Shown here: positions 1 to 64,000 of the stretch, in pieces | Layout: the number at the start of each line of letters is the position of its first letter | How positions within the stretch are numbered: the first letter of the stretch is position 1 | Assembly: GCA_903813345.2 (NCBI GenBank) | Contig: CAIIXF020000006.1 | Location: forward strand, 37,661,936-37,725,935 | Length of the DNA: 64,000 bases | Reading direction: 5' to 3' | DNA from: Owenia fusiformis | Taxonomy: Eukaryota > Annelida > Polychaeta > Sabellida > Oweniidae | Notes under the pieces: model-generated | What the model saw: the letters and a program-made list of their open reading frames with translations, nothing else | What the model was told of the DNA's origin: nothing | Database searches by the model: none | Translations under genes and position numbers: made by a program

Positions 1-31
1 CCTTAAAAATTCATGTACAGGGTGTAAAATA

Positions 32-1128
32 CGAGGGGTGATCCAAAAGTCTTTGACGCCCTGCTCTAATTTTGTTGGTTTTTGATCAAATTACTTAAAA
101 CTTTCCAATAATAAAGACCAACAACCTAACTACTTTGTGTGTTAATTTCATGGAGAAATTATATATTTGATGTAGTTTTCTATATAGTTTTTATATAGGG
201 ACCCTGCCACCCGGAACGGTATTCGCACATGACAACTTTCAGCCTTAAATGTTCCCGCCATTCCACTTGTTTCGCAAGTCTTGACCACTATCTTTCTTTG
301 AATTTTGAATGTTAAACCATGTTAGTTTACTTCTTTTGTTATTAGGTAATCAATTAATTGTGTTTTCATTATCATGTCATATATGACAATGGACATGTAC
401 GTCAAATTCCAAGGAAATGACATCAGACAAGCAACCCTCATTCTGGTATCATTTTTGCTCCAAGATGGCTGCTGAAATGGAGAACATGAAAAAAATCAAA
501 GTGGAACAAAGTATTCTACAAGATATTCTCACTATTATTGACCTTGAGCAGATACCATATGCACGATACAGTCTTATGGCTCTGCGTGATTTTCTTCCGT
601 TTCTCCAAGTTGAAAGGAGGGTTGAAAGAATATGTTTTTTACTCATTGGATGAGGTTTAGGCACTCCAGCGCAGCAGCATTTGTATCACATAAGCAATGG
701 CGATTTCATAAATGTCTTCCATTCATTGGTAAAGCGGTACGAAAAATGTGTTCAAATTCGTGGAAAATATGTTGAAAAGTAGGTCTTAATAGTTAATATG
801 TGAAGATGATGATGGCAGATGACATTCAGATTGAAAATCAGAAATTCTCTCATATCATGACTGGTCTTAGGTTGTGCACCTGCACCTAAAGTATTTGCCA
901 TATTATAACAGTTGTGACATGATTTGCTATATTGAAATACCGTTCCGGGTGGCCGCGACCCGGTATTAAAAACTATTTAGAAAAGTAGCTAAATTATATT
1001 ATTTTCTGTTGAAACGTATACACAAAGTTGTTAAGATGTTGATCTTTATTATCTGAAAGTTTCATGTAATTATATTAGAAAATAGCAAAGTTAGAGCAGG
1101 GCGTCCAAGACTTTTGGATCACTCCTCG
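32..1128. mobile_element. mariner/Tc1-type non-autonomous element with ~190-bp TIRs
   Basis: The ends are inverted repeats starting CGAGGGGTGATCCAAAAGTC and, on the other strand, CGAGGAGTGATCCAAAAGTC. Each is flanked by TA (30-31 and 1129-1130). Similarity continues inward about 190 bp on each side, to about 223 and 930, where both arms carry CCACCCGGAACGGTATT. Ends of this kind with a TA duplication are typical of the IS630/Tc1/mariner group. The interior has only a 78-codon open frame (417-653) that I cannot match to a transposase, so the element is probably non-autonomous. Confidence 0.85.
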
Positions 1129-1130
1129 TA

Positions 1131-1726
1131 AGTCTGTTCTCCCACCTTAACTTTTATATCTTTAAATTTAATATCATTCTTTCCCATATATTATTTTGAA
1201 GCTCATGGAAAATGCTGATCACCCTCAAAAAATCAATCATAAACTCCTCCTAATAAAATTGCTACAATGTTTCTTGTAAGGTTGTAGTTGGCCTTTGATT
1301 ACGTCAAAACAAGTAAAATTACCAGGTATAGTGAATGAAAAGTGAAAAGTTGATCTGCAGTGGCTAAATGCCAACATTGGGTGATTTCGATGTTTCTCAA
1401 TATCATTACAGAGTACAATGTGTGACATTCAGGGGAGCCTTTGAATCAGGGGCATCATTCATCACAAAATAGTTGATAACACCTTAAATTAAACGTTCTG
1501 AATGATTTATACAGGATCACATCCTCGTAGAATTGAGGCCTTCCGGGGGAGACATACAGACTATAAAAAAAGTGAAATATGGACATCACTAAAAATACTC
1601 TAAGAAATTTGGAATTTCACCAATCACTCTGAAATTTGGTGTGTGATCGGCAAATTAAATTTGCTTTAAGATGATACCAACCCTATGTTATCTCTGAATT
1701 AAAAAATTAAGGGGGGAGAACAGACT
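1131..1726. mobile_element. Short MITE with ~27-bp TIRs and TA target
   Basis: Inverted ends begin AGTCTGTTCTCCC on both strands, followed by CCTTAA and a T-rich stretch. TA lies outside each end (1129-1130 and 1727-1728). The left TA is the same dinucleotide that closes the preceding mariner-type element, so one of the two inserted into the TA duplication of the other. The interior is AT-rich with no coding signal. Confidence 0.75.
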
Positions 1727-1728
1727 TA

Positions 1729-3635
1729 TTTGACGTTATCAAAAACTTGCTCCTTATACAAAATGACAAAAATAGTGTATTGAACTTTTAATTTGCTGCA
1801 CTTAGCGAATATTTCAGGTTATTTTTTGCTTTGCATACTGTGAATCTAGAGAAAACGTAGAATAAATGTTTTTGCTTTTCAACGATTCTTTTATGTTCTC
1901 GTAAATTAATCGTATGATAAGGTGGAATGAAAGAGTGCTTCTATGAAATGCATTTCAGGTGTCGTTTTCTTAAATTAACACTTGATGTTCGCATCTTGTG
2001 CAAATTTCGGAAATCAACGCTTTCAAGGAAAGGTCATTCCACATTGCACTGAGTCAAAGGCTAAAACCGGTATTTCTTCTCGTGTGCCGGCCAATGGATC
2101 GGAGCAAATGTGACCCAGGCATTAGTGACCATGTGATTTTCATGATAAAATCCATCACGCGATATTGATATCCATGCACGAGATGTGAATGTATGTCATT
2201 TACATCCTACATTATATTGATGTCGGAAAATAAAATGTACCTGACTACGCTCACGTTAAATCCACTAATTACATTCGGAATTAGTTGTCAACTAATCCAT
2301 TAACTGTACAATCATTATTCTGATATTAAATTCTACAGATACCATTAATCTGATGGATTAATCTGTATCAATTATACTTTTAATTGTATTGGCCTTAATA
2401 ATTAAGTCAAGGCAATAGTTCATTAATTGGTCCGTAATTTTATTTTTTTTAAATAAAGAACATTAATGTGTTGCTTAAATGCTATACTTATTTCACACAG
2501 GGTTACGTTTTCTAATAAACCATTTTTGTACATTTTAACAACATTGACTGACAGTTCAAAACGCCCAAGATTAGTAATTGCATAACCACTCTTCACTTTT
2601 CAATTTCAAACATGTTCATTAATTTAAAAAAATTACACGCTGCGTTTCTTTTATCATTTCTTAATTACAAGACAGTGTAGTATAAATTCTATTATTTTAT
2701 ATTCTCAATACTAGTAGGTACAAAAAATACTATATACAACAAATGATGATAAAACTAATATTATATCAAAAAAAGCAATATACTAAATGATGATGAATGT
2801 TCTCTTCATCGATATCCTTCCATTCATTCATTTTACATCCTTCTTTGAACTTCAACTTAACTTCTTTTCCGAAGAGGTTTGCAAATGACTTAATAGCATT
2901 ATCCAAGAGTGCTTTTGGATTAGGGGTAGTCTTTCTTTTCACAAACGTAAATCCATGGTTTCATTCATCGACCTTCAAGGTCTTTGTATTTCCTCATTCG
3001 ACATAGAAGATTAACTCATAATAAGATGGATGACGACGATTTAAAGGAAATAATCATAATTAAATAGATAGACACGATCTATGTTTTATAATATGTACAT
3101 ACTCGATGGCTTTATAAGATGATTATACCTATTTATCTCAATAAAGATATGTTGGCATGTACATACAGGCATCTGTTATTGATTAAGAAGAACATCATTC
3201 CAAGATAGTTCAGCTCGTTATCACCTAAGAGAATGGTAAAGAGACATTATGTTAATTCGAATAGTCATATGGATGATTGACATTCAAGAATCAATCAGCA
3301 TAGTTATTGATACGAAATGAAAGAATTGCCCGCGTCTGCCAATGTTTGATAAGCGTTTCCAATATTCTTATCTTTGATTTAAATTAAAAGGGCTTTGTCT
3401 TCGTTTTACAATAATAAAATAGTATAATGTGATTTGTTAAAATCACCAATGTCTAGTTTTTATTCACATCATTAAATATACCGTTGACAGTCAAGGAATT
3501 TGTTATACATGTATATGGCGTTTTATTCTCAATTCAAACAAAACAAACAAACAAGACAAACAAACAGCAATCCTCTAGCTAAAGTTAACTTCCATTGTGC
3601 CGGTAATATCTTTGACAATATTGTTAAATTGATTT
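1729..3635. other. Non-coding AT-rich stretch
   Basis: No gene is recognised. On the minus strand, about 2780-2960 reads as an open stretch rich in Lys and Glu, but in-frame stops lie just upstream and it resembles no family I know. It could be decayed coding sequence or chance. No repeat structure stands out. Confidence 0.5.
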
Positions 3636-4303
3636 AAAGGAGCACGTGGGTTATCGCACACAATTTCAGAAGGTTATATCTTGGATTATGACTATTTTCT
3701 TACAATGAAGACAAGTTTATCTTTTAGATCAATTCATTATCTCCAAACACGGAGATATTTAACCAGCAATTAACCCATCAACACATTTTTTCAAAGATGT
3801 TGACCCCATTTTCACCAAAAATGCAATCGTTTTTTACAATGTTTAATGCATTACTATTCTTTATTTTGATGTATCAAATAGTTATTGCATTAAGATAAGT
3901 GTTTCCCATGTTATTTCTCCATTGAAAAATATCATGTTATCCATTGGTTTCAGTTCATTTTGGTCATCCAAATTGAATACCTTTAAAGTCCCTGGAGCAA
4001 TCAAATTTTCTTTTTAAGAAATCGAACATGTCTCAAAGTACATTCTAATTATGCTTTCAACAACATAATAATAGGTTGCATTTTTAGTGAAAACTAGGTC
4101 AACATTTTTGAAAAAGTATGTTGATTGGTCCATTGCCCCTTCAGTATCACTTAGGTCTGATTAATAAATTATCATTATATATACTTTTCTTGAAGATAAT
4201 GAATGAATCTAAAAGATACACCCATGTTCATGATCAGAAAATATTCATAATTTAAGTTAGAATCGTTTGAAATTGTTGCGATAACCTACGTACGTGCTCC
4301 TTT
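3636..4303. mobile_element. Foldback MITE, family A, complete copy
   Basis: The two halves are long imperfect inverted repeats. The outer ends read AAAGGAGCACGTGGGTTATC and, from the other strand, AAAGGAGCACGTACGTAGG. Further inward the arms pair again around TTGCATTTTTGGTGAAAA (about 3780-3830 against 4077-4125). No coding potential. A clear target duplication was not found. A truncated second copy lies at 21288-21551, which confirms a dispersed family. Confidence 0.85.
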
Positions 4304-4374
4304 GTTTGAGCCCAAAACTTAGAAATAGAAAGATAATACTTCATGAACGAAAAAAAGTAGGCCGACCTACTGTA

Positions 4375-4853
4375 GACAGACAGGCGGGCGGGCGGGCGGA
4401 CAGACAGATAGACGGACAGTCTGATCATGACAGAGCGGCAGGTTGGCAGACCGACAGGCTGGCAAACGGAACGACAGGCTGGGAGTCTGACAGACCGGCG
4501 TGTCAGCAGGCTGGCAGACCGGCAATCTTACAGGCCGACATGTTGGTAGACCGACAGGCTGACATACTGGTAGACAGAACGACATGCTGACAGACAGAAC
4601 CACAGGATGGCAGACAGAACAATAGGCTGGCAGGCTGACAGACCGGCATGTTGGCAGGCTGGCAGACCGACATGCTGGCAGACAGAACGACAGCCTGGCA
4701 GACAGAACGACAGACCGATATGACAGCAGGCTGGCAGACCGACAGGGTGACAGACGGACAGGCTGGCAGACCGATAGGCTGGCAGACCGATAGACTGGCA
4801 GACAGAACGACATGCTAACAGGCTGAACGACATGTTGGCAGACAGACAGACCA
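4375..4853. repeat. Satellite-like tract of CAGACCGACAGGCTGG variants
   Basis: About 480 bp are built from imperfect short units of the type GGCAGACCGACAGGCT, with period drifting around 10-24 bp. It starts with a run of CGGG/CGGA tetramers. Long open frames on both strands here translate to Cys/Leu/Pro/Ser/Arg repeats and are by-products of the repeat. It lies just after foldback family A. Confidence 0.9.
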
Positions 4854-5268
4854 CCGTGCTTTATAGTAAGAACCACTACATAAAACAAACAAGCAATCAA
4901 GCAGATTAACACACAAACAAATCTCCTCAAATTATCAAGAGACAAATTATCAAGAGATAAATATCTACATAGCAACAATTGAAAATAAAAAATCTTTACC
5001 TCGCCCAAACACCTAGCACCCATTTGTATATCTGTATGCCTAAAGCAAATTACACTTCCTCCATACAGAATCACTATGGATATGTGTGTAGGCCGATTTA
5101 AAATATCATACTTTCATCACCAGATACCCACCAATTCCTTGTTTCGTACACGTACACGTCGACGAGTGACTAAGGACTTGTTAGACGCACAAAGGAACAT
5201 TTAAAAAACCTGTACGTGTACGTGTAATTACAGGTACAGTACAGGTCGTCCGTATATCTTAAGGTCTC
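4854..5268. other. Non-coding stretch
   Basis: No gene seen. Short alternating CGTACACGTACACG-like segments (about 5145-5165 and 5205-5228) can pair with each other. Nothing else is recognised. Confidence 0.4.
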
Positions 5269-6486
5269 TAATATTGCTATTCGCTGAACTTCATTGGTGC
5301 AATAGTGAAGTCCATGTTCCAAGTTATATGATAGTTTAAGAAAGAAAGTAGCCTAAGCTGATTATACAGACATACTATGTCCCGATCTCATGTACATTTA
5401 CGTTGCAAACAGTGAAAATAATGCTAAAAAGGCCGCCTGTTGATGCTTTGAGGTGTCATCAATTGTTATTAAATTCAAATAAAGTAAACATTATTTTGTA
5501 GATTTAGACACGGGCTTTCAGGTCGTATATGCATTTTAGTCATTAAATTAACAAGAACGCTAGATTATACGTGTTACTAGGGTATCAAATTGAAATAAAA
5601 TAACGAAATTAAATATGAACACGTTTATGATAATCAGTATTAATGACTATCAAACGCTATTCATAATAATTAAAATTGCCTGAATTACATGTGAAGAATC
5701 TTTCTATACAACCCATTGAAAGGTCTAATTCACTACCGTCCTCAAAAACCGTTAATTTAAAATATTTTGTTCAAAATACTATCATGCCACGACTTGGGAG
5801 CATTTTGTTCTTCACGATTGCTTTATGACGTCGTATTTCTCTATGATTGTAAAAAAACTAATACCAGATCGATGTAGTCTTTTATGACGAGTTGAATGTC
5901 AGATGATTTTGCATTTCAATCATGAAACGCTCATCACAAGACACCTCCAAACAAACATTATCCTCTTTGTAACAAGAGGAAAAATGTTTCACAATATGTT
6001 ATGCCTTACGACAAAGTAAAAAAACATTCTGGGACGACTTTTATGCATCTTAAGATTTTAGAAAAACAATTAATTCACAAAAATACAGTTGAATAACATA
6101 CTTGAAAACGTATCCACATATAACACGATGACACGAAGTTTAAATAACAGTTAAGTGGTTTTTTGTTACACATCAATGTAACATTTTCGAAGGGAAACTT
6201 ACATGCTCCCTGTACGTTGATAGATTTACTGGAATGTATCGTGTATTGCATTCGAGTTTTGCTTCACTGCGCCCACTATTATCTTTCTTTGCCTATAGTG
6301 TTTTTTCGCCGACAATCTTCTACAAACTGCTTGATGAATAAATTCTATGTCTGGTAGAACAATAGAAATAAATGTAAAATGTATTTTACGTTCAGAAATA
6401 TGGAGTTAAACCTACGTCCTCCATTTGCAACTTAGCTGTACCCTGTTTCCCTTTTAAACGTGGTCACGTGGTAGGGCAGTGTGTAG
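5269..6486. repeat. Left arm of a 4.8-kb inverted repeat
   Basis: This 1.2-kb arm is the reverse complement of 8659-10029. Landmarks shared in mirrored order include CAATAGTGAAGTCCATGTTC (outer end), CATACTATGTCCCGATCTCA, ACGTGTTACTAGGGTATCAA and GTGGTCACGTGGTAGGG (inner end). The arms differ by scattered substitutions and small indels, and the right arm has about 130 bp extra near its outer end, so the structure is not recent. The spacer (6487-8658) holds a retrotransposon fragment and, at about 6715-6745, a GGGGGGCGTATATGCGAG stretch. It may be a long-TIR transposon that has captured other DNA; no target duplication was found. Confidence 0.85.
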
Positions 6487-6740
6487 TTTTTTGGCATTCT
6501 GCGTCAATATCAAGGCAGCCATTTTGGATTTTCCAGAGGTAAACAGAACGATCCACCACTGCAACTTACGGCACAGCGTTGAACTTAATGTTGAAACAAA
6601 GTAACGACAGAACGATCTGCCAGTGACAAAATACTCTTAAATTTATTGAAAAAAAATCAATAAATAGTCATTTTTATAGGCTCATGGGAGCATAAGTGTA
6701 AAAATAGCGTAAATTTAGGGGGGCGTATATGCGAGAAAAT

Positions 6741-8291
6741 CCGGTAATCTGTTTTACAATATTTTCCTGGTAATTTGATTTTGCCTCTTTTATTAAAGAT
6801 TTGACCTTTTCAGCTTGAGCAATGTAGTTGTCAAAAATGGTTGTGTCATTATTTGATTTGGTTTTCCGATAAAGACGCTCTTTTTATTGATTTCGCGTTT
6901 AATTTTTGAGTTCATCCAAGGTTGATCATTTGCATTTGAAATTGTATTTTTGAGGAATGTATTTTGAAAATATGTCAAAGATATGACATGAAAAGCTTTC
7001 AGTTGTGACATTAATATCTCTATTACTCTGATTATATAGTTCAGTCAGGTCAAAATTACGAATGTTGGAATTTATACCCTCAATATCAGCCTGGTCATAT
7101 TTCCAAATGGTTTTCTTTAATTTGTGTCTTTTACTGAGTTTTAATGGAAGAGTGGTCAAAATAGTAGAGTGGTCAGTATTACCAATAGGGTCAGAAACAA
7201 CCAATTCCCTAACGAGAAAAGGCTTGTTTGTAATAGAAAGGTCAATGCAGGTTCTTGAGTTTCTTGTTATTCTGGTAGGCTCTTTTACTAATTGGATCTG
7301 ATTTAAGTTGGATAAAATAGAGTCAAGTTTATTGCCTCTCGAGTCAGTAGTACCTTCAGGCCACCATTTTTGATGTTTGGAATTGAAATCACCGTTTATA
7401 AGTAGGTGGTCACATTTTATCTTGGATGCTTTGGAGAGATTTTCCCTTAGATGGTCAAAATAAGCATTTTCCTCATTTATATTCATACTAGGAGAGCGAT
7501 AATGTACACCAAATAGTATTGAAGTATTTCTAATTTTGATATTAACCCAAAGACTGTTATCAATATTCAAATCCGGCATGGGAATGTGGGTTAGGTCAGA
7601 TTTAATGTATATCATGAGCCCTCTACCCCCTTGATGATAAAGGAAGTGATAGTCAGGAAGTAAATAGTTTTCAGAAATAATCTTGTCATTCAAATTGCCT
7701 ACTTCACAGAGTCCAGCTACCGATACCCCATGTTTTCTTAATCTTATTTTAAAACTTTCAAACCTGATAACTTCCCCACTGCTTATGCTGTTAATGTTTG
7801 AGAAAAGGAATTTGAGATCATGCTGCATGGTACATGTAGAGTGAGGACCAAGATGAGTTTCAATGTCACCGGCCTGTAAGATTAAATCACTTTGGTCAAA
7901 AATGTATACTGAAGTTTGAAAAATCAAAACAATGAGTGTAAAATTGTCAAAAAATATTTGCATATTTTTCATTGCTTATAAGCTTCATAAGCATTTGCAT
8001 TAACATAAATAATGTAACAAGCATGACCGTTAACAAGTAGCTTATGACCACAATAGCCATGAGCCTAGTAAATTCATTAAAAAGTTTGTTGTAATTATCT
8101 GTCAAATCAATGCAGGAAATTAGATCTAAGGTGAGGAGAATAAGGTATATAAGCATTAAGACTGTTACAAAACTTGGACTTGACATTTGCCTCTTAGTAC
8201 CATTGTTTTTGATTCTCAATCCTGGTATTTTAATTCTCGAATTAAAAATTCCAATTCTGCTTCGCCACGTCTGAATGTCGACTGCACCCAT
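6741..8291 (-). pseudogene. Non-LTR retrotransposon ORF, N-terminal/APE-endonuclease half, frameshifted
   Basis: On the minus strand a reading frame starts at 8291 (MGAVDIQTWRSRIGIF) and shifts near 7950. It then continues for about 340 codons as an apurinic-type (EEP) endonuclease: SNINS (Asn), LCEVGN (Glu), YRSPS, NGDFNSKH and DHSTI mark the expected active-site blocks. Just before the endonuclease is GDIETHLGP, a degenerate form of the 2A signature DxExNPGP that such elements often carry at the N-terminus. A linker with QPWMNSKIKR follows and then ends near 6741, before any reverse transcriptase. Further frameshifts lie at A-runs near 6950 and 6885. Domain order fits a CR1/L2-like element. 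Loss of the 3' half is unusual, because normal insertion truncates the 5' end. Confidence 0.85.
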
Positions 8292-8658
8292 TAACCTATG
8301 CCTGACTTGACTGCACTGTTGGTTAACTGTAAGGTATATATGCTAGTAACAAATGATAAAAAGCTTAGTAAACAGTATTTAGAAATGTAAAAGTAATCCA
8401 CATCCCCAACCCAACCTCTATGATTGATAATTTCCAAAAGTATGCACACATGTAGTGTGTGCATGACAATAAGGAATATGGGCACATTACACATGGTGTT
8501 ATGCAACAAAGGTTTTTTGATGCAAAGATATAGGAAGTACAACTCAGTTATGGAATCATAATTTCAGTATCAAAGTACCAATTTCAGGATAAAAAGTAAC
8601 CTGGTAAGTCAGCAAAATAAACTACATGACACATGAAATACAGTGGGCAGCAATATCA

Positions 8659-10029
8659 CACTACCCTACCACGTGACCACGTTTAAAAGGGACACAGGGT
8701 ACAGCTAAGTTGCAAATGGAGGACGTGGGTTTAATTCCATATTTCTGAACGTAAAATACATTTTACATTTATTTCTAGTATTCTACCAGACATAGAATTG
8801 ATTCATCAAGCAGTTTGTAGAATATTGTTGGCAAAAAACCACCATAGGCAAAGATAGATAATAGTGGGCGCAGTGAAGCAAAACTCGATGCAATACACGA
8901 TACATTTCAGTAAATCTATCAACGTACAGGGAGCATGTAAGTTTCCCTTCGAAAATGTTACATTGATATGTAACAAAAAAAACAGTTGACTGTTATTTAA
9001 ACTGCGTGTCATCGTGTTATATGGGGATACGTTTTCCAGTATGTTATTCAACTGTATTTTCGTGAATTAATTGTTTTTCTAAAATCTTAAGATGCAAAAA
9101 ACGTCGTCCCAGAAATGTATCTTTACTTTGCCGTAAGGTATAACATATTGTGAAACATTTTTGTCACAAAGAGGATAATGTTTGTTTCGAGGTGTCTTGT
9201 GATGAGCGTTTCATGATTCAATGCAAAATCACTGGAGCAGATACCATCCAAAAACATCTGACATTCAACACGTCATATAAGACTACATCGATCTGGTATT
9301 AGTTTTTTTACAATAATAGAGAAATACGATGTCATATCAGCGCTACAGCAAATCGTGAAGAACAAAATGCTCTCAAGTAGTGGCATGATGGTATTTTGAA
9401 CAAAATATTTTAAATGATCGGTTTTTGAGGACGGTGGTGAATTAGACCATTCAAGGGGTTATATAGAAAGATTCTTTACATGTAGTTCAGGCAATTTTAA
9501 TTATTCTGAATAGTGGATAGTCATTAATCCTGATAGCGGATAGTCATTTATCATTAACGTGTTCATATTCAATTTCGTTATTTCATTTCAATTTGATACC
9601 CTAGTAACACGTATAATCTAGCGTTCTTGTTAATTTAATGACTAAAATGTATACGACCTGAAAGCCCGTGTCTAAATCTACGAAATAATGTTTACTTTAT
9701 TTGGATTAGATAACAATTGATTACACCTCAAAGCATCAACAGGCGGCCTTTTTAGCATTATTTTCACTGTTTGCAACGTAAATGTACATGAGATCGGGAC
9801 ATAGTATGTCTGTATAATCAGCTTACTTTCTCGCTCCCTGTACTATTGAGCAATTTACATTCCTTGTACCCTGTATTGATCAACTTTTGCAACTGTGTAC
9901 CGTGTACTATGACATATCAAATATTTTAAAATTTAAAACGATATTATTTACATTCTTTCTTCAACTATCATATAACTTGGAACATGGACTTCACTATTGC
10001 ACCACTGAAATTCAGCGAATAGCAATATT
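8659..10029. repeat. Right arm of the 4.8-kb inverted repeat
   Basis: Reverse complement of 5269-6486 with moderate divergence. Extra sequence at about 9828-9960 (GCTCCCTGTACTATTGAGC and following) is absent from the left arm, suggesting a later insertion or a left-arm deletion. The inner end carries CCCTACCACGTGACCACG, matching the left arm and also a diverged copy at 58059-58130. Confidence 0.85.
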
Positions 10030-11603
10030 GACTCACTCCGAGCACCAAACGTATTAACCTTTTGACTAAGCAGTCGAAATACTCAAAAGCGACGTGGTTG
10101 AAAGCCAAAAAATTCGCGCATGCGCTATCGAGGTAGGGTAGTGTGAATATTAAAAACAAAAACAGTAATACATAGCAACATTACAAAACTTGCTTGTGAT
10201 TCATCATAATCATAGTGTATGCTTGCAAGCTGCATTTGTACATTATAGATCTACTAAAGTCTGTTACACTGCTTCAAAGGCAAGCAGTTAAACCTGAAAT
10301 ACAAGAAATCTAAATATTATTGTGCAATAATATATAGAGAAACACATTCATATCGCACACGAATGACATTTGTATATGTTGGATTGCCTGTAAAATGGCT
10401 CATTAAGTCTGTAACCTCTTATATTTTGATGCTTCTCTACCATGTTAATTCTCAAAAAATAGCATGGCGGACAGACCTCAAATTACAAGAGGGCACAGGC
10501 TTATTGCACTCAACACTAAATAATCTGAAATATACAAATGTAAAGAACTATTAAATATGATTTTAATCTCCCTTTATCCCATTTATAACACAACTGAAAT
10601 AATTGAAAACATTTGCTCAAGCCCTTGTGCTCGGGGTACTAAACTTGAAATTCCTTAGGTTAATTCGGGGAAAGTTTCTAATGATGCATTAATGAACCCC
10701 GCTCAAGTCATCCCTTGCAAAAATTAAAACCAAAACAACCTAAACAGAATCATGTCTAACATCAAAAGATAAATAAAAAAAATAAAAAAAATTGAATAAT
10801 ATCAAATTCTGTCAATTTTTTTTCATATTCCTTGAACAAAAAAAAACTTTTAAATGTTTATTTTTATATTAAGTTACGACTGAGACAAGGCATCATGAGC
10901 CGATTTAGAAAAGCGAAAGGGCAAAACCAATAGTATAGTTTCCATATAGCTTTTGAAATCTCGCTAAATCTCGTTTTTCGTGAGATTTTAAGAGATTTGC
11001 ATATTTAACCTCTAATGACTTACATTACCTTCTTTTAAATGGCATATTTGAATTCAGTGAAATGTTTTCTCCTAGAATAGCTTTGATTTACACAGTTATG
11101 TAATTTGAATAATTTTCTATGACAATTTAAAAAAACTCGGGCCAAATCTCCATAGATGCAATGCTAAAAATCTTTAAAACCCTGGATTATTTGTATGTCA
11201 ACCAACATTTGCATGTTTAATCACTACATGTTCATAAACAGGGTCATCATGTGGTATATCATCCAAGTTTTATACAGATTCAACAAACACTCTTTGATAA
11301 ATCATGAAATTAAGCCAATTTTCCAAGATTTTAGCATGTAAGTGAAGGGAACTCTAGCCCGAGTTAAAAGCTGAATAAAAGATGGCAGCACTAGATTTCA
11401 TTGCTTTTTCTGCTATTTAGAAACTATCCTATTAAACCTGCGTTAGTGTGCGTTCTACTATCTGTTGCCTAAAAATTAGTCCTACGTATTTATATTAAAA
11501 CACCTTATAGACATGCATTTTAATTTCTCAATTACTGATTAGTACTGTATACCTCGCGAAAACGCGAAAATTAGATGTGAAATATAAGTGTAATATAGTA
11601 TTA
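10030..11603. other. Non-coding stretch with one dispersed repeat
   Basis: No gene found. A/T runs at 10765-10850 are low complexity. The only recognisable unit is the dispersed repeat at 10936-11160, listed separately. Confidence 0.5.
10936..11160 (+). repeat. Dispersed repeat, family B, copy 1
   Basis: TTTCCATATAGCTTTTGAAA, then ATCTCG and GAGATTTT motifs, and an end with TCGGGCCAAATCTCCAT, recur in the same order at 54245-54470, 43 kb away. Similarity is roughly two thirds by eye. Family unknown. Confidence 0.6.
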
Positions 11604-12428
11604 CTATTTTTTCATGGCCTGAGTTCGTCGCTAACATGCTAAATATAAGAGTTAGCTGACGTTTGGGAGTCTGACTTACCTTCTAAAGGTTAGAACCCGA
11701 ATCTTAATAAAACCATATCACCTTTGTTGCGTCGATGATGATGCATAAACACAGCATTTGATAGAAATTAGTGTAAATGCTTTTCCGACTTTTTCATTTT
11801 TCATCAATGTTGACTTCCGAGAAGGCGTTGTAGTTATCACGAAATAATGCATTGACCCTTGAACTTTACTTTGTTGACGTGTCAACCAAGCATGTCTGGT
11901 GTAAAAATTAAAAAATATTAAGCAATGTTCTACATCCGCCAAGCTAAGTGAAGTAGCCAATATTTAAAATTACCAATTTCAAGTGAAGTACGCAACGAAC
12001 GAAACTGCGTGATCTACACTCCCACTATTGGTCTGAACGAAATGTTACGTAGAAATATGAGCCGTCTGCTGTATTAGTCGATTAAGAGAGTAAGACCTGT
12101 TGGTGATGCTTTATAATTTAGACCAAAACATTGGAGAACAAACGATCCTGTAAATCGTGAAAACAACGAACAAATATTCGGTTTTCACATATGTTCGGTA
12201 ATTTTTCGCATTGAAACTTCCGGAACTTACAAGGAAATCATTCATTTTCACGGTCCATGATTTACCACTTGGATGTTGTGGCAAATGCTCCATGGTTGAC
12301 GGAACAAAGGTGATATGGTTTCATTAAGATTCGGGTTCTAACCTTTAGAAGGTAAGTCAGACTCCCAAACGTCAGCTAACTCTTATATTTAGCATGTTAG
12401 CGACGAACTCAGGCCATGAAAAAAATAG
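11604..12428. mobile_element. MITE with nearly identical ~125-bp TIRs
   Basis: Arms 11604-11735 and 12303-12428 are inverted and differ at only about three places. Both start with CTATTTTTT and CATGGCCTGAGTTCGTCGC. TA lies outside each end (11602-11603 and 12429-12430). The interior contains two minus-strand open frames of 60 and 80 codons (12111-12293 and 11718-11960) without recognisable domains. The high arm identity points to recent activity. Confidence 0.85.
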
Positions 12429-12883
12429 TATATGGCATGCAAACTCTAATAAAATTCCTGATGATATAATGATTTATTTCTCCACGATGAGAAAGAATTC
12501 CTATCAAATTTGTTATTATTAACTAATCTGCTTATTTGCATTGAAAACTAAGTGATTTAAACCTGTATAAACACAAATTGAGGAATTAAAATTCAACACG
12601 TTTGAAATTAGAGTTGAATTGTTTATTTCCGGTTGATATAACGTCATAGCGTTAGTGAAATCGAACGCGATTTCAACTGATTGGATAACATGATGTGATC
12701 ATGAGTAGGTTATGTGAGTAGATGCACGAGGGGATCGTGTTATTCTGCGAGGAGCAACCGGAGCGTTTTTACACAGTTTTAGCAAGATGCAACTATTTTG
12801 GATGCATTCGGTCTTTATCATTTAGCCCTTGTTATATGCATATATTGATACCTATACACGATGAACAGAGGATGCATATATAG
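12429..12883. other. Non-coding stretch
   Basis: No gene, repeat or motif recognised between the MITE and the following hairpin. Confidence 0.4.
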
Positions 12884-13028
12884 AGATTATCCTATATGAG
12901 GTTCAGGATATTGGGATTATCCCGAGGCCAATATAATATATCTGCCCGAGGGCCGTAGGTCCCGAGGGTAGATATATTATATTGGCCAAGGGATAATCCA
13001 AATATCCTAAACCGACTATAGGATGATC
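12884..13028. repeat. Long hairpin, family C, copy 1
   Basis: About 70-bp arms pair almost throughout: GATTATCCTATATGAGG at the left against CTATAGGATGATC at the right, and GGCCAATATAATATATCTGC against its complement near the tip. The apex reads CCGAGGGCCGTAGGTCCCGA. A homologous hairpin with the same apex lies at 62703-62842. Function unknown; it could be a small foldback element or a structured origin or end of a larger one. Confidence 0.8.
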
Positions 13029-13310
13029 TGTTTATCCCATCCCATACCAATCACATTGTCCAATTGGCCAAAGTTCAGAAACTTTGCAACCAACCATGGA
13101 ATTATTTTAAAATATTCATGTCCAGTTTTGTATTCTTGTCAGTAGCCGGATTTTCCTGTTCAAATCTTTGATTATTAACGGGGCATACTGCTCTTCCCTT
13201 CTTTAAAGCATCAAACAGCAGATCGCGATTGTCTGCGTTTTCTCCATTGTCGTTTACACTAGTATGCGAACGTTACAAAAAACGAATCAATACGGGAACA
13301 GCGATTATGA

Positions 13311-13376
13311 CGTAGCGGGCAGATATACTATATCTGCCCGCTCGGAGCGGGACGTAAAGCTATATCTGCCCGCTGA
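13311..13376. repeat. Small inverted plus direct repeat (GCGGGCAGATATA)
   Basis: AGCGGGCAGATATA is followed at once by its complement TATATCTGCCCGCT, and a third TATATCTGCCCGCT follows about 20 bp later. The core GGCAGATATA is the same as in the tip region of the neighbouring hairpin, so it may be a fragment of that family. Confidence 0.65.
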
Positions 13377-13634
13377 TGAAAATATAAGGTTTTACAAACC
13401 GGCTTTATGTACCTGTAACACGTCCAAGTATGGGATAAATTGCAATACCGTCAATGTGTTTCTACATTGGAATTGGTACTCGTCTTACATGCAGTAAGAA
13501 AACCAACGATTTGACAAGAGTAAGAAGTGAAACAAGTAATGTTTTGCAATTTCGTAAGGTGTTCCTCAGATGGAAAAGAATGTTGATTGGTTAGAGTAAT
13601 TGGACCACATATCAAAATGCTCTGCATAAACGAT

Positions 13635-14056
13635 TTAAGGACAGGGTGCATGTTGGGAAATTTTCTGCATTCCTCAATTGAGTCGCATGTTATTTTTCAA
13701 GCAAGAATAACTCCTTCCCCACATTGTCTACATCTTCCAAATTTGCACAAAGAGTGCACTTATGTGCCTAAAAAAGCCTTGTGAGAAGGTTTGTTTTGTA
13801 AAATGTATAAAAATTGAAAAAATTCAGTGAAAAAAATTTCTGAAAATTTTTTGATTTTTTTCACCGTATTTTCTTGTTTTTTATTCACTTCATCAAAACA
13901 TTCTTCTCACAAGTCTTTTCTAGGCACATAAGTGCAATCTTTGTACAAAACTGGAAGATATAGGCAATGTGGGGAAGGAGTGATTCTTGTTTGAAAAATA
14001 ACATGTGACTCAATTGAGGAATACAGAAAATTTCCCATCATGCACCCTGACCTTAA
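13635..14056. mobile_element. Foldback MITE with perfect 5-bp target duplication
   Basis: The 422-bp element has about 150-190-bp inverted arms: TTAAGGACAGGGTGCATG at the left, and TTAAGGTCAGGGTGCATG read from the right. The arms include TGGGAAATTTTCTG and CACTTATGTGCCTA and meet in an A/T-rich centre. ACGAT is present directly outside both ends (13630-13634 and 14057-14061). It is non-coding. Superfamily uncertain. Confidence 0.9.
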
Positions 14057-14061
14057 ACGAT

Positions 14062-15683
14062 ATTATACATGTAAAGTTGTGAACCCGAAAAGTGACCATG
14101 TAATCGTTTGGGTTTCAGTAACATCGAAAGATGCGACGTTATCCGAGGTGCGCCGGTGCATGAGAAGAAGTCAACGCTAAGGAGCAATGTTTGGATTGCG
14201 AGTAACGCTAAACAAGGAGGGTTCAGCTATCCCAATGAATAAGATAAGTAATTGTTAAACAGATTTGCTTAGCATATCAAATATCCTTTTTTAATGTAAA
14301 GATATAGGATTTGTAAGTTTTGCTAAAAAATATCTAGAATTGTCACAGATGCAAGAACACCAAAGATTGCAAGATCTATCGTTCAGTCGTGGGCAAGATG
14401 TCACACTGGCTACAGTATTTGTAACTTGACTGTCAAAAGGTTCATGTTTTTGAAATTATTTCAGATATTTAGTTGACGACGCAAACGGGTACGTTTTCCG
14501 AAGATTTGCAAAAACTGCATTTTATGTGTTTTTAGGCAGATGGGATCCAAACAACAAACATCCTATTTAGATCTGGCAGCTTTTAAACCGGAGTTACGGT
14601 TTTAGGATTGTAATTGTTTCAAACATGGTATTTGCAAGGTGCAAATATGCTCCCTCGGTTTTGCGAAAGGCAGCGTTGGGCAAAGATTTTAAAATATTAT
14701 TTTACAGCAACGTTTTTCAAATGAGCTCTATGTTGCGCATATACAAAGATAGATATTACAATTTTAGTGTTTGTATAATGTATAAAGTTGTGCAACATAA
14801 GCATTTCAATGTTCTAAGTCATGACAAACAACGAGTGGTGTTACCCAGGAGTCATTGAATTTAAATGTCGTTGTTTGGTAATCTATATTGGTATAGTATT
14901 CAAGGCATAAGCTAATAACACGTATTTGTATTTAGAACAAACATTAATTGTCGTGAATTTTAATTATTCTTGTATAATTTGCATGAGAATGAGAAAAAAA
15001 CTGAAAAATACATAAAATCGTAACATGTTTCAAGAGTTTTTGCAAAAAGGCATTCTAAGCAATTTACACTTACAATTTAGCCTTCTGACTTTTTGCAAAA
15101 AATCTTGAAATATGTTCCGATTTTACGAATTTTTCTGTTTTTTTCTCCCTTTTTCTCCTCAAAATGATCGGGAGAGAGTATCCCGTGATTTCCAGTCGCT
15201 AGATTGTCCCTTAATAGTTTCTTTTTCTCGAGAATACATATTTGCTATTAAGCATTCTTATTGTATACTAATATAATGAGGGTCACTCTGTAATATTTTG
15301 TACATGTTGTATTCAAATGAACTAAATCTAAAACAGTCATCTTTATAATTCATTGCAGCATGCGAATAGACAAGGACAAAACAGTCATCCAATAATTTAT
15401 TGAAAATCACAAGGTGTTCAAGAATTAATGACTGTATTAAAATTCAGTTTTTGTAAAACCTAAGCATTTGAAAGTAGAAGTGCTAATATTCTGTAGTATT
15501 CACAATAATATTCATATTCATTGCATGCACATGAAATCATAGAACAAGTATTAAAGGAGAATTATTGTGATTACTAGCTGAAGATATCAAAAATATACCT
15601 GGTTAAGTCATTTAATTTTACCTTGGACCCAATCATAGAGACAACAGAGAATACTGTAATTTAGGCTCTAGGATAAGATATTG
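14062..15683. other. Non-coding stretch upstream (genomic left) of the receptor gene
   Basis: No gene recognised. A 77-codon open frame at 14625-14858 shows no family features. The segment includes one hairpin (14990-15165) and, at 15396-15401, TTTATT, which could serve as a minus-strand poly(A) signal about 285 bp past the receptor stop codon. Confidence 0.5.
14990..15165. repeat. Hairpin with ~75-bp arms
   Basis: GAGAAAAAAACTGAAAAA and CATGTTTCAAGAGTTTTTGC in the left arm are mirrored by CAAAAAATCTTGAAATATG and TTTTTCTGTTTTTTTCTCC in the right arm. The loop lies around 15065-15090. No target duplication seen; probably a small foldback MITE. Confidence 0.7.
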
Positions 15684-17186
15684 TTATTTGCTATAAAATC
15701 TGGTTATCAATTCAACAATATTTTGTATTGGTATCTTCCACTTTCGACTATACAATTGACCATATCGCTGTACATAGCTACCCTCCTTGTTGTTCCATAG
15801 TTCAGATATGATTAACCATCTGTCAACATGTAAAGCCTCCTCTCCTGTACAGCAGCCAGATCTCAGGGCACGGATTGTGATGTAGAGAACTACTGGCATC
15901 ATCCAATTATTCTCAGACCTTAATCCAAATAATTCTCTTGCTTGTATTACATCTGGGAAATCAACATCTTTAAGTTCGTTCTCATTGTTATATATCCACA
16001 AGTGTCCATCCTCCTCTTTCATCTCGCAGAGTTCAAATACATTGTGAGCCACATCACACAGGCAACCCCCCAATGATCTCTCACTAGATGTACACGTTGC
16101 CTGGTGATGTAGCACAAATGTCTTCAAGGCATGGGAGCTGTAAGTACCGCTATCAGGGATTAAATGACATTCCAGAATAAGGAGTTTCAATAACATCAGC
16201 AGCTTGTTGTGATGTTTGTCTAGTTTATGTTCACTGTTATAGACAGATAGAGTCCAGTTTGCAATTGGCAGGGCTATATATCTACCATGCTCTGTCTGTT
16301 GCTGCTCAATACAGAACCCAAGATCAATATCTGTGGTATATTTACCACCACCAATCCTTACTCGTACACATGGTCCATGAAGTTCTTCATCTAGTTCAAC
16401 TGTATTGGGAGTTAAGTAGGGGTCATATGTTCCATTCCTGCATCTACCTTTCAACTTATCTGGTATTCTGATCCTCTTTATAATGTCTTTGTATAAAGAT
16501 GTAGACCCCTCCTGATGAAGTAGCCTCAGTCTGTTCAAGCAGTCCCATTCACTACTGGTTAGTCCTAGTCCCCTCTTCCCTTTGTAGTGAATACCTTTCA
16601 ATTTGGATAGACAGGTATGGATTGCACTATGGAGTAAATTTATTATATCCCTCTGAAGATTGTTCTCCTCATCTATTACTTCATCATCTACTTCTAATGA
16701 TTGTTTTATGGCATTGATTTGTTTGTTCAGATTTTCATTACAAATGTTCACGTCCAGTTGATTAAGCCAACTTGCATCTGATAAATCTACATTTGGCACT
16801 GAAATGTGTTTAAATACTAACAGCAGATCGCCTTCATCAGGGTATATGATTTTGCTGCCTTTGAAATAACTTCCATTTGGCAGTATATCACCAACTGCAA
16901 ACACTGGATAAAGTTCTCCTAGTTTATCACAAAGTCTCCTTACTTTGGATATAATCTCCCCCTGATGTTCTTTGATATCTGAGTCACTGAGCTTTAGTTT
17001 ACATTTTTCATATCCAGTATTTACAAAATCTGTTAATATGTCTTTTTCTGATTCAGTAAGCTTGTATGAGTTCCTTGTAAGTTGAACAACTGAGCTTTTG
17101 TCTGATACTGATTTCAATTGTAATTCTAATTCGGAGAGCTGGTGTAGGTTCTCTGTGCTCTGTGATTTACAACATATTCCCCCCAT
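15684..17186 (-). CDS. cGAS-like receptor (Mab21-type nucleotidyltransferase)
   Basis: Single-exon gene of 500 codons. The fold is inferred from the cGAS/Mab21 pattern. Residues 105-106 are Gly-Ser in PNGSYFKG, followed by DEGDLLLVF with Glu118 and Asp120 in the E-x-D position. The third acidic position is supplied by TTDIDLGF (Asp286/Asp288). The C-terminal half has the helical Mab21 features, including SSHALKTFVLHHQ at 350-362. All three metal-binding positions are kept, so an active enzyme making a nucleotide second messenger on ligand binding is plausible; ligand and product cannot be read from sequence. The N-terminus MGGICCKS has Gly2 followed by two Cys, a candidate for myristoylation plus palmitoylation and thus membrane attachment. 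Broken N-terminal copies lie directly upstream. The alternative is a catalytically divergent Mab21-like protein. Confidence 0.85.
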   Translation of the reverse strand: MGGICCKSQSTENLHQLSELELQLKSVSDKSSVVQLTRNSYKLTESEKDILTDFVNTGYEKCKLKLSDSDIKEHQGEIISKVRRLCDKLGELYPVFAVGDILPNGSYFKGSKIIYPDEGDLLLVFKHISVPNVDLSDASWLNQLDVNICNENLNKQINAIKQSLEVDDEVIDEENNLQRDIINLLHSAIHTCLSKLKGIHYKGKRGLGLTSSEWDCLNRLRLLHQEGSTSLYKDIIKRIRIPDKLKGRCRNGTYDPYLTPNTVELDEELHGPCVRVRIGGGKYTTDIDLGFCIEQQQTEHGRYIALPIANWTLSVYNSEHKLDKHHNKLLMLLKLLILECHLIPDSGTYSSHALKTFVLHHQATCTSSERSLGGCLCDVAHNVFELCEMKEEDGHLWIYNNENELKDVDFPDVIQARELFGLRSENNWMMPVVLYITIRALRSGCCTGEEALHVDRWLIISELWNNKEGSYVQRYGQLYSRKWKIPIQNIVELITRFYSK

Positions 17187-17261
17187 TTAATTTTTTTAAT
17201 TTGATCTGTTTGTATAATGTGCTTGTTTATCTTTACATGATATATATTAACATCTATTATT

Positions 17262-17482
17262 TTGCTGCCTTTGAAATAACTTCCATTTGGAAGAATGTCT
17301 CCAACTTCAAGCACTGGATGAAGTTCTCCTAGTTTATCACAAAGTCTCCTTACTTTGGATATAATCTCCTCCTGATGTTCTTTGATTTCTGAATCACTGA
17401 GCTTTAGTTTACGTTTCTCATATCCAGTATTCACAAAGTCTGTAAGTCTATAGTCTCTTAGTCTTGTAAGCATAAAATTCAT
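17262..17482 (-). pseudogene. Truncated N-terminal copy of the cGAS-like receptor
   Basis: This segment repeats residues of about 50-114 of the downstream receptor (LTDFVNTGYEK through PNGSYFKGSKII) with only a few substitutions. It then diverges exactly before the catalytic YPDEGD block. An ATG at 17482 could start a 118-codon frame, but that frame runs into unrelated residues and overlaps the start of the intact gene. It is best read as a partial tandem duplication; an alternative first exon is less likely. Confidence 0.8.
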
Positions 17483-17486
17483 GTCT

Positions 17487-17531
17487 TAACCATTCACAAA
17501 GTCCGTTAGTCTGTGTATCTCTGTTGGAGTA
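17487..17531 (-). pseudogene. Second, shorter receptor N-terminal fragment
   Basis: Read on the minus strand this 45-bp stretch gives LTPTEIHRLTDFVNG, matching LTESEKDILTDFVNT of the intact receptor. It shows that the duplicated unit was copied at least twice before decay. Confidence 0.6.
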
Positions 17532-19226
17532 AGTGTTCTAGATTTATTGTTAACAAAAATGCCATACCAAACTATGGCTGTAAGATGTTTTTGAAAATCA
17601 AATTATGACTTGTTGTTTTAAACTTTTATTATTTTTTTGTCAGTTGTTATGTATTTCTTCTTTACTAGTGGTATTAAATTGCGAACAATGTTATTTTATA
17701 TATCTATCATGTTATTAATTTATTATTGGCAGGCCTACATTAGATTAATTTTTAACTAATTTTTATTGTAACCCAAAAAGTAGTGGTATCGATATGATGA
17801 ACTTTTTGAACACAACTATAACTATAATATTGATAGGTCTAAGAAAATGTTGTATATGCTATTTTGTTCCAACAAGGTTCGGAAAGACATTTTATTTCAT
17901 TCCCAAGAATTGGCAGAAAGGAGCAAAAACAATTGCACTAAAAATTTTTACAAAAACAGTTATGGAAAATATTTCTTAATAATTTTCGCATTAAATTGTT
18001 GTCAATCAGTCAACATTACACAACAGACCGTGTTTTTACAGAATGTTTTCAATAATTGGTTTAAGAGAAAAACATTGTTGAATTTAGTTCACCATATCGA
18101 TACCTATCCTTTAGATTTATTCTTGAGAAATGTCATTTTATAATATGCCCTCAACCCTCTTACTTTGTTTACTCCTAATTTGTTTACATTTCACATCAAA
18201 TTGTTATTTACCAGGTGGATTCTATTGTATTTACTATTTATTTCGCTATGCATGAAATCATATAATATAAACATATGTTAGACATGTTTAACATTCCCCG
18301 AGTCCATTTTCCTTGAAGAAGGGCTTCATATAATACAACTACATATTTTCACTACAAGTATGATTCTATCTTCACGTATTGTCTTAAAATCAAATGTTAT
18401 GCACCTCTTTTGTCTCATTTAAATTGTTGATAGATCCTTGATTACTTGTGTAATTTATTATGTGGCACTATTGTTTATGTTCTTAGAAATGCTCCTTAAC
18501 ATTTTATACGGTGCTAAATTATGTACTTGTATGACTACAATGATGCCAACGCCTATAACTTCAAAGTTAATTCCACTTTAAAAAATGAGGTGAGTTTTTT
18601 AAGAATGATATAGAGGTCCTATAAAGAAATACAAGTAGTGATTGTTTTGGAGGCATTTTTGTTCAAGTGATCGGAGTTTGGTAGTAATATAGCCAAGTCC
18701 TCAATACGTCATTCCTCTAGACTCAACTTAATGATCTTATCAACAGCAAAAGTATATTTTCACCTTTTCAGAAAGCATTGATATTCTTAAATATTTAGTT
18801 GACGATGTGTTTTGATTTTTAAAAATATTCTAGAATATTAGAGAGATTTATATTGTAATTCTGGTATATTCTATGACCTTTCCCTTTACCCACTATGGCT
18901 AGTAGAAATATGGGGATGCAGCCATATACATGTAATGTATCGTAAGTACCCGACTCTGTACCTTTCAATGAAAGAATTTTGCACTTTTGTTTAAAGAGAC
19001 TCTATTGAGACTTCTCTGTGGCAATTTTTCTTTATTCCTTTTTGTTTTGAATTTTTAACACCATAACCTTAACTAACTACTCAATAATATATGCAACTTT
19101 TCACCACGTAGAATTTTAAAATATCAAGTTTGAAAATTCCATTTTTATAATGGAGCTCAATAGGAAAAACGACACAATTTGAATTATTTTCAAACGTAGC
19201 GGTGCGATTTTCTTGAAATTGACAGA
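17532..19226. other. Non-coding stretch
   Basis: No gene recognised; two overlapping plus-strand open frames at 17794-18143 are unremarkable in composition. Any promoter of the minus-strand receptor should lie at its left edge, but no clear TATA element could be assigned. Confidence 0.45.
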
Positions 19227-19228
19227 TA

Positions 19229-20151
19229 CAGGGTGGTCCAAAAAAAGTGAATCCCTGCAACAGGCTATATTTTCCTTAATACTTGCATGAATTGCCTCAT
19301 ATTATCACATGTTGTAGAGAAAGGTCTAATTTTTTTGTTGATGCCATAATTTATTCTCAGTCTTAAATTTTCAAGAAATAACAAGACTTAAACGAACATG
19401 CCCGAAAATTAGATTGTGCCAAATTTTACCAACGTAATTCATGGAAATTGTTGAAACATGTTAGGTATTCTTAAAACAGCTTTCAGTTCGAGATACAAGT
19501 TTAAAACCCTACCATATGACAAATGGGATACTATTTGAGCAGAAAACACATTTCACACTTTCATTAATCATTTTGAAGCAGTTTTAATTGTTCAACATTT
19601 AAGGGGCGTGCTACCTACACAAATGGATAGAGTGGGCAAAGTTGCCCCCTGTGACCAGGAGTCTGAGAAGCCCTCCATCAAATATCTTTTGAAAATCAAA
19701 AGAAAATCTAATATTCAATGTTTTGAGCCATTCACTAGAATTGGTCCATGATTAATGAAGATATTGACATTTCAAGATCATATAGGGGTATGTTGCGATT
19801 TCGCTGGGAAAAGTTTTCGTCTATGGAAACTTAGAACATTTCTTTGGATCACAATACCTTTGCAACTAACAGAGGTAGGATGCTAGTTTTTACGCCATAA
19901 TATGCGTGATTCAAAACCAAACAAAGTCAGAAAATAATAGCTCTTTAAGACTACAGCTAAAAAGATTGTCAGGGGAAGGGTGTTGATGATTAGGGCTTAT
20001 AATTTCTGCAAATTTCAAGACTAAGAAAAATGTATGGTACCAACAAAGATTTTAGACCTTCCTCTACAACATGTGAAAATATGAAAGGATTCCTGAAGGT
20101 AATAAGGGAAATATGGCCCGTTGCAGGGGTTCACATTTTTGGACCACCCTG
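19229..20151. mobile_element. mariner/Tc1-type MITE with ~115-bp TIRs
   Basis: Ends read CAGGGTGGTCCAAAAAAAGT and, from the other side, CAGGGTGGTCCAAAAATGTG. TA flanks both (19227-19228 and 20152-20153). Similarity continues inward over CCCTGCAAC, CACATGTTGTAGAG and AAGGTCTAA. The interior has no transposase. The GGGTGGTCCAAAA end is of mariner type but distinct from the element at 32-1128. Confidence 0.85.
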
Positions 20152-20153
20152 TA

Positions 20154-21287
20154 TAATAAATATTGGTAAGGCGAAATGTTTGAAGAAAAATGAAGAAAAA
20201 ATCACCATCCTGGTTACGCAAAATATAGAAAAATGTGAAATAATCATAAAAACCTGTAAAAATAGATTGAAGGGGTGATATTCATTTTTAATATGCCTCT
20301 CACTATTACAGGGTAACCATAGTTTTGGTAATGGTTTACTAATTTTAAAAGCATATCTTCCAGCATGTGCATCAAGCACAAGTAATACAATAAGTGAGTT
20401 ATCATTAATTGGAATGGTATTATTGTATTCCTCAGCAATGACGACAAAAAGGTAAAATCGATCATATCACATACTAGTTTTACCATCAGATCGATCGATT
20501 ATAATGCATTTTAAACAATATGGCAATAGATCTTCAAATTCAAGAATTGAGCTAAATTGTAAGATAATAAATAAATTGCTAATCCCTTATAACTGTATAA
20601 TCCCCTTCTCCGAATCATACTGAATTATAATATTTCGGTATGCTTATTTTAGCTGTTGTAGTTAAGGTCACTTGATGAGATATTCAGTAACATGCTAAAT
20701 AATCACTCGTAATAATCAATATGAATTCTTCAACACAATCATGAATTTAGTGCTCTAACCTTTAAAATACTTTTCAGGGGGAATAGTTTGTCCACCTGTA
20801 GATGTGTAGCATCTTTTTCTAGCCATATTTTCCTAGACCTGCTGGAATACCTATTTCAGTGTGCAAGTTTAGCATTGTTTTCCCATTGATCATTTGACTT
20901 CTCACGTCAATGTTATGTGGAAATAAAAATGATAAGATGTTAAAAAGAGTAGTTTAATTTATTGTAAGAAATCAAAAATAAATAAGGTTTGGGCAGGAAG
21001 GGAACAGGTGAAATCCTTGGGATACATGAATTAATTATTTATACGAAACATATTCATGTTTCTACAATTTAGGGTAACCCTGTGTTTTATTCTACTGGGA
21101 CTGGTTATACCGGTGCAAAATATTACAAAAATATTATTTTCTTATTATCATAATTCAATGTGACAATATCAGTCTTATCTTAAAATTGTCTATAATAGTT
21201 TGCCTGTATGGTTGGACAAGCCGTCTTTTACGTTGATTGTGTAAGATGTTGATTTTGCAAAGCTCTTATGGGCTAATTCTACAATAT
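20154..21287. other. Non-coding stretch
   Basis: No gene or repeat recognised. Several short open frames overlap on both strands near 20130-20490 without family features. Confidence 0.45.
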
Positions 21288-21551
21288 GTACATTCTAATT
21301 ATGCTTTCAACAACATAATAATAGGTTGCATTTTTAGTGAAAACTAGGTCAACATTTTTGAAAAAGTATGTTGATTGGTCCATTGCCCCTTCAGTATCAC
21401 TTAGGTCTGATTAATAAATTATCATTATATATACTTTTCTTGAAGGTAATGAATGGATCTAAAAGATACACCCATGTTCATGATCAGAAAATATTCATAA
21501 TTCAAGTTAGAATCATTTGAAATTGTTTGCGATAACCTACGTGCTCCTTTG
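21288..21551. mobile_element. Foldback MITE, family A, truncated copy
   Basis: This is the right half of the family found at 3636-4303, from CATTCTAATTATGCTTTC to GATAACCTACGTGCTCCTTT. Only a handful of differences are seen over about 260 bp. The left arm is missing, so the copy is broken at its inner part. Confidence 0.9.
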
Positions 21552-21881
21552 TGAACGATTTCGAGCAATACCTACTTAAATGTAAAGTGTGATATCCCAG
21601 GGGGGATAATCCCAGGGTTCAAAGAATACAAGTTTTATTAAACATCGATGACATGATGCTATGCTACAATTTATTGAAGATGGTGGGGGTTGGAAGGTCA
21701 ATAAAGTGGACTAGTCGCATCATCAGTACTTCTACCTCCTCAGGTTTCGGGGCGCTCCGAAGTATACCTGATTGGGAATGGAGGTTGCCCCTGCAGAGTT
21801 GATCAGACTCCACATGCGGTGGTTAATTGAACCTAGTCATAGAGGGATATACTTTGTTCTAGGATGGGACTGGGTTTGCTG

Positions 21882-22745
21882 CTATGTTGTAGTTGGAGTC
21901 CACTTCTCTTTCCTCCGCAGCCAGAGCCAACGTGAGCATGACTCTGCTGTGGCACCAATATCCTTAACGGCTTTCCTAAGATGGCTGGACCGTATTCCCA
22001 GGTCCTTCAACATGTGGTGTAAGGAGGCAGCTGGAAAGCCTCTGCAACCTACTTCAACTGCATGATGTCTGCAATTCCACCCTCTGGATTTTGCTTCGTC
22101 TACTAGGTCTTGGTAACGGGCAATCTTCAGTTGGTGAGATACCTCTATTCTCTCCTCACTAGGTACAGTAAGTTCTATCACAAGGATGGTTTTGCTGTTT
22201 CTAGATAGAAGCACCATATCTGGTCTCTGTGTGGTCACTACGATATCTTGGGGAAACACTAGCTTTCTCCTGATGTCAACTTGGAGATCCCAGTCAGATG
22301 CTTTAGATAGGGTGGAAGGGGGTTCGGTGATCGTCTTCTGCTTGGATGACTTAGCCTGGCCTTCCTTTCTGAATTCTATGAATCTAGGCTTGGTTGAGAC
22401 CTTCTGCTGATTGGCTTCAAGCCTTTCCCTATCAACCCATTTGGCAATTTCCTCAAGCACTTTGTCGTGGCGCCACCGGTAACGACCTTCTGCTAGTGCT
22501 TTCGTGCACCCACTCAGGATATGTGAGAGAGAACAGTGTGCTGCAAGACATTGCGGGCAGTTTGATGTTTCCTCTTTTCCCCAAGTTCTCAAGTTGGTTG
22601 GAGATGGCAAAAGATCAGTGAATGCTCTGAGAAGGAAGCTGAGACGCCCATGGTCAACAGACCAAAGATCTCTCCAGCCTAGTGATCGATCCCGTATGGA
22701 GTCCCACATATGTATTACATGTAAATCTATATTAGGAAGACATCA
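21882..22745 (-). pseudogene. C-terminus of a non-LTR retrotransposon protein (zinc knuckle + restriction-like endonuclease)
   Basis: The 275-codon frame has a CCHC knuckle C-x2-C-x8-H-x4-C (Cys51, Cys54, His63, Cys68). It is followed by RPDMVLL and VIELTVPSE, giving PD-x14-E (Pro163-Asp164 and Glu179). This spacing matches the PD-x12-14-D/E restriction-like endonuclease that follows the knuckle in R2/R4/NeSL-type retrotransposons. In-frame codons continue upstream of the first Met to about 22745, where a stop closes the frame, so the reverse transcriptase is missing: ordinary 5' truncation. About 300 bp beyond the stop (21552-21881) is probably the element's 3' tail. The Academ-like composite begins only 26 bp upstream. 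Confidence 0.75.
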
Positions 22746-22771
22746 TCCTGATTGGTCAAACAATTAGTATA

Positions 22772-23623
22772 GTAGGAACAAGGGGTTCCCATGCACCCAT
22801 AAGGTGTGAATAAGTTACATACATTTTTGTAATCCCTAGGGTGTCTATTTAATGAATTCATTTGTTAACATTGCCAACTAATGTCCCATAGTACTTTTAT
22901 GCGGCATTCCGTTACCATGGTTACGCATCTTTAGACATCTTACCTTGGTATCTTAAATCATTTGTAGCTCTGTCATTATTTGGTCTATAGAAATGATACT
23001 GGTACCAAATTAAACCTCATTAAATTTCCAATAAATTTCCGATATTCAATTATGCAAATTATCTAATTTGCATAAATTATGACGTCATCAATCTATTTTT
23101 GGTTCAGAATTTCCAACTATAGCAAGGTATCTATTAGAACTGAGGCCGTATGGCAAAATTTCTGAAAGGTTTTGTCCTTTATTCTATTAGTAGAAGGTAT
23201 AAGCAACATAAAAGTGAAAACAGATTCAAAATTGAATCAGTATTACGAAAGTTATGTAACTTTCGAGGCAGCTATCGTGAATGTCATTATTTGACAATAA
23301 TATACTGTACATACGTCTTACCTTGGAGTCTTGAATCAATGTAGCTTCGCCATTATTTGGTCTATAGAGATGATATTGGTATCTGATTAAACCTTATTAA
23401 ATTTACTATATGGTTACAATATTCAGTTATTCAAATTAGCTAATTTGCATTAATTGTGACGTCATCAATCCATTTTTGGTTCAGAATATCCAAAGTAGGA
23501 ACAAGGGGTTCCCATGCACCCATAAGATGTGAATAAGTCACATACATTTTTGTAATCCCTAGGGTGTCTATTTAATGAATTCATTTGTTAACATTGCCAA
23601 CTAATGTCCCATAGTACTTTTAT
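22772..23623. repeat. 5' terminal region of the composite with an internal copy of the terminus
   Basis: The outermost ~129 bp (22772-22900) recur as a direct repeat at 23495-23623. Between them, a ~190-bp unit containing TATTTGGTCTATAGA, GCTAATTTGCAT-like palindromes, GACGTCATCAAT and TTTTTGGTTCAGAAT also occurs twice (22934-23127 and 23311-23497). The element's own 3' TIR lacks the inner copy: it runs from GACGTC straight to GGCCATCTTGG. The extra block therefore looks like a relative's terminus inserted or copied into this end. Confidence 0.8.
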
Positions 23624-24317
23624 GGCGGCCATTTTGTCGGCCATCTTGAAATTCTAGCGAAAATTTTAATCTGTCATAACTTTTGATCCAGACGTGGTAG
23701 AACATTGTGTGAACCCATTTTTCTGACTAATTTTGGGTCAAGCAATCCATTTACCCATTCTTTTTTACCTATACATGTGTCTATATCAACAAAACCTACT
23801 TTATTGATCAAAAATATCAATTCACGCATTGTAAATCCATGTTTAAATATAGTAAAATTAGTTTGTTTTTCTTTTAAGCAGCTTTCCATATTCTAGGACA
23901 TCCCTAGAAGTATAAAACCCATTGAACTTATTGTGAAAGAGATTATTAAATGCTTGCAAATAATTTTACATGATAACATTGAGTGTATTAAGTTAACTGT
24001 TGTGATGAAAGAAATGGCTGTAATGGTTAAGAAAATATGTGTAATATTTAAGAGAGTCTAAAACAAATATTACATTTAGAATTATCCATTGTTATGTTAA
24101 CTCCTGTAATTTATAATTTGAAGGTCTTAATAGATACTTGTATATGGGAATTCTTCTTTTGTTAGGCCTAATAATTTTTCCTTTTGTTTATAGTTGTTGG
24201 GGAGGGGGTACATAAAAAATTTATGCTATAAATATTTTCAGGTCCTGAAGAATACTGGATGTGATAATGGGTAGTAATTTAGTGTGACAGCTCAACATTA
24301 GTAACTTATAAATAACT

Positions 24318-27300
24318 ATGGCAAGTAAGAAACGCAAACATTCAAATGAATGTTCACGTGCATGTGAAAAATGCATTCTGCACTTTGACAATATCACACC
24401 GGGTGACTTCATATCTCTGTCTCAAGCAAGGGGAAATGCAGATGACAAACTGTCCCAGCTTAATGATATTAAAGCAAAACGACTTTTGGAGCCAGTTACA
24501 TCTCCATATAGAATGGCAGAGGCAGGTTCTAAACTCCCATGCACTCTTGAAAATTTAGACTTATCAACCACAGGTTATCATAGAGGCTGCTACCAAAGGT
24601 TCACAGGCAACCTTAATCGCTTAAAAAACTCCACTGAATCTGGAGAACCTTCAGAAAATACCTCCTTAAGATCACCTCGTAAGCCAGCTGTTTCCTCTGC
24701 AGTTCAGCCATTTCCACCTGAGTGTATTTTCTGTGATAAAAGTGAAGTGAAGGTTTCTGGTAAAACTGAAAGGTGCAATAAATTTGCAGTGTACAAACAT
24801 AGTGATGGCATGAAGAGTAAACACAATCAAGATCCATCCTGGAAGCAAATCCAGACAATGGCCTTGGAACTTGGAAATAACCACCTCTATCGTAAAGTTA
24901 AAGATGAAGATCTTTTTGCCAGAGAGGCTCAGTTTCACTGGTCATGTCGAAACAAATTTTCTAATGCTCATAGTAAATTAAAGCAGAGTAAAAGTGAAAG
25001 TGAAGTATTGGACTCTGAATGGCATAACAAGCGTGCAGCTCACCAGAAAGCTTTTACTGAAGTTTTAAATGTTATACAAGACAGAGTGGTTAATAAAATG
25101 GAAGTGGTAGAGCTTTCCCATCTCAGGAAAGTATACATTGATGATCTTGAGGGTCAGGGCTTCCCAAATCCAAACTTCAGAGCTGAAAAACTGAAAACCC
25201 GCCTTGAAGAACACAGTATATACCAGGACATCGGGTTTTCAAAAGTAAATCCAGGTGATAAAGGTTGTCTTAGCTACAATTTGGTATACAACAGAAGAAT
25301 ATCTGTACCAGACGCCATTTCTCGTGCATTCCAACTAGGCTCCAGTGATATACATCAAGATGTAGCCATTGGTCTCAGAGAAATAATAATGAAGTCATTC
25401 CATAAAGTGAAAGAATTGCCTTGGCCTCCTACAGCTGAAGACCTCAACCTGGTTTCCATACCTCCTGAATTGATGACATTTCTAAACTATGTAATAGCAG
25501 GAGAAATAAACATGGATAACAATGAGAAAACCAAACGGTTAATCCTATCTATTGGGCAGGTACTGAACTTTTGCTTCCCTTCTTTTGTCCTAGATTTACA
25601 AATGTTAGTTCCGTGGGTTGATATCATTCATTGGGGATTGTTTTTCTTTGTGTTTTCCAAATGTTGCCCCCTGTGTTTTCTGTCAATAAGAACTATATTC
25701 TTGATGCAGGATAGCCATGTATTTGTTATGTAATGTTACCCTTTGTTCATGATATGATTATTTGTTCTTCCTAGGACATCTGCCGTGCGGCCACGAAAGG
25801 AGAATGGAAGTTACCTAAGCACATTCTTCTTTGCACCACTGTCAGACATCTGTACCGAAGTAAACAGCTCACCAATATACTGAGCAGATTAGGCCATTGC
25901 GAAACATATGATTTCAGTTTAGAGTTGGAAACTGCGTTGGCAAAGGCGCTTGATGAGGTTTCGACGTCTATTACTCCTCAGATAATTACTGGGGAAGGAA
26001 ATGCTGTGTTCCACGTTGAATGGGACAATTTAAATAAGATCACTACAAATTTCCACGGATCCAATGTTGTCAATAGCGCTGGGGGGATCATGATTCAAGA
26101 AATAAAACCTGGATTTGAAGTCACTAACCAAGACCGAAAGCTCCCGATTTATGAAAGGACTAAGAGTCGATCCAACAAGATAGATACTCCTGAGACATTG
26201 GCTCCGGTTCACATATACACTCGCATAGGACCAAAATTTCCAGAAGGGTCTGTTTTCCAGCCATCAGTAGAGAACAATGTCATAAATGCATCTACTATGC
26301 AAGAATACCGGGTGTGGCTACTTGCACGGGTAATTGGAAGCAGTAGTAACAAACAGCTTGTACCAGCATTTGGTGGTTTTGTCTCTGCCATTGGTGTTGC
26401 CCCTCCACGGAAGTCTACCATAGAGTATTTCACGCCAATAAACCAGCCCTTTACTGAATATTCAGTTATCAAAGAAGCCTTACGCAGATCTGAGGAAGCG
26501 ACCGCAGAAGTAGGCCAAGAATATGTCATAAGTACCTTTGACCTTGGAGGATGCATGAAGGCGTTGCCATTAATTTGGAAGTATCCAGAACAATACTCCA
26601 AGCATGTGATAATACCAGGAGCATTCCACACAGGTATGAACTACATCTCCATGATAACCTCACGTAAATGTGCTGGATCTGGGCATGGCGAAATATTAAT
26701 TGAGGCGGGACTAGTAACAAATGGTTGCCTTAACAGTGTACTGAAGGGAAAAGCTTATGCCAAGGCTTTGTTTTGTCTAAAAACGGTGAGTGAATCTATG
26801 GAAAGGCTCCTACTTGAGAAGTTTGTTGAAGAGGAGATCAATGAAGTAGAAGATCCTATTACTCTGATCAACATTGTTCAAGACTGTAGTCGTGAAAACC
26901 TTGACAATGCCCTGAAGGATAATGCCACAATACAACTTCTTGATAACTACATGACCTATGAACACAAGGTGAGATCTGGCCACCTTGGAAAAACAGCAAT
27001 GTTTTGGCTCAGCGTGATAGATCAGGCTCGTTTGGTAATGATGCTGCTTTACTCAGTGAAGACTAATAACTTTGAACTGTTCCATAAATGCAACCGGGAT
27101 ATGGCTGACCTGTTTTTTGCGTTTGATGGACCAAATTATTCAAGGTAATTAGCATTTCTTAAATAAACAAAAGTCAGAACATTTATGTTATAACACCAAA
27201 TAAGTAGCAATACTATTTAGTATATTTAAAATATATGTATGTTCACAAACACAGGTATTTAGCATGGTTAGATGCCTTCCTGCTGAATATAGACAGATCA

Positions 27301-29762
27301 CATCCTGGGGCCAAGGATCTCCTTGAGAATGGGGGAATAGCTGTTACACGATCACTTATTCCTGGTGCACGTAGTGCTGTCGACAAAACCATGGAAGAGA
27401 CATTCATGAAGTTTGCCAAGTCATCAGGTGGGTACAGAACATTTACCAGTGAATATATATATACTAACTTTGGGTTAACAATCAAAAATATGAATTGTAA
27501 AATGCATTACATATTTTGTTCTATCTAGGTGGATTTGTGGGTCTATTCTCAATGTTTGGTGCTTACCAGCGCTGGTGCCGAACCTCCACTACAAGAATCC
27601 AGTACTTTGAGAAGATGTTAGAGATGTGTAGCATTAATGACGACACAGAGACTCCAAAGGCAGGGAGACACCGAGAGCTAGAACGAGCTGAAATAAAGAA
27701 GTCAGAAGATGCTGTCCAGATGACCATAACAGCTATTCGCAACTTCACCAATCCATTCAATCTTACTGACAAAGACCATCTTTTCAGTTTGGCCTCAGGT
27801 GCTCCTGTCCCTCATGAAGCAGAATTTGATGTTCTCTGTGCTGAGAAAGCTGGTAGAGCTGCAAAGGAAGCTTTCACAAGAGATAGACTTTCCAGTGGTA
27901 AAGCAGAATCACTCTTTTTCGAGCCAATCAAGAGGCTAAAGTTAAAGACTATGGAAGCATCAAACAAGACAGTTAAGCTTACTGGATCACAAGGGAAGGT
28001 ATGAATGTACTATAATATGGATTGGTTAGATTTTGTAGTAATTTTAGAAAAGCTTTCATTTTTCTTTTTTTTCATTTTCATTTCAGGTTGTTCAGTACCA
28101 GGAACAAAGTGACTTAGCTTTCCTTCTTCTTGTCAAGTCTCAGCAGCTGGAAGAACCTATTGATCTGAACAAGATCATGGAATACTGCCTCACACCAGTA
28201 CCATTCTGTCTTGGCACACCTGATGGCTACTTCAGCAAGACAAATAAGGCTGCTTTGTTACATTACCTGATGGAAGACATTCCTGAAGAAGGATCTTATC
28301 CAGAGGATGCGATACTCATCCAAGATGGTAATGCACTATTCCACACCTTGACCAACATACCACCAACATTCGGTGAGATCTGCCTCCAAGTACTTGACCA
28401 AATGGTTGCCAAGAAGAACTTTGTATTTTCCACAGACTGTTATGTCTCGGACTCAATCAAAGCTCAGGAGCGATTGCGCAGGGGTACCTCTCAGAAATAC
28501 ATTGTTGATGGGCCAGCAACAAGAAAACCAACTGATTTCAAATTGTTCCTCTCCAATGATGAAAACAAAATACAGCTGTGTCACCTATTACTTCAGGTAT
28601 GGAAGAGTAAGGAGGCTTTGTCTAGGCTCCAGAAGTCCAACATTGCCATGGCTGTGGTCGAGGGAAAGACATACAAACTGAGTGTGGATTCATCATCTGG
28701 TCAGGTACAGAAGCATGTTGAAGTTATAGGTATGACATCACTTGATTTTTGCAATTAAACACTCACATTTTAATTAACTCGATTAATTTGTTGATTACCA
28801 GGTAACTGCATCTGAGATAGAAGAGCTACAATCCAGTCAAGAAGAGACAGATACCCGGGTTGTTCTTTACCTCATTTATGCAGCCAAGATAGGGTTCAAG
28901 AGGAGTGTTGTAAGAACACCTGATACAGACATATTCTTCATACTTCTATACCATGCACATACAATCCCACTCACAGTATATGTTGATATTGGCACAGGCA
29001 AGAGCCGGCAGCTTATCAATGTCAGTGAACTTGCAGAGTCTATGGGACCAGGACATTGCTCAATGCTTCTTGGACTATATGTATATACTGGAGAAGATGT
29101 TACAAGTGCTTTCAAGGGTAAAGGAAAAGTAGGGCCAATGAAGAAGCTTCAAAAGCATGCAAAGTTTCAGTCAGCTTTCAGGTAAGATATACAAAAGGTT
29201 ATCAAATAACAACTGCATAATTTCACTGAAAATCTCTATTTTATATCTGCTTTCCCTTCTTCATTTCTTTATTTCCAGATCCCTTGGTGATGACTGGTGC
29301 ATAACAGCTAACGATCTTGTTAATGAGCTTGAGGCATTCACATGTATAATGTATGGCTATCCACGCGAGACATCTATCAATGTGGTCCGTGCAAACATGC
29401 TGAAGAAGATGGTGGGTATAGATACTCAGCTGACCATCAAGTCAAAGGTTGACCTTTCAAAGTTGCCCCCCTGTAAAGACAGCTTGGTACCTCATGTCCA
29501 ACGCGTGAACCATCGCATCTGCAATTACAAGCGGGCAAACCAGCCGACATTCACTGTTCCAAAGCCATATGATTCCGACCAAGGTTGGCAAAAAACAGCA
29601 ACTGGATTCCTGGAGCCTATTTGGTCATGTGGATCTATCCTACCAAGTTCATTGGTTGATCTCATATCCGATGCAGATGCACCTGAGGATGATGAACAAG
29701 ATGATGACAGCACTGAAATTGAACTGGACTTTGATGCAATTTTCAGTGATGACGATGACTAG
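24318..29762 (+). CDS. Academ-like transposase fused to an XPG/PIN-like nuclease (1578 aa, 7 exons)
   Basis: Exons: 24318-25559, 25775-27144, 27255-27427, 27529-27998, 28087-28704, 28802-29181, 29279-29762; all junctions are GT-AG and the frame closes exactly. Residues 1-215 hold two zinc modules of near-equal spacing, C16-x2-C19...H88-x2-C91 and C136-x2-C139...H207-x2-C210. The middle part has VEWDNLN (Asp498), STFDLGG (Asp670) and LIEAGL (Glu724), proposed DDE residues, around PGAFHTGMNY. The C-terminal third has QDGNALFH (Asp1165), DSIKAQERLRRG, EETDTR (1305-1310) and PDTD (1331-1334), the acidic pattern of FEN1/XPG/PIN nucleases, and ends in an acidic tail. Academ elements are recalled to join a transposase with an XPG nuclease; that name is inference. 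No frame damage is seen. Confidence 0.8.
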
Positions 29763-29936
29763 CTATTCAGCATTACCTATACTACTTTGAGTGATATCAA
29801 TGAATAGACCAATAGAAGCTGACATGAAAGTACTTTCATAACAAAGACAATGGTAGTTTAACGCTAGAATATGGTAACTGACCATAGGACTCTTATATTA
29901 AAAGCATCTTGGTGAATAATAAGATTAGGGATGGAG

Positions 29937-30566
29937 GAATCTCAAAAACACCTTTCTCAAAGTGAAGTGGTCTTTATTTTGTTGTGTTTTACCAAATGAG
30001 TCATTATTTTATTTTTTATAATTTTGAAATTTTATTTTACATATTTATATACTCAGGGAGTTTTCTTCTGAAATAAACTTATGTGAGTAATATGTGCCAA
30101 AACTGGTTAATGATGAATCCCAAAACACATCGCTAAACTGGGGTGGTCATTATTTTATTGTACTTAACCAAATGAGTCATTATTTTATTTCATATAATTT
30201 TGTAATATTGTATTACATTTTTATATACAAAGGTAATATGTATGTAATATGTGCCAAAACTGATTAATGATGAATCTTAAAAACACCTCGCTGAACAGAG
30301 GTTATTATTTTATTGTATTTAACCAAATGAGTCATTATTTTATTTTACATGTATGCTGTGTATTACCTAATGATTCATTATTTTATTTTATATAATTTTG
30401 AAATGTTTTGTTACATATTTATATTCTCAAGAGTTGTCTTTTGAAATAAACTTATGTAAGTAATATGTGCCAAAACTGATTTATGGTGAATCTGAAAACA
30501 CTTCATTTAACTGAGGTGGTCTTTATTTTATTGTATTTAACCAAATTAGTCATATTTTATTTTATT
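29937..30566 (+). repeat. Tandem repeat in the transposon 3' tail (unit ~155-215 bp, 3.5 copies)
   Basis: Units begin near 29937, 30116, 30273 and 30489. Each has AACAC, TTTATTNTATTGTATTTAACC, AAATGAGTCATTATTTTATT and a TAATATGTGCCAAAACTG segment before the next unit. Several AATAAA hexamers (such as in GAAATAAACTTATG) lie in the units and could give poly(A) sites for the transposase transcript. Confidence 0.8.
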
Positions 30567-30741
30567 TTCAACAATTAACAGATATAATTTTATTTTTGTA
30601 TGTCTTAGAGACTTGCAATATAATTTTTTCATGTATGTGCAAAAATTGATCACATTGATTTTAAAATACAATGCTTGAAATAAACGATTTGATTTAAAAC
30701 AAGATATTACTGTCTTTAGCTTTATTGATAAGTAAAATATA

Positions 30742-31286
30742 CAATGTTAAATGGATTGCTTGACCCAAAATTAGTCAGAAAAATGGGTTCACACAATGTT
30801 CTACCACGTCTGGATCAAAAGTTATGACAGATTAAAATTTTCGCTAGGATTCCAAGATGGCCGACGTCACAATTAATGCAAATTAGCTAATTTGCATAAC
30901 TGAATATTGTAACCATATAGTAAATTTAATAAGGTTTAATCAGATACCAATATCATCTCTATAGACCAAATAATGGCGAAGCTACATTGATTCAAGACTC
31001 CAAGGTAGACGTATGTACAGTATATTATTGTCAAATAATGACATTCACGATAGCTGCCTCGAAAGTTACATAACTTTCGTAATACTGATTCAATTTTGAA
31101 TCTGTTTTCACTTTTATGTTGCTTATACCTTCTACTAATAGAATAAAGGACAAAACCTTTCAGAAATTTTGCCATACGGCCTCAGTTCTAATAGATACCT
31201 TGCTATAGTTGGAAATTCTGAACCAAAAATAGATTGATGACGTCATAATTTATGCAAATTAGATAATTTGCATAATTGAATATCGG
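30742..31286. repeat. 3' TIR of the full-length element, outer end missing
   Basis: Read on the minus strand this matches the 5' region from about 23038 to 23464 and 23635 to 23755 (ATTCAATTATGCAAATTATC, GAACTGAGGCCGTATGG, CAGACGTGGTAGAACATTG). It differs at more sites than the two long arms do. It ends at GATATCGG, where the inverted copy begins, so the terminal ~270 bp with GTAGGAACAAGG are absent. Confidence 0.8.
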
Positions 31287-34200
31287 AAAAGATGGTCTTT
31301 GTCAGTAAGATTGAATGGATTGGTGAAGTTGCGAATAGCTGTTATGGTCATCTGGACAGCATCTTCTGACTTCTTTATTTCAGCTCGTTCTAGCTCTCGG
31401 TGTCTCCCTGCCTTTGGAGTCTCTGTGTCGTCATTAATGCTACACATCTCTAACATCTTCTCAAAGTACTGGATTCTTGTAGTGGAGGTTCGGCACCAGC
31501 GCTGGTAAGCACCAAACATTGAGAATAGACCCACAAATCCACCTAGATAGAACAAAATATGTAATGCATTTTACAATTCATATTTTTGATTGTTAACCCA
31601 AAGTTAGTATATATATATTCACTGGTAAATGTTCTGTACCCACCTGATGACTTGGCAAACTTCATGAATGTCTCTTCCATGGTTTTGTCGACAGCACTAC
31701 GTGCACCAGGAATAAGTGATCGTGTAACAGCTATTCCCCCATTCTCAAGGAGATCCTTGGCCCCAGGATGTGATCTGTCTATATTCAGCAGGAAGGCATC
31801 TAACCATGCTAAATACCTGTGTTTGTGAACATACATATATTTTAAATATACTAAATAGTATTGCTACTTATTTGGTGTTATAACATAAATGTTCTGACTT
31901 TTGTTTATTTAAGAAATGCTAATTACCTTGAATAATTTGGTCCATCAAACGCAAAAAACAGGTCAGCCATATCCCGGTTGCATTTATGGAACAGTTCAAA
32001 GTTATTAGTCTTCACTGAGTAAAGCAGCATCATTACCAAACGAGCCTGATCTATCACGCTGAGCCAAAACATTGCTGTTTTTCCAAGGTGGCCAGATCTC
32101 ACCTTGTGTTCATAGGTCATGTAGTTATCAAGAAGTTGTATTGTGGCATTATCCTTCAGGGCATTGTCAAGGTTTTCACGACTACAGTCTTGAACAATGT
32201 TGATCAGAGTAATAGGATCTTCTACTTCATTGATCTCCTCTTCAACAAACTTCTCAAGTAGGAGCCTTTCCATAGATTCACTCACCGTTTTTAGACAAAA
32301 CAAAGCCTTGGCATAAGCTTTTCCCTTCAGTACACTGTTAAGGCAACCATTTGTTACTAGTCCCGCCTCAATTAATATTTCGCCATACCCAGATCCAGCA
32401 CATTTACGTGAGGTTATCATGGAGATGTAGTTCATACCTGTGTGGAATGCTCCTGGTATTATCACATGCTTGGAGTATTGTTCTGGATACTTCCAAATTA
32501 ATGGCAACGCCTTCATGCATCCTCCAAGGTCAAAGGTACTTATGACATATTCTTGGCCTACTTCTGCGGTCGCTTCCTCAGATCTGCGTAAGGCTTCTTT
32601 GATAACTGAATATTCAGTAAAGGGCTGGTTTATTTGCGTGAAATACTCTATGGTAGACTTCCGTGGAGGGGCAACACCAATGGCAGAGACAAAACCACCA
32701 AATGCTGGTACAAGCTGTTTGTTACTACTGCTTCCAATTACCCGTGCAAGTAGCCACACCCGGTATTCTTGCATAGTAGATGCATTTATGACATTGTTCT
32801 CTACTGATGGCTGGAAAACAGACCCTTCTGGAAATTTTGGTCCTATGCGAGTGTATATGTGAACCGGAGCCAATGTCTCAGGAGTATCTATCTTGTTGGA
32901 TCGACTCTTAGTCCTTTCATAAATCGGGAGCTTTCGGTCTTGGTTAGTGACTTCAAATCCAGGTTTTATTTCTTGAATCATGATCCCCCCAGCGCTATTG
33001 ACAACATTGGATCCGTGGAAATTTGTAGTGATCTTATTTAAATTGTCCCATTCAACGTGGAACACAGCATTTCCTTCCCCAGTAATTATCTGAGGAGTAA
33101 TAGACGTCGAAACCTCATCAAGCGCCTTTGCCAACGCAGTTTCCAACTCTAAACTGAAATCATATGTTTCGCAATGGCCTAATCTGCTCAGTATATTGGT
33201 GAGCTGTTTACTTCGGTACAGATGTCTGACAGTGGTGCAAAGAAGAATGTGCTTAGGTAACTTCCATTCTCCTTTCGTGGCCGCACGGCAGATGTCCTAG
33301 GAAGAACAAATAATCATATCATGAACAAAGGGTAACATTACATAACAAATACATGGCTATCCTGCATCAAGAATATAGTTCTTATTGACAGAAAACACGG
33401 GGGGCAACATTTGGAAAACACAAAGAAAAACAATCCCCAATGAATGATATCAACCCACGGAACTAACATTTGTAAATCTAGGACAAAAGAAGGGAAGCAA
33501 AAGTTCAGTACCTGCCCAATAGATAGGATTAACCGTTTGGTTTTCTCATTGTTATCCATGTTTATTTCTCCTGCTATTACATAGTTTAGAAATGTCATCA
33601 ATTCAGGAGGTATGGAAACCAGGTTGAGGTCTTCAGCTGTAGGAGGCCAAGGCAATTCTTTCACTTTATGGAATGACTTCATTATTATTTCTCTGAGACC
33701 AATGGCTACATCTTGATGTATATCACTGGAGCCTAGTTGGAATGCACGAGAAATGGCGTCTGGTACAGATATTCTTCTGTTGTATACCAAATTGTAGCTA
33801 AGACAACCTTTATCACCTGGATTTACTTTTGAAAACCCGATGTCCTGGTATATACTGTGTTCTTCAAGGCGGGTTTTCAGTTTTTCAGCTCTGAAGTTTG
33901 GATTTGGGAAGCCCTGACCCTCAAGATCATCAATGTATACTTTCCTGAGATGGGAAAGCTCTACCACTTCCATTTTATTAACCACTCTGTCTTGTATAAC
34001 ATTTAAAACTTCAGTAAAAGCTTTCTGGTGAGCTGCACGCTTGTTATGCCATTCAGAGTCCAATACTTCACTTTCACTTTTACTCTGCTTTAATTTACTA
34101 TGAGCATTAGAAAATTTGTTTCGACATGACCAGTGAAACTGAGCCTCTCTGGCAAAAAGATCTTCATCTTTAACTTTACGATAGAGGTGGTTATTTCCAA

Positions 34201-34753
34201 GTTCCAAGGCCATTGTCTGGATTTGCTTCCAGGATGGATCTTGATTGTGTTTACTCTTCATGCCATCACTATGTTTGTACACTGCAAATTTATTGCACCT
34301 TTCAGTTTTACCAGAAACCTTCACTTCACTTTTATCACAGAAAATACACTCAGGTGGAAATGGCTGAACTGCAGAGGAAACAGCTGGCTTACGAGGTGAT
34401 CTTAAGGAGGTATTTTCTGAAGGTTCTCCAGATTCAGTGGAGTTTTTTAAGCGATTAAGGTTGCCTGTGAACCTTTGGTAGCAGCCTCTATGATAACCTG
34501 TGGTTGATAAGTCTAAATTTTCAAGAGTGCATGGGAGTTTAGAACCTGCCTCTGCCATTCTATATGGAGATGTAACTGGCTCCAAAAGTCGTTTTGCTTT
34601 AATATCATTAAGCTGGGACAGTTTGTCATCTGCATTTCCCCTTGCTTGAGACAGAGATATGAAGTCACCCGGTGTGATATTGTCAAAGTGCAGAATGCAT
34701 TTTTCACATGCACGTGAACATTCATTTGAATGTTTGCGTTTCTTACTTGCCAT
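31287..34753 (-). pseudogene. Inverted truncated copy of the transposase gene (exons 1 to part of 4)
   Basis: Exon 1 (34753-33512), exon 2 (33296-31927), exon 3 (31816-31644) and the first 256 bp of exon 4 (31542-31287) mirror the intact gene. The copy ends inside exon 4 after ...DKDHLF and joins the 3' TIR. Observed coding differences are Leu to Pro in the intron-1 read-through, Pro to Gln in YFTPINQP, and His to Tyr in GSGHGEIL. It keeps the zinc modules and the DDE core but lacks the whole nuclease part. If spliced and translated it would give a shortened protein. Confidence 0.85.
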
Positions 34754-36298
34754 AGTTATTTATAAGTTACTAATGTTGAGCTGTCACACTAAATTACTAC
34801 CCATTATCACATCCAGTATTCTTCAGGACCTGAAAATATTTATAGCATAAATTTTTTATGTACCCCCTCCCCAACAACTATAAACAAAAGGAAAAATTAT
34901 TAGGCCTAACAAAAGAAGAATTCCCATATACAAGTATCTATTAAGACCTTCAAATTATAAATTACAGGAGTTAACATAACAATGGATAATTCTAAATGTA
35001 ATATTTGTTTTAGACTCTCTTAAATATTACACATATTTTCTTAACCATTACAGCCATTTCTTTCATCACAACAGTTAACTTAATACACTCAATGTTATCA
35101 TGTAAAATTATTTGCAAGCATTTAATAATCTCTTTCACAATAAGTTCAATGGGTTTTATACTTCTAGGGATGTCCTAGAATATGGAAAGCTGCTTAAAAG
35201 AAAAACAAACTAATTTTACTATATTTAAACATGGATTTACAATGCGTGAATTGATATTTTTGATCAATAAAGTAGGTTTTGTTGATATAGACACATGTAT
35301 AGGTAAAAAAGAATGGGTAAATGGATTGCTTGACCCAAAATTAGTCAGAAAAATGGGTTCACACAATGTTCTACCACGTCTGGATCAAAAGTTATGACAG
35401 ATTAAAATTTTCGCTAGAATTTCAAGATGGCCGACAAAATGGCCGCCATAAAAGTACTATGGGACATTAGTTGGCAATGTTAACAAATGAATTCATTAAA
35501 TAGACACCCTAGGGATTACAAAAATGTATGTGACTTATTCACATCTTATGGGTGCATGGGAACCCCTTGTTCCTACTTTGGATATTCTGAACCAAAAATG
35601 GATTGATGACGTCACAATTAATGCAAATTAGCTAATTTGAATAACTGAATATTGTAACCATATAGTAAATTTAATAAGGTTTAATCAGATACCAATATCA
35701 TCTCTATAGACCAAATAATGGCGAAGCTACATTGATTCAAGACTCCAAGGTAAGACGTATGTACAGTATATTATTGTCAAATAATGACATTCACGATAGC
35801 TGCCTCGAAAGTTACATAACTTTCGTAATACTGATTCAATTTTGAATCTGTTTTCACTTTTATGTTGCTTATACCTTCTACTAATAGAATAAAGGACAAA
35901 ACCTTTCAGAAATTTTGCCATACGGCCTCAGTTCTAATAGATACCTTGCTATAGTTGGAAATTCTGAACCAAAAATAGATTGATGACGTCATAATTTATG
36001 CAAATTAGATAATTTGCATAATTGAATATCGGAAATTTATTGGAAATTTAATGAGGTTTAATTTGGTACCAGTATCATTTCTATAGACCAAATAATGACA
36101 GAGCTACAAATGATTTAAGATACCAAGGTAAGATGTCTAAAGATGCGTAACCATGGTAACGGAATGCCGCATAAAAGTACTATGGGACATTAGTTGGCAA
36201 TGTTAACAAATGAATTCATTAAATAGACACCCTAGGGATTACAAAAATGTATGTAACTTATTCACACCTTATGGGTGCATGGGAACCCTTGTTCCTAC
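34754..36298. repeat. Inverted copy of the 5' terminal region
   Basis: Mirror image of 22772-24317, including the inner duplicate terminus (about 35447-35575) and the same A/T-rich leader. It supplies the right-hand end of the composite, so both outer ends derive from the element's 5' terminus. Confidence 0.85.
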
Positions 36299-36302
36299 TA
36301 TA

Positions 36303-36936
36303 CTAAATGGCGGTTTCAAAATTTTCGAAACACGCTTCGAATACTATTATGTTTTCTGGCGTTTTGATTTATATCAAAGCTTGTTAATTATTCTGGATAG
36401 GTGTAATGAATATGCTTACATCGATTCAAACATCACAGCGACGTGTTATTTTCGAAAACTGACTGGTGAGAAGTTGGGCAAACGGAGGTGGTACGTAGGA
36501 GACGCAAGCTCTGGAACTTCCCCCTCGTGTGATACCACTAAATCTCAAAGAATGGTGCGGTAGAAATGATAACGAGACCAACATTGTCAGATAACTAAAA
36601 TATTGTAATAGATTTCATTAATTTACCGACGGACGTTCAGCATTTTCAGATAAATAAAAAACCTGACATACACAAATGATGTGATTTTTCGTTGTTTGTT
36701 CTTTTAATGGTAATATTGTGATATATTATTCACCATTAACGCAATCCCACGCTGTATGTATGTCCCTAAGTTGTATCTTTTGACGTACAAGGAGACATGT
36801 GGGAAAACTGCATATGCAATCATTTAAAGAACATTTCTATGAATCAAAACATAAAAATATTTCTTTAATGACTAATCAACTCAGGTTGATGATGATTAAA
36901 ATATATTTGTCAACGTTTACAAAAAACGACAGTGGC
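36303..36936. other. Short intergenic stretch before astacin gene 1
   Basis: A plus-strand frame is open from inside the transposon end to 36563, and a GTGAGA donor-like site lies near 36463. No family is recognisable and no acceptor was identified, so I do not call a gene. The remainder is A/T-rich promoter-side sequence. Confidence 0.4.
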
Positions 36937-36944
36937 TATAAAAG
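36937..36944 (+). promoter_or_regulatory. TATA box of astacin gene 1
   Basis: TATAAAAG lies 62 bp before the start codon, giving a short 5' leader if transcription starts about 30 bp downstream. Confidence 0.6.
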
Positions 36945-36998
36945 CTATGTATTCAAATAAATTTTCCTTTATTTTTTTAACTCTGGATTGGTCGAAAC

Positions 36999-39900
36999 AT
37001 GAATTTGCTAACTGTTTTTGGAGTTATTATTCTTTCAGGGTTTCTTTTAGCTATAGTAGCTGATGCCAAGTCACGTAAACCAGAAGTAAGTAAACGTTTT
37101 TATCTAATCATTAATACCTAAATCCGTTATTTTATCTTAAATTGCCAAATCACCCGACAAAATTAAAGAGAAACATAAAAATCTACTTTAATTCAAATGC
37201 TAGTATTTATTATCAAATTAAAAGACTTAAGCCGTCGAATCTCTTTACCAAGTAGTGATTCTTTTAGCATGTCTCAAAAAGGCCCAGCGGGAACTTTCTT
37301 TGCTCGTTTGCAGTGGTGAAATTAACCTTACTGGTTATGTTAGGGACAAAGTATGAGTATTGGGTTTTAGGATGAATAATAGCAGAAGCCGCTAGACCGA
37401 GGCTATTAATTCTCCTAAGACCCAATACGAATGGTTTATCTAACTTAAACCCCATACAGACTCTTATGAAAGCTGAGTTATTCATGATCGAATTTTTTGA
37501 AAACTTGATTTATTTTATTATGACTATGAGGTAAAAGTGTTGAGAAGTGAGTATGCTTCGGTGTGCTTTATTACTTTGATTTGATTTTATGTAAACTATT
37601 GAATGAGTGAATAGGATGTAATAAGTTCAGCTTAAGTGCCCTGCATGTGAGAGTCAATTGTCTTTTGTGCCATGTTGGTTTTGGTTAGCTTGCCAAGTGT
37701 CAATTCCTTAAAAACAACAGAAAAAGAATGCAGTTTCCTTTTTATACAACTGGACATTCTTTAAAATAAACTAGAGCTCATTATATTGTGTTGCGACCTA
37801 AGTGCGGTTTAATATGCTATAAATGTTTGATTAGAAAGATAGAAGGAGGAAATATAGATTTATATATTATTTCAGGTACGCCCTCGACCAAAGCAGGTGA
37901 AATTGAAGTCATGTACAAAATCAGTCTGTGTCGATGCCGACGTAAGTTTTCAGATTCCTCCATATTTGAGCAAGATTCAAGATTTTATTGTGTTTCAAGT
38001 CAAAACAATTGACTTCCTCACAAAATCAATTACCTGACATAACTATACAGTTATACAGTAAAATGCATTTTAGCATTGAATATTAATGACCTTCAGAAAA
38101 AGCTCTTTTTGATATTTCATTTGAATTAATTAAAACATATAATCGAAAGTTTTGCCACTGAAAACTCGCCATAAAACAATATACTTAAGTTGTGTGTTGT
38201 TCATGTATTGTTATAATTTGTATCATTATCTATATTTTTAAACCCTACACATAATCAGACAACTGATTTCCGATGAAGATACATTCAAATATTTGATGAT
38301 TGTTCTTTAGATAGAGTATATTTGAAATATGCTAATTTTAAAAATGGATGTACTGAATATAAATTACACTATAGCCTTTATAATTGCGTATGATAGAAAC
38401 TTAAAACTGCATCACATAATATCCAGGCTTATGAGAATGATGATGATGACACGGAATTTGTAAGAGGAAAAGGAAAGGGAAAGGGAAATGGGAATGGAAA
38501 AGGACGCAGACACAATCATTCCAATAATCCCGAGGAAAAGAACCAAGACCCATGTGAGCAAACAATTTTACCATGATGTACTTGAAAATAGTATATTTAA
38601 ACACAGGAACAGTAGATCTACCCGCCAGCATTTGTTTCAATTTGAAAATCATTTTTATATATTCTCTGGATAAAGATCTCTAAACCCTATACTTTATTCT
38701 TGGAATACTCATGCATTTTTACATGTAAATGTTCTATTAATGTGGATATTATTCATGTTGGTATTCTGATTTATGTCTTGTTAAAATTACAAACATGATT
38801 TCTAATTCACACATAGCTAGGCAAGGTGTGTCCGATTCCAGCCAATCCGAATACAGTATTTGACATATAGAACAGTGTGTGAAATATCAATTACACATGC
38901 AAGGTCACTAGTTAAACAGTTGTCATGGTGATGAATGGACTTAACCCTTGCAAAAGATGTCATTGGAAATCTTTTTGGATGATTTTGTAGAAAAAGTGTT
39001 GCAATGTGTGAAAAGAATTTAAGCCCGAGACTCATTGTATGCTGTGCATTGTAGCTGCTTCATTCCACCCAGGCGTTGTTTCCTAAACTTTGCATTCCCG
39101 CTGTGAGGTCATGTAAAGGTTTTGACTTTGAAACCAACATCTTTATGGTATGATTCAGCAAACAATGCATTGAGTCCTAGGGGCCTAAATCCTTGAATAA
39201 AATACACTGTCCAAAAAACAATAAATGCATGAAACTTCTTGTTATGCATTTTCAGCGTTGGAGGAAGGGGACATACTACCAAGCATAAAAAGGGATGGCA
39301 GGGGTAGGGTAAGTGTCCAATTTCTTAATAACAGCATTTAAAATATCAGTAATAACTTTATTCGTGTTACCATGATTCTTTATAACGTCAATGGTATGGT
39401 TAACATGTAATGAAATAGAGGCCTTCGTCGTAACAGTTAAATGTTATCCGTTTACCGTCTTTGTCGAGTATGTTTTATTGTTTTTATTACATGAAGTTTT
39501 TCTTAAAATATTCGCGAAACATTCTGGCATTGCAACGATTTCGTTGAATAATTTAGTACTAATAGACTTGAGACAGTTTTTGATGCGATCGTTATTTGTT
39601 GGTTAAAATTATATCTTTATATTCTCTTAGTTTCGCCGCAATGCTATGGCAATAGATCCATATGATGACCGCTGGACAGGGGGAAAGGTCCCATACATAA
39701 TACGTCCAGAATTTAGTAAGTTCACAGTAAACATTTTGAATTGAAAAAGTAACATCATTTATGATTCTCCGATGTTATTTTAATATAAAAATACTAAACT
39801 TATTAGTAAACATTTTGAATTGGATTCATCATTACATTGGAATGATATAAAAGACAACACTTATTGATACACATAATGATTGAAATTCACTCGACGTGTA

Positions 39901-42900
39901 AAATGTTCAATGGATTGAACAAAATATATGTAGATAAAAACGAAATTACCATTGCGTTGTTTAATGTGATATTTCAGATGATAATTTCAAAAACACTGAG
40001 TTCATTAAAATGCAAAATTGCAAAAGTCTCCATGGTTTCTGATTAGCTGCAGATGATTGCATTAATATTAATCGTTGATTTTTCATGATTTTAGCCGATG
40101 AGGATAAAAAAGTTATTCAAGCAGCGATGGAACACATAGAAATGAAAACACAGACAGACGCTACAAAGTGTATAGAATTTGTGCAAAGGACTACAGAAAT
40201 TTCTTATCTCGAGATTAAGAAAGAAGCTGGGTAACTAGAATTGTCATATACAAAGGTTAAAGGTGCAACAATTAGTGCAGGGGGGGCATTCAACGATCAC
40301 CGACCAGTGTCAAAATATATTTAAGTTTGGATATTCCATCAAGACTAACATTTTTATAATCTTCAAAAAAATCCCCTGGATGAACATTATTTCAGCTGAT
40401 ATTCCACGAGGTGTATGTTAAAAATCTTTACGTGGGACTCCTTTTATAGAAGCTTTGAACTGAATTAACACTTCTTTATGCTGACTTTGATAGTTTATCC
40501 ATACATTTAAAAAAAAGGTATGTCAAAGAAGATGTAAAGTCAAATATTGACCTGATAGCTCAAACAAAATTAAAAATTCGAATTTTCTCTCAACAGGCCT
40601 TGTTGCCCCTTTAACATAAATATTCATATACTACATATAGTAAAACAATCAATAGTTTGATTTTAGAGTCACAAACGCGCATCATAGTCATGGACAACTT
40701 TTATCTCCTTCTCGATTTATTAGACTTGTTCCTACGGTTCCGTACAGTGCATTGCAGTACAGTACGTTGCAAAAAAGTGCATTGCAGTACAGTGCATTGC
40801 AGCACAGTACGTTGCAATAACGTACATTGCAGTACAGTGCATCGCAGTACAGTATATTGCAGTACAGTGCGTCGCAAAAAAGTGCATTGCAGTAGAGTGC
40901 ATTGCAATAAAGTGCATTGCGGTACAGTGCATTGCAGTACAGTACATTGCAGTACATTACATTACAACAGTCTAGTGCAACATTTTGTGTTATTTAAAAA
41001 TGGTTGACATTCAATGTTTTCCATATTTTTTTCATGTAGGTGCTCGTCGTACGTTGGGAATTACTGGTTTCTTGATGCGCAGCCAGTTAACCTTGACACT
41101 TACTGCATTAAATACGGACCAGGGGTAGCGGTCCACGAAATGTTACACGCATTAGGGTTCCACCATGAGCATATGCGTACTGACAGGGATAATTATGTGA
41201 CAATTAACTTTGACAACGTAAACCCAGGTACTTTTGACTGAGTAGTTTTCACTTCAAAAATAAACAAGAAGTTTTTATCGATAAAAAACCTTCGCAATTA
41301 TACTTAAAGGACAACTGAAATAGCTTTTCTCAACTTGCAGCTACAAAAATGCGGTTTTCTCAATTGTAAGCCCAACGTAGAGTTCTTGCGATAGTCATTA
41401 TAAAATAAATGTTAGATAACTGCTAACGGTCATAAATAACGAAATAAAACTAACTGATCAATCAAATTGGCCCCCACGTGATAAGTAACGTCATATACAA
41501 AATATAGCTTTGGTTTATTGGTTCCTTAGTAATCACAACGTCACGGCAACCATAGGATTGTAGTGTAAACAAAAACAAATCATTTTGGCATTATGACGTT
41601 ATGAGCCACGTGGGGACCAGTGAGAGATCACGTGGGGGCCAATAACGTCACAACCAATTCGAATATTGCTTATTAAGCAGCTATAACGATCGTTAGAGTG
41701 AAATAGTTTTCGCACTACTGATGAGAAAACATGTCCAAATACATTTATCAAAAAATTATATTGATTCCTTTAGGTTAAAAAATACCATTTCATATCTGCT
41801 TTAAGGAATATTGGGAATATGTCTTTACCATGGATAGTTACACTATGGTGTATTGTTACGTGTCTTTCTCATGTTGCCACTTGTGCAATCATATTTCAAG
41901 ACATGCATGTTAAGTCATTAGAGAAAAGAAATGCGGAACGTGCGCTATGTTTGCCTCTAATCTTTTTTGTTTTGTATTCTTCGGATTCGCTTATTATTGT
42001 TTTTCGTAATATGGTAAATATCGTAAATGTATAAAGCTATAAAATATTATGAAAAACTTGTACAAACATGCATTTATATGCGTTTATATTCCAACCACAA
42101 GTGGTGACATGTTGTTATAATCTCCAACTTTTTCTGGATGGTATTCGGCGTTCGGCGTTCTCCGGTTGGCGTTCGGAGTTCGGCGTCTGTAACAAATCAC
42201 AGGTGGTTACATTTTGCATATTGCCGGATTATTTTATATTGTCATTTCAGAGAGGGTTAAGAATTTCGAAAAGCTGGCCGATAGTCACAACTACGAGCCT
42301 TACGACTATGCGAGTATTCTGCACTACAGTTCCGATGCCTTTTCTAAACAATTGGCCAGTGGGCACACTATTGAGGCAAAGGATAGCTCAAAAACTGACT
42401 TAATCGGACAACGTCTTGCGCTTTCAAACAAAGATATCAGAGAGATTCAGAAGTTGTATGGATGTCCAGGTAGACTTACTTTAAAACACTTAAATATCAC
42501 AGCATCTATATAATTTTCGGGTGTTTGCAAGGTGTACAATAATCGCGAAAATAAAATCCATTTGAAAATTTGATGCTTTACTGTAATGCCCTCAGATAGG
42601 TCGAAATTCCTCTGGAATAGCGGAAATAGAATATCTGAGGCAAAAATGAGCTAATATCTGGAAAAGTTTTGGGAGTAGATGTATTAAGAATATATTTGAA
42701 ACGGCACTTACTTTGTGGTTGCCATGGTAACATTTGTAATGGTCACAATCAACACATTTTCCACACACACTACATAAAAATTGTGTTTTAAATCAGTGAA
42801 ATTAATTTCACCGTATTATGATCACACATTAATATTTTAATCATTTTATTCTGATTCCAACAGTTTGCCGTCAGGGAGCCTAATTAGTACAATTAAATGA

Positions 42901-45522
42901 TAATTTAATTAGTCCAATTAAAGGGATATGTTTCATAACTTACTTAGAAACATCCCTTAATTAGCTTAATTAGGCTAATCATCTATTGATTCTTATTAAA
43001 TTAAGGAGGGACATACGTCCTAAAGATATTTTATTGTTTGGCTTACCTTAATATGTTTAATTGTTATCTATTTTACCCTAAATTTCTTGGTTCAAGGGTG
43101 GGATGTGGGTTCTTTTCAGAAGTCATACTTCTTTGAAGTTCAGTGGAATAATGAAGTCCCAGTTACCTCGTGACCTTGACATCAGTCATGTGATCTTTGT
43201 CCAGGGGATGGATCATTCTTACTTCATTTTATTATACTTTCAGATGTACTACTCCCCTCAACAAACTGTTTATAATTTCATAAATCTAATTATTGCATAA
43301 TTATTATTTATTATTTCAGTCACACCAGCGGTCGATCCACCCGTTGTAGGTAAACCTATTTGTGGTATTTTTTATTGTATAGATGTATGATCTGTAGCAG
43401 TTTAGCTCAGAACTTACAAATACCTTGTGACTAAATGAGAAAATTCTGAGTTAAAATTGGTATGTTTTACAGTTGAATGAATGATGTGTCTCAATAAACG
43501 TTTATTTATCCAAGACAGTACATTTTGACGACTTATGACTCCCGTCACACCGGGCCGTGCACACGGTCTGTTGTCTTTCTAGTTTTTACTTTACTTCTTC
43601 TACTATACATACCCGAGAACCGTTGGAGTATTTGTAGTCTCCTAGAAGTGTAATATTTGATTATCATTTTGAATAGCAAATGCGTCTTCCGGCGTTTTAA
43701 ATTGTTAGAATAGCTCTATTTCATCATGCATGATGGTTTGTTCATCGTTTTAGATTCGTTTTGCACCAACGAGGAGTCAGATACTCTATGTACTTTTGTG
43801 AACTTAAACGAGGAGTGTTGGACCGCTCTTCCTATTACGGATGATACAAGGCCGGACTATGAAATGACGCTCTGGGATTATTTCAAAGGTAATCACGGGA
43901 AAACGAGAAAGTCCGAGAATTGCTACTGCTTGGTTCGAGAAAGTTCGAGACTTGTTTTGCTTTTCATGAAAAGCACTGTTTTTGTTCTTACTTAACTGAA
44001 AGGACTGTGTAATTTTATCTTTTAAAATATGAGTACATGTAAGAATACTACAGCATGGGTAACGCCCAAGGAGGATTGGAAGCCAGGGTTCCAACTCGAT
44101 ATTCTTTAATCTCCACGCATGCGTCATTTGCTATTCGTGTCTGTATAATTTGTACGACTGCATGGAGAATGACCCGATACTCTCCAACAAAGCTATCGCT
44201 AGGTGATTGTTTTGCAGAATATCGGTGTTGCATTCTGGGAGCCAATCCTCCTTGGGTAACGCCATTGAATTTGAATCAGTAATTAACTGATTTTTTCTGA
44301 TGCACCGACATACTATTGATCCTCTCAAAAACGATAACTGCGATCTAGAAAGAATGAATACCTACTTTCTTTTTAGGAACGGCGCTTCAAATGGACCCAT
44401 CAAAATTGAAGCCGGGTACCGTTGGTCGCTTCCAGATGAACGGGGTACCCGCGAACACATATTGCTTTGCAATCAACTACTACATGTTTGGTGCAAATGG
44501 AAAACTTGAGGTGTATGTAATAAGTAGCACTGGACGGGAGCTGACTGTGCATACTATTCAAGGGCCATTACCCGAAGACACATGGTATTTCAAATATGTC
44601 ACATTACTGCAAGCGGACACATTTTCGGTAAGTTATCCAACACAGTTTCGTGGAAAAGTTACTAGAATGTGGCACTTAAAGAAGGCAATCATTTTCGTTG
44701 GTCAAAAATAGAGCTCCGTGTCAAGAATGTTCCATGCGCCAAAATTGTTTACACTTTACAAAACATCATTTTACAATTTGCATGTATGTACATGTATAGT
44801 ACGAAAATTCAGATACAAACGAGTTTACAACAAGGAGGATAGGCTCGATATTCGACCTTGACCTTGGTCGATGACAACATTGAGAATGTAGTTATTTTCT
44901 GATATTATAACTGACTTTTAATTCTGATTTACTATTTATGTACTAACATCTTGATCACTTCCTGTGTGTTTTGAATTTTTGTTTGGAAATACGACAAAAA
45001 ATTCGCAATTCAAATTTTGAAGGGAGAAAATGGCGAACATTTTGATTTTGAATTTTCTAATCAGGACATGACTGCGTGATTATAAAGTCAAAGTCATAAC
45101 ACCGTATTTGGAAAGAATATCGATATTGCATTCTGGGAGTATTACCTCACATGCCAATAAGGAAGTGAGGTAGCAACTATCAAAAAGTAATTAGCAATAT
45201 ATTAGCTGATCGACTGAAAATTTTTGATTTAAGTTAAAAACAAAAAAATATATTGGTCCGGCTATGGATGTTTATAATCATTTGTATTGTAATGCGGTAG
45301 TTAGTATACCAGAGAAATGATTATCACACGAATCGCCAAACGAAACATTATAGTCTGCATGTCAATGCATTTAATTATAAAGTTCCGTTCTTTGTGTTGT
45401 AGGTTGGACTTAAGGGAACAATGGGAACGGTTGGAAAAATGCTAATTGATGACATTAACCTATTCACGATGCCAGAATCTGGCTTTTGTGACGATTTCAT
45501 GCTTGACAAGAGACGGAGATGA
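36999..45522 (+). CDS. Secreted astacin-family metalloprotease with MAM domain, gene 1 (498 aa)
   Basis: Twelve exons: 36999-37085, 37876-37941, 38427-38553, 39256-39308, 39631-39715, 40095-40230, 41040-41227, 42251-42469, 43320-43349, 43754-43888, 44377-44627, 45403-45522; total 1497 bp with every phase consistent. Residues 1-23 are a signal peptide. The propeptide has a Gly/Lys-rich stretch and EEGD (Asp99), where astacins carry their FxGD aspartate switch. Basic GRGRFRR precedes the mature domain. The zinc site is HEMLHALGFHHE (His217, Glu218, His221, His227). The Met-turn reads SILHY (269-273), with Leu where astacins have Met; Tyr273 is kept. A MAM-type adhesion domain covers about 331-495. 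Overall order is meprin-like without a membrane anchor. Likely an extracellular endopeptidase with an altered Met-turn. Confidence 0.9.
40736..40975. repeat. Minisatellite in intron 6 of astacin gene 1
   Basis: Units of the type GTACAGTGCATTGCA, 10-15 bp, are repeated for about 240 bp. Spurious Cys-rich open frames on both strands result from it. Confidence 0.9.
41465..41642. repeat. Inverted repeat TTGGCCCCCACGTGAT in intron 7
   Basis: A 16-bp sequence and its complement lie 146 bp apart, with ACGTCA motifs nearby on both sides. Weak pairing may extend outward. It is possibly an old MITE; no target duplication found. Confidence 0.5.
42886..42985. repeat. A/T-rich hairpin in intron 8
   Basis: CCTAATTAGTACAATTAA, then AATTAAAGGGATATGTTTC, face GAAACATCCCTTAATT and TAATTAGGCTAAT. 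The two nested pairs could form a small hairpin of unknown origin. Confidence 0.45.
44067..44254. mobile_element. hAT-like MITE with perfect 9-bp flanking repeat, intron 10
   Basis: The 188-bp element has ends CAAGGAGGATTGG in inverted orientation. GGTAACGCC lies directly outside both ends (44058-44066 and 44255-44263). An 8-bp duplication plus one chance base would fit hAT elements, whose ends often start with CA. Related wording (ATATTGCATTCTGGGAG) recurs at about 45120-45140. Confidence 0.85.
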
Positions 45523-45618
45523 TTGCGCATGCGCTTCTGACGTACTATGTTTGCTGACTTTAACTACCGTTCTGCTGAGGCAACATATATTATATGTCTT
45601 TATTTATGATTTAAGTTC

Positions 45619-45624
45619 AATAAA
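45619..45624 (+). terminator. Poly(A) signal of astacin gene 1
   Basis: AATAAA lies 96 bp after the stop codon at 45520-45522. Confidence 0.6.
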
Positions 45625-46060
45625 TTATTATCTGCAAAGTTCAACGTTTTTTGATATATGGTCTCTAGGTGTAGGTCTATGTGTAATCTTGAGCAAATGA
45701 CTACGATGCAATAATCCAAACAAAATGAGATAATAATGACACTCATCCTCATGGCATCAAACATATTTTTGTGCCATGGATAAAGATGCTTTTTATAAAG
45801 ATCTTCACGGGCTTAGCTTATTGCTGTACATGTGAAACATCAGAATGATGACGGGAGGCCCATCTTTAGCATTAAATACTCATCCCATTTAAATTTCAAT
45901 TATTTATCGGTATGACGTTTTCTCACGTTAATAAAAACCGCGTTAGCATTGTATCTTTCTAATTACTCTTTTACAAAGACATTAAGGTACTTTATATTTA
46001 CCTTTTGACTCGTAATCCGTATTCACTAATACGTTGGGTATTACGTTTTCCTTTTAGTCT
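45625..46060. other. Intergenic stretch between astacin genes 1 and 2
   Basis: Nothing recognised beyond presumed promoter sequence of gene 2. The two genes are under 600 bp apart, in the same orientation. Confidence 0.45.
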
Positions 46061-46068
46061 TATATATA
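46061..46068 (+). promoter_or_regulatory. TATA-like element of astacin gene 2
   Basis: TATATATA lies 54 bp before the start codon of gene 2, matching the position of the TATA box in gene 1. Confidence 0.5.
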
Positions 46069-46114
46069 CATAGTTTGTCAGATCTCAAGAGAACATAGTT
46101 CAAGAAGTGACAAA

Positions 46115-49100
46115 ATGTGTTCAATGGGATATCTATTTGCTGTTATTATTACGTCCTTGGCACTTCGTGATTTAACAGTTCGAGCGGGTGTTATTGACAA
46201 TGGTGCTAAAGTGGTAAGTACATTCATTCCAAATGCGTTAAGAAACCTGTTTCAGAAAAGTAATCTGCTCTATTGAAGCGAATCCGTTTATCTTGGTTTC
46301 AGAAAATATACAAAGAAATACATGTAGCACAAAAAGGCATAATTGTTTTATCACAATTATTCAGGTATATTTCTCACTCTCTGACGTTCAATGCTGTAGT
46401 ACCAATTAAGATAACTGGACATAACTTAAGGTCAGCGGGTGCATACTTCATTACCAATATCCTAGTCTTGAAGATACACACCATTATTTATTGCCCATAG
46501 AATTTTGCAACACATTCTCTATACATACGATATTATTGGGTAAATGGAGTTTTACTTTACATACGATGAACAAGTAAACAAAAAAGTGCCCCGGGAATAC
46601 ATGAGTAAATTGCACCAGACGAACTGACAGGCAGGGGATAACTGACCCTGACGGCACAGCAATATCATTTAGTAATGTTTTAATGAAATGCGTCACACTA
46701 TTTATTTTACGGTAAATTTTATGAAATTGAATCAAAATTGAAGTCGCGTATAGGCTATCACTTGGGCTAATCAATGAGTAAAGAATATGACTGTAAAATT
46801 AATTCATCGTTTTTGTTATTACTTTCGCAAGCGCCTTTGTCTTTTTCCGTTCTTTGTCCGCATCCAATGCTTCTTTGCTGTTCTCAACGAACGCCATGAG
46901 TCCTTTAGACATAAAATATGGTTTCCTAACCCCATCGTTTCTTTCACAGTCCTCGCAAAAACACAAAAATATCGTATCGATCGTCATCTCATAGACTTGT
47001 AGGAAGCAGTGTGAAATAAAGAAGGCAAAACTACATGCAAAGAGTAATGGCACCCAGAAAAAGTTCAGCCCTGCTGTGGTTTGTACAATCTTAATGAATT
47101 CAAGTCCTACAATTCCGACAATCGCCACAGTTCCAACTTTGGCGAGGAAAAGTACGAAGAATCCGACGGAATTTATTGCGGCGACTCTGAGCACATTCGC
47201 CACAAGCAGTAGAAACGCTTTCTTCGCAGATTTGCAGAAACTGTATCCATATATTGCGATCTCGATGTACGCATTCCTGTTGAGATATTTCAGGAATTTT
47301 TCAAAGCACCATAGCAAACACTTGAGGCACTTTAGTATGAATTTGGCGACTGCTCCAACACCTGGCTTGTTATTCACCTTTTGATGAATGTACCCTAAAA
47401 TCATCCTTGCAAGCTGCACGATGGCGATTATTAACGAACCAAACGCAACTGATCCAAGATGGTAGCATATCAATCGTTTGAGTGATGCACAGATTGGAAA
47501 TCCCATCTTTGACTTATCACGCTTGAAATACCAAGTAGCAATGGCTCCGGCGATTACTACTTGTTGGCAGGCAAGGATAAACTGGCTTATCCAAAGCATA
47601 CCGAACACGTGGTACCATTTTGTGTAGAAAAGAATTTTATCGGCCTCATACGTTACGACATCATCTTTGACGATAGGTGGCGCAGATGTGTGCATCCAGG
47701 CAAATATGTACAGAAGCCCACCTATCGTTCCAATTAGAATGATTATTGTCCAAATCGGTTGAAACAAAAGCATCGGTATTTTGCCCAATGCGCTCCCTGC
47801 CTCCATGAAAAGTTGTACGACCAATTGTATTCTTTTTCTCATCACCAGCATGACTAGGCACACGATTAATGCTATCCCAGATACCACACTGGCGTAGATG
47901 AGCCAGGTTTGTCGAGTTTCTATGTCCACCGAAGTTACCAATGATGCGTCTTTCAACTCGGTCTCTTTTACGTATGAAAAGTAACCATACCAATTGTACC
48001 AACAATATGCACTTGCCGCTAAAGATCCTAGTACACAACCGATTACCATTATCCAAATAAGAAGACAGGCGAAGAATTTGAGCAGGAATATTACAATCAA
48101 GGATATCCCGAATGCGATGGCACATAAGTAAAGGATAATCTGCCAGCAGTTGCTTATATCCGAGCAAACTTTTGCGACGAAATCTGCATCCAGTGAGTTA
48201 AGGATTGTTGAAAAAGAGCTTATGACAGATTTGCCAACCTTTATAAGGGTCTTTGGTATGCATCTATTGACAAGCGATACGTGAGGTTCAATAGGCGTGG
48301 CCGGACACTCATCGTCCGCTATTAGATGTGCGTTAGGATACGTTCCAACTAGTTTGTCGTAACGACATAATTTCACACCATGAGTGGTCGCAAGATCCGA
48401 GAGATCCGATGATGTAACACTCGGGCAATCACTTACGCAGATACGCAACGACTGGACCAGGGGATTAGCGAGTGAAGTAAAGTCGAAATAGTACACCTTT
48501 GTTTTTTGAGTCATATCACGTCCAGAATGTTGGGCATCTGGAATGCCTATATTTGGCTGAGCACAAACATTACCCCAACTGTCGGTTCCATGTAATAACT
48601 TGTTTGGATTTCCACCAAGGAAAGCAAGAAAAGAAAAATATCCCATTCCTCCGATAAATGCTATCATTATCAGTAAGAACAATACGTCTCTGCAGCTGCG
48701 GTCCTCCAACGGGCCATCGAATTCATCTTCTTCAATTTGGTCATCGTTTGCTGACTTTACTTTGGTATTGATAGGCTCAATTTTTGTTTCACGTGAACAA
48801 CAGCAACCTCCCATGATCGTAATTGATTCAGTCGAAATATGCAAACTTTATCACACACTTTTCTTCTCATATTCTCTCATCCTTTCTGATCGATATTCAA
48901 ACATGGCGGCAAAACAAAATAGATTTGTGACGTATGTTATGACGTTATTCAGATTGTCATGGAAACTTTACTTCAAAGAGAAAATAATAACAGTTCAAAT
49001 CGTGATATAACAACAGGGTTTACGTCGGTCGTCACAAAAGTCTCGAACTTTTTGTTTTTGCTCTTATCCAAGGAAGTCATATTTCCATTTGTTCTATAAT

Positions 49101-52100
49101 ATTAAATGAGAATTTAAAGAACCGGCGCGACCTGTCTATATTTGGCAAATTCGTCCAGTCTAAATGCGATCATAAAAAATTCACTTTTCGCAATGTTTTA
49201 GTTGGTCGTACCAATAATATTTATCAACGTTTAATTCGTCATAGTTTTATATAATTTTAGCCAAAATAAGCTCTCATGGGCGAAAATCTAATATCATGTT
49301 ATCATTTTTGAAATGCACTTTCGTTGAAATCCCCGTTATCTTGAGTCTCATGAAGTAGGAATATACGAGGGATCTTCAAATAGGTCATTGACGATTTACG
49401 GAAGACATTCTGAAAAGAGATTCGATATGATCATAACATCGATAAAATCGCATCCTCCAAGCGCAGGGCTCCAAAATCCAGAATGTATCCCCCCTCTCTT
49501 CCAAAGAAGTTTCTGGACATCTGGTTAATGATAACATCAATGCACTTTACAGGTAGTTGTGCCTCCAACAAAGGAAGTAGAATGTATGGTGGAGACATGC
49601 GTTACGGTAAGTAAACAAAGTTTACAAACCACTTTTATACAATAGAGACATACACTCATAAGTGACAGCATTTAACTTATGCTTATTACGCGTATAGCCA
49701 TGTTGTTGAATAAGTGAATTGACGTTAAACAAAAATTACGAATAATATGAACATTAACACATGGATCGATTCCAGTGCTTTTTCCAACAAAATTGAATTT
49801 ATGGTTTAATAAATTCCTTGTTGGTAAGATGGATTGAATAGTTATATAACTTCTTGCCAAGTATCACTATGATTACCTATCAATATAACTATGTCTAAAG
49901 AAGATGAGGATTTACTCATTCATGGACCTTTTATAAACGATGGCTCCTTCTAAATTGTAATATTCATTATATACAGGTTTTTAATGCTCATTGTAAAGGT
50001 GTTTAATATCCTTGTGAAAGTATTCCATGATCAGTGTTTATTGTGCATATGTTTTAATTTTCATTGTGTAAATATTTCAATGTTTATTGTGTAGGCATTT
50101 AAGGCTGCGTTTTTGAACTGCCAAATATAGTTCAGAGAAAAAATTGTTTTGTATATCTATAATAAAACATCGATATCAATAATAAAACTGTAAATTTGAA
50201 ACGTTGAATTACACAACAAATAAATATTGGAAATACATAGTCGCTTTATTTATAGGTGAAAGAATCGGCCGAGGGCGATGATAAAGAGGAAAATGCTCTT
50301 GGAAGTACGTTTGTTTCCTCATTGTATTTCTATCCTAAAACAAATTGCACGTGCATCTTAATCTGCAAAGCTTCAATACTATTAATATGTACATACTTAT
50401 GCATATGTAAATATACTTCCTTCTGAGTTCGGCAACCGGAAGTCAAATTTCGGACCACGTGTCAAGGTGTCGCTATGGCAATCCTTCGAAAACTGAAATT
50501 TCAGTGATACCTTTAAGCTTGTTAATGTTTTGGATCGTGTCAAGAAAGAGAGCCAAATCCGGCCAAAACCTATTATTTAAATTGATAATTTCTATTCATT
50601 AGATCCGGATGAGATAGGTGTTGACATCGTGAAGCCTCAAAATACAGTTGACAATAGAACAAAGGATGCGACTAATGTAAGCCAATTTCATTTTTATATT
50701 TCTAGGATTCCTTGTAAGTGTTTGACCGACGTAAACGGTGACTTACTCTTATCAATCTTCCCCCTTTTATCTACGCAATCACAAAGTAAATGTGACCAAA
50801 AGTATCCTACTTTAAAGAAAGAGTATAATTTTTTCAAACATGATGTTTAAATCCAAAAAATTGTGACACCTTTTCATCTTCGTCCCCTCAGTTCCAATAA
50901 CGAGTGCGCTTATTGTCAAGTTATCTTACTCGTAACTGATGATTTGTAAAATGTCTTTCCTAGTTTCGCAATGCTGTGAATTTAGAATCTAGCCTCAGTG
51001 AGTGGATCGGACTTTGGTACCACAGCAAAAATACAGAACCACATGGTACTGTGTATTACGAATGGGACAAATCAATCAGTAAGTATCATAGTATTAGTAA
51101 GTACTGTTAATGGTGTTAGAGGCTGAACAAGGTTTTTGGTTCTTTGCCATGCCGCTCTTAAGATGCATGTCAATGTTATGAACATTTGCATCTGCGTAAG
51201 CAGTCGAACTACCTTTTTTAACGTACAATGAATATCATAGCTAGTTGCTGATATTTTAAATACCAGACAAACAAAACTGGATATCTTGTGCCGTTATATA
51301 TCTATGCAGACCCTCAGTCACATTTTCTCGTCGGCGAGCGTACGGAAACCCTAGCTTCACAAAATTGATTGAAAATCTACATCGTACTCGCTTATTCCTT
51401 TATTTTATGCTGCATATTTCTCTTGATTTGGGGGCCTATGGCCGCCGTACGGTTGCCGTCGATCAAATATGAATGAGGCATTTACGGCTAATGTCCATTT
51501 CAACTATTCCGTTCAGGATCACCTCATTATACCGACGCGTATTATACTGAAACCCATTATACCGACGCGCATTATACCGAAACCCATCATACCGACGCGC
51601 ATTGTGCCGAAAACCAACATAGGCCTACCGATGCGCGTTGTTCCGAAATCCGTGCCAGTGGGACGGCACATTGCCTTAACCTTTCAGTTTTGTGACATGC
51701 ACTTCTGCGTGGGACTATATCTTTACATCGGGAAGTTTTTGTCAGCGTAGACATAAAAAATTGCGGCCCTCATATTCGCGCGTTTTTCAATATTTTCATT
51801 TGAAACTCGCAAGAACGGTGCTTTGAATCTAGCTCTAAACTCTTTCAAAACGTCATGTAGACACATGATTATATATATGTATGATAGTGCACAGTAACAT
51901 TATATAGGCATAGAATAATAAAAGTGGGGCCTGAAAAGTCAAATATGGTGCTATGTTGAAAAGCCAAGAGAAATTCTACTGTATCAGCATATAAAATAGA
52001 TAATTTATATATACTTTATCATACATCTTGGTTCAAATTATACATGCTTTTTTCATTGGACAGACAAGTCTTGAGACTGGATTTTAATCTGTTTTTATAT

Positions 52101-55100
52101 ATTCATATTCAATTAAAAGTTTATCGCGCAAAGACATATTTTCAGATAAAACCTAGGGATTTAAAATCTTTGAACATCTTTACATCTCAGTTGCGGCCAG
52201 AAATTTTTTAACTGATGCAAGGCGTTTCGGATTGAGGGGTCGTCTCAACAAACTTAATTCCAGTTAATCTGTATTTCATTCTAGGATAAAGTCATAATTC
52301 TGTTATTTATGTTTCATTATGGTAAACACTGTACTTCATAAAATATATTTAACCGTGGTATATTCTGTATTGTATTCAATGAAGTAAACATTTATTTATA
52401 CTGTATTGTTTCATTGGTAGAAATAAATAATTGTACTATTAAATATAAAGTTTCACATTCTTATTGAACTTGATAATTACTGTATTATCGATCTTGTGCT
52501 GATGGGGCCAGAAAGAGAGAGCAAGATATGTTGTCATGGAGATAGTAAGAAACGCATTCATTTGTTTTACTTTAAATCTCTACAAATCCAAGTGTGATTT
52601 TTATCAACGTGTGCCCCAATGATCCCATTAATTCTGAAGTTATTTCATTTTCCAACCATTTCACAAACATTTCTTTTCATATAATACTTCTAAATTGGCA
52701 TCATTTCCATGTTTAAATTGCTTATATAGTTTTTGGCTACTGATATTATCTTTATCATCAGTTTTTATTCCACAAACGAAATATCAATTATTTTGCCCAA
52801 TATTTCAGTTTCATTATTTTGAAACATTGAATACATGTTTTAATTGGCAGTTTAAAATGGTGCTCATTAACTAAGTCCAATATTCAGCGTCCCTTTAATA
52901 TATATTTAGGGGCAAATCAATACTAGGCTTAGCAGGTCATCTGATTCTCAATTAGATTTTGATATTGCAGCTATGTGTGTTGTGTTTTCAAGTGTTATTT
53001 TATATATGTCCGACAAATCGAATTATGGTTTTGATACTATCTAGATGTATTTAATAGTATCTATATGTCTCGTTCATTCATTTGACCAATAAAAATCATA
53101 ACCGCCCGAAAGTAATATGAATAAAGTATGTACATAAATGAATTAAAACGTCAAATTAAGAAGCAAAAGTCTTTTCTGGGTCACTGCGAATGGCATGATT
53201 TCCTCGAGTCTCTTCAGTTGCAAGGCAACCATACTGGGACCGATTCGCGTCGTTCCACTACTGCCCTTGGTGGGGGCCCGCTACCATACTATATGACTCC
53301 CGGAGTTTACTAAAGCACGTTAGTGGAGGAACCAACCACAGTCTCACAATCTGTCTCCGGCAAGAGCGGCCAGAGAACCAACCCATGCCAAGGGCCGGTA
53401 AACGGTTGGACCTTCGGACCGGGTGTCCGTAGTGACAATGATCAACAACTCCGTACCTGGGGCTCGAACGCGGGACCTCCGTATCCCACGACGTTCAACC
53501 GCAAAGTAGCCTCAGTCTACGCCACTAGGCTACCCTGCTTAGGTGTCTAAACTGCTAAAAAATAATGTAGTTGTTACAATGATTTGCATGGATAAACATG
53601 ATATTACATTTCTTAATTGATTAATCTGATTTAGTTGGAATCGAAGTTCGACAAACGATCAAGGCAATGCAATCAACAACTCTTGCAAATGTGAACGGGA
53701 GTCGTAAAGACAGAAAGTAAAAGAATCGTGATCAATGTAAAGTATAATATTTAAGACACATCTTTGAATATCGGGTAGGAGAAACATTCCAAAATGAAGG
53801 AGAATCATTTAGAACATTTGATTTGTTGCCAATATATCAATTGCGTCTCAAATGAATGGAATACAAGGTATCGCGGGCCACTAAAGCCGATGAGTGAAAA
53901 CAATTGTCACTGACGCATCTAGATCGCTCAATATATTTCGACGCTTGAAATAATCTGATTACGCTTATTAATAATTACGCGTGGCTAGCTATTAAACACA
54001 AGTGTTGTGTAGAACAAAAACAAGAAAACTGAACGACCTATTAAGGAAAGTATTTCCGCATGTTCAAAAACACAAAATTTATATTTTAGGCTATCCATAT
54101 TTTGTCAGATATCTCCTCTTCATATAACAGGGAAAACATGTAATCATGTAATCATGTTTCCGAAAAGAATTTACACTCGCTACTCAAATTGAGGCACGGA
54201 CACAAGTACAGAGAATAGCCTAGTGAAGGCATCTAACTAATAGTGGCTTTTCCATATAGCTTTGAAATCTCGTTAAGGTCTCATTTTAATGAGATTTTGG
54301 GAGATCTGCATTTTTAACCACTAAAGAATAACATTTTCTTCTATTTGAATTCTGTGTGTAATTTTCTATCAAAACAACTTAGTTTTTGCACTGTTATTTA
54401 CCTTTATTCAAATTCTAGAGATTTTCAAGTTTTCTAAAAATGGTCGGGCTAAATCCCCATTGACAAAGTAACATACATTGGTAATATAACAGGCTTTCGT
54501 CAATGTAACAAAAGCGAGGCGCACAGTATATGAATTACACCTTCATTTACAAAACAAATTCCAAATCGAAGAAACTTATTAAAACTAGGCTATATTTTCT
54601 AGCTTTGGGCCAAATTATAATCTGCAACTTGACTTATTAATAGGTTTAAATCGAGAGAGCAAAAAATTCGTAACCAGGAAGTCCATCCATTTTGTTACAT
54701 TGACGTTCCGTCAAAGTAACTAGTTGTGGAACAGTGATTATGGCATTCGGTATTACGCCTTTCGGTACAATGCGCGTCGGTATAATGGGTTTCGGTATAA
54801 TGCGCGGACCCCTTCTGTTCTCTATTTAAATATATTATTTTAGCCGAAGAGCTCAAAGCTGTTATTCTTAGTGCATTGGAAAAAATCCAATTAAAATCAG
54901 GCGGACCATCGGCTAAATGTATCAAGTTTGTTCCAAACAATGGGTATTAACGGCTAATGCCCATTTTAACTATTCTGTTCTCTCATAGTTTTTAAATATA
55001 TTATTTTAGCCGAAGAGCGCAAAGCTGTTATTCTTAGTGCAATGGAAAACATCCAATTAAAATCAGGCGGACCATCGGCTAAATGTATCAAGTTCGTTCC

Positions 55101-58100
55101 AAACAATGGGCAATCCAGAAGTCATCTGACAATAAAAAGTACGAATGGAAGGTGAGTAAGACGAACCCTGCTGATCAAGAGGAGGGTAATCCCCAGAGCT
55201 TAGACATGGTAAACGAATAACTTCTCTTGCTTAACCTTCGTTTGTCAGAGGTTTCACCAGTTAGTTTCCAAACCCATCAATTTTTTATTGATTTCTATTA
55301 CAGAATAAATAAACAAATAATAAAACCATTATTTTTTGCATTGTTCAGGTGCCAAAGCGGAACAGTCGGGAAAGACAAGGAAAGTGATGCATACAACTAC
55401 CTAGAGCTGGGATCAAACTGTCCATATGGCACGATAATGCACGAGTTTTTTCATTCATTGGGTTTCTACCACGAACATACCCGCGTAGACCGTGATTCTT
55501 TCATCAAAATAAACTACAATAACATTTTCAATGATCCCAGCGTCGTTAGTCAATTCGACAAACCATCCGGGGAATATTTCAACGACCAAGTAAATCTAGC
55601 ACCGTACGACTTTGATAGCATCATGCATTACAGCCAGTATACTTTCTCGAAAGACGCTGGGGCTGGTTTGAAAACTATTGATCTTGCCCCGGGAGTAACT
55701 ACAGATTATAATATAGGCCAACGAGAGCATCTTTCGGCTTTAGATGTTAAGGAACTGCAAATGTTATATGACTGCCCCCAAGAAACATACGGAGGTTTGT
55801 TAATACTCACCTCATTTTATGTTACATCACGTTCATATAGATCCTGTATTTTTACTCATCTTCATAATTTCTACAGAGATCCCGTATTTTACAATCAATG
55901 GATTTGAAGTCCCTTTCAAAACCCCTCGTGGAAGCTGAGCATTTAGGTATTAAGTCAAGGGCAAAAAAGAGTTATCCAATTCAATAATTCGGTCCTCTGA
56001 ACTTATTATTTCAAGAAATTAAGATATAATACTTAACAAGGTTCGTTGTGATTTGATTTTTAAATCACATCTATACGCTCACAATTTTACAAACATTACT
56101 TCATATACGAAACAACATTTCATGTTTCTTTTCCTGTATACTTCGTGTTCCATTCTTAGATCGATCTAAATCTGATGGGATTGTGTTCCTCTATTAAATA
56201 GGTAATTAGGAAACTATGATTTTTATAAAGTCGTTTTAATATAAACCGGTGTAAAAGGGTAGGTGGTCCTATCAAATTTTGGTCGTACTCTCAATTGATT
56301 TATATCTGGAGACCTAATTACAATTATTTTCCTTATTATTTATACACAGTCGGGGCCAGTAAGGGCCGTAAGGAAATGAGACCATAATCCTATACCCGTG
56401 CTTCTCAGGGGAACGTCCAGTTGTCAATCTTTTTGTGGTAAAATGATCACTTACTATGATTATCATCCTTGGACCAAGTGTATATCACTTCTTTGCATGA
56501 TTTGAAGAAACGAAGTCTTCGAATGGAGAATGGTGAACAATACAAACATATACATATGCAACATAAAGGAGGGCGAGTTGTTTGTAGAATGAATCGGGGG
56601 ATTTTTTTCATGAATTTCGCTTATGTTTTTCATCCAAAAAACATCAATACACTTTAAAACATTTTGTTTACTTTAAGATTACACCATGTAATCCAAAAAT
56701 ATATTTCTCATTTTCAAAGATAATCCATGGATTAACACCCAGGTATTTTTATTTTTCAATCTTCAGAGGGCTGGGAATCAATGATGCTCAACGCTTTTGA
56801 ATACGATAAATGCTGTTTTAAATAGGTTTTACGTATGCTAATAATTTCTCAAATTATGTAAGCTGAATGCATTCCTTAATCCCTAGAATGCCTATCATAA
56901 TAACATTCTTTTGTCTTGGCCACTTAATATGTTTTGTTGCTGTCTGATCATCAAATCAAATTGTTGTTATTTAAAGATGTCAGTCAAATCTGGTGAAACA
57001 GCACAACATTTACCTAAATAGCACGAGTACATATTATGTAACTCATTCATAATATTTCATGCATCAGGTATTAAGGCTTAGTGGATTAACTTTTACACAT
57101 AAACTGAACTGACAGATGTGTACGCTTACATGTACAACTTCCAGGATTGTAAGAATTCAAAACTTGTTGATAGCCATATTTTCCTGAATGTGACATCGAG
57201 ATATTATGGCATTTATTAGTGGTAAAACATGAAAAAAAAGCATTTTCATTTAAAATTAGCATATGATTTGAATTGATGCCAAGAAATGTATTAGTTAACT
57301 GTATCCGTTTTACATCCATTGCAGTTGGCTACATTATAAGACAAGGCGTTCACATGCTAATGTCAACACCTGCCATTTGTTACAGACACCAACTGCCAAA
57401 CACCAACTGCCAAATGATAAACACCAACCACTGAACACCGTCCACAAAAAAAGTTTGAGACCATAACAATATGTCACCACTTGTGGTGGTGACATAAAAA
57501 TGATCATGGAAAATTGTATTTTTTTTAAAAGTAGGAACTTCTGAGGTTATTAGAAAATTGGAAGACAAGGAAGGATTCTGGGAAGGATATTAGGGTTATA
57601 AATTGCAATGAAACTAAAACAAAACATTCTTTTTCTCAAATATCACAGTGTATGTTCAAATCACAAATACGATATCATACAATTACAATAAGGGTCTAGT
57701 GCACGTTCCATTATGATATCCCCATGAACAAAATGAATCATTTTTAGGTGTAACATAAAGAATACAATGTCACATAATACTGTGGAAAAGGTTGAGGTCA
57801 TTTAGTTCAGCAAGGGTGTATTGACTTGCCATTGAATTGCACACTACTATACCCCCATACTGTATCCTGTATTCCTTTAAAAGAAGTACAAGCTACAGGG
57901 AAGTTGCAAATGGAGGACGTTTGTTTATTTCCATAATTCTGAATGTATACTAGATTTTACACATATTCTAAGTGTTCTACTATACATTGTATAGATTCAT
58001 CGACCAGTTTGCAACGGATTATTACCAGAAAAGCCCAATGGACAAAGATAGAGAATATCCGCTCCATTTGCAACTTAACCGTACCCTGTATCATTTTTAA

Positions 58101-61100
58101 ATGTGGTCACGTGGTAGGGTAGTGTGGAATGGGCTCCATTGACTTAACATGTGGATATCATCAATTCCAATAGAGGCCATTGGTTTCTATTGATTTTCAC
58201 AAAAATACCTAAAATACGCTATTACCTGAATCGATTGCAAATTATATAATTTCACAGTATGACACAAATGGTATATCACATCAGATGTGCAAATATAAAG
58301 TTTGCAATCGATTCAGGTCATACTTCAAATTAAAAGATTATACATTTTTTCCATCATTTTTTCCTACAAAATGGCTATAGAAAAATGCTTCAAAAGCAAC
58401 TTTTATACTAATGAAATCCCATACAACTTTCTAAATCCAAAGATTATACTGTTATGTTTCATTAATTAATAACATATTTGGATAATATGTTGGGATGTGT
58501 AGGATACAAATGGATTTTGACAGACACAAAAAGACTTCTTGGTTTGGCATCTCTACCCCTGTACACTTTATGATTGAATATTGGCCCTAATAAGTGGCCC
58601 ATTCATCAATACAGTGCTGAATATAGGTCAACAAGATACTAGTGTACATATAAATGTAATAATACCTATAGCTAGGTCTGAATATTAAACTCCAGCCAAA
58701 TAGAGCCACCACAATATTTCAACCTTTGTAACCCTTGCAAAAAGATTTTCTTGCAATAAAAATGTGAAAATAGCTTAGGGTACTTGTAAGCCAATCTGAT
58801 TTTAAGGTAGACATGTCTCGATATTTTTCAATAATTTTCATGATTATAAATACCGATAATCAATGAAAGGGACAATATTTTCACATTTGTAATTGTATGT
58901 GCATGCATGGTCCATGTGTATGTTACCATAATTCTTTATATCCACTTAAAATGTCAAAAATATTGCCCAATTTATAATTATCAGATAATTTATTCATCAC
59001 CAAAATAAGTAAAAATTATCAACATGCAGAACTACCTTAAAGAGTTTAATCTCTCACTCAGTCACAATCATGTCAACCAAAACTGTACTCGTGTTACATA
59101 ATGTAGGATTATACAGCTTACCATACGTGTGCAATCTATATAGCATCCACACTGACATCTTTACAGAATCATATATAATTTTTGAATATAAACTAACTCA
59201 ACCCAATAAGGCGAGTATTAAAGAATTTACTTACCTGCCATCTAAAGATCTGCTTGGAACTACCATTGGATTACCATTGGAGAATATTCTAGGGATTATG
59301 AAATGCATTCAGCTTACATAATTTGAGAAATTATTGGCATACGTAAAACCTATTTAAAACAGCATTTATCATATTCAAAAGCGTTGAGCATCAATGATTC
59401 CCAGCCCTCTGAAGTTTGGAAAATAAAAATACCTGGGTGTTAATCCATGGATTATCTTTGAAAACGAGAAATATATTTTTGGATTACATGGTGTAATCTT
59501 AAAGTAAACAAAATGTTTTAAAGTGTATTGATGTTTTTTGGATGAAAAACATAAGCGAAATTCATGAAAAAAAATCCCCCGATTCATTCTACAAACAACT
59601 CGCCCTCCTTTGAATCATTTGAGTATTTAAAAATGCATGTTAAACGATCGTACATACAGCAATAAATGAATACATAAGGCATGTAGCCATTGATCTGCAT
59701 AAAAATTTAAAGAATGATATTTTATCCATTTCAGTTAGTAATGGTGGTGGTGCTGGAGACACAGGTTCAAGTAAGTGTCCGGGAAACATTTTATTTATTT
59801 ATTTATTTTAAATAAACATCAAATATTTTAAATACAATGTACAATGAAAACGAGATATACCTAGAGCACTTAATGCTTTAGAGCAAGTGTGACTGATGCT
59901 TTACTGTACAGGGCGTCCACAAAAAGGTATACCCAACTTCAAAGCTATAAGATACTATAATTCTGAGCAATTTTTTTTAAATACGAGGGTAGCATAGGTA
60001 AGATCCTTTGTTTGTCCTCCATCCAATAGAACCTAGAACATTATGTAACTGTCATGGATGACTGACCAATTATGACTTTTATCAAAGATGGTAAAATCAG
60101 CACTGTGCCAAGGGAGCATTCAAGTAGGAAATACAGAGTAAATGTTTTTTGTCTTCAAAACATTATTAATTTTCAAATTCAAACTTGTTTCATGTTCTTC
60201 ACACTTTTGCAAAATTGTCCATAACTTTTCGTTGGTACCTCCGTCTTGAGAAATTGTATCCGAAGAGCTTTTTGATCAGCAATAAAACTTTTACTTGATT
60301 GTCAATTGTATCCCCATGTAAAGTCATTTATTGAATCTAAACTAGTAGATTCATGTGGGACAGTATTTGTAGAATCAATTTCAAAAGTAAGAAAATGGGT
60401 TTTATAAACAGTACATTGGACTTGCTTCTTAAAACATTTTGTCGGCTCTACTGCTCGGGTGTCCGTTGAATCATTTTTTGCAGGCCTATTTTAGAGTAAG
60501 TTCAGAGTAAGTAAGCTTAGGTGTCAGTTGAACCAATTTTTGCAGGCCTATTTTTGATTAAGTTCAGAGTAAGTAAGCTCAGGGGTCAGTTGAAGCTTTT
60601 TTGCAGGCCTATTTTAGAGTAAGTTGAGCTTTTTGCCAAACCTTTTTTCATAAAAGAGATACTCACTCCCAAGTCAAGTTCAGTATGGAAGGCCTGTCTT
60701 CTAAGTTAATGTAGCAGAAAAAAGAATACTAAGCTAATTACACATCAATTGCCACACATGAAGGTAACTTGTCACAGTGCTAATTTTACAACCTCTCATA
60801 ATGGTCAAGATTGCTCAGTGATACATGACAGTTACGTATTGATCTTGGTACCATTTGGTGGAGAATAAATCAGACTTTTTACTGCTACCTTTGTATTTTA
60901 AGAAATCTGCTTAGGATTCTAGTAATTTGCCTTTGAAGTTGGGTATACCTTTTTGTGGACGCCCTGTATATTTACTGTAGATGCAGAATCAATGTGCTCA
61001 TTTGAGACTACGGATTCAAATTGTGGATTTAAAAACTCGGACTCGTCTGTGTGGAAGATCGTCGCTGCATCAACAGTTGGCTCTAACTATAATGATGCTA

Positions 61101-61874
61101 CAACTTTAAGTAGTTCAGGTATGTCATTATTTGGTTGTTTTTTTTATCTACTTTGCAATTATATTGTGAGTAAGCAAGCACATGGGCAACTATTGAAAAC
61201 CACACACATCGTACCCTAAATAAAAGCATTTTATGAAGAATTACATCTAAAAAAGATCCTTAAAATGCAAACATTTTTCACCAGATTTGCGATAAACGAT
61301 AGTTTCGTTTAGCGCATACTAAGCCCCGGTGTATCAAATAAAGACTTGGTTTGATTCAACAACAGGTCGGGTGCTGTATTTGGCCCCAGGTGATTTTGGA
61401 AATGCAGAATTTACGGCAAATGTTCCCGCCAATCGTTATTGCCTGAGTTTGAGCATCTACTGCGTAACGTCAAACAGCAAGTTACAGATTTTGGCCAACT
61501 CAAATGTCGTATCTTTGTTACCGTCGTGCCCTGATGCTGTATGGTATACGCACTCGATATCAATCACGTTGAATACTCAAGGAACGGTAAGACCATATAG
61601 ATATAGTAAATAAATAAGATGTTGAAAAATTAAAACTTTTTTAGAGGAAGGCTTGTAATATGTTTAAACAGGAATATTGTGGCTTGCCAGATTAAAAATA
61701 GGTGATAATACAAGAGCACATTACAAAATGCATGTTAACAGTCAAATAAGAACAATATTATGTAACATTATGTATAACCAAATATTAACTTTTCAGATTG
61801 CATTGAAAAGTTACCGTGGAAACTTTGGACATTTACTCTTGGATGATATCAAGTTACGAACTGGGAAATGCTAG
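46115..61874 (+). CDS. Secreted astacin-family metalloprotease with MAM domain, gene 2 (483 aa)
   Basis: Eleven exons: 46115-46213, 49553-49606, 50256-50304, 50603-50676, 50964-51078, 55010-55151, 55349-55794, 59735-59770, 60981-61118, 61366-61586, 61797-61874; total 1452 bp with consistent phases. Residues 1-24 are a signal peptide. The zinc site is HEFFHSLGFYHE (His209, Glu210, His213, His219), with a normal Met-turn SIMHY (268-272). A Gly-rich linker (VSNGGGAGDTG) leads to a MAM domain (about 339-483). Exon 7 holds both zinc site and Met-turn, which gene 1 splits by an intron. Introns 1, 5, 7 and 8 have grown by a nested gene or by transposons. An incomplete extra copy of exon 6 lies upstream of the real one. 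Likely a secreted protease from tandem duplication of gene 1's ancestor. Confidence 0.9.
46701..46706 (-). terminator. Poly(A) signal of the SLC44-like gene
   Basis: AATAAA on the minus strand lies about 93 bp past the stop codon. Confidence 0.5.
46799..48814 (-). CDS. Choline transporter-like protein (SLC44/CTL family), intronless
   Basis: One uninterrupted frame encodes 671 residues from the chosen Met (681 if the upstream Met at 48844 is used). I prefer the inner start because MGGCCCSRE resembles the Gly/Cys-rich N-terminus of CTL1 proteins and could be acylated. Family marks are DRSCRDVLFLLIM leading into the first membrane helix, GTDSWGNVCAQ just after it, about ten hydrophobic segments, and the C-terminal CEDCERNDGVRKPYF block followed by a basic tail. 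Length is usual for the family. The predicted role is plasma- or organelle-membrane transport of choline or related amines. The gene lies antisense inside intron 1 of astacin gene 2. Absence of introns next to exon-rich genes suggests origin by retroposition. Confidence 0.9.
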   Translation of the reverse strand: MGGCCCSRETKIEPINTKVKSANDDQIEEDEFDGPLEDRSCRDVLFLLIMIAFIGGMGYFSFLAFLGGNPNKLLHGTDSWGNVCAQPNIGIPDAQHSGRDMTQKTKVYYFDFTSLANPLVQSLRICVSDCPSVTSSDLSDLATTHGVKLCRYDKLVGTYPNAHLIADDECPATPIEPHVSLVNRCIPKTLIKVGKSVISSFSTILNSLDADFVAKVCSDISNCWQIILYLCAIAFGISLIVIFLLKFFACLLIWIMVIGCVLGSLAASAYCWYNWYGYFSYVKETELKDASLVTSVDIETRQTWLIYASVVSGIALIVCLVMLVMRKRIQLVVQLFMEAGSALGKIPMLLFQPIWTIIILIGTIGGLLYIFAWMHTSAPPIVKDDVVTYEADKILFYTKWYHVFGMLWISQFILACQQVVIAGAIATWYFKRDKSKMGFPICASLKRLICYHLGSVAFGSLIIAIVQLARMILGYIHQKVNNKPGVGAVAKFILKCLKCLLWCFEKFLKYLNRNAYIEIAIYGYSFCKSAKKAFLLLVANVLRVAAINSVGFFVLFLAKVGTVAIVGIVGLEFIKIVQTTAGLNFFWVPLLFACSFAFFISHCFLQVYEMTIDTIFLCFCEDCERNDGVRKPYFMSKGLMAFVENSKEALDADKERKKTKALAKVITKTMN
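53183..53535 (-). mobile_element. tRNA-derived SINE
   Basis: On the minus strand the sequence begins GGGTAGCCTAGTGG, with an RNA polymerase III box A (TAGCCTAGTGG, 53522-53532). Box B, GTTCGAGCC, lies at 53461-53469; about 52 bp separate the boxes, as in tRNA genes. It does not fold as a complete tRNA. A GC-richer body of about 270 bp with no close likeness to its surroundings follows. The 3' limit near 53183 is a guess from the composition change. Confidence 0.75.
54245..54470 (+). repeat. Dispersed repeat, family B, copy 2
   Basis: TTTTCCATATAGCTTTGAAA, then ATCTCG, GAGATTTTGGGAGAT and TCGGGCTAAATCCCCAT occur in the same order as at 10936-11160. It lies inside the 3.3-kb element. Confidence 0.6.
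54844..54945 (+). pseudogene. Broken duplicate of astacin gene 2 exon 6
   Basis: After an intact acceptor (ATTATTTTAG), the first 102 bp repeat exon 6 (55010-55151) with few changes. Then the copy breaks after CAATGGG and the frame meets TAA. Inclusion in the mRNA would truncate the protein, so it must be skipped. The duplicated unit also includes about 60 bp of the preceding intron. Confidence 0.85.
57889..58130. repeat. Diverged miniature copy of the 4.8-kb inverted-repeat family
   Basis: 57889-58048 resembles 8695-8871 (AGTTGCAAATGGAGGACG, GATTCATC, CAAAGATAGA). 58059-58130 resembles 6417-6487 (CCATTTGCAACTTA, GTGGTCACGTGGTAGGG), so the unit is itself a small foldback. It links the 5-10 kb structure to a dispersed transposon family. 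Confidence 0.7.
58226..58318. repeat. Inverted pair ACCTGAATCGATTGCAAA
   Basis: An exact 18-bp sequence and its complement lie about 55 bp apart, inside the 3.0-kb element. It may mark a nested short element. Confidence 0.6.
59909..60966. mobile_element. mariner/Tc1-type MITE in intron 8 of astacin gene 2, beside a splice acceptor
   Basis: Ends CAGGGCGTCCACAAAAAGGT are exact inverted repeats over about 36 bp, with looser similarity over about 200 bp. TA flanks both (59907-59908 and 60967-60968). No transposase. The right end lies 14 bp before the MAM exon at 60981. Confidence 0.9.
60455..60630 (+). repeat. Tandem repeat inside the MITE (unit ~65-70 bp, ~2.7 copies)
   Basis: The unit contains GTCAGTTGAA, TTTTTGCAGGCCTATTTT and AGTAAGTTCAGAGTAAGTAA. 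Copies start near 60455, 60526 and 60590. Confidence 0.8.
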
Positions 61875-61958
61875 ATGCCATGACAATGCAGCTTTATATA
61901 ATCTAGAATTACACAATTCGTCAATATGTAATTGAAATATTAAGATTCTCGCAATTTG

Positions 61959-61964
61959 AATAAA
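61959..61964 (+). terminator. Poly(A) signal of astacin gene 2
   Basis: AATAAA lies 84 bp after the stop codon at 61872-61874, matching the arrangement in gene 1. Confidence 0.6.
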
Positions 61965-62562
61965 GTATCAGTTAGACAACGATTTTTTGTTTTAAAATGC
62001 ACCGGCCCGACCACAGCCCAAGTGAGTCATGTTAAATCATTACATCTATTTTAATCATTTATTTAACCTCAATTTAGGTGGTTGAAGCGGTGTTCAGCGC
62101 AACGTAAGCTTACATGGCGCGGTAGGTTAAGGTCTGGTCAGTGCCCCTAGTGGAGGAGACAATTCAATGTAGACACACATTTAAATTTAGCTTAGATGAT
62201 GAATCCGTCAGCTTTGGGTTGACTGGTCTTGTTCTTGTTACACTATTGACAGGTGTACATTTAGAGTATACGCTTTACTTGCTAGGTTTCTTAACAGTTT
62301 TTGGTCATTTCCCTGTGTTTTGGCATATTTGTACCTAGATATTCGTATTTCACGTTATATATTATGTATCAGAATAACAACTCTCACAAAAGCGATATAA
62401 AATCGTAGACTAAAGGGCGATAGAAATCATTTTTAAATATAGAGGGCAGACAAATTAATCTGTGTTGATTTATACTTCTCTTCGGGATTTTACAGCTGCG
62501 CTGTTACCCTCTTTATATCTACCCAAAAGCTACGATTAGAATTGTTTCCTTCTATTTATAAG
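61965..62562. other. Intergenic stretch after astacin gene 2
   Basis: No gene recognised; no signal-peptide exon for the third astacin copy was found here. Confidence 0.45.
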
Positions 62563-62702
62563 ACCCAGATAAGAATGGTATTGACATTGTGAAGCCAAGA
62601 TGACAATCGAAAAAAGGATGCATCTCAGTCAGAAGATTTTGATTTTATAGTTTAAGGATTTCTTGGACGTGTTTGACCCACATGAACGCCGCAGATATAT
62701 AC

Positions 62703-62842
62703 GGGCTATGTACTGGGAGGTTTTGGATATGGGGTTTATCCAGAGGGAGATATGCATATCTACCTGAGGGACCGTAGGAACCGAAGGTAGATGTGCATAT
62801 CTCACGAGGGATGAACCCAATATCCAAACCAACCGTACATAA
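62703..62842. repeat. Long hairpin, family C, copy 2
   Basis: About 65-bp arms pair (GGTTTTGGATATGGGGTTTA against AACCCAATATCCAAACC; GAGATATGCATATCTACC against its near-complement). The apex, GAGGGACCGTAGG, repeats that of the hairpin at 12884-13028. It lies between damaged exons 4 and 5 of the third astacin copy. Confidence 0.8.
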
Positions 62843-62960
62843 CTGCTTAATCCTGTACCAAGTAGAGTTTTCAGGGGCATATGGCCATTTCAATAGTACA
62901 AGGTGTAAAAATAAACAAACCATTCATATGCAAAGTCATTTTATTGCATTTCCACTACTT

Positions 62961-63020
62961 ACCGGAAGCGGGAAGATATGCACCGAAGCGGGAAGATATG
63001 CACCGAAGCGGGAGATATGG
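62961..63020 (+). repeat. Three-copy 20-bp tandem repeat (ACCGAAGCGGGAAGATATGC)
   Basis: Three consecutive units, the third lacking one A. The GCGGG plus AGATAT wording echoes the small repeat at 13311-13376 beside the other family C hairpin. Confidence 0.75.
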
Positions 63021-64000
63021 CGGTAGATATGGAGGTTCTGGATATGGAAACCTCAAAATCAGGATACGGGATATATCTTACCAACTTATCTCCCCAGAAC
63101 TCTACTTTGCATAGGATAAAAGCCCATCTTCCCTCTCTTATATATTTATATCATTGGAAAGAAAACGCGAGCAAAAGTGCCATACTTTAAAGGGACACAT
63201 TTAATTTCTTCAAAGAGGTTTAAATCTGAGGGGAAATTGTGTCGCTCTTTCATCTCTGTTTAGTTGGTTCCAATCGAAAGAACTGAAGACTCGACAATGC
63301 TTGTTATCAATTTATTTTAAGTAATCGTTAATATGTTGCTGTCTGTGCTAGTTTCGGAATGCTGTGAATCTAGAATCAAAGCTCGGTCAGTGGATTGAAC
63401 TTTGGTACCACAGCAAAACTTCAGAACCACACGGCAGTGTATATTACGAATGGGACAGCTCAAGTCCACTTGGGCACGAATATGATTGCTATGGACATCT
63501 CTGCTGTTTCTGTTTCGAAAAACTGTAAAGGCTACTGTCCATTTTTAAGTATGAGTCTCTCATAGTGTTAAATATTGTTTTAGCCGAAGGACGCAAAGCT
63601 GTTATTCTAAGTGCAATGGAAACTATTCAATTCAAATCAGGTGGACCATCAGCGAAGTGTATCAAGTTTGTTCCAAACAATGGGCAATCCGGAAGTCATA
63701 TGACTATAAAAAGTACGAATGGGAGTTGAGTATTTGAAACCATGCGGATATCAGGAAGGAAGTGTGACATTTCTTATTTTTCAATCCTAATTTGCTTTGG
63801 GTAGAGCGATATATTTGCTTGATCAAAGCATCACATTTTCCACACTTTCAAAACACATTTACGACGGAAAAGATAGGTAAGAAAATAAATAATGAAAAAA
63901 CATTAATCAATTTATTAATTCAAAGCATGAATTTCACTGGTATTGTAAAGTTCTTAGAACTGAGAATTTCTGATATGTTGTCAAATCTCAATAACTTTCT

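Follow-up and report, generated by a model that had tools for sequence, protein, structure and literature searches.

A DNA transposon of AcademX-like type in Owenia fusiformis, with its left half probably copied inverted into its right terminal inverted repeat

The window is a 64,000-nucleotide stretch of the Owenia fusiformis genome (assembly GCA_903813345.2, contig CAIIXF020000006.1, positions 37,661,936 to 37,725,935) and contains a palindromic unit of 13,541 bp. This unit is probably a single DNA transposon of the AcademX type with long terminal inverted repeats (TIRs), whose right TIR, once shorter than 1 kb, grew to 5.0 kb when the left half of the element was copied into it in inverted orientation. 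The probability attached to this reading concerns the nature of the unit and the way in which it was copied; where it formed is a separate variant, and the two are not mutually exclusive.

Inverted arms of 5,003 nt are detected directly in the window sequence. Aligned to their ends, they span 22765–27785 (forward strand) and 31286–36305 (reverse strand), with 3,500 nt in between, so that the inverted copy of the first 5.0 kb described in the first-pass annotation is present. The left arm comprises the 5′ TIR and the 5′ part of the transposase gene. The right arm is the left arm copied inverted, with a complete element terminus at its end. The single-copy centre (27786–31285, forward) consists of the 3′ part of the transposase gene, the 3′ untranslated part, and a remnant of the 3′ TIR. 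Over about 5,020 bp the arms differ by three substitutions (25672, 26436, and 26684) and one 1-base indel (G at 22782), which confirms the arm identity of near 99.9% given earlier. Judged by its length and likeness, a 5-kb repeat at 99.9% identity cannot have arisen by chance. Three substitutions in about 5,000 bp suggest that the duplication is likely recent. The earlier term "very young" is thus likely but not demonstrated, since gene conversion might equally have preserved the likeness of the two arms.

The terminus of the element has the sequence TAGTATAGTAGGAACAAGG, and in the family ends examined GTAGGAACAAGG is preceded by TAGTATA. Both outer ends of the palindromic unit match this family terminus. 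The ends had been placed at 22772 and 36298 with TATA as their flank; in fact each of them is 7 bases outside those positions, at 22765 and 36305, and the flanking duplication is AAT. TATA is rejected as a target duplication, being part of the TAGTATA that is constant at the inspected family ends, with the 3-bp duplication outside it. The TIR common to family copies is about 727 bp long (22765–23491, forward; 97.3–98.1% identical to the relatives L035–L037 by blastn), and the outer TIRs of the two arms agree at 726 of 726 aligned bases, with one gap. With two complete, nearly identical ends, the unit should be mobilisable and should still serve as a transposase substrate. A trinucleotide GGG, in place of GGGG, near the right end was considered as a trace of the original 3′ terminus. 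Among the listed part of the 191 family-end matches it occurs only at this end of the unit, and it looks private and uninformative on origin. The inner margin of the 5′ TIR holds an internal direct copy (23494–23633, forward) of the element terminus (22771–22908), which is 97.1% identical over 140 bp.

The unit is inserted inside a common repeat and is bracketed by the 3-bp target-site duplication AAT, at 22762–22764 on the left and 36306–36308 on the right. All six fetched paralogous sites of the target repeat are continuous across the insertion point and have a single AAT there. These sites were hand-picked, four with matches on both flanks and two from right-flank matches only; one of the two flank searches behind them scored the best 40 of 660 candidates. 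The AAT pair and the uninterrupted paralogous sites together mean that one insertion explains both outer ends. The left flank lacks about 12 bases that are found in all six paralogous sites, and this gap lies five bases from the insertion point; it may be repeat variation or a small deletion that the gap-repair model set out below leaves unexplained. Beside the target repeat, an open frame on the reverse strand (21882–22742) has a weak zf-RVT match below the cut-off and is perhaps the end of a non-LTR retrotransposon. Three other places in the genome match this region at 98% over 388 bp.

The inner junction, where the 3′ TIR meets the inverted arm, lies at 31286–31289, with a 4-bp microhomology, GAAA. 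The join had been put at 31286/31287; that point is inside the overlap, and the exact base is ambiguous because the four bases are common to both partners. Random joins of the same sequences share at least four bases in 2.1% of cases. A genome search for other copies of the junction had been proposed, and a 30-base pattern across the join occurs once in the assembly with up to three mismatches allowed, so no second inner junction was found there. The original 3′ TIR (30748–31289, reverse) is present without its outermost approximately 271 bp, at the inner junction, and without a stretch matching 23471–23635. The earlier statement that the element's own 3′ terminus is missing therefore applies to the outermost part, whereas much of the 3′ TIR survives. 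The counterpart of the internal terminus copy is absent from the 3′ TIR, possibly by another microhomology deletion.

A 28/29-base end pattern beginning with the terminus has 191 matches in the 498-Mb assembly, 96 of them forward and 95 reverse, and its reversed control has no match in the same assembly. If the ends pair, the family comprises about 95 copies. Seven complete relatives were fetched, five of 4.35–4.40 kb, one of 4.6 kb, and one of 8.4 kb. The two TIRs within each of the seven copies are inverted and 97.8–99.2% identical over 720 bp. The special recognition of single 5′ termini that the first-pass annotation invoked is thus unneeded; the ends of the relatives are inverted copies of one TIR, so the palindromic unit has two ordinary ends. 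Target duplications of 3 bp flank 19 of 20 other copies, the exception being L041, in which no matching 3-bp duplication is found; when ends of different copies are paired instead, 40 of 420 combinations agree over 3 bp. Comparison of three of the seven relatives with the window element shows the TIR in common and no coding match.

Searches of the assembly with the coding region, in two runs with 2/2 and 5/5 candidates scored, retrieve the window locus, a relative of about 70% identity at C1:24.56 Mb, and a 142-bp piece on C16. Neither another close copy of the transposase gene nor an unduplicated copy with the same coding region was found in these searches, which score the best candidates, and a missing match is not proof of absence. 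Because the coding searches matched none of them, the other family copies appear to be non-autonomous, and the intact transposase of the window may serve those with the same ends.

Inverted arms exceed the shared TIR and reach about 1.9 kb, at 92–94% identity, in five of the seven complete relatives (L035 and L038–L041), and may stem from one ancestral event; in L036 and L037 such arms are not the longest inverted self-match. The five copies, which have no transposase gene, are foldback-like. The centres of L035 and L037 are repetitive, with minisatellite-like translations in the frames listed. Two end pairs lie about 15 kb apart (C1:37172921–37187877 and C7:2142777–2158128) and have no match in the coding searches; the pair on C1 has a matching TAA duplication at both ends. 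At C2:970579–980910, two family copies of near-equal length stand back to back, and their facing end matches overlap by two bases (975718–975746 and 975745–975773), which resembles a tandem insertion or duplication.

The transposase gene of the window element (24318–29762, forward) is intact and encodes a predicted protein of 1,578 aa. Its seven exons (24318–25559, 25775–27144, 27255–27427, 27529–27998, 28087–28704, 28802–29181, and 29279–29762) were placed by hand on GT-AG introns, and the resulting frame has a terminal stop only. The exon model is matched by the tblastn blocks of the 70% relative on C1. One exon of this relative contains an in-frame stop, and the copy is probably dead. More distant relatives of the transposase give 53 matches in the assembly, down to 21% identity, many of them in long open frames.

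Exons 5 and 6 contain a putative XPG/FEN-like nuclease domain (28309–29130, forward; about residues 1160–1400). Seven acidic positions are invariant in the eight aligned sequences of alignment A1 (D16, D53, E157, D159, D183, D185, and D241 in its numbering), and their order and approximate spacing are those of FEN/XPG nucleases. The alignment comprises the window protein and seven of eight fetched relatives. The eighth, L070, was left out; the nuclease region is absent from its longest open frame, and tblastn locates it elsewhere in the same locus. The loci of L071 and L072 extend beyond the fetched stretch. The motifs DN, TxD, and GxxH, candidates for a DDE/D transposase core, are common to the window protein and all eight relatives. 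A profile of the domain run against 177,635 distinct PDB sequences gives five matches, all to Exonuclease 1 and the best with E 0.025; these are weak, and no stretch is significant alone. The two alignments shown have two FEN motifs in order and a third weak stretch out of order. Contrary to this assignment, the nuclease part alone gives a sub-threshold Pfam match to PDDEXK_2 (E 0.023). A single-sequence PDB search with the same part yields one unrelated weak match (E 0.26), and Pfam searches of the single exons and the spliced protein give nothing above the cut-off. With regard to the transposase core, L072 has a weak match to DUF6589 (E 1e-4), below the cut-off of that family, and no link of DUF6589 to transposons was found in the open-access literature searched. 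The relatives L068, L069, and L072–L075 have single open frames of about 1,400–1,600 codons with the same nuclease motifs. Pfam coverage of the six distant relatives scanned is nearly nil.

The most likely origin of the unit is a TIR-primed, aborted gap repair, by analogy with what has been argued for TIR growth in Galileo. A break or an incompletely repaired gap would have arisen in the 3′ TIR, some 271 bp short of the end. The outer TIR stub, attached to the right flank, would have invaded the matching 5′ TIR of a sister or homologous copy, the near-identity of the TIRs providing the homology for strand invasion. Synthesis would then have run inward for 5.0 kb into exon 4, giving the copy that is present in the window. 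Once released, the new end would have been attached to the broken 3′ TIR through GAAA, the junction observed at 31286–31289. Such a route would keep the old target duplication. The full agreement of the outer TIRs of the arms, compared with 97.8–99.2% within the seven other copies, is a point for gap repair. The arms that outgrow the TIR in five of the seven relatives count for it too, subject to their possible origin in one ancestral event. Replication-fork template switching would yield an identical sequence outcome, and the joining process is read from one junction with a 4-bp overlap.

It is possible, with clearly lower probability, that the palindromic unit arose elsewhere in the genome and reached the present site whole, as a 13.5-kb transposon using its two outer ends. 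The 3-bp duplication that brackets the entire unit, the paralogous sites without the insert, and the family terminus at both ends would all follow from such a move. However, an element rearranged after its insertion here would bear the same duplication, and no donor or sister is seen, the junction pattern occurring once in the assembly at three allowed mismatches. The single copy of the event found in the assembly fits either order of insertion and duplication. Two elements inserted head to head and then fused by a deletion would also produce an incomplete second copy in inverted orientation, joined by microhomology, but they should leave two unrelated target duplications, whereas the outer ends share one AAT duplication and the target repeat runs from flank to flank in the six paralogous sites. 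That model would further require a chance 3-bp match, which mispaired ends show about 1 time in 10, and a coincident position in the target repeat, and the arms are 99.9% alike, yet no other close coding copy appears in the searches. The two-insertion model is extremely improbable, and both the single AAT duplication and the paralogous sites lead to its rejection.

Assemblies and libraries are well known to yield long near-perfect palindromes as artefacts, and the structure is known from the assembly alone, so that a fold-back read or a misjoin has to be considered. A fold-back would mirror the left flank as well, whereas the right arm stops exactly at the terminus, after which the target repeat continues. 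Each arm also has its own differences, and overlap assemblers do not produce joins on a 4-bp overlap. An artefact is accordingly very unlikely. The preferred reading remains that of one transposon with its left half copied inverted by aborted gap repair. The name composite transposon is not retained, as it denotes two full elements bracketing DNA: the right arm copies the element only in part, over 5.0 kb, and has a single end, and one target duplication surrounds the entire unit. What stands of the earlier description is that the structure is one palindromic unit whose outer ends act as element ends, as indicated by the 3-bp duplication and the insert-free sites.

The right arm contains a truncated transposase gene (31259–34753, reverse) that consists of exons 1–3 and part of exon 4. 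Its frame has 1,014 aa from the arm and 8 aa from the 3′ TIR, followed by a stop, and the resulting 1,022-aa product ends before the nuclease domain. By analogy with Mu killer, the unit might be a self-made silencer or repressor of its own family, an idea that is unlikely on present evidence. The mobility of the source gene and of the copies that share its ends would be damped, either by antisense or hairpin RNA made from the opposed arms or by the nuclease-less transposase. The frame that stays open to residue 1022 without the nuclease is in agreement with this, but the full gene remains between the arms, unlike in Mu killer, and the two coding differences of the arms do not point to selection in one direction. 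The Gln of the truncated copy at residue 635 departs from the Pro of the C1 relative, and at residue 718 its Tyr agrees with the C1 relative, whereas the His of the full copy does not. With one difference each way, selection is not readable from them. A broader proposal, quite unlikely as a whole, is that the sole intact transposase source for a family of about 95 copies became a symmetrical mobile unit in one recent repair accident, with the full gene and a facing nuclease-less half gene. This would be a "Mu killer" outside plants that still holds a working gene and could turn RNA or protein on itself and on the copies that depend on it.

The nuclease of AcademX is of the XPG type, and to our knowledge no role of the added nuclease of the Academ lineage in transposition is settled. 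A pairing of Academ with XPG was not found in the open-access literature searched. One large transposase with a C-terminal XPG/FEN-like nuclease makes the window element similar to AcademX. It differs in bearing a 5-kb inverted duplication of half its gene. A passage of PMC10045372 states that AcademX makes target duplications of 3 or 4 bp and AcademH of 9 or 10 bp, and relates this difference to the encoded nuclease or helicase. The 3-bp duplication of the window element lies within the AcademX range of that passage. Nuclease and duplication together fit an AcademX-like element, with a putative transposase core.

Similar accidents are known, and the window case appears unusually large, beyond the precedents found in the open-access literature. 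Passages of PMC4168063 on Galileo, a Drosophila element of the P superfamily, describe transposase-coding sequence recruited into TIRs, identical target duplications around the extended copies, and gap repair, slippage, and template switching as possible causes. Internal transposase-coding sequence inside the TIRs is thus shared by Galileo and the window unit. Copy 147 of Galileo has at least 545 bp of transposase sequence in its TIRs, compared with about 3 kb of exons in the window unit. The same paper (PMC4168063) gives target duplications of 7–8 bp for Galileo, and no functional copy was found in that study. Membership in the P superfamily with Galileo is rejected, since the duplication is 3 bp here.

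The closest architectural analogue among the systems compared appears to be Mu killer, a derivative of MuDR in maize, which belongs to a different superfamily from the window element. According to parts of PMC3440606, it consists of two copies of one TIR with a partial inverted duplication of mudrA, and it silences the source element; antisense transcripts from a promoter inside the locus are reported. The window unit likewise has part of a transposase gene duplicated in inverted orientation, set between two copies of one TIR. Mu killer appears, in the account given there, to lack the central region of MuDR, whereas the window unit keeps one complete gene. Silencing is a feature of Mu killer, and the window unit is compared with it by layout, on its sequence. 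The centre of Mu killer could not be sequenced in that study (PMC3440606). In the window unit all the parts can be read, namely the junction, both ends, the target duplication, the insert-free paralogous sites, and the intact gene, and there is hardly any divergence between the arms. If borne out by reads, the unit would be a clean case for the beginnings of foldback elements and of transposon-derived silencers.
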